The notes below the pieces were generated by a model. That model saw only the letters and a list, made by a program, of their open reading frames with translations, searched no databases and was not told the DNA's origin. Position numbers and translations under genes: made by a program. Shown one piece after another: positions 1 to 64,000 of a stretch of 64,000 nucleotides of DNA (position 1 is its first letter; the number at the start of each line of letters is the position of its first letter). The DNA is from Nitrospirales bacterium (GTDB lineage Bacteria; Nitrospirota; Nitrospiria; Nitrospirales; UBA8639): the NCBI GenBank assembly GCA_021604105.1, contig BQIW01000004.1, forward strand, positions 1 through 64,000, in the 5' to 3' direction.

Positions 1-19
1 CCCATAGCTGTTAAGCTAA
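1..19 (+). repeat. Left terminal inverted repeat of the IS
   Basis: CCCATAGCTGTTAAGCTAA is the exact reverse complement of 1795-1813. Pairing stops at position 20. Confidence 0.9.
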
Positions 20-119
20 CCAAAGATGTTCCTTGTCCCTGCGCTTGCCTTGCGCTTTTTTTGTGTTATATTACCGATAGCTATATCAAGGCTATCGGCT
101 ATAACGGGAGGAGGAACCG

Positions 120-455
120 ATGACGCGAGACGAGCAGACCCTGCAACGGATTCAGCGGCAGCTGGCGACCTTGGGCCCGGTCTTACCGGGGAGTCTGAGC
201 GAACAGTGGAATGTGTGCGGGACACCGGGCTGTCGGTGCAAAGCTCCCTCCAATCCCAAGAAGCATGGGCCCTACTATCAGCTCAGTTTTACCGTGGGGG
301 GCAAGAGCTCCACGCTCTTCGTCCAGAAGGAGGACCTGGGCGAGGTGCGGCGGCGGCTCAAGCGCTATCAGCGCTTCAAGGCGTTAACCACGGACTGGGT
401 CCAGGCGTGTCTGGCCCTGGCTCGCAGCCAGGGCTTTAGGGGGGCGACCGCATGA
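120..455 (+). CDS. IS accessory protein, DUF6788-like
   Basis: A 111-residue protein encoded inside the IS ahead of the transposase. A purine-rich ribosome site (GGGAGGAGG) lies just before the ATG at 120. The central part has a compact cysteine cluster (C-G-T-P-G-C-R-C) followed by HGPYYQLSF, an arrangement I associate with the uncharacterised DUF6788 family, often found beside transposases. The C-terminal half is a basic, probably helical segment (EVRRRLKRYQRFKAL). Its stop codon overlaps an ATG (ATGA at 452-455), which suggests translational coupling to the transposase. A DNA-binding or regulatory role in transposition is a guess. The family assignment is from memory and was not searched. 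Confidence 0.6.
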   Translation: MTRDEQTLQRIQRQLATLGPVLPGSLSEQWNVCGTPGCRCKAPSNPKKHGPYYQLSFTVGGKSSTLFVQKEDLGEVRRRLKRYQRFKALTTDWVQACLALARSQGFRGATA

Positions 456-1785
456 GGGGGCTGCCGAGGTTGTTGGCGGGGTTAAAAAAAACGAGATTAC
501 TCGACTGGCCAAACACACGGGGTTCCAGCAACGCCACGGGCGGCTCACGCCTCATGACTTTCTCGTGCTCCTGACCCTGGGCCACCTGGGGCTGGCGCAT
601 CCGTCGTTGGGGGGGATGGTCGCGGCGCTCTCCTCCCGCATCAGTCGCGAAGCCTTACATCAACGCTTTACGGCCTCGGCGGCCGCCTTTCTCCGCCACT
701 GTCTGCACAAGGTGCTTCACTACAAACTGCAGACGGTGCCGATCCGCACGAACCTGCTTCAGCCGTTTGCCCGCGTCCTGCTCGTGGATAGCTCGAGTTG
801 GGATGTCAGCGAGAAACTGGGCGCCATCCTCCCCGGCTCAGGAGGCAACGCCTCACCAGCCAATTGCAAACTGCAAACGGCGTACGACTACAAACAAGGC
901 GAACTGACCTTTCTGGCGGACACCGCCGGCACCGTGCCAGATAATCGCTACACGGATCATCTGCCCGCTCTGGTCAACAAGACCGACCTGCTGCTCTTCG
1001 ATCAGGGCTACTTCAAGCTGGCGACCGTCAACGCCCTCATGGCGAAAGGGGCCTTCTTTCTGACGCGCTTGTTCCTCGACACCACGGTGCACGATGGCCA
1101 GACGGGTGAGCCGCTTGACCTCGGCCAGGTCTTACGGGCCGCACCGGGGCCGAGGGATGAACGCCTGGTGCGCCTGGGGCAGGGCTCAAATCAAACGGGC
1201 GCCTGTCGGTTGGTGTGCCTGCGCGTAACCGCCCAGGTGGCCCAGGCGCGACGCCGACGGTTTAAGGCCCACGCCCGTCGGCAAGGCCGGACCGGCAGTC
1301 CCCGGCATGTGGCCATGTGCGATTGGACACTCTTGATCACCAATGTGCCGGAGCCCTGGGTGCCCTTGGACATGGTGCGGGCCTTGTATACGCTCCGCTG
1401 GCAGATCGAGTTGCTGTTTAAACAATTTAAATCCATTCTGCGTGTGCATCAGTCCGCCACTGGCAATGTCCATCGCTTACGCTGCGAGCTCTACGGCAAA
1501 TTGATCGCCGCAGTGTGGGTGCAACGCCTGCATGCCGTCGCCAACACCGCGCTGTGGAATACCGCACGCCAAGAAATCAGCCTGGCAAAGTTATACAAAC
1601 GGCTCCAGGAACGAGCCTTCCTGCTCGCTCAATTGGTGATGGGGTCGGAGGCGCAAGCCAGAAGCTATCTGTCCCATGAGCTTGAGACCTTGCTCAGGCA
1701 CTGTCGCAAACATCGCCAACGCTCACGGATGACCACGCTGGAAATGCTCGAAGCGGGCTTCGATCCGAAACTCCACAGGGGATAA
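452..1785 (+). CDS. IS4-family DDE transposase, apparent -1 frameshift
   Basis: The long frame is open from upstream of 565 (GTG) to the stop at 1785. It has the IS4 catalytic set, numbered from the GTG: D75 (LLVDSSSWD), D146 (LLLFDQGYF) and E282 in Y275-x2-R278-x3-E282-x6-K289, the YREK signature. Conserved-looking sequence (RLTPHDFLVLLTLG) extends before 565 in the same frame, but no usual start codon precedes it. An ATG at 452 overlaps the upstream stop and runs in another frame as far as an A8 run (484-491). A -1 shift at A-AAA-AAA joins it to the transposase frame. Either programmed slippage or a real or sequencing frameshift is possible. The product cuts and joins the IS ends. Confidence 0.85.
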
Positions 1786-1794
1786 GGCCAAGGC

Positions 1795-1813
1795 TTAGCT
1801 TAACAGCTATGGG
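1795..1813 (-). repeat. Right terminal inverted repeat of the IS
   Basis: TTAGCTTAACAGCTATGGG is the exact reverse complement of bases 1-19. It begins 9 bp after the transposase stop codon. Confidence 0.9.
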
Positions 1814-1970
1814 ACGAAACCCGGCAACACTCGAACAAGCCCATTGCTACAGTTAGTAAAATCTTGTGCTCTCATTCTAACCCGGGGCCAGAACTTTCAG
1901 ATTTTTCATCGGCTAGCGAAACTGGACCTGCTGTAGCCTGAACAACATCGAGCATCAATACCCGGCGAGA

Positions 1971-3077
1971 TCATGCCTCCAATTCCTGAATAATCGCATC
2001 ATGCAGCTTGGGACGAAAGGCTTTGATGGCCTGATTCTCTCTTGTGGGATGAACCCGATTGGAAAGAAAAATAACTTCCAGGTCACGAGTCGGGTCGATC
2101 CAGATACTCGTGCCGGTAAACCCCAGGTGGCCGAATGATTCCGGCGAAAACCACTGCCCGGAGGAGGAAGGTTGTGAGGGCGTATCCCAGCCTAAAGCCC
2201 AACTGGTTCCAGGCTGTACCGTCACAAACTGTTTCACCAGATGAGAATCAAATACACCGGAGTTGCCTTTATAACTTTTCAGCCAGGCTTGGGTAACCTG
2301 TCCTACCGCTTCGGCCGTTCCAAAGAGTCCGGCGTGCCCGGCAATGCCTCCCAGCGCACACGCATTTTCATCATGCACCTCACCCTGCAAAAGACGCCCA
2401 CGCCATGGGTCCTGTTCAGTGGGTGCACACCCGCCAATCGATGCATCCAATGTGGCCGCCACATTCGGCCCTTGATAGCCGAGTGGGCTCGCATATAAGG
2501 GCCCATAGATCCGACTCCGACAAAAATCGGCCAATGATTGATTCGTGATTCGTTCCACGATAAACCCGAGCACCATATAGCCCAAATCACTGTAGAGGCT
2601 TTTGGGGTGTGCCACCGCCTCTATCGGTTCCTTGAGGATTAACTCCAGAAATGCCGTGGCCCGTTCCTGACGGGATGGGACATCTGAGAGGAGAGCAGGA
2701 GGGAAAGAACTGTAAAACGGACGCCAGGCTGGAAGGCCGCTTTGATGAGAGAGCACGTCCTTGAGACGCGCCCGACCTAATGGAAAATTTTTCGTTTCCG
2801 GGAGTAACAGGTCGATAGACGTGGATAAATCCAGAAGTCCATCTTGTACCAGAAGCAGAATGGCCGATGCAGTTGCCAGAGGCTTGGTGAGGGAAGCGAG
2901 GTCATAGATGGTCTGAAGTTGGACAGGATGAGCATCCTGAAGACCGGAGGTGAGACCAACAGCCTGATGAATCCGAAGATACCCCTGGTGCCGAACAAAC
3001 AAGACCCCACCAGGAAACACTTGCGCGTGAATTCCTTGAAGGAGGAGACGCACCATAGGATCTGTCTGATCCACCAT
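1971..3077 (-). CDS. Serine hydrolase, class C beta-lactamase/esterase family
   Basis: A 368-residue protein of the beta-lactamase/transpeptidase-like family (PF00144 type). The catalytic motif is S62-L-T-K65. Y162-S-D stands where the family has Y-x-N, and H317-L-G occupies the K/H-T-G position. No signal peptide is obvious, which argues for a cytoplasmic esterase or peptidase over a secreted beta-lactamase. It is the last gene of the minus-strand division cluster, about 20 bp after divIVA, so it is probably cotranscribed with peptidoglycan genes. A role in muropeptide or D-amino-acid peptide turnover is plausible, but the substrate cannot be read from sequence. Confidence 0.8.
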   Translation of the reverse strand: MVDQTDPMVRLLLQGIHAQVFPGGVLFVRHQGYLRIHQAVGLTSGLQDAHPVQLQTIYDLASLTKPLATASAILLLVQDGLLDLSTSIDLLLPETKNFPLGRARLKDVLSHQSGLPAWRPFYSSFPPALLSDVPSRQERATAFLELILKEPIEAVAHPKSLYSDLGYMVLGFIVERITNQSLADFCRSRIYGPLYASPLGYQGPNVAATLDASIGGCAPTEQDPWRGRLLQGEVHDENACALGGIAGHAGLFGTAEAVGQVTQAWLKSYKGNSGVFDSHLVKQFVTVQPGTSWALGWDTPSQPSSSGQWFSPESFGHLGFTGTSIWIDPTRDLEVIFLSNRVHPTRENQAIKAFRPKLHDAIIQELEA

Positions 3078-3098
3078 GTACTGAGGAGGTCGAAACGT

Positions 3099-3617
3099 CT
3101 AGCCGGCTTCGCGACGGGAGGCATGCTCAGCACTCATTTCAGATTCCTCTTCCCCTTCATACGAGGCCTCCGGTCGTTCTTCAATTTCCACTAACCGATG
3201 AAAGGAACTCAAGGTCAACCGCAAGCGATCCAACACCAGCGCCCGTTGCTGTTTGAGTGTCGAGATCATTCGACGCATTTCGGCGAGTTCGGCCCGACTT
3301 TGTGCCAGAATTTCCTCGGCTTTCAACTCCGCCTCTTTTACCAAAAGATCCGCATCCCGTTGGGCTCCATGTTTGAGTTGATCGACAAAGGATTGGGTTG
3401 AAATGAGTGTGCTGGTCAGCGTGGTTTCCGCGCGTTTGAGTTGCCCCACTTCATCATCCTTCCCGGACAATTTCTCTTTGAGCACCAGGTTGTCCTTGGT
3501 AAGTTCTTCAACGGATTCGGCGATTTCCTCCAAAAATTGATCCACCTGTGTCTTGTGATACCCTCGCCATTGGGTATCAAAAACTTTATGCTGTATGTCC
3601 AACGGTGTAATTTTCAT
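3099..3617 (-). CDS. divIVA: DivIVA-domain protein
   Basis: 172 residues. The N-terminus (MKITPLDIQHKVF, then RGYHKTQVDQFLEEI) is the DivIVA/GpsB lipid-binding signature, and a long coiled coil rich in Glu, Lys and Leu follows (about residues 30-145). DivIVA proteins bind negatively curved membrane and organise poles or septa. AAAGGAG stands 5-6 bases before the ATG. It sits with yggT and yggS downstream of ftsZ, an order also found in Gram-positive and some deep-branching genomes, which supports a role in division or growth. The acidic C-terminal tail is variable. Confidence 0.9.
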   Translation of the reverse strand: MKITPLDIQHKVFDTQWRGYHKTQVDQFLEEIAESVEELTKDNLVLKEKLSGKDDEVGQLKRAETTLTSTLISTQSFVDQLKHGAQRDADLLVKEAELKAEEILAQSRAELAEMRRMISTLKQQRALVLDRLRLTLSSFHRLVEIEERPEASYEGEEESEMSAEHASRREAG

Positions 3618-3640
3618 GACGACTCCTTTCCCCTCACCGG

Positions 3641-3940
3641 CTAGTGCATTCTGAGCGCAAGATCTTTCAAAGATGCTACCACGGCAATCTGGAAAAACAT
3701 AATAATAAGGATAGCAATGATCGGAGATAAATCAATTCCCATTCCTAGCATGCCAACCCGACGCCGGATTTGTGAAAGGACCGGCTCCGTCACTCTTTCT
3801 AAAAACTGAACAATAGGATTCCAGGGATCAGGGTTTACCCAGGAGATCAAAGCCCGAATAATGATGACCCACATATAAATCCATAAAATCGTATCCAGAA
3901 TGGTCGCAATCGCCTGTAGAACGTTACCCGCAATAAACAT
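3641..3940 (-). CDS. yggT: YggT-family integral membrane protein
   Basis: 99 residues with two hydrophobic segments (about 7-30 and 70-92) around a conserved loop containing RALISWVNPDPWNPIVQFL, the YggT/YlmG signature. The start has a clear ribosome site (AAAGGAGG, 5 bases before ATG). The family's biochemical role is unsettled: homologues in plastids and cyanobacteria affect nucleoid distribution and membrane complex assembly. Placement between yggS and divIVA downstream of ftsZ is the classic ylm-type neighbourhood. Confidence 0.9.
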   Translation of the reverse strand: MFIAGNVLQAIATILDTILWIYMWVIIIRALISWVNPDPWNPIVQFLERVTEPVLSQIRRRVGMLGMGIDLSPIIAILIIMFFQIAVVASLKDLALRMH

Positions 3941-4165
3941 GGTCCTCCTTTATAAATAAGAATGCTTTAAAGGCCGCCAGGGGTGTTCTCATTCCCTGGC
4001 CGTGCCCACGTACGCTTCCTCATCCGCTCTGCCCGTCAACATGGCTGCGTCCTTGCTGGATGTGCCTTTGTGCACACTCTTTTTTAATATGGCTCCCAAT
4101 TGCCCACATGCCGACAACCTGAAATCTTTATCAAATATTCAACAGCGTGATCGACACCGGCCGGG

Positions 4166-4918
4166 TCATCCCACGGTGTCGGGACTAACGGCTTTTCTTC
4201 GACTTCCAAAAATAGCCGTGCCGATTCGAACCATCGTCGCCCCTTCTTCTATCGCGATCTCATAGTCATGAGACATGCCCATGGACAATTCGGTCATCCG
4301 TACATAACGCCATGTCTGTTGAGCCAGTCGATCTCGCAATCGCCTGACTTGCGTAAAATAGGGACGAACGTCTTCAGGATTTTCCATCCAGGGCGGAAGC
4401 GTCATGATCCCCTGGATCTCGAGGTGAGGGAACCGGTCTAGGTCCTCTATCCCGGCTTCCACCTCCTGTGAGGTAAATCCTCCCTTGCTGGCTTCCTCCC
4501 CGACATTCACTTCGAGTAACACGGGTTGTTGAATTCCAAGTTTCCCGGCTACGGCATTAATACTCTCGGCCTGCTCCAGACTTTCCACGGAATGCAGCAA
4601 CGAGTAATTCCCGACAAGGTCTTTGAGTTTTCGACGTTGCATTCGACCAATAAAGTGCCAGACTAATCCGTCCCGTGCCCCCAGAACCTGCCGCTTTTCC
4701 TGAGCCTCCTGAAGCCGGTTTTCTCCAAATATTCGTACGCCAGCCCTATAAGCTTCTTCTAAATTGACCGCCGCGATGGTTTTGGTCGCCGCCACCAACC
4801 GAATACCGGAAGGTTCCCGTCCAATACGAATGGCGACCTGCCGGATGTTCTCCTGGATAAACTGAATCCTATGGGTAATGGAGTCGGAAACGTGGCCATC
4901 CTTCAACAACAACACCAA
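4166..4918 (-). CDS. yggS: PLP homeostasis protein YggS/PLPBP
   Basis: About 250 residues with the alanine-racemase-like N-terminal barrel fold. K46 in RLVAATKTI is the pyridoxal-phosphate lysine. FGENRLQEA, WHFIGRMQRRK, LEVNVGEEASKGGF and LSMGMSHDYEIAIEEGATMVR motifs follow, all typical. The protein binds and buffers PLP and is not known to catalyse a reaction. The start is uncertain: TTG 4918 and GTG 4915 are both in frame, and no strong ribosome site is visible. The preceding 487 bp carry no gene, so it may be transcribed separately from pgeF. Confidence 0.93.
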   Translation of the reverse strand: MVLLLKDGHVSDSITHRIQFIQENIRQVAIRIGREPSGIRLVAATKTIAAVNLEEAYRAGVRIFGENRLQEAQEKRQVLGARDGLVWHFIGRMQRRKLKDLVGNYSLLHSVESLEQAESINAVAGKLGIQQPVLLEVNVGEEASKGGFTSQEVEAGIEDLDRFPHLEIQGIMTLPPWMENPEDVRPYFTQVRRLRDRLAQQTWRYVRMTELSMGMSHDYEIAIEEGATMVRIGTAIFGSRRKAVSPDTVG

Positions 4919-5405
4919 AGATTGTTCATTTGATTTGTATTGTAAACGGGATTGCCGCTTGAGTCACGGGCAGGAATGAAAGAGACATACAGAAGATTGG
5001 ACTCCTCGCTCTTTCATGTGGGGCCCTAAATGGTTCGTCCCCCCTGGTCCGATGCCTGCCGTCTGGCCCAAGGGAGGGATGCCTTCATGTGGTGGCGGGC
5101 CTTGTTTGAGGGCAGCGAGTTGGTCCGCTCTTCAACCCTGCCGTCCGACCCCTCCAATGTGGCCAGACGGGGCGTCAATGGTTTTGGGGCCTTTTGCCGA
5201 AACAAAAGGGCCTCGCCTGCCGGGCCGAAACTCGGCAACAAAGACCATCACGTTGACACAAGAATTTGGGGCACCAATGCCATACCCTCCTCTACCAGCA
5301 CCTTTTCTTGGAAACTGCAAGATGGGGCGAATCGCTTAGGATGGGACAGCGATGCGTCCTTTCATCGCATGAAACCTTGCCACTCCCGGCAAGCGAGATC
5401 AATCC
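4919..5405. other. Gene-free stretch with hairpins
   Basis: 487 bp between pgeF and yggS. No ORF here has a ribosome site or recognisable motifs. The middle (about 5030-5250) is richer in G+C than its surroundings and includes a long imperfect inverted repeat around CCTTTTGCCGAAACAAAAGG (about 5192-5211). Two short hairpins lie at 5349-5368 (GCGATG/CATCGC) and 5376-5393 (CTTGCC/GGCAAG). The latter is 12 bp downstream of the pgeF stop and could help end its transcript. It could be a dispersed repeat; only one copy is visible here. Confidence 0.5.
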
Positions 5406-6161
5406 TTAGGCAGCAGGCAGGATTATTCCACTATACATGGTCCCCTTCACCTGTCCCTCCCGCCGGTAGGAAAAAAAGAGATCGTCCCGACAATGGGTGC
5501 AATGGTCCACCCGTCCAATTTGAGAGTCAGGCACGCCACCGGCGCGGATCTGGTGATAGATCAGTTGCTTGAGGTCTAAGACCCCCTTGCCTGCGTTGGT
5601 TTCTTGAAGAACTCCAGGCCATGCCGGATACCGGCTTCGCAACGGGTTGATGACCTGTTCATCCACTTCATAACAACACGGTCCAATAGAGGGACCGATC
5701 GCCAGATGCATGTGCTCCGCCTTTGCCCCGAATTCATTCACACAGGATCGAATGGTTTCTGCAACGATGCCCCCCACGGCGCCGCGCCATCCGGCATGAA
5801 TGGCACCAACCACTCCCCTGGCCTTCTCGACAAGCAGCACCGGGACACAATCCGCCGTGCGCACAACCACCAGGGTCTCAGGCTGATTGGTGACCAACGC
5901 GTCCCCTTCTGTCTGCTCTAATGCCCCCAGGCCCCTATGGGTGTGGATAACGACCACGCGGGTACTATGGATCTGCTTGAGGGCGACGACAGAGGGAAAC
6001 TCCCGCGGCCCACTCGCAATATGCCCAAGTTGGATATGGGTGGCTAACCCTACCGGCGTACCCCGGGTCCCGAAGAAATGCCGCACGGGGATTTTATTAC
6101 TCGTCAATCCGTCATCAGACACTCCGGACCCCTTTGGAAACGAACATTTCTCCACATTCAT
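5406..6161 (-). CDS. pgeF: Purine nucleoside phosphorylase/laccase-domain protein YfiH (PgeF)
   Basis: About 251 residues from the chosen start. Motifs of the multicopper-polyphenol-oxidase-like YfiH family are present: LKQIHSTRVVVI, TADCVPVLLV, GAIHAGWRGAVGGI and AIGPSIGPCCYEV, which supply the conserved His and Cys metal ligands. Family members act on purine nucleosides, and in E. coli the protein (PgeF) edits misincorporated residues in peptidoglycan precursors. I prefer ATG 6161, 4 bp after the ftsZ stop and preceded by GGAG about 10 bases upstream, over in-frame ATGs inside ftsZ. Position right after ftsZ supports the cell-wall role. Confidence 0.9.
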   Translation of the reverse strand: MNVEKCSFPKGSGVSDDGLTSNKIPVRHFFGTRGTPVGLATHIQLGHIASGPREFPSVVALKQIHSTRVVVIHTHRGLGALEQTEGDALVTNQPETLVVVRTADCVPVLLVEKARGVVGAIHAGWRGAVGGIVAETIRSCVNEFGAKAEHMHLAIGPSIGPCCYEVDEQVINPLRSRYPAWPGVLQETNAGKGVLDLKQLIYHQIRAGGVPDSQIGRVDHCTHCRDDLFFSYRREGQVKGTMYSGIILPAA

Positions 6162-6165
6162 GGGA

Positions 6166-7362
6166 TTAGTTCTCCGCTTTCCTCCGTAAAAAAGTCGGCA
6201 CATCCCAATCATCATCCACCAACAGGCTGGTCTTTTCAGGAGCCGGCTTGGTAGCTGCCTGTCGTCGCATGTAGGTGGGCCGATCGAGATCCTCAGAACC
6301 GTTGCTAGCCCCGTTTTCTGAAGGCACAGCCACCAATGCAGGTTTTTTAACGGGCTCTACCACAAGGGTCGGTTGGTGGGCATTGGAAAACCGCATGACG
6401 GACTCGGCCTGTTCGAATCCTGTGGCAATGACCGTCACAGTCAATTCATCCCCTAGCTCGGGGTTAATGACCTGACCCACGATGATATTCGCTTGAGGAT
6501 CCGCTGCTTCCCGGGCAATATTTGAGGCTTCGTTCACTTCATACAACGTGAGGTTGGGGCCGCCCGTAATATTCAACAACAACCCTCTTGCCCCTTCCAC
6601 GCTTCCATCTTCCAGCAAGGGGCTGGCGATGGCTTGTCTGGCCGCATCGCCGGCTCGCGTCGAACCCCGACCCGTTCCCATCCCCATCACCGCACGCCCG
6701 GAATAACCCATGACAGTCCGTACATCGGCAAAATCCACATTGACCAAGCCCGGAGTGGTAATGACATCCGAAATACCCTGAATTGCCTGACGCAGCACAT
6801 CATCCGCAATCTTAAACGCCTCCACAAGCGGCGTACTTTTATCAACCATTCCCAAAAGTTTCTGGTTGGGGATGATCAAGAGGGAATCCACGTATTTTTT
6901 TAATTCACGAATCCCTTCTTCCGCAAAGCTGGTCCGCCGGTTTCCTTCATATTGAAAGGGTTTGGTCACCACCCCCACCGTGAGAATGCCCAACTCTTTG
7001 GCAATTTTTGCGGCAACGGGAGCACCACCCGTGCCCGTTCCCCCGCCCATGCCTGCCGTGACAAAGACCATATCCGCCCCTTCCAGAGCCTCACGGATCT
7101 GGTGTTCACTTTCCATTGCGGATTCTTTCCCCACATCCGGCTTGGCTCCTGCTCCTAACCCACGCGTCCGCTCAGGACCCAATTGGATTTTGTACGATGC
7201 GAGCGAGCGGCCCAAGGCTTGTAAATCGGTATTGGCCACGACAAATTCTACCCGGCTTAAGCCGGCTTCAATCATCGTATTCACCGCGTTGCACCCGGCA
7301 CCTCCGACTCCGACAACTTTGATGTTAATAACCGATTGCTCCTCATCAGACAGTGAAAACAT
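6166..7362 (-). CDS. ftsZ: Cell division GTPase FtsZ
   Basis: 398 residues from ATG 7362, chosen because AGGAGG precedes it by 6 bases; upstream in-frame codons lack such a site. The tubulin signature [10 protein letters not shown] lies at residues 106-115. The N-terminal nucleotide loop [18 protein letters not shown] and the T7-loop region ([11 protein letters not shown]) are intact. A variable linker leads to the conserved C-terminal peptide DVPTFLRRK that binds FtsA and other tethers. It polymerises at mid-cell to form the Z ring. ftsA lies directly upstream. Confidence 0.98.
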
Positions 7363-7474
7363 ACGACTCCTCCTTTCTACCACTCCCCTCGTAGCCCGTG
7401 GGGACAATTAATTGATGACTCATCCTGGCTCGCGAAGTAGGCACGGATCCATGATCCTCCTTTCTTGTCATGAT

Positions 7475-8728
7475 TTAAAAAAAGTTCATGATCCACCCCT
7501 TCATTTTACCGACCAGACCACCGGCCCATCGCCCGGATTTTTTGCCTTTGCCGGCTCCCGGCCCCACAAGTTCAAACTCATTTTCATGACTCACCGAATG
7601 GACGATGAGCCCCACAGCCGTCGAGTAGCTTGGGTTACTGACTATTTCCCGTAAACCTTCCACCCCGATCGGCCTCCCTAACCGCACCGACAGATTAAGC
7701 ACGTGTTCCGCCACTTCGGCCATGCCCGGCAGTAAGGAGGTTCCCCCCGTCAACACACCCCCGGCTACCAACATACCGTCATACCCGGCACGACGGATTT
7801 CACGAAGCACGAGCTCGAACATTTCTTCCACCCGTGGAGAAAGAATTTGCGCCACTAGCGCTCGAGGCATGACCCGAGGCGGCCGTCCTCCGACACTCGG
7901 GACTTCAATACCTTCGTCCTCATTCACAAAGAGACTACTGGCCACCCCATATTTCAGTTTTATTTTTTCCGCCTCCTCCGGCGCGGTTTTCAATCCCATG
8001 GCCAGATCCCCGGTAAGATGGCTCCCCCCGATGGGAAGAACCGCCGAGTGCCGGATACATCCCTCGACAAAGATCGCGATATCGGTGGTTCCTCCGCCGA
8101 TATCCACCATCACGACCCCCAGGTCTTTCTCCTCGTGGGTCAGCACGGCCGCGCTGGAGGCTAATGGCTGCAACACAATATCGACGACATCCAGTCCCGC
8201 CCGGCTGACACACCGGATAAGGTTTTGTGCCGAGGTGACCGCACCGGTCACAATGTGCACATCGACTTCCAACCGTGATCCCGCAATACCCAATGGATCG
8301 CGAATCCCTTCCTGATCATCCACAATAAATTCCCGGGGGAGCACATGAAGAATTTGGCGGTCTGGAGCCGGCACGGCGCAGGCTCGCGCGGTATCCACAG
8401 CCCGACGGACATCCCCCTTGGTCACTTCTCGTTTTTTTAGGGCCACCACGCCTTGCGCGCTTTCACTCCCGATATGGCTTCCCGCAATCCCTGTATACAC
8501 CGAGTTGATTTGGACCGCCGACATCAATTCCGCTTCCTCCACGGCCCGTTTGATGGATTCCACGGTACTGTCCATGTTGACGACCATACCTTTTCTCAAC
8601 CCGTTCGAACGATGTGAGCCCACTCCGATCACATGAATGGAGTGATCATCCTGAATTTCACCCACCACCGCGCAAATTTTGGTTGTCCCGATGTCCAGCC
8701 CCACGACGATGTGTTCTTTTTTGGTCAT
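7475..8728 (-). CDS. ftsA: Cell division protein FtsA
   Basis: 417 residues of the actin/Hsp70 ATPase fold. The phosphate-1 motif is GLDIGTTKICAVVGE near the N-terminus, and phosphate-2 is VVMVDIGGGTTDIAIF. The adenosine region GGVLTGGTSLLPGM follows. The last 20 or so residues, rich in Lys, Gly, Trp and Phe and ending in WIMNFF, form the amphipathic membrane-targeting helix. FtsA tethers FtsZ filaments to the inner membrane. The start is 3 bp beyond the ftsQ stop, so the two are cotranscribed. Confidence 0.97.
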   Translation of the reverse strand: MTKKEHIVVGLDIGTTKICAVVGEIQDDHSIHVIGVGSHRSNGLRKGMVVNMDSTVESIKRAVEEAELMSAVQINSVYTGIAGSHIGSESAQGVVALKKREVTKGDVRRAVDTARACAVPAPDRQILHVLPREFIVDDQEGIRDPLGIAGSRLEVDVHIVTGAVTSAQNLIRCVSRAGLDVVDIVLQPLASSAAVLTHEEKDLGVVMVDIGGGTTDIAIFVEGCIRHSAVLPIGGSHLTGDLAMGLKTAPEEAEKIKLKYGVASSLFVNEDEGIEVPSVGGRPPRVMPRALVAQILSPRVEEMFELVLREIRRAGYDGMLVAGGVLTGGTSLLPGMAEVAEHVLNLSVRLGRPIGVEGLREIVSNPSYSTAVGLIVHSVSHENEFELVGPGAGKGKKSGRWAGGLVGKMKGWIMNFF

Positions 8729-8731
8729 GTC

Positions 8732-9553
8732 CTATAGTGTCCTCTTGCGAAAAATGACTTTTTGAGCAAATCGCAAATCCACTTCTTGCGACCGACCTTC
8801 AATTTTATCCTTCACGGTGGGATACAACACCAAAAATCGTTCCCACTGATCCTCCACCTCACGCCCGAATTGAAATCGGACATCGGGAAGATCCACGATC
8901 GTCGTATGAGGTTGAGACACATCAATCCGCGGTCTGCCCGAAAACTGCTGAGACAGCAATTCGGCAATGTGAATACCCTGCTTGGCGCGTCGATGGCCTT
9001 CGGCTTGATGCTGTGTCATAAATGTGGAGGTCACCCCATCAACAATGGGTAATGTCGTTTTCGTCTGCACCTTCCCTTTCGGCAACAGATACCCTTCTGC
9101 ATCCAGATAATAGGGTTCGGTTGGTGATGCAAACACCGCTGCAGGCTGACGCTCAGTCACCTGGATCACCAGTGAATGGGGTAACACCCGCTCAAAGGCA
9201 ACCGACCCGATCCAAGGATGCGATTCCAAGCGGTTCGCGAGCAGCTCTGAGTCCACAGAGAACAAACTGGTCTGTGGCGCCAAATCCAGCTTTGTCAAAA
9301 TTTCATCGCGCGTCACCCGATCCAAGCCCACAACCGTGATTTGTTGGATTTCCGTCCACTCATCCGCCCACCGCATGACCTGACGCCCTCCCACGACAAC
9401 CACCACGATAAGACAGGCCAGGACACCTCCAATCACGACACGCCGGACCCGCAAGGCTGTCGATGACGCCTTCCCTTTCTTCGGTCCTCCGGCTTTTTTA
9501 AGTGGCCGGTTTTTTCGAGGCCGTTTCGCGTGAAGAGATTCTCCCGCTATCAT
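8732..9553 (-). CDS. ftsQ: Cell division protein FtsQ
   Basis: 273 residues. A basic cytoplasmic N-terminus (about 1-35, many Lys and Arg) is followed by one membrane span (about 38-58), a POTRA domain (IQQITVVGLDRVTRDEIL onward) and the FtsQ beta domain (about 140-260). It recruits the FtsL/FtsB complex in the periplasm. Its start overlaps the ddl stop by 4 bp (ATGA). Confidence 0.95.
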   Translation of the reverse strand: MIAGESLHAKRPRKNRPLKKAGGPKKGKASSTALRVRRVVIGGVLACLIVVVVVGGRQVMRWADEWTEIQQITVVGLDRVTRDEILTKLDLAPQTSLFSVDSELLANRLESHPWIGSVAFERVLPHSLVIQVTERQPAAVFASPTEPYYLDAEGYLLPKGKVQTKTTLPIVDGVTSTFMTQHQAEGHRRAKQGIHIAELLSQQFSGRPRIDVSQPHTTIVDLPDVRFQFGREVEDQWERFLVLYPTVKDKIEGRSQEVDLRFAQKVIFRKRTL

Positions 9554-10533
9554 GACGCAGAACTCCTGGTGCTCCTTTTTTTCCCGGATGACGGTATCTC
9601 CCTTTTCTGTAGAGCCTCACGCAAAATCCGTTCAACCAGATCATCATAGTCCCACCCGATCTGTGCCGCTGCCATGGGAAGCAAACTCCGTTCAGTCATA
9701 CCGGGAATGGTGTTCAATTCGAGAATATACGGACGTCCGTTGGTGTGAATACGAAAATCGACTCGAGCGGCTCCGCGACACCCTAATGCCTGATAGGCAC
9801 GAAAGCTGTACTCACGGAGAGCGGTTTTCAGTTTTGAAGAAAGCGAAGCCGGACACACATAACGAGTTGCCGCCTTTCCATATTTGGCCGTAAAATCGTA
9901 AAATCCCCCGGGAACGATGATTTCTACGCCGGGTAAGACCTCGTTGCCAAATACGCCCACCGCCACTTCCCTTCCCGGAATATATTTTTCCACCACCAAC
10001 TGCTCTCCATATCGATAGGCTTCTTGCAAGGCCTCTTTCCATTGAGATGGTTTGCGAACAATCGAAACACCAAACGTGGACCCCTCCGCACAAGGCTTCA
10101 CCACCACAGGCATGCCTAAGTTGGGAGGTGGACGAACCGGGATCATTTTCCCGGATACGGTCATGCCTGGTGGGACGGGTACCTTGGCAGCCTGAAGGAC
10201 TACGCGCGTCAATCCCTTGTTCATGCAGACGGCGCTCGCACTGACGCCCGATCCGGTATATGGCATCTTCATGACTTCCAACATCCCTTGAACCGTGCCA
10301 TCTTCCCCTCCCGGTCCATGCAACGCCAGAAAGGCCACCGAAATTTTCTTTGCCCGAATCTGATGCGGCAATGAGGCATCGACTTCGATGGGGATCACCG
10401 TATATCCACGTCGTTTCAACGCATCACAGATGGAACGCCCCGTCTTAAGCGAAATCTCTCTCTCAGCCGAAGCTCCACCCATTAGCACACCGACTCGCAA
10501 AGATTTCTGTGTCATCATTCCTTGTGTCTTCAC
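9550..10533 (-). CDS. ddl: D-alanine--D-alanine ligase
   Basis: 327 residues of the ATP-grasp ligase family. GVLMGGASAEREISLKTG at the N-terminus is the Ddl signature. FLALHGPGGEDGTVQG and PYTGSGVSASAVCMNK hold the Ser and Tyr region of the active site. RVDFRIHTNGRPYILELNT carries the metal-binding Glu and Asn. It makes the D-Ala-D-Ala dipeptide used by MurF. The first codon is GTG at 10533; in-frame ATGs at codons 6 and 7 are alternatives. Confidence 0.96.
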   Translation of the reverse strand: MKTQGMMTQKSLRVGVLMGGASAEREISLKTGRSICDALKRRGYTVIPIEVDASLPHQIRAKKISVAFLALHGPGGEDGTVQGMLEVMKMPYTGSGVSASAVCMNKGLTRVVLQAAKVPVPPGMTVSGKMIPVRPPPNLGMPVVVKPCAEGSTFGVSIVRKPSQWKEALQEAYRYGEQLVVEKYIPGREVAVGVFGNEVLPGVEIIVPGGFYDFTAKYGKAATRYVCPASLSSKLKTALREYSFRAYQALGCRGAARVDFRIHTNGRPYILELNTIPGMTERSLLPMAAAQIGWDYDDLVERILREALQKREIPSSGKKRSTRSSAS

Positions 10534-10593
10534 CTTGTGATCAGCCTTTCACTCTGACTACATCTCTTCGGCACCACCACCAAATCTGCATCT

Positions 10594-11514
10594 CTACGAT
10601 TCTCCAATAATTTTCCATTCAAGCTGAAGACGGACTCCAAATTTTTTGACCACGGCTTGCCGGACTTTTCGAATCAATGCCAAGACTTGGCTGGCGGTAG
10701 CCGATCCTCTATTCACAATAAAATTGGCATGTCTGGTCGAAATTTCAGCATCACCAATCCGCACGCCCTTTAATCCTGCCGCCTCCACTAACCGTCCGGC
10801 AGAATCTCCCGGCGGGTTTTTAAATACCGATCCGGCATTGGGAAGGGTTAGCGGTTGGGTCTCCCTCCGGTACTGCAGATAGGTTTTGGTTTTCGTCTCA
10901 ACCTGCTCTTTATCCGAAAGCGTTAACTGGACCCACGCACCAACGACGATACCTTTGGGAAGCATAGCCTTCCGATAGGCAAATGACATGTTGGAAGCCT
11001 CGACTCGTACCCGATGTCCCCGAAGATTTACCAAATCCACGGCATGCAAGACCTCCTGCATTTCCCCCAACTGCGTTCCGGCATTCATCACCACCCCCCC
11101 ACCGACGGTTCCGGGAATTCCTGCCGCCCACTCCATTCCGGACAGATGATGCCCCACCGCAAATTGCATTAACTTGGGCAATCGGACCCCTGCCTGGGCA
11201 TACACCACGTGACCGGCTTCTTCATGTATCCCGGTTAAGTGTTTCAATTGCATGACAATGCCTCGAATTCCTTTATCGCGAACGACCACATTGGTCCCCC
11301 CTAATGCCACGAAAGGAATCCCTTCTGTTCGAGCCCCGACGATTACGCGAATGACGTCTTCCACATTCAACGGGAAGACCAGCACATCCGCCGGACCTCC
11401 CACCTGCAACGAAAGAAGAGGCGACAGAGATTCGTTCCAGTGGACTTCTCCTTGCACATGCTGCACGGCTCGTTGAAGCCGTTTCGCTGTCACTTTCGGC
11501 CGGTCGGTCTTCAT
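10594..11514 (-). CDS. murB: UDP-N-acetylenolpyruvoylglucosamine reductase MurB
   Basis: 306 residues. FAD-binding PCMH-type N-terminal domain with VGGPADVLVFP and FVALGGTNVVVRDKGIRG. GMEWAAGIPGTVGGGVVMNAG is the MurB substrate region, SFAYRKAMLPKG carries the active-site Tyr-Arg, and GSVFKNPPGDSAGRL holds the proton-donor Ser. It reduces UDP-GlcNAc-enolpyruvate to UDP-MurNAc with NADPH. It lies 38 bp after murC in the minus-strand cluster. Confidence 0.97.
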   Translation of the reverse strand: MKTDRPKVTAKRLQRAVQHVQGEVHWNESLSPLLSLQVGGPADVLVFPLNVEDVIRVIVGARTEGIPFVALGGTNVVVRDKGIRGIVMQLKHLTGIHEEAGHVVYAQAGVRLPKLMQFAVGHHLSGMEWAAGIPGTVGGGVVMNAGTQLGEMQEVLHAVDLVNLRGHRVRVEASNMSFAYRKAMLPKGIVVGAWVQLTLSDKEQVETKTKTYLQYRRETQPLTLPNAGSVFKNPPGDSAGRLVEAAGLKGVRIGDAEISTRHANFIVNRGSATASQVLALIRKVRQAVVKKFGVRLQLEWKIIGES

Positions 11515-11552
11515 TTTTACAACCTTCGATTTCCATGACTCTCCGTAATTGG

Positions 11553-12932
11553 TTACAAGGATTCCAACAAATCCGTTCCGACTTTCCAGACATCCCCCGC
11601 TCCCAGGGTCAACAACACATCGCCCTCACGAAGCTCCTCACGTAATGTGGAAATCAAACCGGAATCACGATTGAGCCATTGGACGGAGGGATGACCAGAC
11701 GCCCGAATGGTGTCGGCCATCATCTGTCCGGTGATCCCGGGAATCGGCGTCTCACCGGCGGGATAGATATCCATGACATACACGCGATCCGCCTGTTCGA
11801 ATGCCTTAGCAAATTCGTCGGCAAGGTCCCTGGTTCTTGAAAACCGATGCGGCTGAAACACCACGATCAACGGGCGCTGCCACGCGGCCCGCGCAGCCGC
11901 CAAAGTGGCACGAATCTCGGTAGGATGGTGCCCATAGTCGTCCACCACCACGATGCCGTTTTTTTCTCCACGAATCTGGAACCGCCGCTCGACTCCGGCA
12001 AAAGCCGCCAGGCCTGCCCTGATCAAATCCACGGGCACATCCAATTCCAATGCCACCCCGATAGCCGCTAACGCATTGGCCACGTTATGCACACCCGGGA
12101 TACGAATGCGGAAGGGCCCAAGCTTTTGATCCCGGTAATGCGCCCGAAATTCCACACCCATCGCTTTGGTTTCAATATCCGTCGCAAACAAATCAGAGGT
12201 CAGCACACCAGAAAAATCACTCATGCCATACGTGTGATATCGCTTCACCACTCGAGGCAGGAGCTTGCGAATCCAGGGATCGTCAGCACACACAATCGCC
12301 ACCCCGTAAAAAGGAATCTTATTGATAAATTCCAAAAATGCCTCCTGAAGACCTTCCATGCTTCCGTAATGATCGAGGTGCTCACGGTCGATATTCGTCA
12401 CGACCACAATAGAGGGTGACAACCGCAAAAACGACCCGTCACTCTCGTCGGCTTCCGCAATCAGCAGATCACTCCGGCCCAAACGCGCATGGGTCCCCAT
12501 GGCATTCACCTTGCCCCCAATCACGAATGTGGGATCGAGGCCGGCTTGCGCAAGAATCGATGCGACCATCGACGTCGTGGTGGTTTTTCCATGAGCGCCG
12601 GCGATGGCAATGCCGTACTTCAATCGCATCAACTCTGCCAGCATTTCCGCTCGTGGAATGACCGGGATCACCTTGGCCCGGGCCGCACGAATTTCCGGAT
12701 TGGACCCGACGATAGCCGACGACACCACCACCACTTGCGCCCCTTCCACATTCGATTCCTGATGCCCGATATACACCGTGCCCCCTAATTCCTCTAACCG
12801 GCGGATCGTATCAGACGACCCCACATCGGATCCGGTCACCTTATACCCTAACGTGAGGAGCACCTCTGCGATGCCACTCATTCCGCTTCCCCCGATACCG
12901 ACCAAATGAATGTGTTGAATTTTTCGAAACAT
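11553..12932 (-). CDS. murC: UDP-N-acetylmuramate--L-alanine ligase MurC
   Basis: 459 residues with the three Mur ligase domains. The N-terminal Rossmann motif is HLVGIGGSGMSGIAEVLL, the ATP-binding loop is GAHGKTTTTSMVASIL, and DESDGSFL and NIDREHLDHY are MurC-specific. DDYGHHPTEIRATL starts the C-terminal domain. It attaches L-Ala to UDP-MurNAc in the cytoplasm. The start ATG at 12932 is preceded by a 325-bp gap after murG, the largest break within the cluster. Confidence 0.97.
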   Translation of the reverse strand: MFRKIQHIHLVGIGGSGMSGIAEVLLTLGYKVTGSDVGSSDTIRRLEELGGTVYIGHQESNVEGAQVVVVSSAIVGSNPEIRAARAKVIPVIPRAEMLAELMRLKYGIAIAGAHGKTTTTSMVASILAQAGLDPTFVIGGKVNAMGTHARLGRSDLLIAEADESDGSFLRLSPSIVVVTNIDREHLDHYGSMEGLQEAFLEFINKIPFYGVAIVCADDPWIRKLLPRVVKRYHTYGMSDFSGVLTSDLFATDIETKAMGVEFRAHYRDQKLGPFRIRIPGVHNVANALAAIGVALELDVPVDLIRAGLAAFAGVERRFQIRGEKNGIVVVDDYGHHPTEIRATLAAARAAWQRPLIVVFQPHRFSRTRDLADEFAKAFEQADRVYVMDIYPAGETPIPGITGQMMADTIRASGHPSVQWLNRDSGLISTLREELREGDVLLTLGAGDVWKVGTDLLESL

Positions 12933-13257
12933 AATGTTTTAGACTTCCAGGGTTGAAGGGAGGATCACCGAAGACGGTCACTGGATGCCCCCACCGCTTG
13001 GGACGCATGACCTGTAAGTCTGGAGGTATAATCTCAAAACCGACTCGGCCTACAGGGCTCGCGACTTCATTATGAGGCCCTCGTATGCCACGGTGACCAT
13101 TTTGGATCTTCCAGACGTGGCCCTGACAGGACATACTCTTCATTCCCTGTAAGAGTCCCTCCTCATTAAAGATTGAATACATTCAGGCAATGGTTTCCAC
13201 TTAGACGTTTTTGTGTGTTTATCCCTGGAGCAAGATTTCCTCATCATGCATATGTCA
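12933..13257. other. Gap between murG and murC
   Basis: 325 bp without a supported gene in an otherwise tightly packed cluster. A minus-strand frame of about 110 codons crosses it (13182 down into murC), but it overlaps the start of murC, has no membrane or motif pattern, and resembles no family I know. The stretch may hold a promoter for murC-murB-ddl-ftsQAZ, although I found no convincing -35/-10 pair. Confidence 0.4.
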
Positions 13258-14346
13258 TCACGATGCAACCGGATGCCCCACCAAAGAAAGGCATTCTCTC
13301 ACCATCTGCTCTGTGGCGTTGACTTTCCTGATCACCCAGCTCTGTCGTGCCATTTCCTGTAGGTGGGGAATATCCAACATCCATCGTTCAATTTCTTCTG
13401 CCAGCCGCTGCCCGGTGAGTTCGGATTGCAAGAGCACGCGAGCCGCTCCGGCCGCTTCCATGGACCTGGCATTCTTTTCCTGATGATTGTGGGTCGCCTG
13501 GGGAAACGGGACCAGGATTCCGACTTTTCCATATGCAGATAACTCCGCCAAGGTGCTGGCCCCGGCCCGACAAATGATAAGATCCGCTTTGGCGAACTCA
13601 TGCGGCATATCAAAGAGAAAGGGGCGGACATCCACTTGAACCCCCAATTGGGCATAGCCGGCCTTGACCTGATCGAAATCATCCGCTCCGGTCTGATGGG
13701 TGATGGTTACCTGCTCCCGCAGCTTCGAGGAAATCTCCACAGCCTTCAACATGGCGGAATTGATGGCTCGAGCCCCCTGACTCCCACCAAAGATCAACAG
13801 ATGTGAGATCTTCGACGGAGGAACCGGAGGATGTTCCAAGGCAAAAGCCTTTCGAATGGGTGTGCCGATGACCTTGACTTTCGATGAGGAAAAGAAAGGC
13901 TTCGCACTCTCAAAGGCGAGAAAGATCCTGTCGGCCAATGGGCCCAACACCCGATTGGCCAATCCCGGCATGGCATTCGGTTCCAACAAGACTCTCGGTA
14001 TATTCAACAACCAGGCCGCCACGACCACGGGAGGACTAAAATACCCGCCCGTCCCAATGACCAGATCGGCACGATGCCCGCGGAGAATCCGGATCGCACG
14101 CCATAACGACTTGGGGAGCAGAATAAGGGAACGCGCCATGCCAACCAGCCCCCGGCCCACAAAACCTTCAACCGTGATCGGTTCAAACCCAAATCCTTCT
14201 TTTCCCAGAATGTCCCCCTCTAACGACTTCCCCGTCCCGACAAACACAATGCTCCCTTCAGGATCATGCTGTTGAAATTCTTTGGCATACGCGATAGCCG
14301 GAAACATATGACCTCCCGTCCCACCGGCAGCTATGACGACCCGCAT
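13258..14346 (-). CDS. murG: Lipid II synthase MurG (GlcNAc transferase)
   Basis: 362 residues, GT28 glycosyltransferase. GGTGGHMFPAIAYAKE near the N-terminus is the first G-loop. IGTGGYFSPPVVVAAW is the acceptor-side loop, and LLIFGGSQGARAIN opens the C-terminal UDP-GlcNAc domain. CRAGASTLAELSAYGK and VPFPQATHNHQEKNAR are the donor-binding motifs. It adds GlcNAc to lipid I at the inner face of the membrane. It lies 17 bp after ftsW. Confidence 0.97.
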   Translation of the reverse strand: MRVVIAAGGTGGHMFPAIAYAKEFQQHDPEGSIVFVGTGKSLEGDILGKEGFGFEPITVEGFVGRGLVGMARSLILLPKSLWRAIRILRGHRADLVIGTGGYFSPPVVVAAWLLNIPRVLLEPNAMPGLANRVLGPLADRIFLAFESAKPFFSSSKVKVIGTPIRKAFALEHPPVPPSKISHLLIFGGSQGARAINSAMLKAVEISSKLREQVTITHQTGADDFDQVKAGYAQLGVQVDVRPFLFDMPHEFAKADLIICRAGASTLAELSAYGKVGILVPFPQATHNHQEKNARSMEAAGAARVLLQSELTGQRLAEEIERWMLDIPHLQEMARQSWVIRKVNATEQMVRECLSLVGHPVAS

Positions 14347-14363
14347 GACACCATTCTCTTCAC

Positions 14364-15542
14364 TTAAGGGCCGGCTCGTCCCTGTCGAGCCACACTCAGC
14401 AAAATTCCGAGAGCTAACATGGTGACCAGGAGCGACGAACCTCCATAACTGACCAAGGGAAGCGTTAAGCCTTTTGTCGGCAACAGTCCACTTACGACGC
14501 CGGCATTGATCAGGGCCTGAATACCCAGGAGCATGGTGATTCCCAAAGCCAAATATCGCCCAAACAAATCGGGTGCCAAGGCCGCAACTCGAAATCCTTT
14601 ACATACCAAAATGGCAAACAGGGCTAACAATCCGCAGGTTCCGACGAGCCCCAGCTCTTCTCCCACCAAGGCCAACACGAAATCGGTGTGGCCTTCCGGA
14701 AGAAACATCAGCTTTTGTTTGCCCTGTCCAAGACCGACACCAAATAATCCGCCATTCTCCAAGGCCAGGATGGACTGGACAAGTTGATAGCCGGCACCTT
14801 GTCGGTCCGCGAACGGATTCATAAATGTCGTTATCCGTTCCCATCGTTCAGGACTTATCCAGATGAGGACACCCACACCCACAATCATCGGCCCACCTAA
14901 GTAGGCCAAGTGCCGCACTCTCGCTCCGGCCAGATACATCATGCCGACGAACACCAGGCTGATGACAACGGTACTTCCTAAATCCGGCTCTACGACAATG
15001 AGTCCACACATGATGCCCACCATCGCCACAGGCGGAAGAAACCCTCGTTGCCAATCAGTGACTCGCCGTTGCGGATTGGAGAGAAACGCCGCGAGGTACA
15101 GCACAACAGCCAGCTTGGCCATTTCCGTGGGTTGAATAGAAAAAAATCCAAGTGCGAGCCATCGTCGAGCACCATTAATTTGCGGGCCCACCGCTAAGAC
15201 CAGCAGTAATCCAATGATACATCCTCCGACAACCATGGGAATCCATTGCTTCCACTGGCGATAATCAATAAAGGACCCGACCAACAGGACACCAAAACCC
15301 AGCAGCATCCATACGATTTGTCGTTGGAGATAATAGGTGGCATTGGTAAATTTATTTTCCGCCATGACACCGCTGGCACTAAACACCATGACCAATCCCC
15401 CAAGAGACAGGGCCAGGGTAATTCCCACGATCAGCGGATCGATCCGCTTGGACCCGATGCCCCGATTCCCAGGAAACAGATCCGCCCATGCACGGGATTC
15501 CACATGGGAGTTTTTACGCCGCAGGATGGCTGGAATACCCAT
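14364..15542 (-). CDS. ftsW: Lipid II polymerase FtsW
   Basis: 392 residues from ATG 15542, one base past the murD TAG stop. An upstream in-frame extension lies within murD and is unlikely to be translated. About ten membrane segments of the SEDS family. Hallmarks are GARRWLALGFFSIQPTEMAKLA, VEPDLGSTVV (with the essential Asp) and LPEGHTDFVLALVGEELGL. The last part, GLLPTKGLTLPLVSYGGSSLL, is the FtsW/RodA signature. It polymerises glycan strands at the septum with FtsI. Confidence 0.96.
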   Translation of the reverse strand: MGIPAILRRKNSHVESRAWADLFPGNRGIGSKRIDPLIVGITLALSLGGLVMVFSASGVMAENKFTNATYYLQRQIVWMLLGFGVLLVGSFIDYRQWKQWIPMVVGGCIIGLLLVLAVGPQINGARRWLALGFFSIQPTEMAKLAVVLYLAAFLSNPQRRVTDWQRGFLPPVAMVGIMCGLIVVEPDLGSTVVISLVFVGMMYLAGARVRHLAYLGGPMIVGVGVLIWISPERWERITTFMNPFADRQGAGYQLVQSILALENGGLFGVGLGQGKQKLMFLPEGHTDFVLALVGEELGLVGTCGLLALFAILVCKGFRVAALAPDLFGRYLALGITMLLGIQALINAGVVSGLLPTKGLTLPLVSYGGSSLLVTMLALGILLSVARQGRAGP

Positions 15543-15543
15543 T

Positions 15544-16965
15544 CTATTGAAGTTCTCCGACAACCCGCTTAAATTCAAGTCCGCGATGATGATAATTGCG
15601 AAACATATCGAAACTGGCGCAAGCCGGTGAAAACAACACCACATCCCCACTGGACGCAAATGTCACGGCCCGGGACACCGCATCCGTCAGGCTGGTGGCC
15701 AGGGTCACCGGCTTGATCTGATCCAGGGCCTGGAGAATTTTCTGAGTGGCTTCTCCGATCACCACAACGCCCTTGACCCGTCGATTAATACTGTCAGCCA
15801 ATTGCGAAAAATCACCGCCTTTGTCTTTCCCACCAAGAATCAGGACCAAGGGCTCATGAAAGCTCTGTAAGGCTTTGAGGGTGGCATCCACATTCGTGCC
15901 TTTCGAATCATTGACAAATGTGATGCCTTTCCACTCCCGAACCACCTCTAAAGCATGCTCAAAGGCCGGCGTGGTCTGAAGAGCACGAACCATCTCCTCT
16001 GCTGAACATCCACAGAGCAGTCCGACACCCATTGCCGCCATTGCATTTGCCACGTTATGGTCTCCCCGCATCGGGAGAGCGTCACGTGAAGCGATGATAA
16101 AATCCTTGCCGTGCATCCGTGCTCTCAACTCGCCTGCTTCAAGATATACGCCTTGCTCCACTTTTTTGGTAAGACTGAATTCACAAACACCTGACCGTGC
16201 CGGCAAGGCCAGGGTTCTCACCACAGGATCGTCCACATTAATCAGCGCCCAATCCTGGATTGTCTGATTTTCAAAGATACGCTGCTTGGCGGCCCGATAG
16301 TCCTCTGGAGTGGGATGTCGATCCAAATGATCCGGCGTCACATTTAACAATGCGGCAATCCAGGGCTTAAACAGGTGGATCGTTTCTAATTGGAAGCTCG
16401 AGACTTCTGCGACAATATACTCATAGTCAGGCCCAGGAGACGGGTCCGTTTGCTTACGCACCGCCTCACATAATGGAATGCCCAGATTGCCGCCCACAAA
16501 TGCCCGCTTCCCACAATGTTGCAGGATCGATCCGATGAGGCGTACCGTGGTACTTTTCCCGTTTGTTCCGGTCACCGCAATGATGGGAGCCCGAAGAAAC
16601 CATCCGGCTAACTCAATTTCCCCAATAACCGGAATGCCCCGTTGGACAATCTCCCGGAGAAGACGATGGTCCTTGGGGATCCCTGGACTGACGACCAGGA
16701 GGTCGAGGTCCCTCAACCCGTCGGCAACGTCATCCCCTCCGAGCACTCGAACACCACGAAGGCAGTACGCATCGGACTCGGATTCAAAATCCTGGCTTGT
16801 GTGTTCTTCGACAATCGTCACCACCGCACCAAGATCCAGAAGGAGATCGGCAGCCGCCCTGCCGCTTCGTCCGAGGCCAAACACCGTGACACGCTTATTT
16901 GGCCAACTCGTCATGGGAAACACGGGAGTGACGTTCACGGCTTCCATGGCTCCACAGGGTTCCAC
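15544..16965 (-). CDS. murD: UDP-MurNAc-L-Ala--D-Glu ligase MurD
   Basis: About 473 residues. The Rossmann loop is VFGLGRSGRAAADLL, the ATP loop is VTGTNGKSTTVRLIG, and NVTPDHLDRH, GDHNVANAMAA and FVNDSKGTNVDAT are MurD motifs. It adds D-Glu to UDP-MurNAc-L-Ala. The first possible start is GTG 16965, supported by GAGG 6 bases upstream; in-frame ATGs at codons 7 and 18 are alternatives. Confidence 0.96.
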   Translation of the reverse strand: MEPCGAMEAVNVTPVFPMTSWPNKRVTVFGLGRSGRAAADLLLDLGAVVTIVEEHTSQDFESESDAYCLRGVRVLGGDDVADGLRDLDLLVVSPGIPKDHRLLREIVQRGIPVIGEIELAGWFLRAPIIAVTGTNGKSTTVRLIGSILQHCGKRAFVGGNLGIPLCEAVRKQTDPSPGPDYEYIVAEVSSFQLETIHLFKPWIAALLNVTPDHLDRHPTPEDYRAAKQRIFENQTIQDWALINVDDPVVRTLALPARSGVCEFSLTKKVEQGVYLEAGELRARMHGKDFIIASRDALPMRGDHNVANAMAAMGVGLLCGCSAEEMVRALQTTPAFEHALEVVREWKGITFVNDSKGTNVDATLKALQSFHEPLVLILGGKDKGGDFSQLADSINRRVKGVVVIGEATQKILQALDQIKPVTLATSLTDAVSRAVTFASSGDVVLFSPACASFDMFRNYHHRGLEFKRVVGELQ

Positions 16966-16978
16966 AAAGATCCTCTGC

Positions 16979-18055
16979 TTAGCGTAACTTCAATGTGCTA
17001 ATACTTAGGAGGCCCAAAATGATCGCAATTATCCATAAACGCACAACCACTTTGGGCTCTTCCCAACCCTTCAGTTCAAAATGATGGTGCAAGGGCGCCA
17101 TAAGGAAAATTCGCTTCCCCCTGGACTTAAACGATGCCACTTGAAAAATCACGGACACCGCTTCCATCACAAAAACTCCGCCAACCAGGATCAATAACAA
17201 TTCATGTTTGCACACCACTGCCACCGTCCCTAAGGCCGCACCCAGGGGTAAGGATCCCACATCGCCCATGAAGACCGACGCGGGATACGTGTTAAACCAG
17301 AGAAAACCCAATCCCGCCCCAACAATGGAGGCCGTCAGGATGGCCAATTCCCCGGCTCCTTCAATATGAGGAACGAGCAGGTACCCTGAGATCAATTTAT
17401 TTCCGACCGCCCAGGCTACCACCGAATAGGCCATCGCTGAAATAATGACCGGTCCGACGGCCAACCCATCCAGCCCGTCAGTGAGATTCACCGCATTAGA
17501 ACACCCCACAATGACCAGAACGGCAAATGGGATGTAGAGGACTCCTAAATCGGGAGTAAAGTTTTTAAAGAACGGCACACTGAGTTCCGTGGAATAGCCG
17601 GGAGAAAGATAAAAAAAGAGCCCAATGCCCAACGCCACTCCTAACTGTCCGACGATTTTTTGCGTAGCCGTCAATCCCTTGGATTGGCCACGTAAAATTT
17701 TGATGTAATCATCCACAAATCCGATCATCCCGAAACCCACAAGCGATAGGAGGACCAACCAGACATAGAAATTGGAGATATCCGCCCACAACACGGTTGA
17801 GAGCAATACCGAAAATATGATGAGCAATCCTCCCATCGTAGGGGTACCGGATTTTCCCAGATGCGATTGCGGGCCATCCGTTCGTATTTTTTGCCCGAGT
17901 TTCAAGGTCTGCAATTTTTTGATCATGGGAGGGGCCAGGAAAAACACAATCAGAAAAGCGGTCACTGCCGCGTAAATAATGCGAAAACTGAGATACCGAA
18001 AGACATTGAAGATTGCAAATTCGGTATGAAGGGGATAAAGCCAGAGATACAGCAT
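16979..18055 (-). CDS. mraY: Phospho-MurNAc-pentapeptide transferase MraY
   Basis: 358 residues with ten predicted membrane spans. Key motifs: [21 protein letters not shown] (paired Asp), [15 protein letters not shown] and the [13 protein letters not shown] triple-His loop. It transfers phospho-MurNAc-pentapeptide to undecaprenyl phosphate, forming lipid I. It sits between murF and murD, as in most such clusters. Confidence 0.97.
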
Positions 18056-18185
18056 TAGGATGTACTTTCTTCGGGTAGAGGGAAAGATGCCTCGCCCAGA
18101 TATTGTTGCTCATTCATCATCACGGTCAGACGTTTCACTCTCAAGGACTCCTTATGACTCTGTCATCCATCCCAATGCATTCAAT

Positions 18186-19601
18186 CTAGCCCTCAGGCCT
18201 GACGGCATCGAGCACTCGCTCCATTTTTGCGCCACGGGAAGCCTTTATGAGCACGGCATCGCCACGTTTCACCATTGTTTTCAGTAACGCACCGGCTTCC
18301 ATGGCATCTCTCACCACGGACACCTGTGTGGGTCCGTGAACTTTTCTCGCACCTTCGGACATGTTGTGTCCAAACGTACCGCAGGCGATTAAATGGGTGA
18401 TCTGGTGCTTGGCAGCTTCGCGTCCTATTTCCTGATGAAACTGCGCCTCTTTGGGCCCCAATTCAAGCATGTCACCCAATACGGCGATCGTTCTTCGAGC
18501 AGAATTCAGCCCAACAAGCGACTCCAACGCCGCTTTCACCGAAGCAGGATTGGCATTGTAACAATCATAAAGATACAGCACTCCACCCCATCTGCGTATC
18601 TCCGACCGCATCGAAGCGGGGCGAAACTTTTGTAATCCCGAAACGATGTCATCACTCGACAATCCCATGACACAACCCACTGACGCACCGGCCAAGGCAT
18701 TGGCAATATTGTGCGGGCCCATGATTCTCACACTCGCTCGTTTGGCCAATTTTCGATGAGGAAAGAACAGGCGAAATTCCGTTCTCCGTCCGTTCCAACT
18801 CAAGTCGGCCGCCCGAACATCCGCCTGAGCCGACATCCCAAATGCAATCATCGGGCATTTCGCTTTCCGGGAAAACATTTCAAAATATCGGTCGTCTGCA
18901 TTCAGAATTGCCGTACCGTCAGTTCGAGGAAGCCAATCGAATAGTTCAGCTTTCGATGTCGCCGACCTAGCCATTGTGCCGTAAAATTCCAAATGGTCGG
19001 GACCGACATTGGTGATCACCCCTGCGGTAGGCCTGGTCATGTCACATAATTGAGCGGTCTGCCCCACTTGATCCACTCCCATTTCAATTACCGCCGCCTG
19101 GTGACCGGAGTGAAGACCCAAGAGCGTCCTGGGTACACCTATGGCATTATTAAAATTCCCGTGTGTTTTATGGACGCGCCAGCGAGTCGTCAGCACCTGA
19201 TAGACCATTTCCTTTGTCGTCGTTTTTCCATTGCTGCCGGTAATGGCCACCACCGGAATTGAAAAGCGCAATCGATGGAACCTGGCTAGGTCCTGGTAAG
19301 CTTTCAGAGTATTTTTTACCGCCACCACCATGACAGGAATCAGGCCAGCCTGACGTACCTGCGTCAACATTTCCCGGGCTTGCGCCTCCTCAACCACCAC
19401 ACCTCGGGCTCCCAATTTGCAGGCCGTTTTCACGAATTTATGGCCATCGAATTTCTCCCCTTTCAAGGCCAGAAACAAATCACCGGATTTCAGCTCACGC
19501 GAATCGGTTTGCACTCGAAGCATTCTCCCTTTCTGTGATCCCTGGAGAAGCAACCTCCCTTTAGTCGCATCGAGCACGTCGCTGATCTCAAAAGCTGCCA
19601 T
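18186..19601 (-). CDS. murF: UDP-MurNAc-tripeptide--D-Ala-D-Ala ligase MurF
   Basis: 471 residues. The ATP loop is VAITGSNGKTTTKEMV, with THGNFNNAIGVPRTLL, EMGVDQVGQ and NVGPDHLEFYG following. YDCYNANPASVKAAL is a MurF hallmark. It joins the D-Ala-D-Ala made by Ddl to the UDP-MurNAc tripeptide, finishing the soluble precursor. A 130-bp spacer separates it from mraY. Confidence 0.96.
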   Translation of the reverse strand: MAAFEISDVLDATKGRLLLQGSQKGRMLRVQTDSRELKSGDLFLALKGEKFDGHKFVKTACKLGARGVVVEEAQAREMLTQVRQAGLIPVMVVAVKNTLKAYQDLARFHRLRFSIPVVAITGSNGKTTTKEMVYQVLTTRWRVHKTHGNFNNAIGVPRTLLGLHSGHQAAVIEMGVDQVGQTAQLCDMTRPTAGVITNVGPDHLEFYGTMARSATSKAELFDWLPRTDGTAILNADDRYFEMFSRKAKCPMIAFGMSAQADVRAADLSWNGRRTEFRLFFPHRKLAKRASVRIMGPHNIANALAGASVGCVMGLSSDDIVSGLQKFRPASMRSEIRRWGGVLYLYDCYNANPASVKAALESLVGLNSARRTIAVLGDMLELGPKEAQFHQEIGREAAKHQITHLIACGTFGHNMSEGARKVHGPTQVSVVRDAMEAGALLKTMVKRGDAVLIKASRGAKMERVLDAVRPEG

Positions 19602-19616
19602 ATTGAATCGTCAGAC

Positions 19617-21131
19617 CTATCTGGAACCCATCTGTCGATGGATGGCCTTCCTGGCTTCTTCACGATCATCAAAGTGAATTTTTTGTGTCCCGAGAATTTG
19701 GTAGTCTTCATGCCCTTTTCCCGCGATCAACAACAGGTCCCCGTCCTTGGCTTCTGAAACCGCGGCATGAATGGCTTCGGCTCGATCGGGAATGATCTGA
19801 TAGGGACACCGTTCTTCAGGAGGCAAAAATTGAATTCCCTGTTCGATTTGAGCCAGAATTGCTTCAGGATTTTCCGTTCGTGGATTATCGGAGGTGGCTA
19901 TCACCACATCGCTATGTCGTGCCGCAACCTGCCCCATCTTGGGCCGTTTTCCGGGATCCCGGTCACCCCCACAGCCAAACAGGGTAATGATTCGTCCTTT
20001 TGTAATGGCCTGCGCCGCTCGGAGCAACCGATACAACGCATCTTCGGTGTGCGCATAATCCACGACAACCGTAAATGGTTGGCCTTCATTGATGCGTTCA
20101 AACCGTCCAGGTACATTGGCCACTGACTGCACGGCCTGTTCAATCATCGGAATCGTCATGCCCATTTCCAGGCCAATTCCGATCGCAGCCAGCATATTCG
20201 ACACATTATGTTCTCCCACCAATTGACTGTTGATCGTCAACGGGCCAACGGGACTGTTCACTAGAAACTCCGTTCCTCCCATAGAAAGGCGGACGGATTC
20301 CGCTCTGATGTCTGCGTGGGAATGGATTCCATACGTCCAGGTCGGAATGGAACATTGTTGAAGAATCATGGAGGCCCGTTCATCATCCGCATTGACGAGG
20401 GCTCTTTTGGGGCGGGTCTTCTGACCGCTCTCGACGCATTCGGTAAATAAACGGATTTTCGCCTGAAAATAGTCCTCCAAGGTGTGATGAAAATCTAAAT
20501 GATCTTGCGTCAGATTGGTAAATACAACAATGTCGAATTCACAGCCGGCTATCCGATCTAATGCCAACGCATGGGAAGAAACCTCCATGACCGCAGTATC
20601 CACACCGGCCCTAACCATGGCGCTCAACATGTTCTGGAGCTCGACAGGAGCCGGGGTGGTATGTGACGCCACACGGCGCTCTGTCCCGAACATATAGCCT
20701 ACGGTCCCCAACAGTCCCACATGATGTCCCTGAGCTTCCAACAGGGATTTGGTTAAATGCGTTACCGTGGTTTTGCCATTGGTCCCCGTGACCCCCACCA
20801 TGTACAGATGAGCACTAGGCATACCGGAAAGTTTTGCCGCCAACACCCCCAGGGCCTTCCGGGAGTTTGTCACTCGAATGAGCGCGGACGAACGTCCTCC
20901 TACTGGTGGGGCCTGTATTTCAATCCCCTCCTCCACCACCACACCAACCGCCCCCTGCTTTTGAGCCAGTCTCACAAACTGATGTCCATCATAGTGCTCC
21001 CCCTTGATGGCCACAAATACTGAACCAGGCTTCACTTGTCGGGAGTCCTCGGTCACGAACATAACTTCACGCTGAAGATCCCCTTCACTTCCCGTCGTAT
21101 CCAGTGAGGCAAGAAGCTCTTGAAGCGTCAC
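19617..21131 (-). CDS. murE: UDP-MurNAc-dipeptide--meso-DAP ligase MurE
   Basis: 504 residues. The ATP loop is VGVTGTNGKTTVTHLTKSL, HTTPAPVELQNML and MEVSSHALALDRI follow, and FTNLTQDHLDFHHTLEDYF is the MurE motif. ATSDNPRTENP contains D-N-P-R, which in this family marks the meso-diaminopimelate-adding type, so the wall is expected to be of the Gram-negative DAP type. It lies 3 bp downstream of ftsI and 15 bp before murF. Confidence 0.97.
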   Translation of the reverse strand: MTLQELLASLDTTGSEGDLQREVMFVTEDSRQVKPGSVFVAIKGEHYDGHQFVRLAQKQGAVGVVVEEGIEIQAPPVGGRSSALIRVTNSRKALGVLAAKLSGMPSAHLYMVGVTGTNGKTTVTHLTKSLLEAQGHHVGLLGTVGYMFGTERRVASHTTPAPVELQNMLSAMVRAGVDTAVMEVSSHALALDRIAGCEFDIVVFTNLTQDHLDFHHTLEDYFQAKIRLFTECVESGQKTRPKRALVNADDERASMILQQCSIPTWTYGIHSHADIRAESVRLSMGGTEFLVNSPVGPLTINSQLVGEHNVSNMLAAIGIGLEMGMTIPMIEQAVQSVANVPGRFERINEGQPFTVVVDYAHTEDALYRLLRAAQAITKGRIITLFGCGGDRDPGKRPKMGQVAARHSDVVIATSDNPRTENPEAILAQIEQGIQFLPPEERCPYQIIPDRAEAIHAAVSEAKDGDLLLIAGKGHEDYQILGTQKIHFDDREEARKAIHRQMGSR

Positions 21132-21134
21132 AGA

Positions 21135-22904
21135 TTACTGCACAATGGGCTGCGGTGAAGAAATGGGCGAATTTGCCGCAGCCGTCCGAATAACTGCGGA
21201 TCCACCAGGCAACACTCCTAAATGAGGTAGGACTCGCTCCGCGACCTTTCGAAAGACCGGAGCGGCAATTTCCCCACCCCAATTTCCAATCGTCGGCTCA
21301 TCAATGACGACTAACATGGCAAGACGCGGGTGCTCGACCGGTGCAAATCCGACAAACGAGGCAATCACTTGTGAAGAAGAGTAGGACCCGGTTTTCGGAT
21401 CAATTTTTTGAGCAGTCCCCGTCTTTCCCGCAGCTCGATATCCGGCAAGCCTGGCACGCTTGCCTGTTCCTACCTCCACAGCCACTTCGAGAATCCGAGT
21501 TAACGTGCCGGTTGTCTCAAGCGAAATGGGTCGCCGTTTGGGTTGAGGATCTCTGGTCAGGACCGCCTGTCCGTTGGAGTCCAGGATCGAAGAGACCACG
21601 TAGGGGGTCATCAGCCAACCACCATTGGCGACCACTGACATGGCTGTGACCATTTGGATCGGGGTGACGGCGATTTCCTGACCCATGGCAATTGAAGAGA
21701 GGCTTCGACCACTCCATTTTTGGGGGTCTCGGAGAATCCCTGAGGATTCTCCCGGAAGATCTATTTCGGTTTTTTCTCCAAATCCAAACGCTTTTAAATA
21801 TCGAAAAACCTGGTCCTGCCCTAATTCCATGGCGACTTTGATCGCACCCACATTACTCGATTGCGCCACCGCTTCGGAAAACGTCATCCAACTGGTTTTT
21901 GCCGGATCATGAACAATGGTCCCTGCCACCGACATCTTCCCGTCACCCCCATAGATTAACGTGTCTGGCGACATCACCCGTTCTTCCAGCGCCGCCGCTG
22001 CCACCACAATTTTTAACGTTGACCCCGGCTCATAGGGATCCGTCACCAGTCGATTTCGCCAATCCTGAGTAGAAAACTGTCCTAAGTGATTAGGGTCAAA
22101 GGTCGGATGAAGTGCCCACGCCAGAATCGCTCCGGTTAAGGGGTCCATAATCACAATACTTCCAGACTTCGCGCCGCTTTTCTTTAAGGCTTTCGCCAAC
22201 TCCGCCTCTGCAATAAACTGGACAACCTCATCAATAGTCAACGTGAGATGATACCCAGTCGACAAGGGGACGGAATCATGACTGGGGGGTGAGGCAAGCT
22301 TTCTGCCCAAAGCATCCCTTTGGTATTTCACCAGGTTTTTTTCCCCCCGTAGATAGGATTCATATTGCAGTTCCACCCCTTCTAATCCCTGGCTATCAAT
22401 TCCGGCAAACCCCACGAGATGGGATACCAATTCTCCTTTGGGATAAAAACGATGTGGTTCTTTGGTCAATCCCAATCCGGATACATTCAAGGCCTCGACT
22501 TCCTTGACGACGGATTCCGGAATATTGCGTTTAACCCAAACGTACGGCTGATTTCGTGTGAACAGATCGCGTAATTCCTTGACCGGCATTTGTAGGATCG
22601 GCGCTAAAGATCGGGCAACCCGTTGTGGATCATTCAAGGACGGTGGCCTCACATACAATGAGGCCACTTCCACATTGAGAGCCAGTGGATGACCTTGCCG
22701 ATCAAGAATCACCCCTCGATCCGGCTGGACAATCACGGTCTGTTCGTGTTGCTGTTGTGCCTGATGAGCCCCAACGTCGGCCTGAAGGACCTGCAGGTAA
22801 AACAGTCGGCAACCAATAAGCACAAACCCGCAAAGGAGGCCCAAGCAGACAATGCCACTTCGGATTCGACAGACGGGATGAATGTCCTGAGGTGGCGTTT
22901 TCAC
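21135..22904 (-). CDS. ftsI: Septal transpeptidase FtsI (PBP3-like)
   Basis: 589 residues. One N-terminal membrane span (about 14-38), a pedestal domain beginning with RGVILDRQGHPLA, and a C-terminal class B transpeptidase domain. Catalytic motifs: S295-T-L-K298 within YEPGSTLKI, S349-S-N351 and K493-T-G495 (AGKTGTAQKI). It cross-links septal peptidoglycan together with FtsW. Its ATG overlaps the ftsL stop by 4 bp. There is no C-terminal PASTA domain. Confidence 0.96.
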   Translation of the reverse strand: MKTPPQDIHPVCRIRSGIVCLGLLCGFVLIGCRLFYLQVLQADVGAHQAQQQHEQTVIVQPDRGVILDRQGHPLALNVEVASLYVRPPSLNDPQRVARSLAPILQMPVKELRDLFTRNQPYVWVKRNIPESVVKEVEALNVSGLGLTKEPHRFYPKGELVSHLVGFAGIDSQGLEGVELQYESYLRGEKNLVKYQRDALGRKLASPPSHDSVPLSTGYHLTLTIDEVVQFIAEAELAKALKKSGAKSGSIVIMDPLTGAILAWALHPTFDPNHLGQFSTQDWRNRLVTDPYEPGSTLKIVVAAAALEERVMSPDTLIYGGDGKMSVAGTIVHDPAKTSWMTFSEAVAQSSNVGAIKVAMELGQDQVFRYLKAFGFGEKTEIDLPGESSGILRDPQKWSGRSLSSIAMGQEIAVTPIQMVTAMSVVANGGWLMTPYVVSSILDSNGQAVLTRDPQPKRRPISLETTGTLTRILEVAVEVGTGKRARLAGYRAAGKTGTAQKIDPKTGSYSSSQVIASFVGFAPVEHPRLAMLVVIDEPTIGNWGGEIAAPVFRKVAERVLPHLGVLPGGSAVIRTAAANSPISSPQPIVQ

Positions 22905-23248
22905 GGAAGGCTCACGACGGTATTGCCAAATTCACGGACCAAACGAACAGGAAAATTTCCATCCGATTCGGACTGGGGTAACGTATCCAGGGAGACCATC
23001 ACGATCTGCCCTTCCTGAGCCACAGTGAGTCCCAATTGACTTTGCGCCCGTTGAGCAACTCGCTGCGGATCCGTTAACTGCGACAACCGAACCTGCAAAC
23101 CTTCTTGCTGTTTTTTGAATTCCGCGCGCTGAGTTTCTAACTCTTCAATGGCATACCCCAAGCGCCACATGTCTATTTTGACCCCGACATAGAGCAGACA
23201 CCACACCCCCAATAGAATCATGACGCCAAGAAACACGTTTTTCCTCAT
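22901..23248 (-). CDS. ftsL: Cell division protein FtsL
   Basis: 115 residues. A hydrophobic segment (about 5-25) is followed by a leucine-zipper-like coiled coil (about 32-65) and a short periplasmic tail ending in FGNTVVSLP. Sequence conservation in FtsL is low, so identity rests on size, topology and position. It overlaps rsmH upstream and ftsI downstream, each by 4 bp (ATGA), the normal mraW-ftsL-ftsI order. It forms the FtsQLB regulatory complex of FtsWI. Confidence 0.88.
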   Translation of the reverse strand: MRKNVFLGVMILLGVWCLLYVGVKIDMWRLGYAIEELETQRAEFKKQQEGLQVRLSQLTDPQRVAQRAQSQLGLTVAQEGQIVMVSLDTLPQSESDGNFPVRLVREFGNTVVSLP

Positions 23249-24159
23249 AGAGTTTCTCCTTCCGGAAGGCGCTCGGCCACACGTAACTTAGCGCTTCTGG
23301 CGCGAGGATTTTGTTGTATTTCCAACACACTCGGAATCACAGGCTTCTTGACCCGCAATGCAACTTTTGGATGCTCTCCCTGCGCCAGAGAACGAAACGT
23401 GTGCTTCACAATACGATCTTCTAGGGAGTGAAAGGCTATGACACACACCCTTCCGCCACCCTTCAACAGGTCGATGGCATCCTGGAGAGCCGGCTCGAGC
23501 AATTCCAATTCACGATTCACCCGGATCCGTAACGCCTGAAAGGTTCTGGTCGCAAAATGTAAGCGCCCCTTTTTGTAGGCATAAGGAAGCGCACCCTCAA
23601 GGATAGACACCAATGCCTGCGTGGTCTGAATAAGACCGCCGCTTCTGGCCTGCACGATTGCACGGGCGATTCGACGGGAATACCGTTCTTCGCCATACGT
23701 AAAAATGACATCCGCTAAGTCTTTTTCCGGAAGATGATTCACTAGATCCGCTGCTGTGACTTTCTGGGTTTGATCCATTCGCATATCTAATGGCCCACTC
23801 AAGGAAAAACTAAATCCACGCTCTGCCTGATCCAAGTGCAACGAGGACACCCCTAAATCAAACACAACCCCGTCAACCTTCTCATAGCCGGACTCCTGAA
23901 CAACATCTCGAATGTGGGAGAAATTCCCATGTAATATAGTTACAGACGATTCATAGTCACTTAATGTCTTTTTCGCAATAAGAACGGCCTGATAATCACG
24001 GTCCAAACCAATAATATGAGCATTTTTTCCGGTATTTTCCAGTATCTTCAGCGACGTTCCACCAATTCCCAGAGTACAATCAACATAGATCCCACCTGGC
24101 AACGGATTAAGCCAAAAACAAATTTCCTCTACAAGTACCGGTATATGAACATCATTCAT
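23245..24159 (-). CDS. rsmH: 16S rRNA m4C1402 methyltransferase RsmH
   Basis: 304 residues. HIPVLVEEICFWL opens the protein, CTLGIGGTSLKIL is the SAM-binding loop, and FDLGVSSLHLDQAERGFSF plus GPLDMRMDQ are RsmH hallmarks. VIAFHSLEDRIVKHTF lies in the C-terminal catalytic region. It methylates N4 of C1402 in 16S rRNA. It is the first gene of the division cluster here; the usual preceding mraZ is absent. No clear Shine-Dalgarno precedes ATG 24159. Confidence 0.96.
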   Translation of the reverse strand: MNDVHIPVLVEEICFWLNPLPGGIYVDCTLGIGGTSLKILENTGKNAHIIGLDRDYQAVLIAKKTLSDYESSVTILHGNFSHIRDVVQESGYEKVDGVVFDLGVSSLHLDQAERGFSFSLSGPLDMRMDQTQKVTAADLVNHLPEKDLADVIFTYGEERYSRRIARAIVQARSGGLIQTTQALVSILEGALPYAYKKGRLHFATRTFQALRIRVNRELELLEPALQDAIDLLKGGGRVCVIAFHSLEDRIVKHTFRSLAQGEHPKVALRVKKPVIPSVLEIQQNPRARSAKLRVAERLPEGETL

Positions 24160-24198
24160 GCACAGCTTGTTTCATTTTTACAATATATGTGGAAATCA

Positions 24199-24213
24199 TC
24201 CCACTTCCTCCCA
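24199..24213 (-). promoter_or_regulatory. Tandem TGGGA repeats, MraZ-operator-like
   Basis: On the minus strand TGGGA-GGAAG-TGGGA gives two 5-base repeats with exact 10-bp periodicity, about 9 bases after the -10 element of the rsmH promoter. MraZ of E. coli binds TGGG repeats at this spacing in the same position of its own operon. E. coli has three repeats; only two are seen here. Confidence 0.5.
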
Positions 24214-24221
24214 CACCTGGA

Positions 24222-24249
24222 AGTATACAACCCTTGCTTATGATGTCAA
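24222..24249 (-). promoter_or_regulatory. Sigma70-type promoter of the rsmH-ftsL-ftsI cluster
   Basis: TTGACA (24249-24244) and TATACT (24227-24222), minus strand, separated by 16 bp. This is a near-consensus pair 63 bp before the rsmH ATG. The predicted start site is near 24215, right at the TGGGA repeats. Confidence 0.75.
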
Positions 24250-24343
24250 GCACTCAAAAAATGTTGTAAAAAAGGTAGGAGCTAGGGAATAAGAAATTTA
24301 GGAACTATAATCAAAATATGTGGGGTGGTCATTCCCCAAAATA

Positions 24344-25645
24344 CTAAGGATACAACGTATAGAGCATTCTGGGGAATGGAATCGTTTCTCGAACATGATC
24401 CAATCCACAAATCCAGGCGACGACTCGCTCAATTCCCATACCAAAACCAGCATGAGGAACCGTTCCGTATCGTCTCAAATCCACATACCATTTAAATGCC
24501 TCCTCAGGAAGATCGTGAGCTTTAATTTGCGCCAGCAATTTATCTAAATCATGGATTCGTTGCCCCCCTCCAATAATTTCTCCATATCCCTCCGGCGCGA
24601 GCATATCCATACATAACGCCAAGTCCGGCCTCTCCGGATCTTTCGCCATATAAAATGCCTTAGCGTCAGCCGGATACCGATGAACAATCACCGGACGATC
24701 AAATTCTTGCGCTAAAGATGTTTCGTCATCTGCTCCGAAATCATCGCCGAATTGAATGGCGGCTCCCTTTTGCTGAAGCCGCCTCAGAGCCTCTTCATAG
24801 GTTATTCGCGGAAAGGGTGAGGTCATGGCTTCTAATTTAGAAATATCCCGTTCTAAGATTTCCAGTTCAGATCGACGAGTTTCTACGACTCGCTGAATAA
24901 CCGTTGAAACCAATTCCTCTGCCAGTCGCATGGCATCCGGTAGGTCGGCAAAGGCCATTTCCGGCTCAACCATCCAAAACTCCATCAAATGGCGTCTAGT
25001 TTTTGATTTTTCCGCCCGAAAGGTTGGACCAAAACAGTATATTTTACCAAAAGCCGCAGCAGCCGCTTCTCCATATAATTGACCACTTTGAGCTAAATAA
25101 GCTACCTGGTCAAAATATTGAGTTTGAAATAAGGTCGTGGTGCCCTCGCAGGCGTTTGGGGTAAAAATCGGCGTATCAATTAAGGTAAAACCTCGATCAT
25201 CAAAAAAATTCCGACATGTCCGAATGATTTCATGGCGAACCCGTAAAATGGCGTGCTGGCGTCGCGACCGCAACCAGAGATGCCGATATTCCATCAGGAA
25301 ACCAACTCCATGGTCTTTCGGTTGGATGGGAAAGGGTTCTGCTATGTGAATCACTGCCAATGTGGAAACATCAAGTTCAAATCCACCTGGCGCTCGAGCA
25401 TCCCTTCGAGGCTTTCCAGTCAAAATCACAGAAGACTCCTGGGTTAACTGACTACACAGAGAAAATTGGTCGTCGCCTACCTCACCTTTGCTTACAATAG
25501 CCTGGAGATCTCCTGTGCCATCACGCACGGTCAAAAAGCTTAATTTTCCGCTCGAGCGTCGGTTGCGGATCCATCCCTTGATCGTAATGTCCTGGCCTTC
25601 AAACTGTGAAATCTGTTCAATCGAGACGACCGGCTGTTCCGACAT
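24344..25645 (-). CDS. asnS: Asparagine--tRNA ligase
   Basis: About 433 residues from ATG 25645 ([12 protein letters not shown]). The anticodon-binding OB fold ([19 protein letters not shown]) is followed by the class II catalytic core. Motif 2 is [19 protein letters not shown], and motif 3 is [15 protein letters not shown] near the C-terminus. The sequence pattern fits AsnRS better than AspRS (no GAD insertion, short length). It charges tRNA-Asn. It lies upstream of, and on the same strand as, the division cluster, but rsmH has its own promoter. Confidence 0.93.
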
Positions 25646-25679
25646 GATGCTGTTCCCTCCCGCTCTCACAAAGAAAAAA

Positions 25680-25709
25680 TTGACACTCTGAAAATTCAGC
25701 CGCTATGAT
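25680..25709 (+). promoter_or_regulatory. Sigma70-type promoter of the rhodanese gene
   Basis: TTGACA (25680-25685) and TATGAT (25704-25709) with an 18-bp spacer, about 50 bp before the rhodanese ATG, in the divergent region between asnS and that gene. Confidence 0.65.
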
Positions 25710-25757
25710 CATTTGTCTATAAAAGAGATACTCAGGAACGTAAGGAGGCTTTTAAAT

Positions 25758-26078
25758 ATGAGTTACACCATTACTGTCAGCGAATTAAAAGCTCGCATGG
25801 ATAAGGGCGATAAAATTTTCTTGTTGGATGTCCGAGAACCCCACGAATACTCCTTGGCCAAAATAGAGGGATCAGTGCTGATTCCCCTTGGCCAGGTTCC
25901 CCATTCCCTGAAACAATTGGATCCGAGCGCTGAAATTGTCGCGTATTGTCATAAAGGCATGCGGAGTGCTGATGCCGTGGGGTTTCTTTTGCAACAGGGA
26001 TTTTCGAATGTTAAAAACCTGATTGGAGGAATTGAAGCCTGGTCCATTGAGATCGATCAATCCGTCCCCAGGTATTAA
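25758..26078 (+). CDS. Single-domain rhodanese-like sulfurtransferase
   Basis: 106 residues from ATG 25758, preceded by AAGGAGG about 10 bases upstream; an earlier in-frame ATG at 25713 has no such site. LLDVREPHEYSLAKIEGSVLIPL is the rhodanese N-terminal signature. The active loop YCHKGMRSADAV carries the catalytic Cys that accepts sulfane sulfur. It ends in a typical NLIGGIEAW segment. Related to GlpE/PspE and to domains in MoeB-type proteins. The sulfur acceptor cannot be inferred. It is the only plus-strand gene between 2 and 44 kb. Confidence 0.92.
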   Translation: MSYTITVSELKARMDKGDKIFLLDVREPHEYSLAKIEGSVLIPLGQVPHSLKQLDPSAEIVAYCHKGMRSADAVGFLLQQGFSNVKNLIGGIEAWSIEIDQSVPRY

Positions 26079-26103
26079 CAGATGAATTATCCGGTTAAAA
26101 CAT

Positions 26104-26135
26104 TGACCTCCTACACGCGACGGAGAGGTCATTTT
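26104..26135 (+). terminator. Hairpin between convergent genes
   Basis: TGACCTC (26104-26110) pairs with GAGGTCA (26125-26131), followed by TTTT. It lies 26 bp after the rhodanese stop and overlaps the end of the convergent epimerase gene. The T-run is short, so this is a moderate-strength candidate. Confidence 0.5.
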
Positions 26136-27058
26136 CCGGTTCCACGGAAAAAATCGACTGTCCGGGTGAGCCCTTCCTGCAAGGTAACCTGAGGATCCCA
26201 GCCAAATACCTCTCTGAGTTTTGTCACATCCAACACACTCCTGAATTGCTCCCCTTTCTTTGCCGCTCCATAGAGCTCCTTGCATTGACACTTCGTTAAA
26301 CTTTTAATAATTCCATAACATTCGTTGATAGTCGTCTCCTGGCCAGTTCCCACATTAAAAATTCCCCGAACATCCTCTCCCAAGGTCACCAAGATCGCTT
26401 CCACCGCATCATCCACATAGATAAAGTCTCTTGTCTGCTTCCCGGTTCCATTGACAATCGGTTGACCACCATCCAGCATTTGTTTTGAGAAAATAGCCAC
26501 GACCCCTGCCTCCCCCTCAGAGTCCTGCCTGGGGCCATAGACATTCGCAAAACGAAGCGCCACATACCGGAGTCCGGTAGCACTTGCGTAATAGGCTAGA
26601 TACTTTTCCCCAGCCAGCTTACTAATGCCATAAGGAGAAAGAGGTTCCGTCCGGTGTGACTCTGCGGCCGGAAAAATTTCCTGTTCCCCGTAGACCACGC
26701 CCCCCGACGACGCAAATGTCACCTTTCGCACACCCTGCTTCACGGCATGTTCTAAGACATTGATGGTTCCTAAAATATTGACTTGCGCATCAAACCCCGG
26801 ATCATCCGTGGAATGTCGAACACTCATTTGCGCGGCCAGATGGACGACAATTAGGGGACGCTCATTTCGGAACACCCGTTCAATCCGCTTACTCTGAATA
26901 TCCATTTTATAAAATTGGGCTCTTTTATTGACATTCTTTCGCTTCCCTGTAGAGAGGTTATCAACCACAATGACCTCATTGCCTTCCTGAATCAACCGGT
27001 CAACCAGGTGTGATCCAATGAATCCAGCTCCCCCGGTCACCAGAATTTTTGTAGACAT
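26129..27058 (-). CDS. NAD-dependent sugar-nucleotide epimerase/dehydratase
   Basis: 309 residues of the extended short-chain dehydrogenase family. The NAD loop is GGAGFIGSHLVD at residues 9-20. D33 in VVDNLSTGK indicates NAD preference. S117/S118 and Y143-x3-K147 form the catalytic set. VALRFANVYGPRQDSEGEAGVV and the C-terminal GTGQETTINE are typical of UDP-glucose 4-epimerase-like enzymes. Such enzymes make activated sugars for envelope polysaccharide. The exact sugar cannot be named. The neighbours give no glycan context. Confidence 0.85.
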   Translation of the reverse strand: MSTKILVTGGAGFIGSHLVDRLIQEGNEVIVVDNLSTGKRKNVNKRAQFYKMDIQSKRIERVFRNERPLIVVHLAAQMSVRHSTDDPGFDAQVNILGTINVLEHAVKQGVRKVTFASSGGVVYGEQEIFPAAESHRTEPLSPYGISKLAGEKYLAYYASATGLRYVALRFANVYGPRQDSEGEAGVVAIFSKQMLDGGQPIVNGTGKQTRDFIYVDDAVEAILVTLGEDVRGIFNVGTGQETTINECYGIIKSLTKCQCKELYGAAKKGEQFRSVLDVTKLREVFGWDPQVTLQEGLTRTVDFFRGTGK

Positions 27059-27122
27059 CCCCGGCTTTCTCCTTTTATATGATTAGGTTAAGGGGTTACT
27101 GCGGGCAATTGGCTTGCTTCCC

Positions 27123-27908
27123 TCAGGACTCATCTTCCCGTTTTATCATTCCCACCAGCATCTCTTTGTTTCCTTTTTTCCCCATCAGGATCGAATCCAT
27201 GACACCAATAACGTCGAGACGAAGGCTACGGGCATAATCCACAAAACCATCCCTCACCTGATCACGCAATCGTTCATCACGGACAATGCCTCCTTTTCCG
27301 ACTTGTCCTTTTCCAACTTCAAACTGCGGCTTGACTAAAGCGACGAGATGCGCCTGATCACGCAGGACAGGCATAATCGCTGGCAATACCAAACGCAGGG
27401 AAATAAATGAAACATCGATCACCGCCAGATCAACCTGCTCAGGAATATCTTGCGGACACAGATGGCGGATATTGCAACGGTCCATGACCACAACACGAGG
27501 ATCAGTTCTCAGCTTCCAATCTAACTGCCCATACCCTACGTCAATGGCATAGACTCGATTGGCTCCACGTTGCAGGACACAATCAGTGAACCCTCCGGTA
27601 GAGGCACCCACATCCATTACCACACGGCCTGAACAGGAAATTAAAAATGCATCCAAGGCAGGTGCCAGCTTTTCGCCGGCTCGGCTGGCATAGGCGGACT
27701 CCGGTTTCGTCACTTCCAGGAAAACAGTTGGCGCAACCAGCTTTCCTGGCTTATCAATCATGATCCCATCGACTTTCACTCGACCGGCAAGAATAAGTCG
27801 GCAGGCCTGCTCTCTGCTTGAGACCAATTCCTGAGTCAGGACAAGGGAATCTAATCGTTCTTTTGTGGGCCTCCGGGATGGGGGGGCTGATGGCTGAGCC
27901 GCCTTCAT
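27123..27908 (-). CDS. tlyA: TlyA-family rRNA 2'-O-methyltransferase
   Basis: 261 residues. An N-terminal S4 RNA-binding domain (RLDSLVLTQELVSSREQACRLI and GRVKVDG) is followed by a Rossmann-like FtsJ-type methyltransferase domain with VMDVGASTGGFTDCVL and YAIDVGYGQLDWKL. KPQFEVGKGQVGKGG is the TlyA-specific motif. Family members 2'-O-methylate cytidines in rRNA, and early reports named them hemolysins. It lies 66 bp beyond xseB, in the same direction. Confidence 0.93.
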   Translation of the reverse strand: MKAAQPSAPPSRRPTKERLDSLVLTQELVSSREQACRLILAGRVKVDGIMIDKPGKLVAPTVFLEVTKPESAYASRAGEKLAPALDAFLISCSGRVVMDVGASTGGFTDCVLQRGANRVYAIDVGYGQLDWKLRTDPRVVVMDRCNIRHLCPQDIPEQVDLAVIDVSFISLRLVLPAIMPVLRDQAHLVALVKPQFEVGKGQVGKGGIVRDERLRDQVRDGFVDYARSLRLDVIGVMDSILMGKKGNKEMLVGMIKREDES

Positions 27909-27974
27909 ATATTCATGTCCACGAAGCAGACAATGCGAAGCCTATCGATTGAGAGAGATAATAGTGGAGGAAAT

Positions 27975-28220
27975 TTAGGATTCTGGCAAACTGGGATCCT
28001 CAACCGAAAAAGCCTGTATACGCTTTCTTCCATCCTTGTCTTGCACAAGGATCTCTACTTTGCGTTCTGCATCATCCAGCATTTTCAGGCAGGTTTTTGA
28101 GAGCTTGACTCCTTCTTCAAAAATTCTCAGGGATTCATCCAATGAAAGTTCCCCCCGCTCCAACTCGGCCACAATAGTTTCCAGGCGGGACAGTGCCTTT
28201 TCAAATTTCAGTACAGCCAT
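27975..28220 (-). CDS. xseB: Exodeoxyribonuclease VII small subunit
   Basis: 81 residues. FEKALSRLETIVAELERGELSLDESLRIFEEGVKL is the XseB helical hairpin, quoted here only as its start (FEKALSRLETIVAEL) and end (SLDESLRIFEEG). Small subunits coat the XseA coiled coil. Located just after xseA on the same strand, separated by 112 bp. Confidence 0.95.
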   Translation of the reverse strand: MAVLKFEKALSRLETIVAELERGELSLDESLRIFEEGVKLSKTCLKMLDDAERKVEILVQDKDGRKRIQAFSVEDPSLPES

Positions 28221-28332
28221 AAATATTGTCCGAAACTGATCAGTGATTCAGTTCTCTTGTATGATAGGTTCATAATCTTTTATCTAACGCGTATTATAGC
28301 CATGCCGGAACATGAAGCAAAAGTGAATTTTC

Positions 28333-29676
28333 TTACGTTGAAGGATGGGTGCGCTGTACCAAACAAATCAATTCGCCTTCATGAAGTCTGGCGCGTACAG
28401 ACTCTCCCTGAGAAACTTCTGTTGATTGCTTCACGACTTTTCCATTTTGCAGCTTGTGAACAATGCTATACCCCCGCGCCAAGACTGCAAGGGGACTTAA
28501 TTGATTCAGTTGAGACATCCACAATTCTGTTTGGTGACGTTTATCAAGAATGGATCCCGACATACCTCGGACTAGCCGAATCCCTTGGTCAACCAAAGCC
28601 AGTTGCTGCCGATGAATGTCAATCAGGGGATTTCTCTCCCAAATCGATGACTGATGATTCAGCAACTGCACATGGAGATTCCGGCACCAGTGCTTCATTT
28701 TTACATAGAGTTGCCGCTCTAACTCATCCACCTGTTGCACGAATTGTCCAAGCACGAGTCTAGGCTCAGGCAATCGGCCGGTCAATTCCTGAACTTGCCC
28801 TCTCCACGCGACACATAAACTCCTCATAGACCGTTCCAATCGTACTCGTTGATGGGCCAGATGATGCCTAACCGTTGAACAATCCGGAACCACTAACTCT
28901 GCCGCAGCAGAGGGAGTGGGAGCCCGATAATCGGCGGCTAAATCTGCGAGCGTCAGATCGGTTTCATGGCCAACAGCGGACACCACCGGAATCCTGGAAG
29001 AGGCGATAGCCCTCACCACAATTTCTTCGTTAAATGCCCAGAGGTCCTCTAACGATCCCCCACCACGCCCGACAATTAACACATCCAAACCGCCCAATTG
29101 ATTGAGCACCTCAATAGCCTTAGCGATTTGTCCGGCAGCTTCAGCCCCTTGTACCGGAACGGGTGCAATCAGAACATTCGCAGAAGGCCACCGTCGATGA
29201 ATGATGGTCAGGAGGTCATGGATTGCAGCACCGGAAGGTGAGGTCACTAGACCAATCCGTTGGGGGTACAGAGGGAGGGTCTGTTTTCCCGAAACCTCAA
29301 ATAATCCTTCGGCCTCCAACTTTGCCTTCAGTTGAATAAAGGCTAATTGCAGTGCACCAGTGCCCTTTGGCTCAACCACTTCCAAGAGTAACTGATAGTC
29401 TCCTCGTGGTTCATACACCGAAAGGCGACCGAACACGAAGACATCCAAGCCTTCCTGAAGGGAAAATTTCAAGCGCTCGACCTGATTGCGAAAGAGCACA
29501 GCTCTAACCTGACTCGATTGGTCTTTTAGGGTGAAATACCGGTGTCCCGAAGACGGGCAGCGAAGATTAGAAATCTCCCCTTCTACCCAAATTGGAGGAA
29601 AATTTTGTTCGAACGTTGAACGTATCTGTCGGGTAAGAGCAGAGACGGTAAGCACTGTAGGGAAAAGCCCTGGCAC
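28333..29676 (-). CDS. xseA: Exodeoxyribonuclease VII large subunit
   Basis: 447 residues. N-terminal OB fold (WVEGEISNLRCPSSGHRYFTLKD region), then the catalytic domain with GLVTSPSGAAIHDLL, GRGGGSLEDLWAFNEE and SAVGHETDLTLADLAADYRAPTPSAAAE, the XseA hallmark. A long coiled coil follows (about 260-390). It degrades single-stranded DNA from both ends. It starts 9 bp after ymdB, so the two are probably cotranscribed. Confidence 0.96.
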   Translation of the reverse strand: MPGLFPTVLTVSALTRQIRSTFEQNFPPIWVEGEISNLRCPSSGHRYFTLKDQSSQVRAVLFRNQVERLKFSLQEGLDVFVFGRLSVYEPRGDYQLLLEVVEPKGTGALQLAFIQLKAKLEAEGLFEVSGKQTLPLYPQRIGLVTSPSGAAIHDLLTIIHRRWPSANVLIAPVPVQGAEAAGQIAKAIEVLNQLGGLDVLIVGRGGGSLEDLWAFNEEIVVRAIASSRIPVVSAVGHETDLTLADLAADYRAPTPSAAAELVVPDCSTVRHHLAHQRVRLERSMRSLCVAWRGQVQELTGRLPEPRLVLGQFVQQVDELERQLYVKMKHWCRNLHVQLLNHQSSIWERNPLIDIHRQQLALVDQGIRLVRGMSGSILDKRHQTELWMSQLNQLSPLAVLARGYSIVHKLQNGKVVKQSTEVSQGESVRARLHEGELICLVQRTHPST

Positions 29677-29685
29677 GGAGATACG

Positions 29686-30465
29686 TTACTCAAACACACG
29701 AAGGCGCGTGATGTGAGTGGTTTTTCCAGTTGAGTAATCAAGATTTAACACCGCCGCACTCAACACAGAAAGTCCTGACGCCACTTCGAATCTTTTCGGA
29801 AGTTGGGTCAGAAATTTCTGAATGACCAAGCTTGGTTTCATCCCAATGACGGATTGAACAGGGCCGGTCATCCCGACATCGGTTAAATACCCCGTTCCAT
29901 GAGGTAAGATTTGTTCATCCGCTGTTTGGACATGCGTATGCGTTCCAAGGACCGCAGACACCTTACCGTCTAGAAAATATCCCATCGCCATTTTTTCTGA
30001 GGTGGTTTCGGCATGCATATCCACAAGAATACACTGAGTCTGCGTTGTCAATTGAGCCAATTCGCGTTCCGCAACCCGAAAAGGGCAATCCACCATGGGC
30101 ATAAACACCCGCCCCATAAGTTGCAAAATTCCTAGGCGCTCCCCCTGGATGGATTCGACAATACACGTACCCTTTCCTGGAACTCCATCGGGATAATTCG
30201 CGGGACGGATCACCCGCTGCTCTTTTTGCAAATACTCTAAAGCTTCCCGTTTATCCCAGGCATGATTGCCTAATGTAATAACTGAAAGACCCAAGTCAAA
30301 CAAGTCTTCGGCCACTTCCTGTGTGATGCCAAACCCACCTGCCGCATTCTCCCCATTGCCAATAACCAGATCAATTTGATGCTCCTGAATAACCTTTGAC
30401 AGGTGCTTTAAGATCACCCGACGGCCGGGCTCTCCCATGATATCTCCAATAAACAGTACGTTCAT
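29686..30465 (-). CDS. YmdB-family metallophosphoesterase
   Basis: 259 residues (TIGR00282 type). The metal ligands are in FIGDIMGEPGRR, GNGENAAGG, LGNHAWDK, VDMHAETTSEK and LGTHTHVQTADE. Bacillus YmdB hydrolyses 2',3'-cyclic nucleotides and acts with RNase Y. Here it directly follows rny on the same strand (20-bp gap), the same pairing as in Firmicutes and Deltaproteobacteria. Confidence 0.93.
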   Translation of the reverse strand: MNVLFIGDIMGEPGRRVILKHLSKVIQEHQIDLVIGNGENAAGGFGITQEVAEDLFDLGLSVITLGNHAWDKREALEYLQKEQRVIRPANYPDGVPGKGTCIVESIQGERLGILQLMGRVFMPMVDCPFRVAERELAQLTTQTQCILVDMHAETTSEKMAMGYFLDGKVSAVLGTHTHVQTADEQILPHGTGYLTDVGMTGPVQSVIGMKPSLVIQKFLTQLPKRFEVASGLSVLSAAVLNLDYSTGKTTHITRLRVFE

Positions 30466-30485
30466 GATCTCCTTTACTCGCTGGG

Positions 30486-32048
30486 CTATTTAGCAAATTC
30501 GATAAAGCGATTTTCTCGAATAACCGTCACCTTAATCTGTCCAGGGTACGTTAGTTCTTGTTCAATCTTTTTGGCTAAATCTCGAGATAAGGCAAAACTT
30601 TCACTGTCATTTAATTCCCCTTGACGAATAATAACCCGAATTTCACGCCCGGCCTGAATTGCATAAGCTTTATCAACTCCTGTAAACCCAGTAGCTAACG
30701 ATTCCAATTTTTCCAATCGCTTGACATAGGCTTCGAGGGTTTCGCGTCTAGCACCAGGGCGGGCAGCCGAGAGAGCTTCCGCAGCAGCCACTAATACCGA
30801 TTCTGGACAGAGCGGCTCAACTTGTTCATGATGGGCCGCAATGGCATTTACAATAAATTCCGACTCTCCATACTTCTTCGCCAATTCCGCCCCGAGCATC
30901 GCGTGGGTACCTTCCTCTTCATGGCTAACCACTTTTCCGATATCATGCAATAGGGCGCCTCGCTTAGCCAATTTCACATCTAACCCAAGCTCCGAAGCCA
31001 TAATCCCACAAATGTATGAGGCTTCCCTGGCATGATATAAATTATTTTGGCCATAACTGGTCCGATATTTCAGACGACCCAATAATTTGATAATTTCAGG
31101 GTGAAAATCTGAAAGACCGACTTCAAAGATAACTTTCTCAGCATCGTCTCTCATTAACTTGTCTAAATCACCTTTGACTTTTTCTACGACTTCCTCAATC
31201 CTAGTCGGGTGAATACGCCCATCCTGCATGAGGCGTTCAAGCGCAATTTTCGCGACCTCCCTCCGAAGGGGATCGAATCCTGACACAATCACCGCCTCCG
31301 GGGTTTCGTCAATAATAAGATCAACGCCAGTTGCTGCCTCTAAAGCCCGAATATTTCTTCCCTCGCGACCAATAATCCTCCCCTTCATACTATCATTCGC
31401 AAGCGGAACCACTGAAATCGTGGCCTCATTGACGTAATCTCTTGTGATACGCTGTATCGACCGGGTCACAATTTCTCTAGCTTCTCGTTCAGCGGTTTCT
31501 TTGGCCTCATCCAAAATTCTTTTTGTTAACAAGGCCGCGTCCATTCGTGCTTCACTTTCAATTTCACCCAATAGCTGGCGTTTGGCCTCTTCGGCCGTAA
31601 TTCCTGCCACCTGCTCGAGGGCAAGCCGGTGCTCTTTAATGGCTTGATCACACGCAGCGGCTTTATTGACCAGAGCCTCTTCCTTCTCCTTGAGGGAACG
31701 CTCTTTTCGTCGCATCTCCTCATCGCGTTTTTCAAATTGGTTGACCTTACGCTCAAGGGCCTCTTCTCGCTGGATGATTTTTCGATCCGCGACTTGGATC
31801 TCATTCCTCTTTTCCTTTTCTTTTGTTTCAAGTTCAGATTTGGCTTGAAACAGCAAATCTTTGACTTCGATTTTTGCTTCTTTGAGCAAATTTTCAGCCT
31901 CTCGTTGAGCATTTTGGGTGAGCTGTAGAGCTTGCTCTTCAGCTGCTGACCGACGCTTCAAGTCTCTCTGTTGCTGATACACCTTCGATAACACAAATCC
32001 AAGAAAAAGCCCGATCACCACCGCAAGTATGGGAATTACCGTGTCCAT
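30486..32048 (-). CDS. rny: Ribonuclease Y
   Basis: 520 residues. One N-terminal membrane anchor (about 4-22), a long coiled coil (about 30-200), a KH domain with IIGREGRNIRALEAATGVDLIIDETPEAV-type sequence (here described by IIGREGRNIRALE), and an HD domain with ALLHDIGKVVSHEEEGTHA. It is the membrane-bound endonuclease that starts mRNA decay. The upstream 700-bp region lacks protein genes, and the following gene encodes YmdB. Confidence 0.97.
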   Translation of the reverse strand: MDTVIPILAVVIGLFLGFVLSKVYQQQRDLKRRSAAEEQALQLTQNAQREAENLLKEAKIEVKDLLFQAKSELETKEKEKRNEIQVADRKIIQREEALERKVNQFEKRDEEMRRKERSLKEKEEALVNKAAACDQAIKEHRLALEQVAGITAEEAKRQLLGEIESEARMDAALLTKRILDEAKETAEREAREIVTRSIQRITRDYVNEATISVVPLANDSMKGRIIGREGRNIRALEAATGVDLIIDETPEAVIVSGFDPLRREVAKIALERLMQDGRIHPTRIEEVVEKVKGDLDKLMRDDAEKVIFEVGLSDFHPEIIKLLGRLKYRTSYGQNNLYHAREASYICGIMASELGLDVKLAKRGALLHDIGKVVSHEEEGTHAMLGAELAKKYGESEFIVNAIAAHHEQVEPLCPESVLVAAAEALSAARPGARRETLEAYVKRLEKLESLATGFTGVDKAYAIQAGREIRVIIRQGELNDSESFALSRDLAKKIEQELTYPGQIKVTVIRENRFIEFAK

Positions 32049-32178
32049 TGGTTAGCTCCTATTCATTTCCTCATGTCACAATTACGAGAAAAATTCATTC
32101 TCCCTCTGTTAGGCGAAAACAAGCCCGCAATATCACAGGGAAAACCAGAAAAGGAAGGAAAACGAAAACTGGAGAAAA

Positions 32179-32347
32179 GCCTATCTGACAGGACAGAAGG
32201 CCCAGATTTGCGAGGGACCAGGAGGAGGGGGGATAGGGCGACTCTCTAAGCCAAAAGGGCCATTAATAACACGCAAAGGACTCACCCAATGAATCCAGTC
32301 TTCACGGTTGCAGCTTGAACTAGAAGGACATGGATACAACACAGGCC
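32179..32347 (-). ncRNA. Candidate structured RNA, possibly 6S RNA
   Basis: About 168 nt, minus strand, between zapA and rny, a site where 6S RNA (ssrS) is often found. The ends pair (GCCUGU with AUAGGC), and UUUU follows. Inside, AUCCA/UGGAU with GU/AC and CUUC/GAAG makes an 11-bp bulged hairpin. GGGUGAGUC pairs with GAGUCGCCC (8 of 9), and GGUCCC with GGGCC. A promoter-like pair ends about 6 bases before the 5' end. The fold was done by eye and is more branched than a typical 6S rod, so the identity is tentative. Confidence 0.3.
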
Positions 32348-32352
32348 AAAAA

Positions 32353-32383
32353 TTTAAAATTTTTAGATTAAAAGGCGAGCCAA
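32353..32383 (-). promoter_or_regulatory. Possible promoter of the structured RNA
   Basis: TTGGCT (32383-32378) and TTTAAA (32358-32353) on the minus strand, 19 bp apart. The spacing is at the long end. Predicted start near 32347. Confidence 0.3.
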
Positions 32384-32481
32384 TTGGATAGTAACAAGCA
32401 TTTTGCCCTTTAAATAACGATTTCCAAGAATTCAACCTGCCCTTAAATAAATTTTCCCTACCTCGTACAATCCCATCATAC

Positions 32482-32523
32482 AAAAAGCCCACAATGACTA
32501 TGAAAATACTTGTCATAGTGGGC
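32482..32523 (-). terminator. Rho-independent terminator downstream of zapA
   Basis: On the minus strand GCCCAC-x-ATGAC type arms (32518-32523 with 32487-32492, plus 32512-32516 with 32494-32498) form an 11-bp stem with one mismatch, followed directly by TTTTT. It would end the zapB-like/zapA transcript after a 230-nt 3' region. Confidence 0.7.
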
Positions 32524-32755
32524 CTCCAGTTCAATTCCCTCCACAAGAGGGATATTCCTTTCTTTCTTTGAAATTCAATAACTTATGAACAGTAAAATAT
32601 CAGAAGACGATATGGAATTTCAATAATGTGCCCGATGAATCATGGGAATAGATCGATTACATTCCGCCAACGAATGGAACGAATCACTTCAACCAATTGA
32701 TTTCAAAGGTAATACCTAATTACCGCTGGACGAGAGGATATGAAGGCGGGAATGG

Positions 32756-33049
32756 TTAATTGGGGTTGAGGGCGAGATGTTTTTCTATCGTTTCCAGGAG
32801 AACTTGCGTCCGTCGCTCAATTTCAGCTTCTCCAAACTGCCGGTGTCTTTCCTGTCGAAAGAGCTGATCCGTAATGTTAATTGCCGCCAAAATAGCCAGC
32901 TTTGTGGGAGTGCTTGTTCGTGTTTTTTGGGCGAGGGTACGCATTTGCGAATCAACATACCCGGCCAACTCATGAAAATACGCCTCATCCCCCTCTCCTT
33001 GGAGAGAGATTCGATGACCAAAGATTTCGACTTCAATGGTCCTCGTCAT
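32756..33049 (-). CDS. zapA: Cell division protein ZapA
   Basis: 97 residues. VEIFGHRISLQGEGDEAYFHELAGYVDSQM is the ZapA N-terminal domain (start VEIFGHRISLQGEGDE), followed by a helix containing KLAILAAINITDQLFRQE and a C-terminal coiled coil. ZapA bundles FtsZ filaments. It starts 17 bp after the upstream coiled-coil gene, so both belong to one transcript. Confidence 0.93.
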   Translation of the reverse strand: MTRTIEVEIFGHRISLQGEGDEAYFHELAGYVDSQMRTLAQKTRTSTPTKLAILAAINITDQLFRQERHRQFGEAEIERRTQVLLETIEKHLALNPN

Positions 33050-33066
33050 TACTTAAGTCCTATAGG

Positions 33067-33306
33067 TTAATCGTTTGAACGGTCTAAAAATTCAAGCTCG
33101 CCTAGCACTTTTTCAATTCTGGAACGAATCGTGGTACGCTCCTCTTCCCATCCTTCAGACATTTCTTCGTGTTTGGCCAGCCGTTCCCGAGTCGATTCCA
33201 ACTCCTTTTCAAGATGGGACTTATCCTGCCGAAGCTCAATTACCAGATCACATAATTTCTTAACTCGAACCTCCAACGTTTCTAATTTCTCTACGCTCAC
33301 GTGCAC
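33067..33306 (-). CDS. ZapB-like coiled-coil protein
   Basis: 79 residues, almost entirely coiled coil (EKLETLEVRVKKLCDLVIEL onward), ending in EFLDRSND. Small coiled-coil proteins directly upstream of zapA are usually annotated as ZapB-like division factors. The assignment rests on length, heptad pattern and neighbour, because such sequences carry no diagnostic motif. Confidence 0.7.
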   Translation of the reverse strand: MHVSVEKLETLEVRVKKLCDLVIELRQDKSHLEKELESTRERLAKHEEMSEGWEEERTTIRSRIEKVLGELEFLDRSND

Positions 33307-33349
33307 GCCTCCTTATTCGCAAGGTCAAACGAGGCGGACTATAATTCGT

Positions 33350-35602
33350 TCAACAAAACCTGTCAAGAGAAACACCTCGGCAACCATCCCCAAACAATGT
33401 CCGATAAATCCGATAACTTCCAAGTACGCGTTTGACGTATCCACGGGTCTCTCGATATCCAATCAGCTCGATAAATTCATCCGGATCTCGATGACCATTT
33501 TGCCGGATCCACCGTTTGACCGCCTGAGGTCCTGCATTATACGCGGCTACTGCATAAATAATATTGCCCTGAAATTCATTCAATAATTGACCCAGGTAAT
33601 ATGTCCCCAATTGAATATTACGATTTGGTTTATCCAGAGCATTTCGATCAGAATCGGAATTCTCTAATCCCAGTTGACGACCAACTTTTTTGGCTGTCTC
33701 TGGCATGAGCTGCATCAGGCCAATCGCGCCAACCGGAGAAACAACACGTGCACTATATAAGCTTTCTTCTCGTATAAGCCCAGCGACTAAAAACGGATCA
33801 ACATCCTTTGGGGCAAACGATTGAATGACCCTTTGGTAGCCCATGGGAAAAGCACCCAACCAGGCGGAAGACGAGGCATGAAGCTGGCCTTTTCGCAATG
33901 AACCGCCAAAATGACGAACAGATAATCGAATCCCGATATCGTACGCCCCAACTTCGCTTGCTAACGAAACCAACTGAGGAAAGGTTTTGGGGTCTGCTCC
34001 AAAGCGGGCAAAAACAAACTCAAGCTCCTGGACTGCCTCCTTGTGCAGGCGAAGGGTTCGTAACTCTAGGGTTTTTTGAAAATGGATGTCCTGTTGAAGA
34101 TGAGCTGGTATCTCCACATTCATCGTGTCTGTTGATGTCAATACCGCCCATTGTTTCGTCGAAAATTCTGTGGGACCCAGCCGTATTCCCGCCAATTGCC
34201 CGTAATAGGTAAAGGGGTAGTTACGGCGTAATTTTCTGAGACGTTCTCGCGCAGGCTCCATCTCCCCAAGATGTTCCTGGGCACGTGCCAGCCAATAAAC
34301 AGCCTGTGAAGCCGCATGCAGAGAAGAATCAGTTTGAGGAGTTCCAACTGCCTGGATAATCTCCCGAAACATCCCAATGGCTTCAATAAATTGTTTCTGT
34401 TGATAATGAATCCACCCCACTCGCCAAAGCGCATCCAACCGTTGCATCAACGTATGAGCCACAGCGGCTGCCCGCCTAAAGGTCTTCCCAGCCTCTAGCC
34501 AACGCGCATGATCTTCCAACCAAATTCCGTAAAAGGTGAGGAGCAACGATTGCTGATCACCGGTGATTTTTTCAATCGACAGGGCTCCGACAAGATCCTC
34601 CAATTCTGGCCCTTTCCCCTGACGCAAATATACTCTTCCCAACCACACCCATGCATCATCTCTTCTAGGGGAGGAGGAACGCGATAGTGAGGCCAGTATG
34701 GCTTCTGCCTGGTCATACCGTTTCAAACGAACTAAGGCCATGGCCAATGTGTATTGGACCTGAAAATGCTGAGGACTGGGAGGAGATAGAGACGTAAGGT
34801 GTTCAAATTCCTGAACGGCTTCTTTTAAATCCCCCCCATTATATAATGCCATACTCCGCTTAAATCGCTCTTCTCGTGAGGGTAAAAACAAAGAACCCAC
34901 TTCCCGGCGTAGCCACGACTCGGCCTGCACTCGCTCCGGAGCTAAGGGAAATTTCCACCATAATTCACGGAAAATCTCAATCGCCTTCTCCCGTTGTCCC
35001 ACCTGAGCAGAACATAGACCCATTTGAAAGAAGGCATTGGCAGACTGGGGGTGGTCGGATTGTACACTGAGAGCCTGAGACCACATCGAGAGAGCGGCTT
35101 CGCAATCCTCCAATTTTGCCAAAACATCCCCACCCGCATAAAGTGCGTCAGCTCGAAGCAAAGAATCGGGAAAATGCTCACCAAACTGTTGAAATGCCTC
35201 TGCTGCTTCCTTCTCTAAACCAGCTTGGGCATATGCCTGCCCCATCCAAAATGTGAGATAATCCCTCAGAATAGGGAAATCATCAAGAGAGGCTTGCAAT
35301 AGAGGAATGGCCTCAAGAGGGGAGGATTCCTTGAGCCAATATCCATAACGAATCCCGGCATGTTTGGCCAAAGTGGAATTACCATTGGCTGCAACAAACT
35401 CCTTAAAAAACTTGGCATGATCCAAGCGGGCTCCAGAATCAGTTCCGGGAGATTCTAGTTGTTCAAGAAATTGCGCAACACATCCTTCAGGGTTTTGACA
35501 CGGGGCAGAAGGAGGGTCCAAAGAGACGACGGTCTGAGGAAGGAAAAGGATGCATCCTCCCACGATCACTCCCCAAATTACATGTATCGAAAGGATCCTC
35601 AT
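33350..35602 (-). CDS. TPR-containing soluble lytic transglycosylase (Slt70-like)
   Basis: About 750 residues. A signal peptide (MRILSIHVIWGVIVGGCILF) favours ATG 35602 over one 6 codons upstream. A long alpha-helical superhelix of TPR-like repeats (about 60-520) leads to a C-terminal SLT domain. The catalytic Glu is in REESLYSARVVSPVGAIGLM (E619, counted from the upstream ATG). GLMQLMPETAKKVG and AVAAYNAGPQAVKRW are further SLT motifs. It cleaves glycan strands in the periplasm, releasing anhydro-muropeptides. Domain order resembles Slt70. It ends with a short cysteine-containing tail after the SLT core. Confidence 0.92.
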   Translation of the reverse strand: MRILSIHVIWGVIVGGCILFLPQTVVSLDPPSAPCQNPEGCVAQFLEQLESPGTDSGARLDHAKFFKEFVAANGNSTLAKHAGIRYGYWLKESSPLEAIPLLQASLDDFPILRDYLTFWMGQAYAQAGLEKEAAEAFQQFGEHFPDSLLRADALYAGGDVLAKLEDCEAALSMWSQALSVQSDHPQSANAFFQMGLCSAQVGQREKAIEIFRELWWKFPLAPERVQAESWLRREVGSLFLPSREERFKRSMALYNGGDLKEAVQEFEHLTSLSPPSPQHFQVQYTLAMALVRLKRYDQAEAILASLSRSSSPRRDDAWVWLGRVYLRQGKGPELEDLVGALSIEKITGDQQSLLLTFYGIWLEDHARWLEAGKTFRRAAAVAHTLMQRLDALWRVGWIHYQQKQFIEAIGMFREIIQAVGTPQTDSSLHAASQAVYWLARAQEHLGEMEPARERLRKLRRNYPFTYYGQLAGIRLGPTEFSTKQWAVLTSTDTMNVEIPAHLQQDIHFQKTLELRTLRLHKEAVQELEFVFARFGADPKTFPQLVSLASEVGAYDIGIRLSVRHFGGSLRKGQLHASSSAWLGAFPMGYQRVIQSFAPKDVDPFLVAGLIREESLYSARVVSPVGAIGLMQLMPETAKKVGRQLGLENSDSDRNALDKPNRNIQLGTYYLGQLLNEFQGNIIYAVAAYNAGPQAVKRWIRQNGHRDPDEFIELIGYRETRGYVKRVLGSYRIYRTLFGDGCRGVSLDRFC

Positions 35603-35620
35603 AACACTCCTCAATATCAT

Positions 35621-35956
35621 TATCTACCAGCTTACTCAGTATTCATCATGCACACAATCACCAGAATGCCAGAAAATTTCAATCAGTAAGGTGATCAAGC
35701 GGGTCATCCATGACGTCTGACCTTCACCCCCTTAATTCGATAACACGGATAGGCATCCCACAGACAAATCCTACACCCACTTCTTGGCAATGGGAACCCA
35801 AAGAATTCAGGAATTATAGACCAGACTAGAAAAAGAAAGAAGAAAAGAGTTCAAGGCAAATGTTAACAAAGGTTAATGAAAACATTTGCAAAGAGCATGG
35901 GAGTTGTCATTGGGACCATACGAAGCGTTGGAGAATGAATTGAGCGATACTCGTTT
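35621..35956. other. Gene-free spacer with one inverted repeat
   Basis: 336 bp between the HDOD gene and the transglycosylase. The only feature I see is a 9-bp perfect inverted repeat, GCAAATGTT (35856-35864) with AACATTTGC (35881-35889), about 70 bp downstream of the HDOD stop. Pyrimidine-rich minus-strand sequence follows it, so it may be a weak terminator. Confidence 0.4.
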
Positions 35957-36826
35957 TCAATGAATCGCTAACTGCGGAATACTTGGCATCCAGCTTTGCC
36001 AAATCGGCAGATCATCCCACAGACCTAAACAGGTTAAATACGCTTCTCCCTCTCTCCCAATGACTCCGTCTCCATCCTGAGCGATCCCTCCTCCCTCAAC
36101 AAAATTCCCCGCATACACCGCAGTTAAAGGGCCGAAGGCCGCATTGGGAATCTTCCATGGATCATCATGGAACGCCGCAATGGACAGTAACACCTCATCT
36201 ATACCCCATCGCGCCAGAAAAGTGGCTCCACTTTCCCCGTGAGTATATCCTAAGAGCCTCCTTTCCAACACAGCCAAACTTCCTCCCCGGCTTTGCGATA
36301 TCTCTACGACCGTCGTGAATACCTCTGGATGCTGAGTCAAAAACACAAGCATGCCAATATCATGAAGTATCCCCCCCACAAACGATTGCCAGACCATGCG
36401 TGGATTCGATCCCTGATTCAAGGCAATCCGTGCAGCCAAGTACCCCGTTCTTAGGCTATGCCGCCACAAGGCTGCAATACAGGAAGGATTGACGGCACAT
36501 CCCTCGGATAAGAGGAATACCTCGATCCCAAGGTCTAACGCACGTTCCAGATCCACCGGGATCATTCCCGCATCACCCACTATTGCCTGCACATGCATTT
36601 CCACCTCAAGGTCAAGGTAAAGTAACGCTTGAGATGGAAGCTCATCACATTGTGTATGCCCTTTCATCACCAACCGCGGTGAAAAAGATCTGGACCATGG
36701 GGCCAGTGTTTTTCCCGTATGAAACGAAAACATCCAATTTTCACGGGTCCGTTCTTCCTCTCCCTTCCAAGAGTCATCATCGGTTTGACGCCAACATTCA
36801 ATCACGGGAGATACTCCAGGAAACAC
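35957..36826 (-). CDS. HDOD-domain signalling protein, N-terminally divergent
   Basis: 289 residues from a GTG start without an obvious ribosome site. Residues 90-280 match the HDOD domain: LDLGIEVFLLSEG region, WRHSLRTGYLAARIAL (H123), GGILHDIGMLVFL (H155-D156), YTHGESGATFLARWGI, and AFHDDP where many relatives have HH. The usual first part of the domain, which normally reads like LxxRLLRLANSA, is missing or unrecognisable, and the first 70 residues match nothing I know. HDOD proteins are regulatory and often lack phosphodiesterase activity. It follows three sensor kinases in the same direction. It may be a decaying gene. Confidence 0.72.
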   Translation of the reverse strand: MFPGVSPVIECWRQTDDDSWKGEEERTRENWMFSFHTGKTLAPWSRSFSPRLVMKGHTQCDELPSQALLYLDLEVEMHVQAIVGDAGMIPVDLERALDLGIEVFLLSEGCAVNPSCIAALWRHSLRTGYLAARIALNQGSNPRMVWQSFVGGILHDIGMLVFLTQHPEVFTTVVEISQSRGGSLAVLERRLLGYTHGESGATFLARWGIDEVLLSIAAFHDDPWKIPNAAFGPLTAVYAGNFVEGGGIAQDGDGVIGREGEAYLTCLGLWDDLPIWQSWMPSIPQLAIH

Positions 36827-37017
36827 AAAAAGATTGCAGAGCCCTGAAAGCTTCCTCTCACACCTTCAAAATTTTCTCGGTTTCAGCAGACTGAGTCTTG
36901 AGGTAGGGATCCGTAAGACAGACCGGGAAAAATGCAAACTAAAGGAAGAGACAACAGAACACCACAACGCTCACAAAGAGACGGGCAGAAAAAGATTGAA
37001 TACGCTGGAAAAAGAAA

Positions 37018-38865
37018 TTACAAACCAGGAAAGTAAAAATTCCCCGGCAGGTCCAGAAAAAATATGGCGCCTTGTCCCGTACCCTTACTTTGGGCGCGCA
37101 GCGCCCCGCCCATATTTTTGGCCATTAACGCACCGTGATGCAGACTCAAGCCCCGTCCTCCATATTTGGTGCTATACCCTTGTCCAAATATTTTTGTAAT
37201 GTCGTCCGGAGGAATCCCGCTCCCGGTATCCTGAACTTCCAGGCAAAGAGAATCCGGAGGGCCAATGATGAGTTTGATACGCACAACTAAGTGCCTCTGG
37301 ACACTCGATTCCATTGCCTGACAGGCATTGCGAATGACATCCACCAAAATTTGAAGGAGTTGATGCTTATCCACGATGAGCGGTGGAACCTCCTGAAACT
37401 CCTGCGTAACCGCAACATTGGTTTCCTCCAACATCTTTTGATTCACGACCAGGGCTTCCGCTATCACCTCCGCCACACATACTTGTTCCGTCATTCCATT
37501 GGGCTTAGCTAGATCCTGTTGGGCCGCAACACATTGCTGAGCATGCCCGGCATTCTCCCTCAAGCGCTCTAATTCCAACAATGCCACTCGCTGCTCTTCC
37601 TTCAATTGCCCTGATAATTTCCCCAAATAATCCGGTACTTGTTTGCCCTTGGGATTCTGCGATAGATACGTTCCAAGATTTTCACGATGCTTATCCAATA
37701 ACTGTGAGATCCGACCTACATCTCCCACCATGGAATTTTTCAATAGATCCGTGATGACCCCGATAGATACATTAATGCTATTTAACACATTACCCACGTT
37801 ATGCAGCACACCCGTCGCCACCTCGACCATTCCCAACTGCCTTGAGGTTTCTATTAACTGCTCATGCAATTGCAGCTTCTCTTCTTCCATCCGTTTTCGT
37901 TCAGTAATATCCTGGGCAACACATACCAACCCCTGAAATTGACCCTGCAAATCCTGCATCATCGAACCAGAGACGGAAATGGTAATTTTCTGTCCCTCAT
38001 GAGTCAGGAAACTGGATTCCACACCACTCACCGATCCTTGAAGGAAAAGATTTTCGATGATAGCACCTTGGGAAAATTCCTCGCCAAAAATCAAGCCGGG
38101 CGACTGCCCAATGAGCTCATCCTCCTGATAACCCAAAAGGTTTAACAAAGAAGGATTCACCGCCCCAATGGTCATATCGGCGTTAATGACTACTAGAGAG
38201 TCGGCCATCGATCTGAGAATATTCTCAACATAATATCTGGAAGCCGCTAATTCGCCACGAGCAGATTCCAATGCCCCCGTCGTCTCTTCGCCATTAGGGG
38301 CATCAATATCCAGATAGGGGGTAGAGGAACAGCTGATTTCATCAGAGTCGGTTGCTCTATCAAACGCAGACTGCAAGGGTTTCGGTAACGGCAAACTCAA
38401 ACAACTGGCTAATTGAAAGGCCTCTTCTCCAAGAAATGGGATCCGAAGTACCGCCCATTGCTCGGGCCGGCTCACAACCAGTCGATGGGGCCAGGAACCG
38501 CGATCAGAGGGAAAACAGAAGATGCACCGTAAGGTCTGATCACATTTCCACAGCCCCTCAGCCAGATCTCGCGCGATCTCCCATTCCCCTGAACGACCCT
38601 CAATAATAACGAGAGCAAAAGGATTGCTTGCAGCTTGAGCCTCTGAGAACTTCGCTAAGACCTGAGGCCCCATTTCCACGCTGACAAGAGTGAACTGCGG
38701 TAAACATGGCCGAGTACCGGAACTCGCAAAACGTTTGTCATTTAAAATGTTCTCTGCCGACCGGCCATCCACAGTCGGGGCAGACAACGCATCGCGCAAC
38801 ATGTCTTGGGTTTCTGGATGCGTCCAAACCAGTAATACAGGGCGATGCGCAGGAATCGGTGCCAT
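37018..38865 (-). CDS. PAS sensor histidine kinase with degenerate receiver
   Basis: 615 residues, no membrane span. Residues 8-160 align with the insertion-type receivers of the neighbouring genes: FALVIIEGR matches the phosphoacceptor strand but has E89 instead of Asp, the acidic pair is W14-T15, and VLRIPF replaces LRKPF. A PAS domain spans about 212-325 (MADSLVVINADMTIGAVNPS). The dimerisation helix has H355 in GVLHNVGNVLNSINV. The ATPase domain has IRNACQAME (N box), DTGSGIPPDDI (G1) and YGGRGLSLHH (G2), all apparently intact. Likely a cytoplasmic kinase whose N-terminal receiver cannot be phosphorylated. Confidence 0.85.
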   Translation of the reverse strand: MAPIPAHRPVLLVWTHPETQDMLRDALSAPTVDGRSAENILNDKRFASSGTRPCLPQFTLVSVEMGPQVLAKFSEAQAASNPFALVIIEGRSGEWEIARDLAEGLWKCDQTLRCIFCFPSDRGSWPHRLVVSRPEQWAVLRIPFLGEEAFQLASCLSLPLPKPLQSAFDRATDSDEISCSSTPYLDIDAPNGEETTGALESARGELAASRYYVENILRSMADSLVVINADMTIGAVNPSLLNLLGYQEDELIGQSPGLIFGEEFSQGAIIENLFLQGSVSGVESSFLTHEGQKITISVSGSMMQDLQGQFQGLVCVAQDITERKRMEEEKLQLHEQLIETSRQLGMVEVATGVLHNVGNVLNSINVSIGVITDLLKNSMVGDVGRISQLLDKHRENLGTYLSQNPKGKQVPDYLGKLSGQLKEEQRVALLELERLRENAGHAQQCVAAQQDLAKPNGMTEQVCVAEVIAEALVVNQKMLEETNVAVTQEFQEVPPLIVDKHQLLQILVDVIRNACQAMESSVQRHLVVRIKLIIGPPDSLCLEVQDTGSGIPPDDITKIFGQGYSTKYGGRGLSLHHGALMAKNMGGALRAQSKGTGQGAIFFLDLPGNFYFPGL

Positions 38866-38985
38866 AAATTATAATGAAATCAAAAAATTTCTCCCCAAAA
38901 TACACAAAGCAGGTGTCACCAATCCATGCTTCTCCCAATCGGTAAGGCTCTGTGGGTCATCTTCGGAACTAGCCGTCAAAACTTC

Positions 38986-40449
38986 TCATTGCTGAATGGG
39001 GAGCGTAACTATAAAGGTTGATCCTTTTCCCAGCTTGGAACGAACAGAAATGGCTCCACCGCACTGCTCGACAATACGTTGACACACTGCTAGCCCCATC
39101 CCTGTCCCTTCGAATTCCTCTTTCCGATGAAGTCGCTTAAACATCCCAAAAATATGTTCGAACTGTTCCGGCGGTATACCAATTCCCTGATCATGAATTT
39201 CGATTTGACAAAGCCTCCCATGCTGGCCTGAACCTGTATGACGTCGATCCTGAATAATCGTTGCTGTGATACAAATGACGGGTGGCACCCCCGGCTGATG
39301 AAATTTTAAGGCATTGCCCAGTAAATTTTGTAACAATTGCCTGATTTGAATCGCATTTCCATAAATTGTGGGTAATTCCCCAAATTGAACGACAGCCCGC
39401 GATTCCTCGATCTTGGCGCCGAGATCCGATAGGATTTCCTCAATCAACTCGCGCAAGACAAGCTTCTGCTCTGCCATTTGCGGAAACTCGACCCTGGAAT
39501 ACACCAAGAGGCTTTGAATCAGCTGTTGCATACGCCCAGCCGCGTTTTTGACGCGATCAACATACCCCAGACCATGAGTGTTAAGAGCTGATCCATACTT
39601 CCGCCGTAAGAGATCAAGAAATACCTGGATGGAATGAAGCGGTTCCTGTAAATCATGGGCTGCCACCGAGGCAAATTGCTCCAAGTCCCGATTCGACCGG
39701 GCCAATTGATCGGTTTTGTGATGCAAAATGACTTCGACCCGTTCCCGTTCATGAATTTCATTCAACGCATGGTCCCGAACAGCAGAAAGTTCGAGAGTGC
39801 GTTCTTCAACAGCACGGATCGCTTGAGCCAACTGCACCTCAACCTCTTGTCGCCTGAGCAAAGCCTGCTCCAAACGACGATTGGTTTCTTCAAGGAGGCC
39901 CGTGCGCGTCATGACAATTTGTTCCAGTTCATGAACCCGCGACCGGGCCTGGTGAACCCAATGCCACTTCATCGTTAAAGCCGAAGACAATTGCCACACC
40001 TCAATCGGATCAAAGGGCTTACGTAAAATTAACACCTGATCCCGGCGTCCCAATTGAGGCAATACCTCTGACCAACCAAAATCCGGATAGGCAGTACACA
40101 ATACGATCTGTACGTCAGGATCCTCATCCCAAAGTCGCTCAACCGTTTCCAACCAGCCCCACCCATTGGGCAAACGCACATCCAAGAACACCACCGCAAA
40201 GGGAGAATCCTGCGCCTTAGCTTGCGTGACCAGATCACGCCCTGACTTCCCATTGTCCACACAATCGAGATCGAAGGGTTTATTTCGATGATGCAGGAAG
40301 GGCTCATCAAAAAGATCATGCCTGCCCTCCGACCACGCATCGGAAATGAACGGTATGGCAGGACACAGAATTTTCCGAAAATCCTGTAAAACGTTCGGGC
40401 TATCATCGATCACTAAGATCCGTCGATTAAGAGTACAGACGGGATTCAT
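38986..40449 (-). CDS. Receiver-histidine kinase hybrid
   Basis: 487 residues. An intact receiver (D15-D16, phosphoacceptor D90, T119, K144) carries an extra segment of about 30 residues between helix 1 and strand 2. A coiled coil (about 165-255) leads to a HisKA helix with H265 in SVAAHDLQEPLHSIQVF, the phytochrome-kinase style, and a full ATPase domain (NLLGNALKF, DQGIGIPPEQF, EGTGMGLAVC). ATG overlaps the upstream kinase stop by 4 bp (ATGA), so the two proteins are coupled in translation. Likely a phosphorelay intermediate that autophosphorylates under control of its own receiver. Confidence 0.9.
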   Translation of the reverse strand: MNPVCTLNRRILVIDDSPNVLQDFRKILCPAIPFISDAWSEGRHDLFDEPFLHHRNKPFDLDCVDNGKSGRDLVTQAKAQDSPFAVVFLDVRLPNGWGWLETVERLWDEDPDVQIVLCTAYPDFGWSEVLPQLGRRDQVLILRKPFDPIEVWQLSSALTMKWHWVHQARSRVHELEQIVMTRTGLLEETNRRLEQALLRRQEVEVQLAQAIRAVEERTLELSAVRDHALNEIHERERVEVILHHKTDQLARSNRDLEQFASVAAHDLQEPLHSIQVFLDLLRRKYGSALNTHGLGYVDRVKNAAGRMQQLIQSLLVYSRVEFPQMAEQKLVLRELIEEILSDLGAKIEESRAVVQFGELPTIYGNAIQIRQLLQNLLGNALKFHQPGVPPVICITATIIQDRRHTGSGQHGRLCQIEIHDQGIGIPPEQFEHIFGMFKRLHRKEEFEGTGMGLAVCQRIVEQCGGAISVRSKLGKGSTFIVTLPIQQ

Positions 40450-41732
40450 GTCTGTCCTGCCCCTGCCCCAACCGGAAGGATCAGTGTCAAGGTTGCGCCG
40501 GCGCCAACCCCATCGCTATGGGCCTGCAACAATCCACCCATACGATGAATCGTGACCATCGAACTATGCAGACCAATTCCATTGCCGTCGTGTTTGGTTG
40601 TAAAACCGCGAGTAAACATTCTGGCCAAATGGTCAGGCGCAATTCCCATACCCGTGTCTTGAATGGTGATGACAACGGAAAATTCATCATCTGTTCGAAT
40701 TTCGACTCGTATGGTGAGCTGGTGATCAACTCCGACCTGTAGTTGCATCGCCTGTTTAGCATTTCGCAACAGATTCACGAGAATTTGGAGGAGCTGATGC
40801 CGATCGGTGATAACATTCGGCACAGACTGATAGTCTCGTTGGATCCTGACCCACTTCGCATCTCCAGGTTGAAAACTCAACTCCACCGCTTGGTCCAGAA
40901 GTTCCACCACAGAAAGAGCCTCATTGGTGCCCAGAGACTTCGCCATCGTCTGATGTGAAACGATAATTTGTTTCATATGAACAATATTGCGAACCAGGCC
41001 TTCCAATTCTTTTAGCACCGTCTGTTGCTCTTCTATGAGGTGGCTCCCCAATTTCATAATCGCCGGTGGAATACGTTTTCCTTTTGGATCCTGGGTTAGG
41101 AATATTTCCCAGTTCTCATCATGCCGCTTCAACAGTTCCGCAATTCGATGAACCAAAATCACCGAAGACTGATGTATCAAATCATGAACCACATACACCG
41201 CTACATTGACGCTATTGAGCACATTACCCACATTGTGCAACACGGTTGATGCGACATCCGCCATCTCAATTTTATAAGAGGCATCTTCCACCTGCCTGCG
41301 CAGATGCTCCCGTTCGATCAAGGCCCGACGGCGAACCAACCCCTCTTGAATGGCCCAGGGAATCGCGATATCCGCCATATGTTCTTTAACCAGCCAATCA
41401 ATTGCCGGTTCGTTTATGCCCTCTCCATCGGAAACGTCATCATCAATCAATCCCAAAATGAACGCATTGTCCCAGGATTTTTTGATATCACAAGCAATGT
41501 CCTTCCCTCTCCGCTTCACGCGGCAGTCCACGAGAATGAGATCAAATGGGTTGTAGGACTCTACACAGGAGAGATGCACGGAGGCATTATCAAGCCAAGT
41601 GATCTGAACCATGGAACCCTGAGAAGCCAACACATTTTGACAGGATGGGGAAAGATCACTTTCCTGAATTCCGACCATCCCCACGCGAAGAACCGGACAT
41701 TCTGAACTTACCTGACCATTAGATTCCGCCAT
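40446..41732 (-). CDS. HNVGN-type histidine kinase with partial receiver
   Basis: 428 residues. Residues 15-125 look like a receiver in which phosphoacceptor D69 (FDLILVDCR) and K116 are kept, but the first-strand acidic pair (VGIQES) and the strand-4 Thr (GLIDDD) are not. The coiled linker contains RRRALIEREHLRRQ. H166 is in STVLHNVGNVLNSVNV. The ATPase motifs LLRNAKQAM, DTGMGIAPDHL and HDGNGIGLHSS are intact. It ends coupled to the receiver-kinase hybrid. No membrane span, so the input is cytoplasmic. Confidence 0.87.
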   Translation of the reverse strand: MAESNGQVSSECPVLRVGMVGIQESDLSPSCQNVLASQGSMVQITWLDNASVHLSCVESYNPFDLILVDCRVKRRGKDIACDIKKSWDNAFILGLIDDDVSDGEGINEPAIDWLVKEHMADIAIPWAIQEGLVRRRALIEREHLRRQVEDASYKIEMADVASTVLHNVGNVLNSVNVAVYVVHDLIHQSSVILVHRIAELLKRHDENWEIFLTQDPKGKRIPPAIMKLGSHLIEEQQTVLKELEGLVRNIVHMKQIIVSHQTMAKSLGTNEALSVVELLDQAVELSFQPGDAKWVRIQRDYQSVPNVITDRHQLLQILVNLLRNAKQAMQLQVGVDHQLTIRVEIRTDDEFSVVITIQDTGMGIAPDHLARMFTRGFTTKHDGNGIGLHSSMVTIHRMGGLLQAHSDGVGAGATLTLILPVGAGAGQT

Positions 41733-42012
41733 GGCCTAGACCTTCACTGGAAGGGGATAAGGAAAGAAGATCAATCATGCACGACAATTAGCGCATCACA
41801 TAAAAAAACAGCAGTCCACGATGGACGACCGAATTTTCGCCTTGAACATCCATGGCATTTCATTCACAGGAACACGTGAATTGACGTTTCCCTGACTTGC
41901 TGACAGTGGCGTACTTTGTTAAGAGAGACAATCACCTTCTCCACACATATTTTTCCACTTAAAAGAATATCACCTGTGCACGAATGTACAGAAAATGAGG
42001 GATGGCCCTGCT

Positions 42013-42576
42013 TCAGTGAGCTTTGATTGTTTCCTCGGCCCGTTCTTCTGCCCATTTGGCTAATAATTCCAACTGCGACTTAGCCTGACGCGACTCTGCC
42101 CAACGTTTGGTAAGGGAATTCGCCAGCTGCCAAACTTCAATATTATCAAACGGCTTTCGCAAGATGAGCAGTTGACCATTTTTATTCAATCGTTGTATGA
42201 CATCTTCCCATGCATGATCTGAAAATGCCGTGCAGAACACAATCTGCAAATCAGGATCTTCTTGCCACAGATGCTCCACAGTCTCTACGCCATCCCAACC
42301 TGGAGGCATGCGCATATCCACAAAGGCAACCGCATACGGCCGTTCAGTCTTCATTGCATCTTGTACCATCCGATGTCCCATTTGTCCTTGGTCCGCAGTG
42401 TCAACTTCAAACTTTTCAACAACTTGTTGTTCTTCCACATCATCAAACAATTCAGCCCGAACCTCTTGGAGCAACGAGGTGTCCAATGATCGCTCAAGAA
42501 TTTTTCGAAAATCATCGTGGATCGCCACATTATCATCAATCACCAAAATACGCCGGTTACCTTGCTCCTTCTCCAT
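42013..42576 (-). CDS. Stand-alone response regulator, insertion type
   Basis: 187 residues. D14-D15, D87 (AFVDMRMPPGWDG), T116 (VFCTAFSD) and K141 (LILRKPFD) are all present. About 25 extra residues (33-55) separate helix 1 from strand 2, as in the neighbouring hybrid. No DNA-binding or enzymatic output domain follows; the C-terminus is a helix with QSQLELLAKWAEERAEE-like heptads. TAATG overlap with the upstream kinase gene signals translational coupling. Probably a phosphate shuttle or output by protein contact. Confidence 0.9.
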   Translation of the reverse strand: MEKEQGNRRILVIDDNVAIHDDFRKILERSLDTSLLQEVRAELFDDVEEQQVVEKFEVDTADQGQMGHRMVQDAMKTERPYAVAFVDMRMPPGWDGVETVEHLWQEDPDLQIVFCTAFSDHAWEDVIQRLNKNGQLLILRKPFDNIEVWQLANSLTKRWAESRQAKSQLELLAKWAEERAEETIKAH

Positions 42577-43436
42577 TACCGTTCTCCCTCCGTGTGAATA
42601 ACTGGCAAATCAAGAGTAAATATTGCTCCCTGCATTGGACCGTCACTCCACACCCGCAGCGATCCAGCAAGCTCTTTGGCCGCTACAGCGCTGGCATGAA
42701 GATTCGGCAACAGGTCTGATTGCTCCCCCGAAACCTGCGGAGAAAACACCCGCGTGAGACAATCCAGAGGAATTCCGCTTCCAGTATCAGCGACCTGCAA
42801 GCGGACAAACCCTTCGCGGTCCGGGCAGGGCAACACAGATAGGGTGAGGCGATGGGTCCGGTCGGTTATCTTCCGCATTTCATTAATCGCGTTCCGGATC
42901 AAATGCACCACAATACTGAGGAGCTTGGATACCTCCAGAATACCTTCGCCAATTTTTTGATACTCCCGACACACTTGAACCCCCATCCGATCCAATTCTC
43001 CCTGATGGGTAGCCAAGGCCTCGTCCATAATCGTGGCAAACTGAACGGAATCTTTAAATCCTCCGACCCGAAGGGGTGCTTGCCCAACCGTCAGAAAATA
43101 TTCCAATTGTTCGAGGTGATAATTAAGTGTGGTCAATTCTGTCAGAGTGTCGAGGTGGTTCTGTGCCAACTCCTCACCCAACTGCCCCAAAAAATGTGGA
43201 ATCTTTTTCCCTTTGGGATCCTGAGTGAGGTACCTCCCATATTCATGGCTATTGGCCTCCAACATATCTGCAACCCGCCCTACATCTGCCACATGAAATT
43301 CCCGAAGCCGATGGTTAATGAGCCCGGCAGACACATGTATGCTATTCAAAACATTCCGCATTCGATGGAATATCGGCTCTCCCACTGTTTCCATTTGTTC
43401 TTCCGAAACCACTGATATTTTCGTCTGAGTCGCCAT
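42576..43436 (-). CDS. Divergent HNVGN-type kinase, ATP lid degenerate
   Basis: 286 residues, no sensor domain. The dimerisation segment has H24 in PIFHRMRNVLNSIHV, diverged from the HNVGN form of its neighbours. YLTQDPKGKKIPHFL, also found in the paralogues, follows. The ATPase domain keeps HLIRNAINEM and DTGSGIPLDCL, but the glycine-rich G2 region is replaced by GEQSDLLPNLHASAVAAKEL, so ATP hydrolysis may be impaired. First gene of a coupled pair with the stand-alone receiver. Confidence 0.8.
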   Translation of the reverse strand: MATQTKISVVSEEQMETVGEPIFHRMRNVLNSIHVSAGLINHRLREFHVADVGRVADMLEANSHEYGRYLTQDPKGKKIPHFLGQLGEELAQNHLDTLTELTTLNYHLEQLEYFLTVGQAPLRVGGFKDSVQFATIMDEALATHQGELDRMGVQVCREYQKIGEGILEVSKLLSIVVHLIRNAINEMRKITDRTHRLTLSVLPCPDREGFVRLQVADTGSGIPLDCLTRVFSPQVSGEQSDLLPNLHASAVAAKELAGSLRVWSDGPMQGAIFTLDLPVIHTEGER

Positions 43437-43773
43437 TGCGAAAATTTCCGTCGAAATCCCTTTACCGAGATGGCGTTTCTACTTCTATGGTAAAATCGGT
43501 CGATTCTAGAGCGTTTGCGCGAATCCCGGTTATAAAATCGGAAGGGAACGTAGCAAAACATCTAAACCAAATTCTTGGCGCGGCATATGGAAATGAATCG
43601 GCTGTATGCAAAAGAACCTTAAGAGCCTTGGAAACAGAATTCGCATGTCCATGCATCCCGAGAACTACCGGATTTTCAAAACAAAAAGGCCAGTTTTTTT
43701 TGAGAAAAAGCACGTGCTGCTCCTGTGCGCACTCCTAGAGCAGTAACGGATATCCAAATCATTTAAAACGGAA

Positions 43774-43792
43774 ACCTCTCTTCACGAGAGGT
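43774..43792 (-). other. Perfect 7-bp hairpin followed by T-rich sequence
   Basis: ACCTCTC and GAGAGGT around a 5-base loop. On the minus strand it is followed by TTCCGTTTT, so it could terminate minus-strand readthrough ahead of the kinase operon. No known gene feeds it from upstream. Confidence 0.4.
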
Positions 43793-43850
43793 ATCGATCG
43801 AAACGGCAAGTAGGTACCGAGGGTGACGTCTTTGATCAGTTGATCGGCCT

Positions 43851-43868
43851 TCATGGTTCGAACCATGA
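43851..43868. repeat. 18-bp perfect palindrome
   Basis: TCATGGTTCGAACCATGA is its own reverse complement over all 18 bases. Size and location in a divergent intergenic region suit an operator for a dimeric regulator. The regulator is unknown. Confidence 0.5.
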
Positions 43869-44218
43869 TTTCACCAATTTCCTAAAAATTCAAAAATATG
43901 GACAAAAAATGATTGACGGGGAAAAATGGCTCCTACAAGATTAACTCACTTGGTTGTCTCGCTATCCCAAATACGACTCACCCCCTTTTGAGTTCTCATG
44001 GCCGTCTCAATGCGTTCATACTGGGAAATAATACAACCCATGCTCCCATTCAATTATCGGGGCCTCAGGGTATACCCGGATTCTTCAGCCCTTGGAGTCC
44101 TAGTCAGGTCAACAACTAAGAAATAGTTTTGGTTTCGTTATGTGGCATATTTGTTTAATATCTTCTTGGGCTCAAGGACAAAAGAAGCAAACACCAATAC
44201 TCACACCTCGTAATCCCG

Positions 44219-47200
44219 GTGACTGAATCTTCCTCAGCCTCCCCACTACCCGCAGGTCAATCCGCAGCTCTCCGCGGACTGCTCGTCGCCCAATTTTTTG
44301 GAGCCTTTAATGATAATGCCTGGAAACTCATTGTCGCCCTCCTGGCTATTAAGCAAGTCGGCGCCTCAATAGGTGCCTCTGGGCCGGATTTCGAAGCTGC
44401 CTCACAGACAACCACCACGCAAGCTTTTGTCATCTTTACCCTTCCCCTGATGGTGGTTTCGGCATTTGCCGGAGTCTTTTCCGATCGGTTCAGTAAGCGA
44501 TCCGTCATCGTCGTCATGAAAGCCGTAGAAGTCTTATTGATGGGAGCCGGTACCGCTGCCCTTTTCTGGAATCCGCTGGGTGGAGTCCTCCCCCTCCTGG
44601 TACTAGCCGCAATGGGTGCACAAAGCGCCCTTTTTAGTCCTTCCAAATATGGAATTCTCCCTGAACTCCTGCCTCACCATCGCCTGTCGTGGGGAAATGG
44701 TCAACTTGAGATGTGGACCTTCATCGCCATCATTGCAGGGACCGCATTGGCGGGTCCCTTGCTGGACCTCTCCGGTCAAAACCCATGGCTAACAGGATTA
44801 GTGCTTATGGTGTGCTCGGGAATAGGTTTATGGTCTTCATTGTTTATACCCACAGTCCCACGGGCTCGCCTTGAGGGCGGAGTGCGAGAAACCTGGAAGG
44901 CAGCCATTGAAGCCCTTCGGTTAGATCGAGTCTTGAAATTGGGCATCCTGGGGGCCATGGCATTTTGGACGTTGGCCAGTTTGGTTGGGCAAGATGTGTT
45001 GATCTACGCAAAAGCCGTCCTTCAATTATCTGATTCTCTTTCAGGGCTACCCCTGGCAGCCTTCGGTGTCGGAGTTGGCATTGGCTCCCTGTTGGTCGGA
45101 AAACTCTCCGCGGCAAAAGTGGAATTAGGCTACCTTCCCTTGGGAGGCACCGGAATAACCGTCAGTCTTTTCGCCTTAGGGTTTGGGGAGCCACAGTTAG
45201 GAGGAACCCTTCTGGCCATGGGATGCTTAGGCCTCGCCAGCGGATTTGTGGTAGTTCCACTTAACGCACTCATTCAATGGCGATCCCCGGCTGATCGACG
45301 AGGGGCCGTGATTGCCTTTGCCAATACCCTGGTCTTTGGAGGGGTCTTGCTGGGATCTCTAGGATCAGGATTCCTGTCAAAGATCGGGTTTAGCGCCAGC
45401 AACATCTTTCTCGTATCAGGCATCGGGAGCGCAACTCTAACCATTTGGGCGCTTCGGGTGCTCCCCGAAATGTTTATTCGATTGATGTTAATCTTGTTCA
45501 CCCACACCATTTACCGACTCACCATCACCGGACGGGATCGTATTCCGCAAGAAGGCGGGGGACTTCTAGTGCCCAACCATGTCTCCTTCGTTGACGGACT
45601 GCTCCTACTCGCCACTACCGATCGCCCTATTCGATTTCTCGTCGACCAACATTATTATGACCATCGCCTGCTCCATCCCTTTGCCAAAATCATGGGGGTC
45701 ATTCCAATTTCCTCGAACGGATCTCCCAGAAAAATTTTACATGCATTACGGCAAGCAGGACAGAGTCTCGATCGAGGCGAACTGGTCTGCATTTTTCCAG
45801 AAGGCCAAATTACCCGTACCGGCAACCTCTTACCCTTCCGGTCGGGATTCACCCGTATCGTCAAAGGCCGGAATGTCCCCATTATTCCCATCAACATCGA
45901 CCGTATCTGGGGGAGTATCTTCAGTTTCATTGGTGGACGATTTTTAGCAAAATGGCCGACCTGCTTTCCCTATCCCATCACGCTCTCTATCGGCGACCCC
46001 CTTCCCTCAGCCACATCTGCTGAAGAGGTACGGCAAGCCGTTCAAGAATTAGGAGAAGCCGCATGGCGCCTACGAAAACCCAGCCGACGCCCTCTCCATC
46101 ACAGTTTTGTATGGTCCATGCGGAAACACCCTTTTCGCCTCATGTTTGGAGATGCGACTACACCTCGCGTGTCCTGCTTCAAGGCGCTGACAGGCGCTAT
46201 CGCCTTGGCAAGAGCACTCAGACCATGCTGGGAAGGGCAACACACGATTGGAATTCTGCTGCCTCCGAGTGTGGGCGGCGCACTCGCCAATGTGGCTGCA
46301 ACTCTTTCGGGCAAAACCACCGTCAATTTGAATTACACTCTTGGGATACAAGGATTGGAATCTGCCGCCAAACAAGCCGGATTAATGACAGTTCTCACCA
46401 GTCGCATCTTCTTGAAAAAAGCCAAAGTCGAATTTCCCGCTTACCTTACTCCCATCTGGATCGAGGAAATTCGAAACACGATTAATATACAGGCTCAACT
46501 CACCGCAGCCTTGTTAGCACTCTTCGCACCAATCCGGATGTTGGAACGTCACTGTGGGGTCATAAAACATCCCACCATTGATGATATCGCCACCATTATT
46601 TTTAGTAGCGGAAGCACGGGAGAACCTAAAGGCGTCCTGCTGAGTCATTTCAACCTTGACTCAAACGTGGAAGGTATTGCCCAAGTCCTTCACCTGGATC
46701 ACAATGACCGGCTTTTGGGGATTTTGCCGTTTTTTCATTCATTCGGATATCTGACAACACTGTGGTTTCCACTCATCCATGGAGCCGGCGTGATCTACCA
46801 TCCCTCTCCCATGGATGCCGGGCCTATTGGAGACCTAATCCACCAGCATCGAATCACCATTTTATTAACCACCCCGACTTTCCTGCAATTATATCTTCGC
46901 CGCTGCACCCCTGAACAATTCGGTTCGCTCCGGATCGTACTCACAGGCGCAGAAAAATTACCCGACAGGCTTGTGATCGCATTCGAAGAACGATTCGGCA
47001 TTCGTCCCATTGAAGGATATGGCGTCACCGAATGTGCGCCGGTGATTGCGGTCAATTGTCCAGATTTTCGAGCTTCGGGATTTTTCCAATCCGCCTCTCG
47101 GCGGGGAACGGTCGGACAACCAATTCCAGGCGTATCTGTCAAAATCATTGACCCTGAAACCGAGCAACCGTTGCCAATCGGCACCCCAGGTATGCTTTTA

Positions 47201-47677
47201 GTCAAAGGGCCAAACGTGATGGAAGGGTATTTAGGCCGTGATGATTTGACTGCAAAAGTGATACGACAGGGATGGTACACGACAGAAGATATTGCCGCCT
47301 TGGATGAGGACGGGTTCATTACGATTACCGATCGCCTTTCCCGGTTTTCCAAAATCGGTGGCGAGATGATCCCTCATGGACGGGTTGAGAATGCGTTACT
47401 GGAAGCGGGAAACGCCGAAACCATGGCCTTGGCAGTCACCGCCGTACCTGATGAACGGAAAGGAGAGCAGCTGGTTGTCTTACACACCCTCGAAGAATCA
47501 GTCATACCGGAAATTTTAGAAAAGGTTACCACCCTTGGCCTGCCTAACCTTTTTATTCCCAAACGGGAAAATTTCATCAAAGTGGATCACCTCCCTGTTT
47601 TGGGAACGGGAAAGCTGGACTTGCGCACATTAAAACAACTGGCACTTGAAAAATTATCAAAAAGACAACTTCCTTAA
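44219..47677 (+). CDS. Trifunctional Aas-like transporter/acyltransferase/acyl-ACP synthetase
   Basis: 1152 residues, GTG start. Residues 1-420 form a 12-span MFS domain like lysophospholipid transporter LplT (QFFGAFNDNAWK, SPSKYGILPELLP). Residues 430-640 form a PlsC acyltransferase with N-H-V-S-F-V-D (HX4D, near 453) and FPEGQITRTGNL. Residues 660-1150 form an AMP-dependent acyl-ligase (FSSGSTGEPKG near 791, GYGVTECAPV, and a C-terminal lysine in LGTGKLDLRTL). It would flip lysophospholipids inward and reacylate them. E. coli splits these functions between LplT and Aas; fused forms are known in other Gram-negatives. Confidence 0.93.
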   Translation: MTESSSASPLPAGQSAALRGLLVAQFFGAFNDNAWKLIVALLAIKQVGASIGASGPDFEAASQTTTTQAFVIFTLPLMVVSAFAGVFSDRFSKRSVIVVMKAVEVLLMGAGTAALFWNPLGGVLPLLVLAAMGAQSALFSPSKYGILPELLPHHRLSWGNGQLEMWTFIAIIAGTALAGPLLDLSGQNPWLTGLVLMVCSGIGLWSSLFIPTVPRARLEGGVRETWKAAIEALRLDRVLKLGILGAMAFWTLASLVGQDVLIYAKAVLQLSDSLSGLPLAAFGVGVGIGSLLVGKLSAAKVELGYLPLGGTGITVSLFALGFGEPQLGGTLLAMGCLGLASGFVVVPLNALIQWRSPADRRGAVIAFANTLVFGGVLLGSLGSGFLSKIGFSASNIFLVSGIGSATLTIWALRVLPEMFIRLMLILFTHTIYRLTITGRDRIPQEGGGLLVPNHVSFVDGLLLLATTDRPIRFLVDQHYYDHRLLHPFAKIMGVIPISSNGSPRKILHALRQAGQSLDRGELVCIFPEGQITRTGNLLPFRSGFTRIVKGRNVPIIPINIDRIWGSIFSFIGGRFLAKWPTCFPYPITLSIGDPLPSATSAEEVRQAVQELGEAAWRLRKPSRRPLHHSFVWSMRKHPFRLMFGDATTPRVSCFKALTGAIALARALRPCWEGQHTIGILLPPSVGGALANVAATLSGKTTVNLNYTLGIQGLESAAKQAGLMTVLTSRIFLKKAKVEFPAYLTPIWIEEIRNTINIQAQLTAALLALFAPIRMLERHCGVIKHPTIDDIATIIFSSGSTGEPKGVLLSHFNLDSNVEGIAQVLHLDHNDRLLGILPFFHSFGYLTTLWFPLIHGAGVIYHPSPMDAGPIGDLIHQHRITILLTTPTFLQLYLRRCTPEQFGSLRIVLTGAEKLPDRLVIAFEERFGIRPIEGYGVTECAPVIAVNCPDFRASGFFQSASRRGTVGQPIPGVSVKIIDPETEQPLPIGTPGMLLVKGPNVMEGYLGRDDLTAKVIRQGWYTTEDIAALDEDGFITITDRLSRFSKIGGEMIPHGRVENALLEAGNAETMALAVTAVPDERKGEQLVVLHTLEESVIPEILEKVTTLGLPNLFIPKRENFIKVDHLPVLGTGKLDLRTLKQLALEKLSKRQLP

Positions 47678-47729
47678 AACCAGGCAGTGAATGTGCTCCA
47701 AATTGACTTCGTTTTCAGCTAGCTCACGG

Positions 47730-47915
47730 TCATACAGAGGCCCTGATCAAGAAGAACCTGTAGAGCAAGCTCAAATAAGGTTGAAATATAGTTCGTTGCC
47801 GCACAAACTTCCGACCATACCGGTCGAAGAAGTTTGCAGTATCCTTGAGAGCCCCTTCTAAAACTGTAGGAATAGCCCGCTCAACCCACGCGTTTTTCAA
47901 CAAGAATGAAATCAA
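47730..47915 (-). CDS. Possible small protein, unrecognised
   Basis: 61 codons between convergent genes. The product has a basic middle (FFDRYGRKFVRQR) and a hydrophobic end (LSLLYRFFLIRASV). A 13-bp imperfect hairpin (47804-47836) lies inside it. No ribosome site or family is recognisable, so it may be noncoding sequence or a gene remnant. Confidence 0.25.
   Translation of the reverse strand: MISFLLKNAWVERAIPTVLEGALKDTANFFDRYGRKFVRQRTIFQPYLSLLYRFFLIRASV
47804..47836. other. Strong imperfect hairpin
   Basis: CAAACTTC-CGACC (47804-47816) pairs with GGTCG (47822-47826) and GAAGTTTG (47829-47836), leaving a 5-base loop and a 2-base bulge. It sits between the converging aas-like and TPR genes. 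No T-run follows on either strand, so termination is uncertain. Confidence 0.5.
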
Positions 47916-47946
47916 TCGCCTTCGAATGTTTCAACTTCTTCTCAGC

Positions 47947-49689
47947 CTAATTAGAAGCAACAATTCGAAACCTCACGTCGTCAGCCACGTTATAAGCCGA
48001 AGCTACGTCTCCCACAAATAAACCACAACGATAGAGTCCAGGTTGCCAGCCTCCTTCCGGTGGAATTTTGAACCGAAAGTATCCGGATTGATCATTCATG
48101 CTCATGATGACCCGGTCCTGGACTAACGCGGCCTGACTTGACAAAATCTCAGACCTTTCAAGAAAGCATTTAGCCGTTAAGGTAATTTCATCGTAGGAAG
48201 GTGTGACTAAGCCAAACACCACATATATTTCTGGTTGAGTCACAGGAAAAGTGTCTCCCGGATCAATGGGAATAAATTCATGAGATCCCATAAGCAGATC
48301 ATCACGGATCACCATCTCTGCGCTAATGGCGAATCGGAACCAACTGAAATCCGCGTCACGCCCCATTAGGGATGCTCGGGAATGAACCGGTTCCAAACCC
48401 TCTAGACTTCTTGTTGACAATTCCTTAGATTGAACCGACGGCGGATCAGGGCTTACTGAACTGGGAACTATTGTGGACTTTTGGGAACTGGGAAGATGCG
48501 TCCGTACCTTCTCCAACCATTGTTTCACCTTTTCCATATCGAGAACTGGAGCCCCGGCAACGGTCGGAGCACCATCGGTACTTTCCTGGCTCTCCTCTGA
48601 AGTAACTTTTGGTCCAGATCCTATCTCCTGAAGTAATTCAAAATGCATCAACGCTTCAGGCCATCGTTCCAATTCCACCAGGCACTGACCGATACGAAAA
48701 ATAGAGTCCAAATACACCTCATTGGACACACCATGATCAACCCCCTTTTGGAGAAAGTCGATGGCTTCCTGATAGCGATTCAATTCCATTAACGTCTGTC
48801 CGAGTTCATAAGCCGCTTGATGATCGGAAGGTCTGAGAATGAGCACTTGTCGAAATACCTGCTCGGCTTCCTCATATCTCCCGGCCGTAAAGAGTTTCCA
48901 GGCCTTATTACGAATCAACGCCCATTGCTTAAGATCTGCCCCGGTGCCCTCAGGGGTAAAAATTGGTTGAAACCGTCGCCCTCTCTCTTTAGTGGCCCCA
49001 TACACCACCATTAACAAATTGCGAGCAGCGGCTTCGACCGGAGAACCTTTTGGAACATTTTGCAATACCCCTTCCACTTCTTTTCTGGCCCCTTCATAAT
49101 CCAAAACATCAAAAAGTGCGCGCCCCAAAGACAATCGCCATCCCGGCATATCCGGAGCCAGGAGGACCGCTTGGCGATATGATTCAAGTGACTCCTCTAA
49201 ACGATCAAGTTTCCGTAGTTCTTGTGCTAAACGCAGATGAACCAGGGGATTATGAGATGATCTTTGGGCGATACCCCTCAGCTCGGTAATGGCCAAATCT
49301 CCCTCCCCTATCCGAGTCAATACGCTCCATTTTGCCCAACGAACTCCCAACAAATCAGGATCACGTTCAAGTATGTCATCATAGACTTCTAAGGCTTCCT
49401 GGTTCCTGCGGATTGTTGTCAGAATGTTTCCTCGTAGTTTTTGGAAATTTGCATTTAGGGGAAAATGGGAAATTTGCTGGTCAAGTATTTCTAAGGCTTG
49501 ATTGGCGGATCCGTTCATCCACGCGGACCTTGCCTGATGGATCAACTCCTCTTCCGCCTTCATTCCCTCCTCATAGGCAAACACCAAGGTTCCGACAAAA
49601 AGAACCATAAGAAGCATCAACCCGTGAATGGCTCCTGTATTCTGTGGAAATCGAGCCCAGACACTATGTGCATTGATTGGCTGTCGCAT
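47947..49689 (-). CDS. Membrane-anchored TPR protein
   Basis: 580 residues. An N-terminal hydrophobic segment (about 21-39) serves as signal anchor. About eight TPR-like repeats fill residues 45-360 (LEILDQQISHFPLNANFQKL, EVYDDILERDPDLLGVRWAK and similar). A low-complexity linker rich in Ser, Pro and Thr (about 375-430) follows, then a C-terminal beta-rich domain of about 140 residues that I do not recognise (EMVIRDDLLMGSHEFIPIDP, LYRCGLFVGDVASAYNVADD). Probably periplasmic, acting as a protein-binding scaffold. Transcribed toward the aas-like gene. Confidence 0.8.
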   Translation of the reverse strand: MRQPINAHSVWARFPQNTGAIHGLMLLMVLFVGTLVFAYEEGMKAEEELIHQARSAWMNGSANQALEILDQQISHFPLNANFQKLRGNILTTIRRNQEALEVYDDILERDPDLLGVRWAKWSVLTRIGEGDLAITELRGIAQRSSHNPLVHLRLAQELRKLDRLEESLESYRQAVLLAPDMPGWRLSLGRALFDVLDYEGARKEVEGVLQNVPKGSPVEAAARNLLMVVYGATKERGRRFQPIFTPEGTGADLKQWALIRNKAWKLFTAGRYEEAEQVFRQVLILRPSDHQAAYELGQTLMELNRYQEAIDFLQKGVDHGVSNEVYLDSIFRIGQCLVELERWPEALMHFELLQEIGSGPKVTSEESQESTDGAPTVAGAPVLDMEKVKQWLEKVRTHLPSSQKSTIVPSSVSPDPPSVQSKELSTRSLEGLEPVHSRASLMGRDADFSWFRFAISAEMVIRDDLLMGSHEFIPIDPGDTFPVTQPEIYVVFGLVTPSYDEITLTAKCFLERSEILSSQAALVQDRVIMSMNDQSGYFRFKIPPEGGWQPGLYRCGLFVGDVASAYNVADDVRFRIVASN

Positions 49690-49905
49690 ATATGGGAGAC
49701 GGTCGAATCTACTTCACCATAACCATTGGTGAAAAAATCTGAATAAATATTTAGGAAGGCACCCGAAAATTCTTTGGTATAACCCATTCTACCATGCGGA
49801 AGCACGCCCTCGGACCAAGCCCAACGCCAAGTTGATCACGTAAACCAAAAATTATTGTAGATGAGGAATTTCGCGCTGTCGAGCGCTATTGGAAGGGGAT
49901 AGATG

Positions 49906-49932
49906 AGGACAACCCGATTCCCGGGTTGTCCT
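49906..49932 (-). terminator. Perfect 11-bp hairpin, probable terminator
   Basis: AGGACAACCCG (49906-49916) and CGGGTTGTCCT (49922-49932) around a 5-base loop, 19 bp downstream of the stop of the small minus-strand gene. The stem is very stable, but only CATCT follows, not a T-run. Confidence 0.55.
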
Positions 49933-49950
49933 TAGAAGAGCAGAATGAAA

Positions 49951-50199
49951 TTACCATAAGGAGGATTTGGCCCTTGATCGATTCCGCGATTCGGTTGAAG
50001 TCCTTTTGGTCATGACCGCCGTTTGTGAAAGATCATAATCCTGGAACGCCTCATTCCGTTTGTTCGCCATTGCAGAGGAAATCCCTAGATAAACCCTTCT
50101 GGCAGATTCGGATAATTTCGGGTCGAACGGTGCCCCTCGAAACGCTGCTTCGGCCGCCTTCCGTTCATCATAAGTCAATGATCGATTCTTTTTTTGCAT
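49951..50199 (-). CDS. Small hypothetical protein
   Basis: 82 residues from ATG 50199, chosen because GGAGGAGTT immediately precedes it; an in-frame upstream extension lacks such a site. Mostly hydrophilic. The first half (LTYDERKAAEAAFRGAPFDP, then SESARRVYLGISSAM) looks helical, and the C-terminus is Ser/Thr/Arg-rich. I do not recognise the family. A hairpin terminator follows its stop, and a zinc-ribbon-like small gene lies 37 bp upstream on the same strand. Confidence 0.65.
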   Translation of the reverse strand: MQKKNRSLTYDERKAAEAAFRGAPFDPKLSESARRVYLGISSAMANKRNEAFQDYDLSQTAVMTKRTSTESRNRSRAKSSLW

Positions 50200-50236
50200 A
50201 ACTCCTCCGTATTCATGGTTATGAATATACCAATCA

Positions 50237-50383
50237 CTAATGTACCAAAGGTCGTGGTTCTTTTTCGGCCTGAATCCGTTTTCCACAATTCAAGCAAGCA
50301 AAGTACATAAGACTTAATCCAACCTCTAAATCCACAGCGCGCTCTAGGACCATCGATCCCTGACATTTTTCACATATTTTCAT
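50237..50383 (-). CDS. Small zinc-ribbon-like protein
   Basis: 48 residues from ATG 50383, with GAGGG 6 bases upstream. The pattern C-E-K-C (residues 4-7) and C-L-N-C (about 30-33) gives a CxxC...CxxC set suited to one zinc ion. Length and spacing resemble short zinc-ribbon domains. A longer in-frame form reaching 50458 is possible but has no visible ribosome site. Function unknown. Confidence 0.6.
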   Translation of the reverse strand: MKICEKCQGSMVLERAVDLEVGLSLMYFACLNCGKRIQAEKEPRPLVH

Positions 50384-50893
50384 AATGTCCCTCAAATAAT
50401 AAGTGTCCCTGTTCTTAGCTTCGGTTAAGCAATCCATGTGCCTCTCCACCCAATTCACCAGACAACCACTATTTCCATAAAATTTAAACGAACAGGGGCG
50501 ATCGAAGTGTTGGAACGCTACAATAGTCTAGATCGACAAATGCCCAGAGTTAAATCCATTGACAGATGTCTTCAGTCGACCTTGGACAGTAGGGCGAGAT
50601 CATGTGCTTTCAGAGCAAGTTGGTTAGAGTTGTATGGTGACAAATCTGTCAAAGATCCTGACATAAGCCACCACACTCTACATAAAGGATCGAAGATTTT
50701 TCTCTAGCTAGATAGCCTGAATTCAGAAGAAGGTAAGCTAAATTCCAAACGATTTAGGTTCGGACCGGAAATGAAATGGAAGCTATGAGACTCTATTATC
50801 TCAAAGCAGATTACCAACACTCTTGGGGAAAGAGGTAAAAAGCGGAATCTCTTCGACCTATACCTTTAAAAGCTTGTCCGATAGGTTGTTGGC
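50384..50893. other. Gene-free stretch upstream of the small genes
   Basis: 510 bp between the zinc-ribbon-like gene and tRNA-Thr, A+T-rich. I see no supported gene, repeat or strong hairpin in it. It must contain the promoter of the two small genes. Confidence 0.4.
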
Positions 50894-50968
50894 TGGAGCC
50901 GGCGAGTGGGATTGAACCACCGACCTGCTGATTACGAATCAGCTGCTCTACCACTGAGCTACGCCGGC
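50894..50968 (-). tRNA. tRNA-Thr (anticodon CGT)
   Basis: 75 nt including an encoded CCA (50896-50894). The acceptor arms GCCGGCG and CGCCGGC pair fully. D arm GCTC-AGTGGTA-GAGC, anticodon arm GCTGA-TTCGTAA-TCAGC with anticodon CGT, T arm GTGG-TTCAATC-CCAC. It reads ACG codons. Confidence 0.97.
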
Positions 50969-51234
50969 TCATATTGCAAGGAATCAAGTCGCGAAAGACA
51001 GAACGCACTGGTGCACGAGTTTGGTAGGCTTTCTTTGTAGTCGTTTATACCTCTCGTCACTTAGTAACGTCAACTTCAAAAGATTATGGCTCTTTTCGAA
51101 AAATGGATGATTTTAGTCGAGCATCGGTAGGTTCCGCCCATATATCCTCTCCTCACCCTCTCCATTGACAAGCCCGCAGGTATATTTTAGTTTCTTGAGT
51201 TATCCTTTTCTCACCATCCATAAGAGGGCGACAG

Positions 51235-51708
51235 GTGGCTGATCGGGTAAAACACATAGTTAGAGGAATCGGGCTTTTGATCGGCTTGGCAGGGGCACCT
51301 CTGTTGGCACAGGCTGACTTTGTTGTAAAGACTGTTGTGTTATCCAAAGAAGTGAACAAGAGAGACCCACAGGGAAAATTTCTCCCTCCCGCCTATTGCG
51401 AAAAAGATAAAAACGGGCATGCGGCCATTCCAGTGGTTCAAACTTCACAAACATCCCAAGTGATATTTTGGACTAAAATCGAAGCAACCACAACAGGAAT
51501 GATTCGTCACAGTTGGCATCTCAAAACCGACGGAACATGGACCAAAATTTCAGAAGTGGATATTCCCATTCGACCTTCTCCAGGCTATCGCATGTGGAGC
51601 ATGAAATCATTACATCCGGATTTACACACCGGCGAATGGATGATCGTGGTTGCCCCTTCAAAAGAACCGAATCGAATCCTCTGTATCGCACGATTTACGG
51701 TGAAATAA
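51235..51708 (+). CDS. Secreted DUF2914 protein
   Basis: 157 residues, GTG start. A signal peptide (HIVRGIGLLIGLAGAPLLAQA) precedes a domain matching DUF2914: FWTKIEATTTGMIRHSWHL, WTKISEVDIPI, RMWSMKSLHPDLHTGEWMIVV and the closing IARFTVK. DUF2914 is a small beta-rich periplasmic domain of unknown function, common in Proteobacteria. It starts a short plus-strand run with ubiA. Confidence 0.78.
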   Translation: MADRVKHIVRGIGLLIGLAGAPLLAQADFVVKTVVLSKEVNKRDPQGKFLPPAYCEKDKNGHAAIPVVQTSQTSQVIFWTKIEATTTGMIRHSWHLKTDGTWTKISEVDIPIRPSPGYRMWSMKSLHPDLHTGEWMIVVAPSKEPNRILCIARFTVK

Positions 51709-51852
51709 CCCTTTAGGATTTTCTGAGCCCTGGCAATCACATTTGCATGAACGAGAACTCAGGAGTTATTTGCTCCGATCAGGCGGATTAATCAATTTTC
51801 ATGTCACCCCACGCATTTCACTTATTCTTTTAGCCATCCCTCTATCCCTTCT

Positions 51853-52704
51853 ATGCCTCCTTCCGTCGCATTTGCCAATTTAATCCGGTTGTTTAATCAA
51901 ACAGGAACACTACTGCTACTCTTCCCGACGCTTTGGTCCCTATTTCTCGCTTCAGAGGGTTTCCCCAGCCTTAAACTCCTTTTGATTTTTATTGTGGGAT
52001 CATTTCTCATGCGTAGTGCAGGAGTGATTATGAATGACCTGGCTGACCGGTCATTCGATCGGGAAGTTCAACGAACACAGCATCGCCCCCTCGCCTCCGG
52101 CCAATTAACGCCTTCCCAAGCCCTAGCATTTCTAGGCGTCTTGCTTGGATTCGCAGCCTTCCTGTTATGGTTCTTGAATCCCCTGACCATTTTGTTGAGT
52201 CCTATAGCATTGCTGCTTGCAGGGGGATATCCCTTCTGCAAGCGTTTCATCCATGTTCCCCAATTAGTTTTGGGGTTGGCATTTGGGTGGGGTGGCGTCT
52301 TAGCCTGGGCCGCTGTTCGCAACGAATTGAATCAGTCGACCTGGGTTCTTTTTGCAGCAACGGTGTGTTGGGCGATAGTCTATGATACGATTTACGCTAT
52401 ACAGGATAAGGATGATGACCAAAGGATTGGAGTCAAATCCACCGCTATTCTCTTTGGATCGTTCACCTGGCTTGGGGTGGGAATTTCCGGTTTAGGCATG
52501 TTGGGATGCTTAGCCTTGGTCGGCAAGATCAATCATCTTGGAATTGCATATTCTGTTACCCTAATGGGAGTAGCTGTCATATTAGGGTATCAAGTCCTAC
52601 TTCTCCGCTCGAAGATTTCAGGAGAAAAAGCCTTTTCCTTATTCAAACAACATATCTGGATTGGGATTCTTATTTTAGGAGGAATATTGATGGGGCTTCC
52701 ATAA
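51853..52704 (+). CDS. UbiA-family prenyltransferase
   Basis: 283 residues, eight or nine membrane spans. Both aspartate motifs are present: N61-D-L-A-D-R-S-F-D69 and, around residues 178-192, YDTIYAIQDKDDDQR. These match the 4-hydroxybenzoate polyprenyltransferase branch. It attaches a prenyl chain to an aromatic acceptor in the membrane, most likely in quinone biosynthesis. Nitrospira uses menaquinone, so a UbiA-like enzyme of the futalosine route or a 4-HB-type paralogue are both possible. It converges on the respiratory operon. Confidence 0.88.
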   Translation: MPPSVAFANLIRLFNQTGTLLLLFPTLWSLFLASEGFPSLKLLLIFIVGSFLMRSAGVIMNDLADRSFDREVQRTQHRPLASGQLTPSQALAFLGVLLGFAAFLLWFLNPLTILLSPIALLLAGGYPFCKRFIHVPQLVLGLAFGWGGVLAWAAVRNELNQSTWVLFAATVCWAIVYDTIYAIQDKDDDQRIGVKSTAILFGSFTWLGVGISGLGMLGCLALVGKINHLGIAYSVTLMGVAVILGYQVLLLRSKISGEKAFSLFKQHIWIGILILGGILMGLP

Positions 52705-52868
52705 GTACCCTATTTTAGGAAGGACTACAAACCAACCGTTTCTTTAGCACTTACGACCTATCAGTGGTTGCAGGTTCCTAATTGAGAGTAGTTCCCTGTG
52801 GGAGGGCCATCTTAGACTAATTGTTAGCCTAAAAACTCATCGCAAGAAGAGAAAGGATCGCTGGGAAA

Positions 52869-53906
52869 CTATTCTGAGGACAAACGCTGATTTTCAGGTT
52901 TTGGGGCTTGGAGCGTCTCTAGATAATACGTGAGAGCCTTCCCATCTTTTTCTGAAATCCCCAAATTCGGCATCCTGGTATGTTTTTTCATAGATTGAGG
53001 ATATAAAATCCATCGATAGACCCATGTAGGATTGAGGCGAAAACCTGCTCGATCCAATGCAGGTCCAACCACACCACCTACATCATTGAGACTGTGACAC
53101 CCCTGACATCCGTATTTATAATTATATAACTGCTCTCCCAGTTTGGCTTGGACCGCACGTTCTTCTTCAGCTATGGAAAGATCAGGGCGTGGGACTTGTG
53201 GTTTTTTCGGTCTCTTTAAAAAATTATCAACGGCGGCTTTTGCCGTTTCATATTTTTCATTGGCGGCAAGAAAAACTTCTTCTTCAGGTATTGTCACTTC
53301 TTTGGGTTCGTAACTTTCAAGCTGCTCATCAGTCAACGTTTCTTCATAGGCTGCTTGCGCGGCCTCTGCTTTTTGGGTAGCCGCCTCAAAGGCGGCCTTT
53401 GCGGTTTCCATCTCTTGCTGTGCTGCCTGGAACACCTCTTCTAATTCTTTCTTTCTGGTTTCCAAATCATAGCTCAGCGACATCCCATGAAGGGTTCGAA
53501 CGTATCCCACAATTGACCAGATTTCTTCCTCCGATAACGTATATTTAAATGTCGGCATGGTGGCTACTGCAAAATAATCCATATCATCAATGACTTTTTG
53601 ATCCGTCGTATCTTTCATGTCCCGGTAAATGGTATGGAAAATTTCCTCGTCACTGAAAGTGGACATTTCGGAAGTGGACGCCAGATTTTTAGGTCTGGGG
53701 TCTGACATCCGCTCCCAATTGAATCCTTCTCCCTGCTGACCCGTCTCCCCATGGCAATGACTACAATAGTGGTTATAGAGCTTTCGACCCTTCGCCGTTC
53801 TCTCATCCTCAAAAAGGGCACAGCCAGAAAATAGCGTGAAAGTTATTCCGAGGACGGCCAACCCGATGACTGTCATATCGCGACCGCCTCCCGCTACCCG
53901 TTTCAT
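52869..53906 (-). CDS. Diheme c-type cytochrome lipoprotein with coiled-coil insert
   Basis: 345 residues. A lipobox (LFSGC, C29) anchors it to a membrane. Two heme c sites: C48-S-H-C51-H52 and C267-Q-G-C-H271. Between the two cytochrome domains (about 145-250) lies an Ala/Glu/Lys-rich coiled coil (FQAAQQEMETAKAAFEAATQ onward). Probable axial Met residues are in AVATMPTFKY and KHTRMPNLG. Its ATG overlaps the next upstream gene's stop by 4 bp. It is the last gene of the operon. Confidence 0.9.
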   Translation of the reverse strand: MKRVAGGGRDMTVIGLAVLGITFTLFSGCALFEDERTAKGRKLYNHYCSHCHGETGQQGEGFNWERMSDPRPKNLASTSEMSTFSDEEIFHTIYRDMKDTTDQKVIDDMDYFAVATMPTFKYTLSEEEIWSIVGYVRTLHGMSLSYDLETRKKELEEVFQAAQQEMETAKAAFEAATQKAEAAQAAYEETLTDEQLESYEPKEVTIPEEEVFLAANEKYETAKAAVDNFLKRPKKPQVPRPDLSIAEEERAVQAKLGEQLYNYKYGCQGCHSLNDVGGVVGPALDRAGFRLNPTWVYRWILYPQSMKKHTRMPNLGISEKDGKALTYYLETLQAPKPENQRLSSE

Positions 53907-54739
53907 ACCGCTTGCCCCTTTCTCAGTTTTCTAACTATCACCAATTCAAAGGCCGTTGCGAGCACTAACCCCAAAATGACCCAACCAAAAATGGAATTAT
54001 CTGCACTCGGTTCGGCACGAATATACCACCAAGTGGAAACGGCTTTCTGACCCCCTTTTTCCTTTACCAGACCATCCACGACCGCCCCATCCCAAAAAGC
54101 AAATGCTACGCTTCTCCATTCGCCTTCCTCCACTTGGACATCCTGATCATCCTCGGTTTTCAATAAACGGGAAAAGACCACTTTCCAGATGCCATTTTCC
54201 CAAACACCTTTCGCTTGAATATCCTGGTGGGGTTGGGTTTCCAAGGTCTTAAACCCTTTTGCGCTCATATCAACTGCCTTGCCACTTTCATTTTTCCAAT
54301 ACCAAATGTTTACCGGTCCCCCTTCAACCTGCAACATTTTCTGACCATGCGCGAAATGAGCTGGTTTATCACCAACCATAAATTCAAGTGCGGCGGCATC
54401 GGCGGCATCTTCCGCAGGATCGGCATATTCCACGAGAATAGCCATTTCTTGGCCATTATGAACACCTTTAACCTTGACGGACTTCACAGTCACCTCCTGG
54501 ATTCTAGGAGGCCAATGCACCTGAGGCGCCAGGTTAAATTCAGAACTAGGCACAGAATCCCATTGTGAAGAATTAGGGTCTTCGGACGGCAAGCTACCTT
54601 CTAATTGATACAATCGAACCGAGACACTCCCAGGTTCTTCCGAAGCAGGTGGCTCATTGGCAAAAGCTGACGAAAATCCCAGGACCCCGAACAGCCCAAT
54701 AAGGGATAAAGTCCTGAGGCTTCCTAGTCCGTTCAACAT
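53903..54739 (-). CDS. Heme-b-binding protein, DMSO-reductase type II gamma-like
   Basis: About 278 residues from ATG 54739 (GGAG 8 bases upstream). A signal peptide (LSLIGLFGVLGFSSAFA) is followed by an ethylbenzene-dehydrogenase/NxrC-like heme-b domain (about 45-240: VHWPPRIQEVTVKSVKVKG, WYWKNESGK, GIWKVVFSRLL, VAFAFWDGAVVDG). One C-terminal membrane span (WVILGLVLATAFELVIV). Relatives serve as gamma subunits that accept electrons from a molybdoenzyme, but no molybdoenzyme is encoded in this window. Probably an electron-transfer partner of the operon's cytochromes. Confidence 0.85.
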   Translation of the reverse strand: MLNGLGSLRTLSLIGLFGVLGFSSAFANEPPASEEPGSVSVRLYQLEGSLPSEDPNSSQWDSVPSSEFNLAPQVHWPPRIQEVTVKSVKVKGVHNGQEMAILVEYADPAEDAADAAALEFMVGDKPAHFAHGQKMLQVEGGPVNIWYWKNESGKAVDMSAKGFKTLETQPHQDIQAKGVWENGIWKVVFSRLLKTEDDQDVQVEEGEWRSVAFAFWDGAVVDGLVKEKGGQKAVSTWWYIRAEPSADNSIFGWVILGLVLATAFELVIVRKLRKGQAV

Positions 54740-54781
54740 GTCATTTTCTCCACTCATTCATCCACAACATAATTGGCCTGA

Positions 54782-55507
54782 CTATTCTTCTTCTTCCCAA
54801 GTCCGAGGGGTTTGGTGTGCCCCATCATATTCACCCATAATAATTTTCCAAATAAACTCCTCTGGCAATTCATCTTCCCATCGAGGCATAGCCGATTTCC
54901 ACGGCATTCCTTCTACGGGTAAACCCACTCCTCCTTTTTTTATTCTCCAGAACAAATAGGCCTCTTGTAATTGCGCAATAGTTCCCGGATCACTAAAGTT
55001 GGCAGGAGGAGGATTAAAGCCAGGGGCCGCCGGACCCTTTCCATCATAATTTGCTCCGTGACAGGGTGAGCAGTAGGCGGCATACAGACCTTTGCCCATC
55101 ATTATATTCTCAGGTGTTTTGGGATAAGGGTTTGACAAGCCTACAAATTCACCTGGAGGGGCCGGATGAATGGTCCTGTTTTCGGCAGGAGGAAGATCGC
55201 TAGGCACCAAACGACTATACGTTTGCCACCCTACCAAAAGCGGGAACATTACCAACACCGCCAATCGGGCCATTTGGCTTGCTCCGGTCTGCCCTTTTCC
55301 AGATAAAAATCTGAAGACTGGACCCATCATGGCTTCCAAAGAAGACGCACTCATGGTTCCATAGATCAGAATCCCACTCAAAACAAGGGCCAAATATAGA
55401 TAAATTAAACTGGCTGGGAGTGGCGCCGTTACTAAGGGAAGAAGAAATTTCAAAAATATGAACATTCCCGCAAGAATGATAGCTCCACTAATGATAGGGC
55501 CTTTCAT
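54782..55507 (-). CDS. Membrane-anchored monoheme cytochrome c
   Basis: 241 residues. Three hydrophobic segments (about 5-25, 33-55 and 80-96) precede a periplasmic cytochrome c domain with C146-S-P-C-H150 (YAAYCSPCHGANYDGKG). A Met in VEGMPWKSAMPRWEDE likely completes the axial pair. It belongs to the minus-strand respiratory operon, 27 bp after the preceding gene and 24-42 bp before the heme-b gene. Confidence 0.9.
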   Translation of the reverse strand: MKGPIISGAIILAGMFIFLKFLLPLVTAPLPASLIYLYLALVLSGILIYGTMSASSLEAMMGPVFRFLSGKGQTGASQMARLAVLVMFPLLVGWQTYSRLVPSDLPPAENRTIHPAPPGEFVGLSNPYPKTPENIMMGKGLYAAYCSPCHGANYDGKGPAAPGFNPPPANFSDPGTIAQLQEAYLFWRIKKGGVGLPVEGMPWKSAMPRWEDELPEEFIWKIIMGEYDGAHQTPRTWEEEE

Positions 55508-55534
55508 GATGTTCTCCTCATTGTGGCTATTTCT

Positions 55535-56173
55535 TTAGCGATCCGCCAATTTTTGCGTTTGAGATTTAAGTGGTGAGGTTACCGACGCCACCTTTAACGA
55601 AGTGTCCGGTCCTTCCGCAGACTCCATTATATCTTCAACTTTGATACTGATGGGCTCCCCACTCATTTTTTGAAGAAACGCAATAACCGAATAAATTTCC
55701 TGCTTGCTTAACCCAATAGGGTCCTGGTCGATGTGTGGCATCTGCGCAGGATATTCTTTTGGAACTCCATCATGTCTGAAGTCTAAATAAATATAGGCTT
55801 GAGGCTGAGTTAAACTTTCATAGATAAATTCAGGAGAAAGCTTTGCTCCAATGCCACTTAAATCAGGACACCTGGCCGATTCGCTCGGTCCAATGGAATG
55901 GCACAAGGCACATTGTCCCTTGCTAAAAAATATTTTTTGTCCGATAGAGGCCAAATCATCTGGACTTTTGACGCTAGCAAGATCGAAAGTTTCCACTGCC
56001 GGAGGCAAGGAGGCCATTTGAGGAACACTCAAGGCAATCAGGCTAAAGACTCCCAACACCATTGCGACGAAACCAAGTACCCGAAGGAACATGCCCTTAA
56101 TAAACAACAGGATGAGGATACCCACCCCAATGACACACATGCCGATAATCTGCAATAGCGCGACTTCACTCAT
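55535..56173 (-). CDS. Membrane-anchored monoheme cytochrome c
   Basis: 212 residues. Two N-terminal spans (about 6-27 and 31-51), then a cytochrome c domain with C88-A-L-C-H92 (KGQCALCHSIGPSE) and probable axial Met in YPAQMPHID. About 30 disordered residues rich in Ser and Lys form the C-terminus. Second of several similar small cytochromes in the operon. It may shuttle electrons between the bd-like subunit encoded upstream and the other c hemes. Confidence 0.9.
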   Translation of the reverse strand: MSEVALLQIIGMCVIGVGILILLFIKGMFLRVLGFVAMVLGVFSLIALSVPQMASLPPAVETFDLASVKSPDDLASIGQKIFFSKGQCALCHSIGPSESARCPDLSGIGAKLSPEFIYESLTQPQAYIYLDFRHDGVPKEYPAQMPHIDQDPIGLSKQEIYSVIAFLQKMSGEPISIKVEDIMESAEGPDTSLKVASVTSPLKSQTQKLADR

Positions 56174-56234
56174 GTTTCCTCACCCATGCTTTTCAATGAT
56201 GTATGTCATTGGAGTTTTTCTCTTAATTCCATCC

Positions 56235-58097
56235 CTATTCAAGCTTTTCCCCTGAACTCGGTGCACCGCCAGCCATCGCCGGAGCGGTGTGGCCAGGGAT
56301 ATCCACGGGCGATCCCTTTGGTGGTTGAGCTTTGGCTTTATCTCCCAAGGTCGCCACCCAAAAAATAAACGCAACGATCAGGCAAAACACAAAGGTATTG
56401 AGCGACATAAATGCCGCCGCATACCCTAACGCAGGAGAATAAGCATAATCCGAGGTATCTCTCATAACACCATAAATGTGCCAGTGAACCCGTGATGATG
56501 ATCGGGCATATCCCATTAATGACATGAGTAAAATTACCATTACCGCATTTAGTACCAAGCTATACCCGGCTCGAATGGGCATTTTCCCCCAGACCATTTC
56601 CGTTGTCGTTTTTGCACTTTTCATCAATAAAGCTGTTAATGGGGTGAATGTCACCATGATGAACAGGACAATTAAAACCTGCGCAACCGAGAAATAATTA
56701 ATCCGGATAATAGCCGGAACAAAATATCCCCAAACCCCAAGAACCACAACAGCAATACCTGCAATCACCAGTAAAGCTCCCATAATAGCCTTGGCAGCTT
56801 TGGCCCATCCTGCGGTTTCTTGTTTCCCCGCCCGCCAATACATGATGAAACTCATAAACGTCACGAGGATCATGATATTGGAAACCGTCATTTTTGCGGA
56901 CATAACCCCGAACACTCCCAACAAGGGATGGTGAGTCCCACCCATTTTTTGGGCTTCCGCCAAGCTCGCCACCAAGGAATGAGGAGTCATCCATACACCA
57001 AGGCACAATAGCAAGACGATCAACATCCCCATAACCGGTTTTTTATATTGGCCTTCAGAACCTGGGATTCGATGGGTAATCCCCAGCCAAAAATAATAAT
57101 TAGCTCCGAGGAAGAGCACCCCGATGAGCATAGCCTGAAGGATAAACAGCCAAGCCAAAAACCCACCCATAAGGGTAATCCCCATTTGTTGGTTGTATTG
57201 ATAAACTTCCCGCATTAGCCAATATCCGGCAAATGGGAGGGGCAACATACCAAACACCCCAATAAAATTACCCACATACCCCATCCAATCGTAGTGCTCC
57301 CGCTCTTCACGCGATACCGCAAGTAAATAGCGGACACCCGCATACGCTCCGACTATAAATCCACCCAGCACCACATTGGCGATCAATCTATGGATATTGA
57401 CAGGCCACCATGTTGGGTTTTGCATGGCCATCCAAGCTCTCGCCCAAGCATCTCCCTCCCCTACCACCACTGGACTGGCCTGAAAGGTTGCCCATGAGTT
57501 GGGGACGATCATGATGCCGAGGGCAAAAAGATTCAAAAGAAACCCTAAAAAAAGATGGAATGTCTTTTTATTTCCCTGCATATAATCCCACCCATACCAA
57601 TACATATAGAGGGTGGCCGTTTCCAATAAAAAGAGCAGGCAATAGACAAGGAAGGAAGGGAAAAACATATCAGTCAGGTAGGCCATTAACTTTGGATAGA
57701 GTCCGATCAGAAGGAACAAAAGGATTCCTCCGAAAAGGGCCGTGGTGGCATAAGCTGATGTAAGGAGCTTCGTAAACTCTTTGGCGAGTTTGTCGTACCG
57801 TTGCTCTTTGGTTTTCCATCCAACCAATTCGCATATCCAGGCAAAAATCGGGACACCTAACACAAAGCCAGCCAGCAATAAATGCTGTTGCGCGACCACC
57901 CATACCAGGTTTCGGCTACCGATGCCGGGGACATCCCGATATTCCACCGACATAGCCTGAATCTCCGCACCTCCAGCCGCCATAGCTAAAGCCGGGAGAA
58001 AGAGAAGGGCCAGAAAACTTCCTAATTTTAGCAATCCAGGCATTCTATTCATTCCTTGCACAATGGTTGCATGTCGCAATTGGCCGGCCGATGTCAT
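56235..58097 (-). CDS. Cytochrome bd-like subunit I, paralogue 2
   Basis: Roughly 600-630 residues, about 14 membrane spans. Start is uncertain: ATG 58097 has GGGAGG 5 bases upstream, and ATG 58043 (MPGLLKLGSFLALLF signal-like) has AAGGA. With residue numbers from an upstream ATG at 58133, CydA-like features are H84 (VAQQHLLLAGFVLG), E171 (LLETATLYMYWYGWD) and H248 (WWPVNIHRLIANV). The quinol-loop GRQPW motif of true CydA is absent, and no cydB gene is nearby. It is longer than its neighbour at 62020 by a C-terminal bundle and tail. It probably carries hemes b and moves electrons or protons in this operon's complex. Confidence 0.8.
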   Translation of the reverse strand: MTSAGQLRHATIVQGMNRMPGLLKLGSFLALLFLPALAMAAGGAEIQAMSVEYRDVPGIGSRNLVWVVAQQHLLLAGFVLGVPIFAWICELVGWKTKEQRYDKLAKEFTKLLTSAYATTALFGGILLFLLIGLYPKLMAYLTDMFFPSFLVYCLLFLLETATLYMYWYGWDYMQGNKKTFHLFLGFLLNLFALGIMIVPNSWATFQASPVVVGEGDAWARAWMAMQNPTWWPVNIHRLIANVVLGGFIVGAYAGVRYLLAVSREEREHYDWMGYVGNFIGVFGMLPLPFAGYWLMREVYQYNQQMGITLMGGFLAWLFILQAMLIGVLFLGANYYFWLGITHRIPGSEGQYKKPVMGMLIVLLLCLGVWMTPHSLVASLAEAQKMGGTHHPLLGVFGVMSAKMTVSNIMILVTFMSFIMYWRAGKQETAGWAKAAKAIMGALLVIAGIAVVVLGVWGYFVPAIIRINYFSVAQVLIVLFIMVTFTPLTALLMKSAKTTTEMVWGKMPIRAGYSLVLNAVMVILLMSLMGYARSSSRVHWHIYGVMRDTSDYAYSPALGYAAAFMSLNTFVFCLIVAFIFWVATLGDKAKAQPPKGSPVDIPGHTAPAMAGGAPSSGEKLE

Positions 58098-58163
58098 TCT
58101 GGCCTCCCTTTGATCGTTCATTATATTATTCAAGGCTACTCACCCAGAGGCCGCAATCCCCTC

Positions 58164-59060
58164 CTAGGGCTTTTCCCCATCCTTTATCGAAGGTTGCTTT
58201 CCAGCCTTATTTTCCTGTTCGGCTTTCTGTGATAGGTCGCCCGCTTCTTTTGACGATTCCGAACCTTCAGACTTTTCTTCCTGAAGCTTACTGACCACAA
58301 GTTCCGCATTAGCCAGAACTTGCTCCGCTTCATTCATTACCTTCTGTGGCTCAATTTTGACCGCTGTTTTTGTTTCAAAAGTATAGACGTATTCTTCATG
58401 TGGGTGTGGTGTCGTCGTAGGCATGAGCACCCAGAAGAGAAATACCAGCACGACTCCCGTCCCAGTAAGTGCTGTTAGGAGGAGAGGTTGATCTGATGGT
58501 ATACGCAAGCTATCCCAAAAATTTGCCTGTTCTACTGCTGACCCTACTACCGGTTTCCCATTTTTTACAAAGGGTTGAGCCAGCCACCCCAGGCCATACA
58601 GCCACCCCAATATACAAAGAATAAGGACAATAGAGGCCACACTCCCCCACATCACCAGTTCAAGACTTATCTGTTCCGCGACTGGAATGACCATTATATT
58701 CTCTTTAAAAGATTCAACAATACTGGAAACCACCGACTGAGCCGTTTCCGCTACCGTAGAGACCAGAATCATGATGATCGGTAATGCCACTGCACTAAAG
58801 GCTACCCATCGTATCCATAGATGCAGACCAAAGCCTGGCTTCGGATCTACCTTCAACCGGTCAATAAATACTGTTCTTGCGCAAAGACCAAGAGCCCAAA
58901 TATCCACGGGTATGGAAACAAGCAACAAGAGAAATAACCCGGTACCCTCCCAAGGATGCATATGCGCCGCTAGCAACAACAAGGCGACCACCATCTTTAT
59001 TGGGAATCCGGTCCAGAATGTAGGCCAAAAAACAAGAAGCCCTAACTTCGTATTTGACAT
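58164..59060 (-). CDS. Integral membrane protein of the respiratory operon
   Basis: 298 residues from ATG 59060 (MSNTKLGLLVFWPTF). About six spans: roughly 15-35, 38-58, 85-110, 140-165, 195-220 region, and LTALTGTGVVLVFLFWVLM. The C-terminal 80 residues are hydrophilic and highly charged (KVMNEAEQVLANAELVV, then SKEAGDLSQKAEQENKAGK), probably a coiled coil. No heme-binding CxxCH. I do not recognise a family. Tight spacing to cytochrome b (14 bp) and the bd-like gene (30-67 bp) implies it is a structural subunit of the same complex. Confidence 0.7.
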   Translation of the reverse strand: MSNTKLGLLVFWPTFWTGFPIKMVVALLLLAAHMHPWEGTGLFLLLLVSIPVDIWALGLCARTVFIDRLKVDPKPGFGLHLWIRWVAFSAVALPIIMILVSTVAETAQSVVSSIVESFKENIMVIPVAEQISLELVMWGSVASIVLILCILGWLYGLGWLAQPFVKNGKPVVGSAVEQANFWDSLRIPSDQPLLLTALTGTGVVLVFLFWVLMPTTTPHPHEEYVYTFETKTAVKIEPQKVMNEAEQVLANAELVVSKLQEEKSEGSESSKEAGDLSQKAEQENKAGKQPSIKDGEKP

Positions 59061-59074
59061 TATGTTTCCAGAGA

Positions 59075-60187
59075 TTAGTCTAAAAAGTGCCGGTTTATAA
59101 TGGCTGACACGGTAAACACCAGAATAAATACCATAATCACGGTCCAACCAATTAGAGCCACTGGCCGTTTAAATATATTTCGCTCTGAACTTGTATCCAA
59201 AAATGGCAGTGCCGCTAAAAACGCCATAAATGCCCCCGGTATGGCCATAGCTCCAAGAAATTGACCAAACTCCCCGCCAAAAATTTTCAATCGAAGCAAT
59301 TGAAACAAGAACAAGAAATACCACTCTGGCTCAGGGTGATAATCCCCAGGGTCCGGAGTCGCCTGCTCCAGCAATACTACTGGCTCAATGAAGGCAAGGG
59401 AACAAATGATTAAAAATACAGTGGCCATGGCCACAATATCTTTCCAGATTTGACGCGGGAAAAAGTAATCCGTTTTGGCTTTAATTTCTTCCGGTGAGCC
59501 CCTGAACGGACCTGCCGGCCCAGCCTTTCTAAAAAGGAAAATATGCAGACCGGCCAGCCCTGCCAATGCAGCCGGCAGGACCATAACATGAATAACAAAA
59601 AACCGGCTTAGCGTCATTTGCCCGGGAGTGGGACCACCCTTTAGAAATCGAGCCAAAAAATCCCCAACAATTGGAGTTTTATCCATGATTTCTACGCCAA
59701 CCACCGTTGCCCAGTATGCGCGTTGATCCCATGGGAGAAGATAGCCTGTAAAACCAAAACCCATCACAATGCCAAATAAAGCCAAGCCGACTAACCAGAC
59801 CAGTTCCCTGGGCTTTTTATACGCCCCCCATAAAAATACTTGGGACATATGCGCGAAGACCATCACGACCATGGCAGAGGAACCCCAAAAATGATAGCTC
59901 AGAAGGAACCACCCATAGTCCACTTCGTGGATGATATACTGCGTACTCGCGTAAGCGTGGTCTGTACTGGGGACATAATAGAACATCAACAGTATCCCCG
60001 TGACGACTTGAAGAATAAAGATAAATAGCAATACAGAACCAAACGCATAGGCCCAGCGAGAGCCTCCAGGAATTGGCTCATTTAGCATTTTAGCCTGAAT
60101 ATTTTTCAGACCTACCCGCTCATCAACAAACTCAACAACTTTTTCGAATGCGTTTTGTTGACTTGCGACTTGACTGTCTTCCTTCAT
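59075..60187 (-). CDS. Cytochrome b of a bc/b6f-type complex
   Basis: 370 residues from ATG 60187 (28 bp after the Rieske stop). Heme-ligand pairs: H99/H113 with 13 residues between, and H200/H215 with 14 between, the b6f-type spacing. The quinol-site motif appears as HPEPEWYFLFLFQLL (PEWY). QRAYWATVV is in the Qo loop. About eight spans, so cytochrome b and subunit-IV parts are fused. It oxidises quinol and passes electrons to the Rieske protein. An upstream extension that overlaps Rieske is not needed. Confidence 0.95.
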   Translation of the reverse strand: MKEDSQVASQQNAFEKVVEFVDERVGLKNIQAKMLNEPIPGGSRWAYAFGSVLLFIFILQVVTGILLMFYYVPSTDHAYASTQYIIHEVDYGWFLLSYHFWGSSAMVVMVFAHMSQVFLWGAYKKPRELVWLVGLALFGIVMGFGFTGYLLPWDQRAYWATVVGVEIMDKTPIVGDFLARFLKGGPTPGQMTLSRFFVIHVMVLPAALAGLAGLHIFLFRKAGPAGPFRGSPEEIKAKTDYFFPRQIWKDIVAMATVFLIICSLAFIEPVVLLEQATPDPGDYHPEPEWYFLFLFQLLRLKIFGGEFGQFLGAMAIPGAFMAFLAALPFLDTSSERNIFKRPVALIGWTVIMVFILVFTVSAIINRHFLD

Positions 60188-60215
60188 GCGCCTTTCACCA
60201 TTCCATCCTAGGCTT

Positions 60216-61154
60216 TTACAGAAGCCGAATTTGGTTATTAACCCCGGCTTTATACTCAACATCAATGATCTTTACTTCTCCACCGGCATCAACTTGCAGA
60301 GGAAGAACATCGAGGGGTCTCGGTGCCGGCCCCTCAATAACCTTTCCAGCTTCATCATAAATACTCAGATGACAAGGGCACAAAAATACCCCATCTGGAA
60401 AGTTTTTCGTCCTTCTCCATTTATAGCCACAACCCAAATGGGGACATTTGCCAGAGTATCCTATATAGGGAGAATTTGCTTTGTTGACCCAGATGACATC
60501 ACCCTTATTATCGTAAAACTTCTTATCATTTCCCTCGTAGACGGCTTGTTGAACGGCCGGAGTTGCTTTGACCACCCAAATATTTTTCTCAATCTGTTGC
60601 TCCGGCATAAAGGCTTCTTTAAACCCTCGGGTAAACTTAAATTGGAATCCAATATTCTCTTTATTCACCTTCTTGACATTGCCGACGGTAAACCAGGCAT
60701 TATCGAAGGGTATAAACATAGGCTTCATCAGATACTTCAACACAGGATACACCAAGGGCAAGGCAATTAACGTCCCAATGGCATGCGTCATGTTGGTAAA
60801 AAATGTTCGTCGTGGAACTCCCTGCTCCAATCGAGGAAGAGGAACTAAAATCTCTCCTGGCTCAACATGCAAATGATCCTCCAAGTGCGCAATTTCAACT
60901 TCCTTAATCGTAACGTACTGATCTCGCTCCAGTATGGGAAATTGACTGAATTCTTCCGGTGAACACCGAAGGACAACTTCCTCCTCATTCACCACTTCTT
61001 GAACTTGGTCAATAGGAACTTGGCGTTCCGCCCCGTGTCTTTCTTGAACGATGACATGGCTAATTTCGTGGGAAAGTGGATCAACAATAATCTTAGAAAT
61101 CTTCCCGACTTCCGTGTTCGCACACAATGCTTTTGCTGTCAATTTTGGTTGCAT
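60216..61154 (-). CDS. Rieske Fe-S protein with N-terminal PRC-barrel domain
   Basis: 312 residues. Residues 1-95 look like a PRC-barrel domain (EVGKISKIIVDPLSHEISHV, VPIDQVQEV). R115-R116 in VPRRTFFTNM followed by a hydrophobic stretch (125-140) looks like an internal Tat signal anchor. The C-terminal Rieske domain has ligands C237 and H239 (CPHLGC) and C259 and H262 (CPCHLS), with C242 and C261 as the usual disulfide. It accepts one electron from quinol next to cytochrome b, which starts 28 bp downstream. Confidence 0.93.
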   Translation of the reverse strand: MQPKLTAKALCANTEVGKISKIIVDPLSHEISHVIVQERHGAERQVPIDQVQEVVNEEEVVLRCSPEEFSQFPILERDQYVTIKEVEIAHLEDHLHVEPGEILVPLPRLEQGVPRRTFFTNMTHAIGTLIALPLVYPVLKYLMKPMFIPFDNAWFTVGNVKKVNKENIGFQFKFTRGFKEAFMPEQQIEKNIWVVKATPAVQQAVYEGNDKKFYDNKGDVIWVNKANSPYIGYSGKCPHLGCGYKWRRTKNFPDGVFLCPCHLSIYDEAGKVIEGPAPRPLDVLPLQVDAGGEVKIIDVEYKAGVNNQIRLL

Positions 61155-61182
61155 AACCAGGGAAAACCTCAGATGATGTGGA

Positions 61183-61995
61183 TTATTTCATTTTTATGGG
61201 CTTCGGAGTATCAACTGACTCATCTTTTAACGAAGCAAGAAAGGCAACAAGCGCATCAATTTCCTGTGGGAACATGAGATCTTTATACTTATCAGGCATT
61301 TTCCCTTTATTGAAATCCTTATCGAATCCTTCTGCTTTCCAACTCTTTGGATCAATAATTTTTTCTTTCAACTGTTCAACGGTCATAAGATTACCGATAT
61401 TATCCATAACAGGCCCACGCTTTTTCCCACCTTGCCCATATAGTTTATGGCAGTTATAACATTCTTGTAGTTCCCATTGCTCTTTTCCAAGGGCTACAAG
61501 ATCGCCGGGAGCTGCTCCACCCCCGCCTGCGCTGGTCTGAACTGCAACCTCGACTTTAGCATCAGCACCTAAAGAACTCAGTTGCTTCGAAATAGCCTTA
61601 GCCCGTTCATCCAACTCTTTTGCCCTGGCTATTAATTCCTCGGCCTTCCCTTTCTCTGATTGGGCCCGACGAAGTTTCAGGACTTTTTCAATTTTTCCCT
61701 TCTCATCTTCCGGATCAAACTGGGGCAGAATCGATGCCCCTGCGATATAGAGACCAGACAGCAGAAGGTAAAAGACCACCAACGCCCCCACCGCCTTCAC
61801 GCCTTCCAACCGTTTCATTGCTGGAGCATCTAAAAGGATGAACACCAAAGCCCCTAGTATCGCGTAAAGGAAGAACATGATCTGAAAGACTGGCGGAAAA
61901 TGAGTGTATTTAGCGCCCACTACCAACAACACCCCAATAATGACCCCCAAGGCGGTCTTCTTCATCACACTCTTGGCAAAACTTTGGTTAGCCAT
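61183..61995 (-). CDS. Membrane cytochrome c with coiled-coil segment
   Basis: 270 residues. Three hydrophobic segments near the N-terminus (about 13-30, 37-57, 68-88), then a Lys/Glu-rich coiled coil (about 95-142: KIEKVLKLRRAQSEKGKAEE), a Gly/Ala linker, and a cytochrome c domain with C179-Y-N-C-H183 and a probable axial Met in FNKGKMPDKY. It lies next to Rieske and cytochrome b, in the position where a cytochrome c1-like electron acceptor would be expected. Confidence 0.9.
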   Translation of the reverse strand: MANQSFAKSVMKKTALGVIIGVLLVVGAKYTHFPPVFQIMFFLYAILGALVFILLDAPAMKRLEGVKAVGALVVFYLLLSGLYIAGASILPQFDPEDEKGKIEKVLKLRRAQSEKGKAEELIARAKELDERAKAISKQLSSLGADAKVEVAVQTSAGGGGAAPGDLVALGKEQWELQECYNCHKLYGQGGKKRGPVMDNIGNLMTVEQLKEKIIDPKSWKAEGFDKDFNKGKMPDKYKDLMFPQEIDALVAFLASLKDESVDTPKPIKMK

Positions 61996-62019
61996 TTGTT
62001 TCCTCTTTTTTTAACCTTC

Positions 62020-63735
62020 TCATTTAGCTTCAACCGGCACTGACGATGCCAATGACGTGGCTGACTTCGGACTGCCAGCTTTCAGCGTGACAAGGATGGC
62101 AAAACTCACAACCGCGTAAAACACAATAGTCACCCCCGTAATCCACCATGCCGAGTAGGCTAGAGTCGGTGTAAACGCCTCAGGCGTAAAATCGGGAACG
62201 AGGTTATACACATGGTAATATTTTCGAGTTAACGAGCGTACCGTTCCCATGAGCCCCATTGTCCAGATTGAACTAAAGGCTAGGAAAATGAGGACGAACT
62301 GGGACGCAAAATCAATTTTCCCCCATACAATCGTCCCTCGCTTAATGGCGCGGTTATATAGCAGATAATTGACCACCGTCAGGAATACGAGAGTAAAGGC
62401 TGCAGCATTCTTCGCCGGCATGAGCGCTAATTCGCTCGCCCAGGAAGGCAGTTCGAGTTCCTCGGTGGCCAGCCCTTGAGTCGGAACAAAACCATGCGGG
62501 GTCATCCAAATCGCATCAGCAACCACAATCATCAAAAAGCCAACTTTGATCATGGTGAATGCCGACACCGTGAAATTCTTGAGACCAGGAACTTTACCAA
62601 GGATCATAGGAAGGACGACTATTATCACTAAGACAATTAACGATTGCCATTCAGGCGGAGGGAACATTTTCCATGTATATCCCATGATGGCTGGCATGAG
62701 CAGCACCACCACCGCGACGAATCCTGATATTCGGACCTGTTCAACTCCCTGTATCCGCTTTAAACTCAACCAGATATAATAGTTACTAGCCAAGAAGATA
62801 AGTCCGACCATTGCGCCTTGCATTTCAAAGAACATCGATAACTGATCGGCCATCATGTAGGGACAAATCGAGGCATCATAGTCACAAAGCTCATAGGCTA
62901 GTAGGTAACCCATAAACGGAAGAAGCAAGAGGGCTCCTACACCAATCATGTTGCCAACAAAGCCCATCCAATCATAATAGGCTCGCTCTTCATCCGTTTT
63001 TGATCCCATAAACATATACGCGGCAATTAACCCGGCAATAAATCCGCCAAACGTCACATTTCCGACCAGCCGATGCAGGTTGAGGGGCATCCAGCTGAAA
63101 TTAGCCATTTTGTCCCAGAGGCTGGCCGTTTGGATAAACTCTACCAAGGATAAATCTCCGGCTGCCTTAGCAGGTGTATTCATAAAGCTAGTCGGTCCGT
63201 CAATGACAAAAAGTGTCACCGTTCCAACTATATTCAGTAGGATACCAAGAGCGATGTGTCGTCCTTTCTTCGCTCCCTTCATGGAATCCCATGAATAAAA
63301 GTAGGTATACAAAATAATGGTTTCCAGGATAAACAGCAGAGGATAGATGACCGCAAACACCAGGAAAAAATGCTTGATCAACCATGTCGAGAAATCAGGA
63401 TATGTCCCGAGCAGGACAAATATGAACAAACCTCCGGTTAATGCAGTCATGCTGTATAAAATGACTGTAACCTTAATGACTTCCTTGGCCAGACGGTCAT
63501 ACTTGGGATCGTTATTCTTATACCCAAGCCATTCAGCCACCACGGCAAATATCGGAGCGCCTAAAATAAACGCCGCAAATAAGATGTGAAGTTGAGCGAC
63601 GACCCACACCGCCGTTCGATTTCCCGAATAGGGAAAATCCACAAGGGGAGCGTCAGGAACCTGTCCAAAGGCCACAGCCCCACCACATAGGCCCAACGCT
63701 ATAACTATCCATAGACTTCGATTCAGTGTTTTCAA
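62020..63735 (-). CDS. Cytochrome bd-like subunit I, paralogue 1
   Basis: 571 residues, TTG start with AGGAGG 10 bases upstream. A signal peptide (WIVIALGLCGGAVAFG) is followed by about 13 spans. CydA-like residues are H50 (VAQLHILFAAFILG), E138 (FILETIILYTYFYSWD) and H221 (MPLNLHRLVGNVTF). As in its paralogue at 56235, the GRQPW quinol motif is missing and there is no cydB partner. Bd-like proteins of this kind recur in Nitrospira genomes. Whether it reduces oxygen or works as a quinone-active heme-b subunit of another complex cannot be told. Confidence 0.85.
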   Translation of the reverse strand: MKTLNRSLWIVIALGLCGGAVAFGQVPDAPLVDFPYSGNRTAVWVVAQLHILFAAFILGAPIFAVVAEWLGYKNNDPKYDRLAKEVIKVTVILYSMTALTGGLFIFVLLGTYPDFSTWLIKHFFLVFAVIYPLLFILETIILYTYFYSWDSMKGAKKGRHIALGILLNIVGTVTLFVIDGPTSFMNTPAKAAGDLSLVEFIQTASLWDKMANFSWMPLNLHRLVGNVTFGGFIAGLIAAYMFMGSKTDEERAYYDWMGFVGNMIGVGALLLLPFMGYLLAYELCDYDASICPYMMADQLSMFFEMQGAMVGLIFLASNYYIWLSLKRIQGVEQVRISGFVAVVVLLMPAIMGYTWKMFPPPEWQSLIVLVIIVVLPMILGKVPGLKNFTVSAFTMIKVGFLMIVVADAIWMTPHGFVPTQGLATEELELPSWASELALMPAKNAAAFTLVFLTVVNYLLYNRAIKRGTIVWGKIDFASQFVLIFLAFSSIWTMGLMGTVRSLTRKYYHVYNLVPDFTPEAFTPTLAYSAWWITGVTIVFYAVVSFAILVTLKAGSPKSATSLASSVPVEAK

Positions 63736-63773
63736 GGGTCCCCGCCCTCCTTATTTTTCATTCAATTCCTGTA

Positions 63774-64000
63774 TTACTCTGCCGCTTTCTCAGCCTCTCC
63801 ATCAGCTGGAGCCTCGACGGCAGGAGCATCACCTCCAGGTGCTGACCCGGCTGTTCCCGCAGGAACCCATTGCTTTTTCGCAACATCATACTCCATGCCC
63901 TTGAGCCCAAAGCTAGCTTCATACGCAATGACTTTCCAGATGGCGTCCTCTGAAAGCTTGCTTTTCCACGCCTTCATTTTTGTCCCTTTAACTCCCTCAG
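63774..64000 (-). CDS. Cytochrome c, C-terminal part only
   Basis: The frame is open to the right edge of the window and continues beyond it. The visible 75 residues end a cytochrome c domain (MKAWKSKLSEDAIWKVIAYE, where the first Met is the likely axial ligand) and a Pro/Ala-rich tail. An internal ATG at 63977 is not the true start. It is the most upstream gene of the respiratory operon visible here, 38 bp before the bd-like gene. Confidence 0.85.
   Translation of the reverse strand, partial: EGVKGTKMKAWKSKLSEDAIWKVIAYEASFGLKGMEYDVAKKQWVPAGTAGSAPGGDAPAVEAPADGEAEKAAE

Follow-up and report, generated by a model that had tools for sequence, protein, structure and literature searches.

Two separable CydA-family proteins in a conserved complex III/bd-like gene cluster of Nitrospirales

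The respiratory gene cluster analyzed here is already known from Nitrospira and is said to have been proposed first by Luecker et al. in 2010, in N. defluvii. Nitrospira is a globally important nitrifier whose terminal oxidase has, to our knowledge, apparently never been isolated, and the roles of its individual bd-like proteins are at stake. In N. moscoviensis, the cluster contains CIII_1, bd-like_1, bd-like_2, alt_nxrC_1 and several cytochromes c, is strongly transcribed on nitrite and has been proposed to encode a III-IV supercomplex that possibly contacts NXR (Mundinger et al. 2019, PMC6606698). The absence of a quinol site and of a CydB partner from these bd-like proteins has also been published (PMC10839748). 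Two papers that cite Murali et al. 2021 place a NIDE0901-like OR-N2 protein in Nitrospirales and describe a hypothetical CydAA' enzyme composed of OR-N1 and OR-N2 (PMC10839748, PMC12342949), and the OR-N complex is stated to lack experimental confirmation (PMC10839748).

The window analyzed is a stretch of 64,000 nucleotides from a Nitrospirales bacterium (contig BQIW01000004.1 of assembly GCA_021604105.1). Within it, two CydA-family genes, BD1 and BD2, bracket genes for a cytochrome c, a Rieske protein, a cytochrome b and a 5-TM protein, all on the minus strand (Table 1). An earlier note on this DNA had placed two CydA-like genes in tight spacing around Rieske and cytochrome b genes, and this holds to the nucleotide, with intergenic gaps of -4 to 61 bp across the cluster. 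The same note overlooked cc1 between BD1 and the Rieske gene, the 5-TM gene that precedes BD2, a further four genes downstream and the upstream cytochrome c. The co-oriented cluster is longer than the note had described: its downstream extension reaches position 52869 and encodes two monoheme cytochromes c, a heme b protein of the NXR-gamma/EB_dh type and finally a diheme cytochrome c. Its first gene is a monoheme cytochrome c gene that crosses the window end. A monoheme cytochrome gene also lies immediately upstream of BD1 in two other loci (L075 and L186). Six c-type heme motifs are encoded by the cluster genes in total. Promoter and terminator scans gave too little above shuffled sequences to define the ends of the operon.

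Table 1. Genes of the cluster, listed in the direction of transcription with their positions in the window.
Feature	Coordinates	Strand	Evidence and remarks
cc0, gene of a c-type cytochrome with one heme (CASCH, 221 aa), 3' part	63774..64000	-	whole gene 63774-64439 on the contig, cut by the window end
BD1 (bd-like_1), CydA-family, 571 aa	62020..63735	-	PF01654 1.2e-15; TTG start after AGGAGG
cc1, monoheme c-type cytochrome with membrane anchor (CYNCH), paired with BD1	61183..61995	-	PF00034 8.1e-11, motif, TM segments
Rieske [2Fe-2S] protein	60216..61154	-	PF00355 6.8e-8; CPHLGC...CPCH
Cytochrome b, b6-type His spacing, PEWY	59075..60187	-	PF00033 6.3e-50, PF00032 4.3e-8
HYP, 5-TM protein	58164..59060	-	likely start at 59060 in an ORF open from 59147
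BD2 (bd-like_2), CydA-family, 632 aa	56235..58133	-	PF01654 5.7e-14
cc2, membrane-anchored monoheme c-type cytochrome (CALCH)	55535..56173	-	PF00034 3.4e-8
cc3, membrane-anchored monoheme c-type cytochrome (CSPCH)	54782..55507	-	PF13442 4.2e-8
EBD, NXR-gamma/EB_dh-type heme b protein (alt_NxrC_1 type), C-terminal TM anchor	53903..54757	-	PF09459 5.6e-20
cc4, diheme c-type cytochrome (CSHCH, CQGCH), final cluster gene	52869..53906	-	PF13442 3.1e-18

The features checked for a cytochrome bc/b6f-type complex III are present: an intact Rieske cluster motif (CxHxGC...CPCH), an intact PEWY Qo motif, a cytochrome c partner and the bis-His pairs of cytochrome b, whose four heme His residues lie at 125/139 and 226/241 and are spaced by 13 and 14 residues. 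The cytochrome b open reading frame opens at 60265, with its likely start at the ATG of position 60187, and the N-terminus of the Rieske protein has a possible PRC-barrel-like domain (PRC 0.038, under the curated cut-off). The EBD protein matches TIGR03477 at 3.7e-30, which is under the family cut-off. A Pfam search with the 5-TM protein returned no matches; this protein is weakly conserved (33-37% identity in distant Nitrospirales), and its counterpart in L186 and L075 is a short C-terminal one of 121-172 aa. The idea that it is a degenerate CydB is rejected, given the lack of a CydB match, its poor conservation and its shortening in distant relatives. Elsewhere in the genome, an NxrA-type protein of the DMSO reductase type II family is encoded (L180), which is consistent with a nitrite oxidizer; the taxonomic placement is based on its relatedness to named Nitrospirales.

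In canonical CydAB the electron donor is quinol, and in E. coli CydA, M393 is the axial ligand of heme b558 and E445, near the GRQPW motif, is a ligand of heme b595. BD1 and BD2 both match PF01654 above the Pfam cut-off, and NCBIfam has no family for either. Their AlphaFold models have mean pLDDT values of 78.0 (BD1) and 78.9 (BD2), and a fold search with these models returns solved CydA chains as the best matches, with TM-scores of about 0.5 on target length. The earlier statement that the putative heme His and Glu residues are retained holds for the equivalents of H19, H186 and E107, which are invariant as H50/H84, H221/H248 and E138/E171 (BD1/BD2). It fails elsewhere: at the position of E99 (Geobacillus CydA E101), as located with the 5doq and the family alignments, each protein has an invariant Tyr (Y131 in BD1, Y164 in BD2), and M393 has no clearly conserved counterpart, the nearest position being variable in a C-terminal half that aligns poorly. 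A motif search finds GRQPW in neither BD1 nor BD2, as the earlier note had observed, and the Q-loop KLxxxE quinol motif is missing from both; GRQPW is retained by both canonical CydA proteins that this genome encodes. The canonical W-x-x-x-E-x-GRQPW region reads W-M-T-P-H in BD1 and BD2, and we tentatively infer from the alignment, which is uncertain in this half of the proteins, that the His of this string may be the equivalent of E445. The suggestion that the two proteins are quinone-binding subunits is unsupported for either of them, since neither has the known quinol site.

A profile alignment of BD1 with BD2 covers 467 columns at 37% identity and pairs H160/H193, H414/H385 and H508/H552. 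In BD1, H50, E138, H221 and H508 are invariant and H414 is near-invariant, being missing in L062 and L085. Four invariant His residues are private to BD2 (H280, H401, H402 and H550).

The earlier claim that CydB is lacking is accurate for the locus, in which no cydB is found. In the genome, only two genes match PF02322, each adjoining a canonical cydA, giving two complete cydAB pairs elsewhere. The note had named a normal CydAB encoded elsewhere as evidence against its own reading; these pairs are ordinary and self-contained, and they do not decide the matter. N. moscoviensis likewise has cydAB alongside its bd-like genes (Mundinger et al. 2019, PMC6606698). A COX1-family match above the cut-off is present in 11 of 50 genomes checked, several of these matches being marginal, and a strong match to a heme-copper oxidase is lacking from most of the Nitrospirales checked.

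The arrangement of the locus is not the product of chance. Its gene order is kept in 22 Nitrospirales loci, and a scan of named genomes recovered the ten-gene order complete in 51 of 80 loci, including those of N. moscoviensis NSP M-1 (L141) and N. defluvii NOB1 (L155), while many of the remaining loci stop early at a contig end. This conservation of the ten-gene order supports co-function. BD1 orthologues are present throughout Nitrospirales and a BD2 orthologue in nearly all of them, and cc1 adjoins BD1 in every complete locus.

What the comparison, made mostly on MAGs of 85-100% completeness, adds to the published locus is that BD1 and BD2 are separable. Three genomes of family f4 (L075-L077) carry BD1, cc1, Rieske and cytochrome b but lack BD2; the genes that come next encode other cytochromes c. 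The sole additional CydA-family protein of G039 and of G045, both of f4, is of the bd-like_3/4 type (that of G045 is placed in this clade by the tree), and no further CydA-family protein was detected in G042, also of f4. Searches of the f4 genomes yielded neither a COX1 match nor a canonical CydA. That a heme-copper oxidase makes up for the missing BD2 in f4 was tested and rejected on the zero COX1 matches. Conversely, eleven class-level genomes (G158, G178, G193, G200, G202, G255, G267, G303, G323, G412 and G416) have a BD2 orthologue with 57-65% identity and no BD1; in these genomes the best BD1 matches fall at BD2 or bd-like_3/4 places with 37-44% identity. G336 is excluded from this count, its contig beginning just upstream of cc1 (L187). 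In G367, the two modules are located on separate contigs (L084 and L184).

In ten genomes (L080, L090, L093, L187-L192 and L195), BD2 carries a C-terminal CALCH cytochrome c, the domain that is encoded separately as cc2 in the window; these fusions fall in three separate clades of the tree and may be independent events. In eight of these loci (L090, L187-L192 and L195), any adjoining Rieske/cytochrome b is of a different, split type, with L187 as the exception. The BD1 group (21 rows, including the outgroups L085 and L185) and BD2 (28 rows) form separate clades with 100/99 support each. The sister of BD2 is bd-like_3/4, and all three clades stand apart from canonical CydA. In L085 and L185, the nearest outgroups of BD1, a pair of BD1 and a diheme cytochrome c lies beside molybdoenzymes and iron-sulfur subunits, and both loci lack Rieske and cytochrome b.

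These separate occurrences, the cytochrome c fusions of BD2, the split contigs of G367, the two well-supported clades and the BD1-cytochrome c pairs beside molybdoenzymes are, together with the conserved ten-gene order, the missing quinol site and GRQPW and the scarcity of strong heme-copper oxidase matches, the reasons for favoring, at somewhat better than an even chance, a conserved Nitrospirales complex III/bd-like cluster of two modules, in which BD2 would be a CydB-less cytochrome c oxidase and BD1 a complex III-associated subunit with a structural or electron-transfer role. Module A (BD1, cc1, Rieske and cytochrome b) would then be a b6-type complex III with BD1 as a dedicated bd-like membrane subunit that docks with cc1, and module B (BD2, cc2, cc3, EB_dh and cc4) an oxygen reductase without CydB. 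The oxidation of nitrite would supply electrons that pass through the c-type hemes of cc2, cc3 and cc4 and the heme of the EB_dh protein to BD2, whose b-type hemes would reduce O2 with a donor other than quinol. Module A would connect this cytochrome c pool with the quinone pool, carrying electrons forward with low-potential donors and backwards to serve CO2 fixation. The two modules are linked in Nitrospirales and would probably form a loose III-IV supercomplex. Counted against this two-module arrangement is that BD1 shares most of the conserved His scaffold of BD2, and for that reason BD1 does not appear to be an obviously dead paralogue.

The combined quinol-cytochrome c-oxidase assembly suggested in the earlier note is a published hypothesis, and the conserved order supports co-function of its parts; the data nevertheless fit two modules better than a single enzyme in which both proteins are equivalent subunits. 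One form of such an assembly, which joins the supercomplex proposal of PMC6606698 to the CydAA' hypothesis for OR-N proteins (PMC10839748, PMC12342949), would make BD1 and BD2 a single CydAA'-like heterodimeric terminal oxidase, with A' in place of CydB; this oxidase would associate with complex III as a III-IV supercomplex. The shared operon of constant order in Nitrospirales and the homology of BD1 and BD2 over their aligned columns, as CydA/A' pairs would show, speak for it, as do the published statements. This rival is nonetheless rather unlikely: each protein is found alone in related genomes and on separate contigs in G367, the fusion partner of BD2 is cytochrome c and not BD1, and the sister clade of BD2 is bd-like_3/4 and not BD1. 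Because of that sister relationship, OR-N1 may not be BD1 at all; the OR-N1 and OR-N2 labels are used here as in the papers citing Murali et al. 2021, and are not mapped onto BD1.

A distinctly improbable alternative makes BD1 itself an O2 reductase, so that cytochrome b, Rieske, cc1 and BD1 would form a self-contained quinol-to-O2 supercomplex and module B a second oxidase fed by nitrite oxidoreductase. The set of H50, H221, H414, H508 and E138 is kept in BD1, and the f4 genomes keep this option alive, since they have module A with no BD2, heme-copper oxidase or canonical CydA; if f4 respires O2, BD1 or bd-like_3 would have to be its oxidase. Against it, H414 is missing in L062 and L085, and BD1 lacks the extra invariant His residues of BD2. 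Least probable is that neither protein is an oxidase and that both act in reverse electron transport, as subunits that transfer electrons or bind quinone, the second option of the earlier note: the missing quinol and GRQPW motifs, the conservation of a related bd-like gene within the NXR gene cluster of anaerobic anammox bacteria and the molybdoenzymes beside BD1 relatives speak for it, but most Nitrospirales would then be left without a cytochrome c oxidase, COX1 matches being rare and canonical CydAB quinol-fed, and the fusions of BD2 with cytochrome c suggest that cytochrome c is what it oxidizes. A non-oxidase role is unlikely for BD2, whereas BD1 may have one.

Within the favored two-module arrangement, a tentative extension is that BD1 and its membrane cytochrome c constitute a mobile bd-like electron-transfer module distinct from oxidases, which is paired with periplasmic molybdoenzymes in L085 and L185, its deepest relatives, and would have been recruited in Nitrospiria as a permanent complex III subunit, aiding reverse electron exchange with cytochrome c. 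If so, the locus would be a complex III with a bd-like subunit beside a separate CydB-less cytochrome c oxidase. The locus is real, highly conserved, important and already described, and the split into modules yields clear tests. The comparison makes the cluster hypothesis separately predictive, with BD2 and cc2 as the predicted minimal oxidase and BD1 predicted to co-purify with complex III.

Relative to canonical CydAB, BD1 and BD2 share the N-terminal helices, the H19, H186 and E107 equivalents and the fold, and differ in lacking GRQPW, the Q-loop motif, the E99 equivalent and CydB and in having an unlike C-terminal half. The OR-N family is described, in PMC12342949 and PMC10839748, which cite Murali et al. 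2021, as CydA-family proteins with no quinol site, no CydB and cytochrome c as the presumed donor; both BD1 and BD2 are CydA-family proteins of this kind in having neither quinol site nor CydB. In Candidatus Manganitrophus (PMC9040806), the terminal oxidase complexes TO_1 to TO_4 likewise contain a bd-like protein, together with either a periplasmic cytochrome b or components of complex III. Two MrpD-like subunits belong to TO_2, and two large membrane open reading frames lie beside BD2 in L090, L187-L192 and L195, whereas the operon of the window is without an MrpD-like gene. The closest counterpart is the CIII_1/bd-like_1/bd-like_2/alt_nxrC_1 cluster of N. moscoviensis, matched by gene content and order rather than by locus tags. 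Protein identities to it range from 36 to 85%, lowest for the 5-TM protein, and its described content agrees with that of the window, with all ten genes in identical order (L141).

In the source genome (G000), a further CydA-family paralogue of the bd-like_3 type, whose bd-like_3/4 clade is sister to BD2, the second CydA-family protein of the window, is encoded directly 5' of an NxrA-type molybdoenzyme and on the same strand. At two loci in relatives (L085 and L185), a molybdoenzyme and iron-sulfur subunits adjoin a protein resembling BD1, the other CydA-family protein of the window, together with a diheme cytochrome c; Rieske and cytochrome b genes are absent from both of these loci. The L085 molybdoenzyme belongs to the DMSO reductase type II family and that of L185 is nearest to PhsA-like models.

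G000 also encodes two short, overlapping CydA-like ORFs in tandem (~394 and ~454 aa), with a molybdopterin-family gene located ~4 kb away. This pair is possibly the ACIII-linked CydAA' reported from other Nitrospirales, and a pair of the same type is present at L089. By its size, a COX1-family ORF elsewhere in G000 is a candidate nitric oxide reductase of the quinol type, and less likely a terminal oxidase.

Coordinates of the features discussed
Feature	Locus	Contig	Description
bd-like paralogue ORF	L013:4523-6694	C25	724 aa; 43% to BD2; bd-like_3 clade
NxrA-type molybdoenzyme	L180:280-3720	C25	1146 aa
CydA-like tandem	L014:7769-10311	C8	
COX1-family ORF	L194:4696-7005	C63	770 aa
BD1-like/molybdoenzyme locus	L085:6690-13441		
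BD1-like/molybdoenzyme locus	L185:326-6391		
Broken BD1	L049:14398-16115		two ORFs
Rieske protein	window 60216-61154		

The Rieske protein of the window carries ~110 additional N-terminal residues, which resemble a PRC-barrel with a Pfam E-value (0.038) under the cut-off.

In the single-contig MAG bin371, to which we infer from contig size that L055 and L109 both belong, the cluster is seemingly split: BD1, its paired monoheme cytochrome cc1 and Rieske lie ~1.1 Mb from the BD2 module, and cytochrome b was not found adjoining either part. This arrangement could be a misassembly. In the MAG that holds L049, BD1 is split between two ORFs and the homologous stretch carries several in-frame stops, reflecting either sequencing error or decay.

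BD2-cytochrome c fusions are adjoined by two large membrane ORFs at eight loci (L090, L187-L192 and L195), and the L187 cluster also contains complex III genes of the window type. These ORFs look like candidate counterparts of the MrpD-like subunits of TO_2, a terminal oxidase complex of Manganitrophaceae (Candidatus Manganitrophus).
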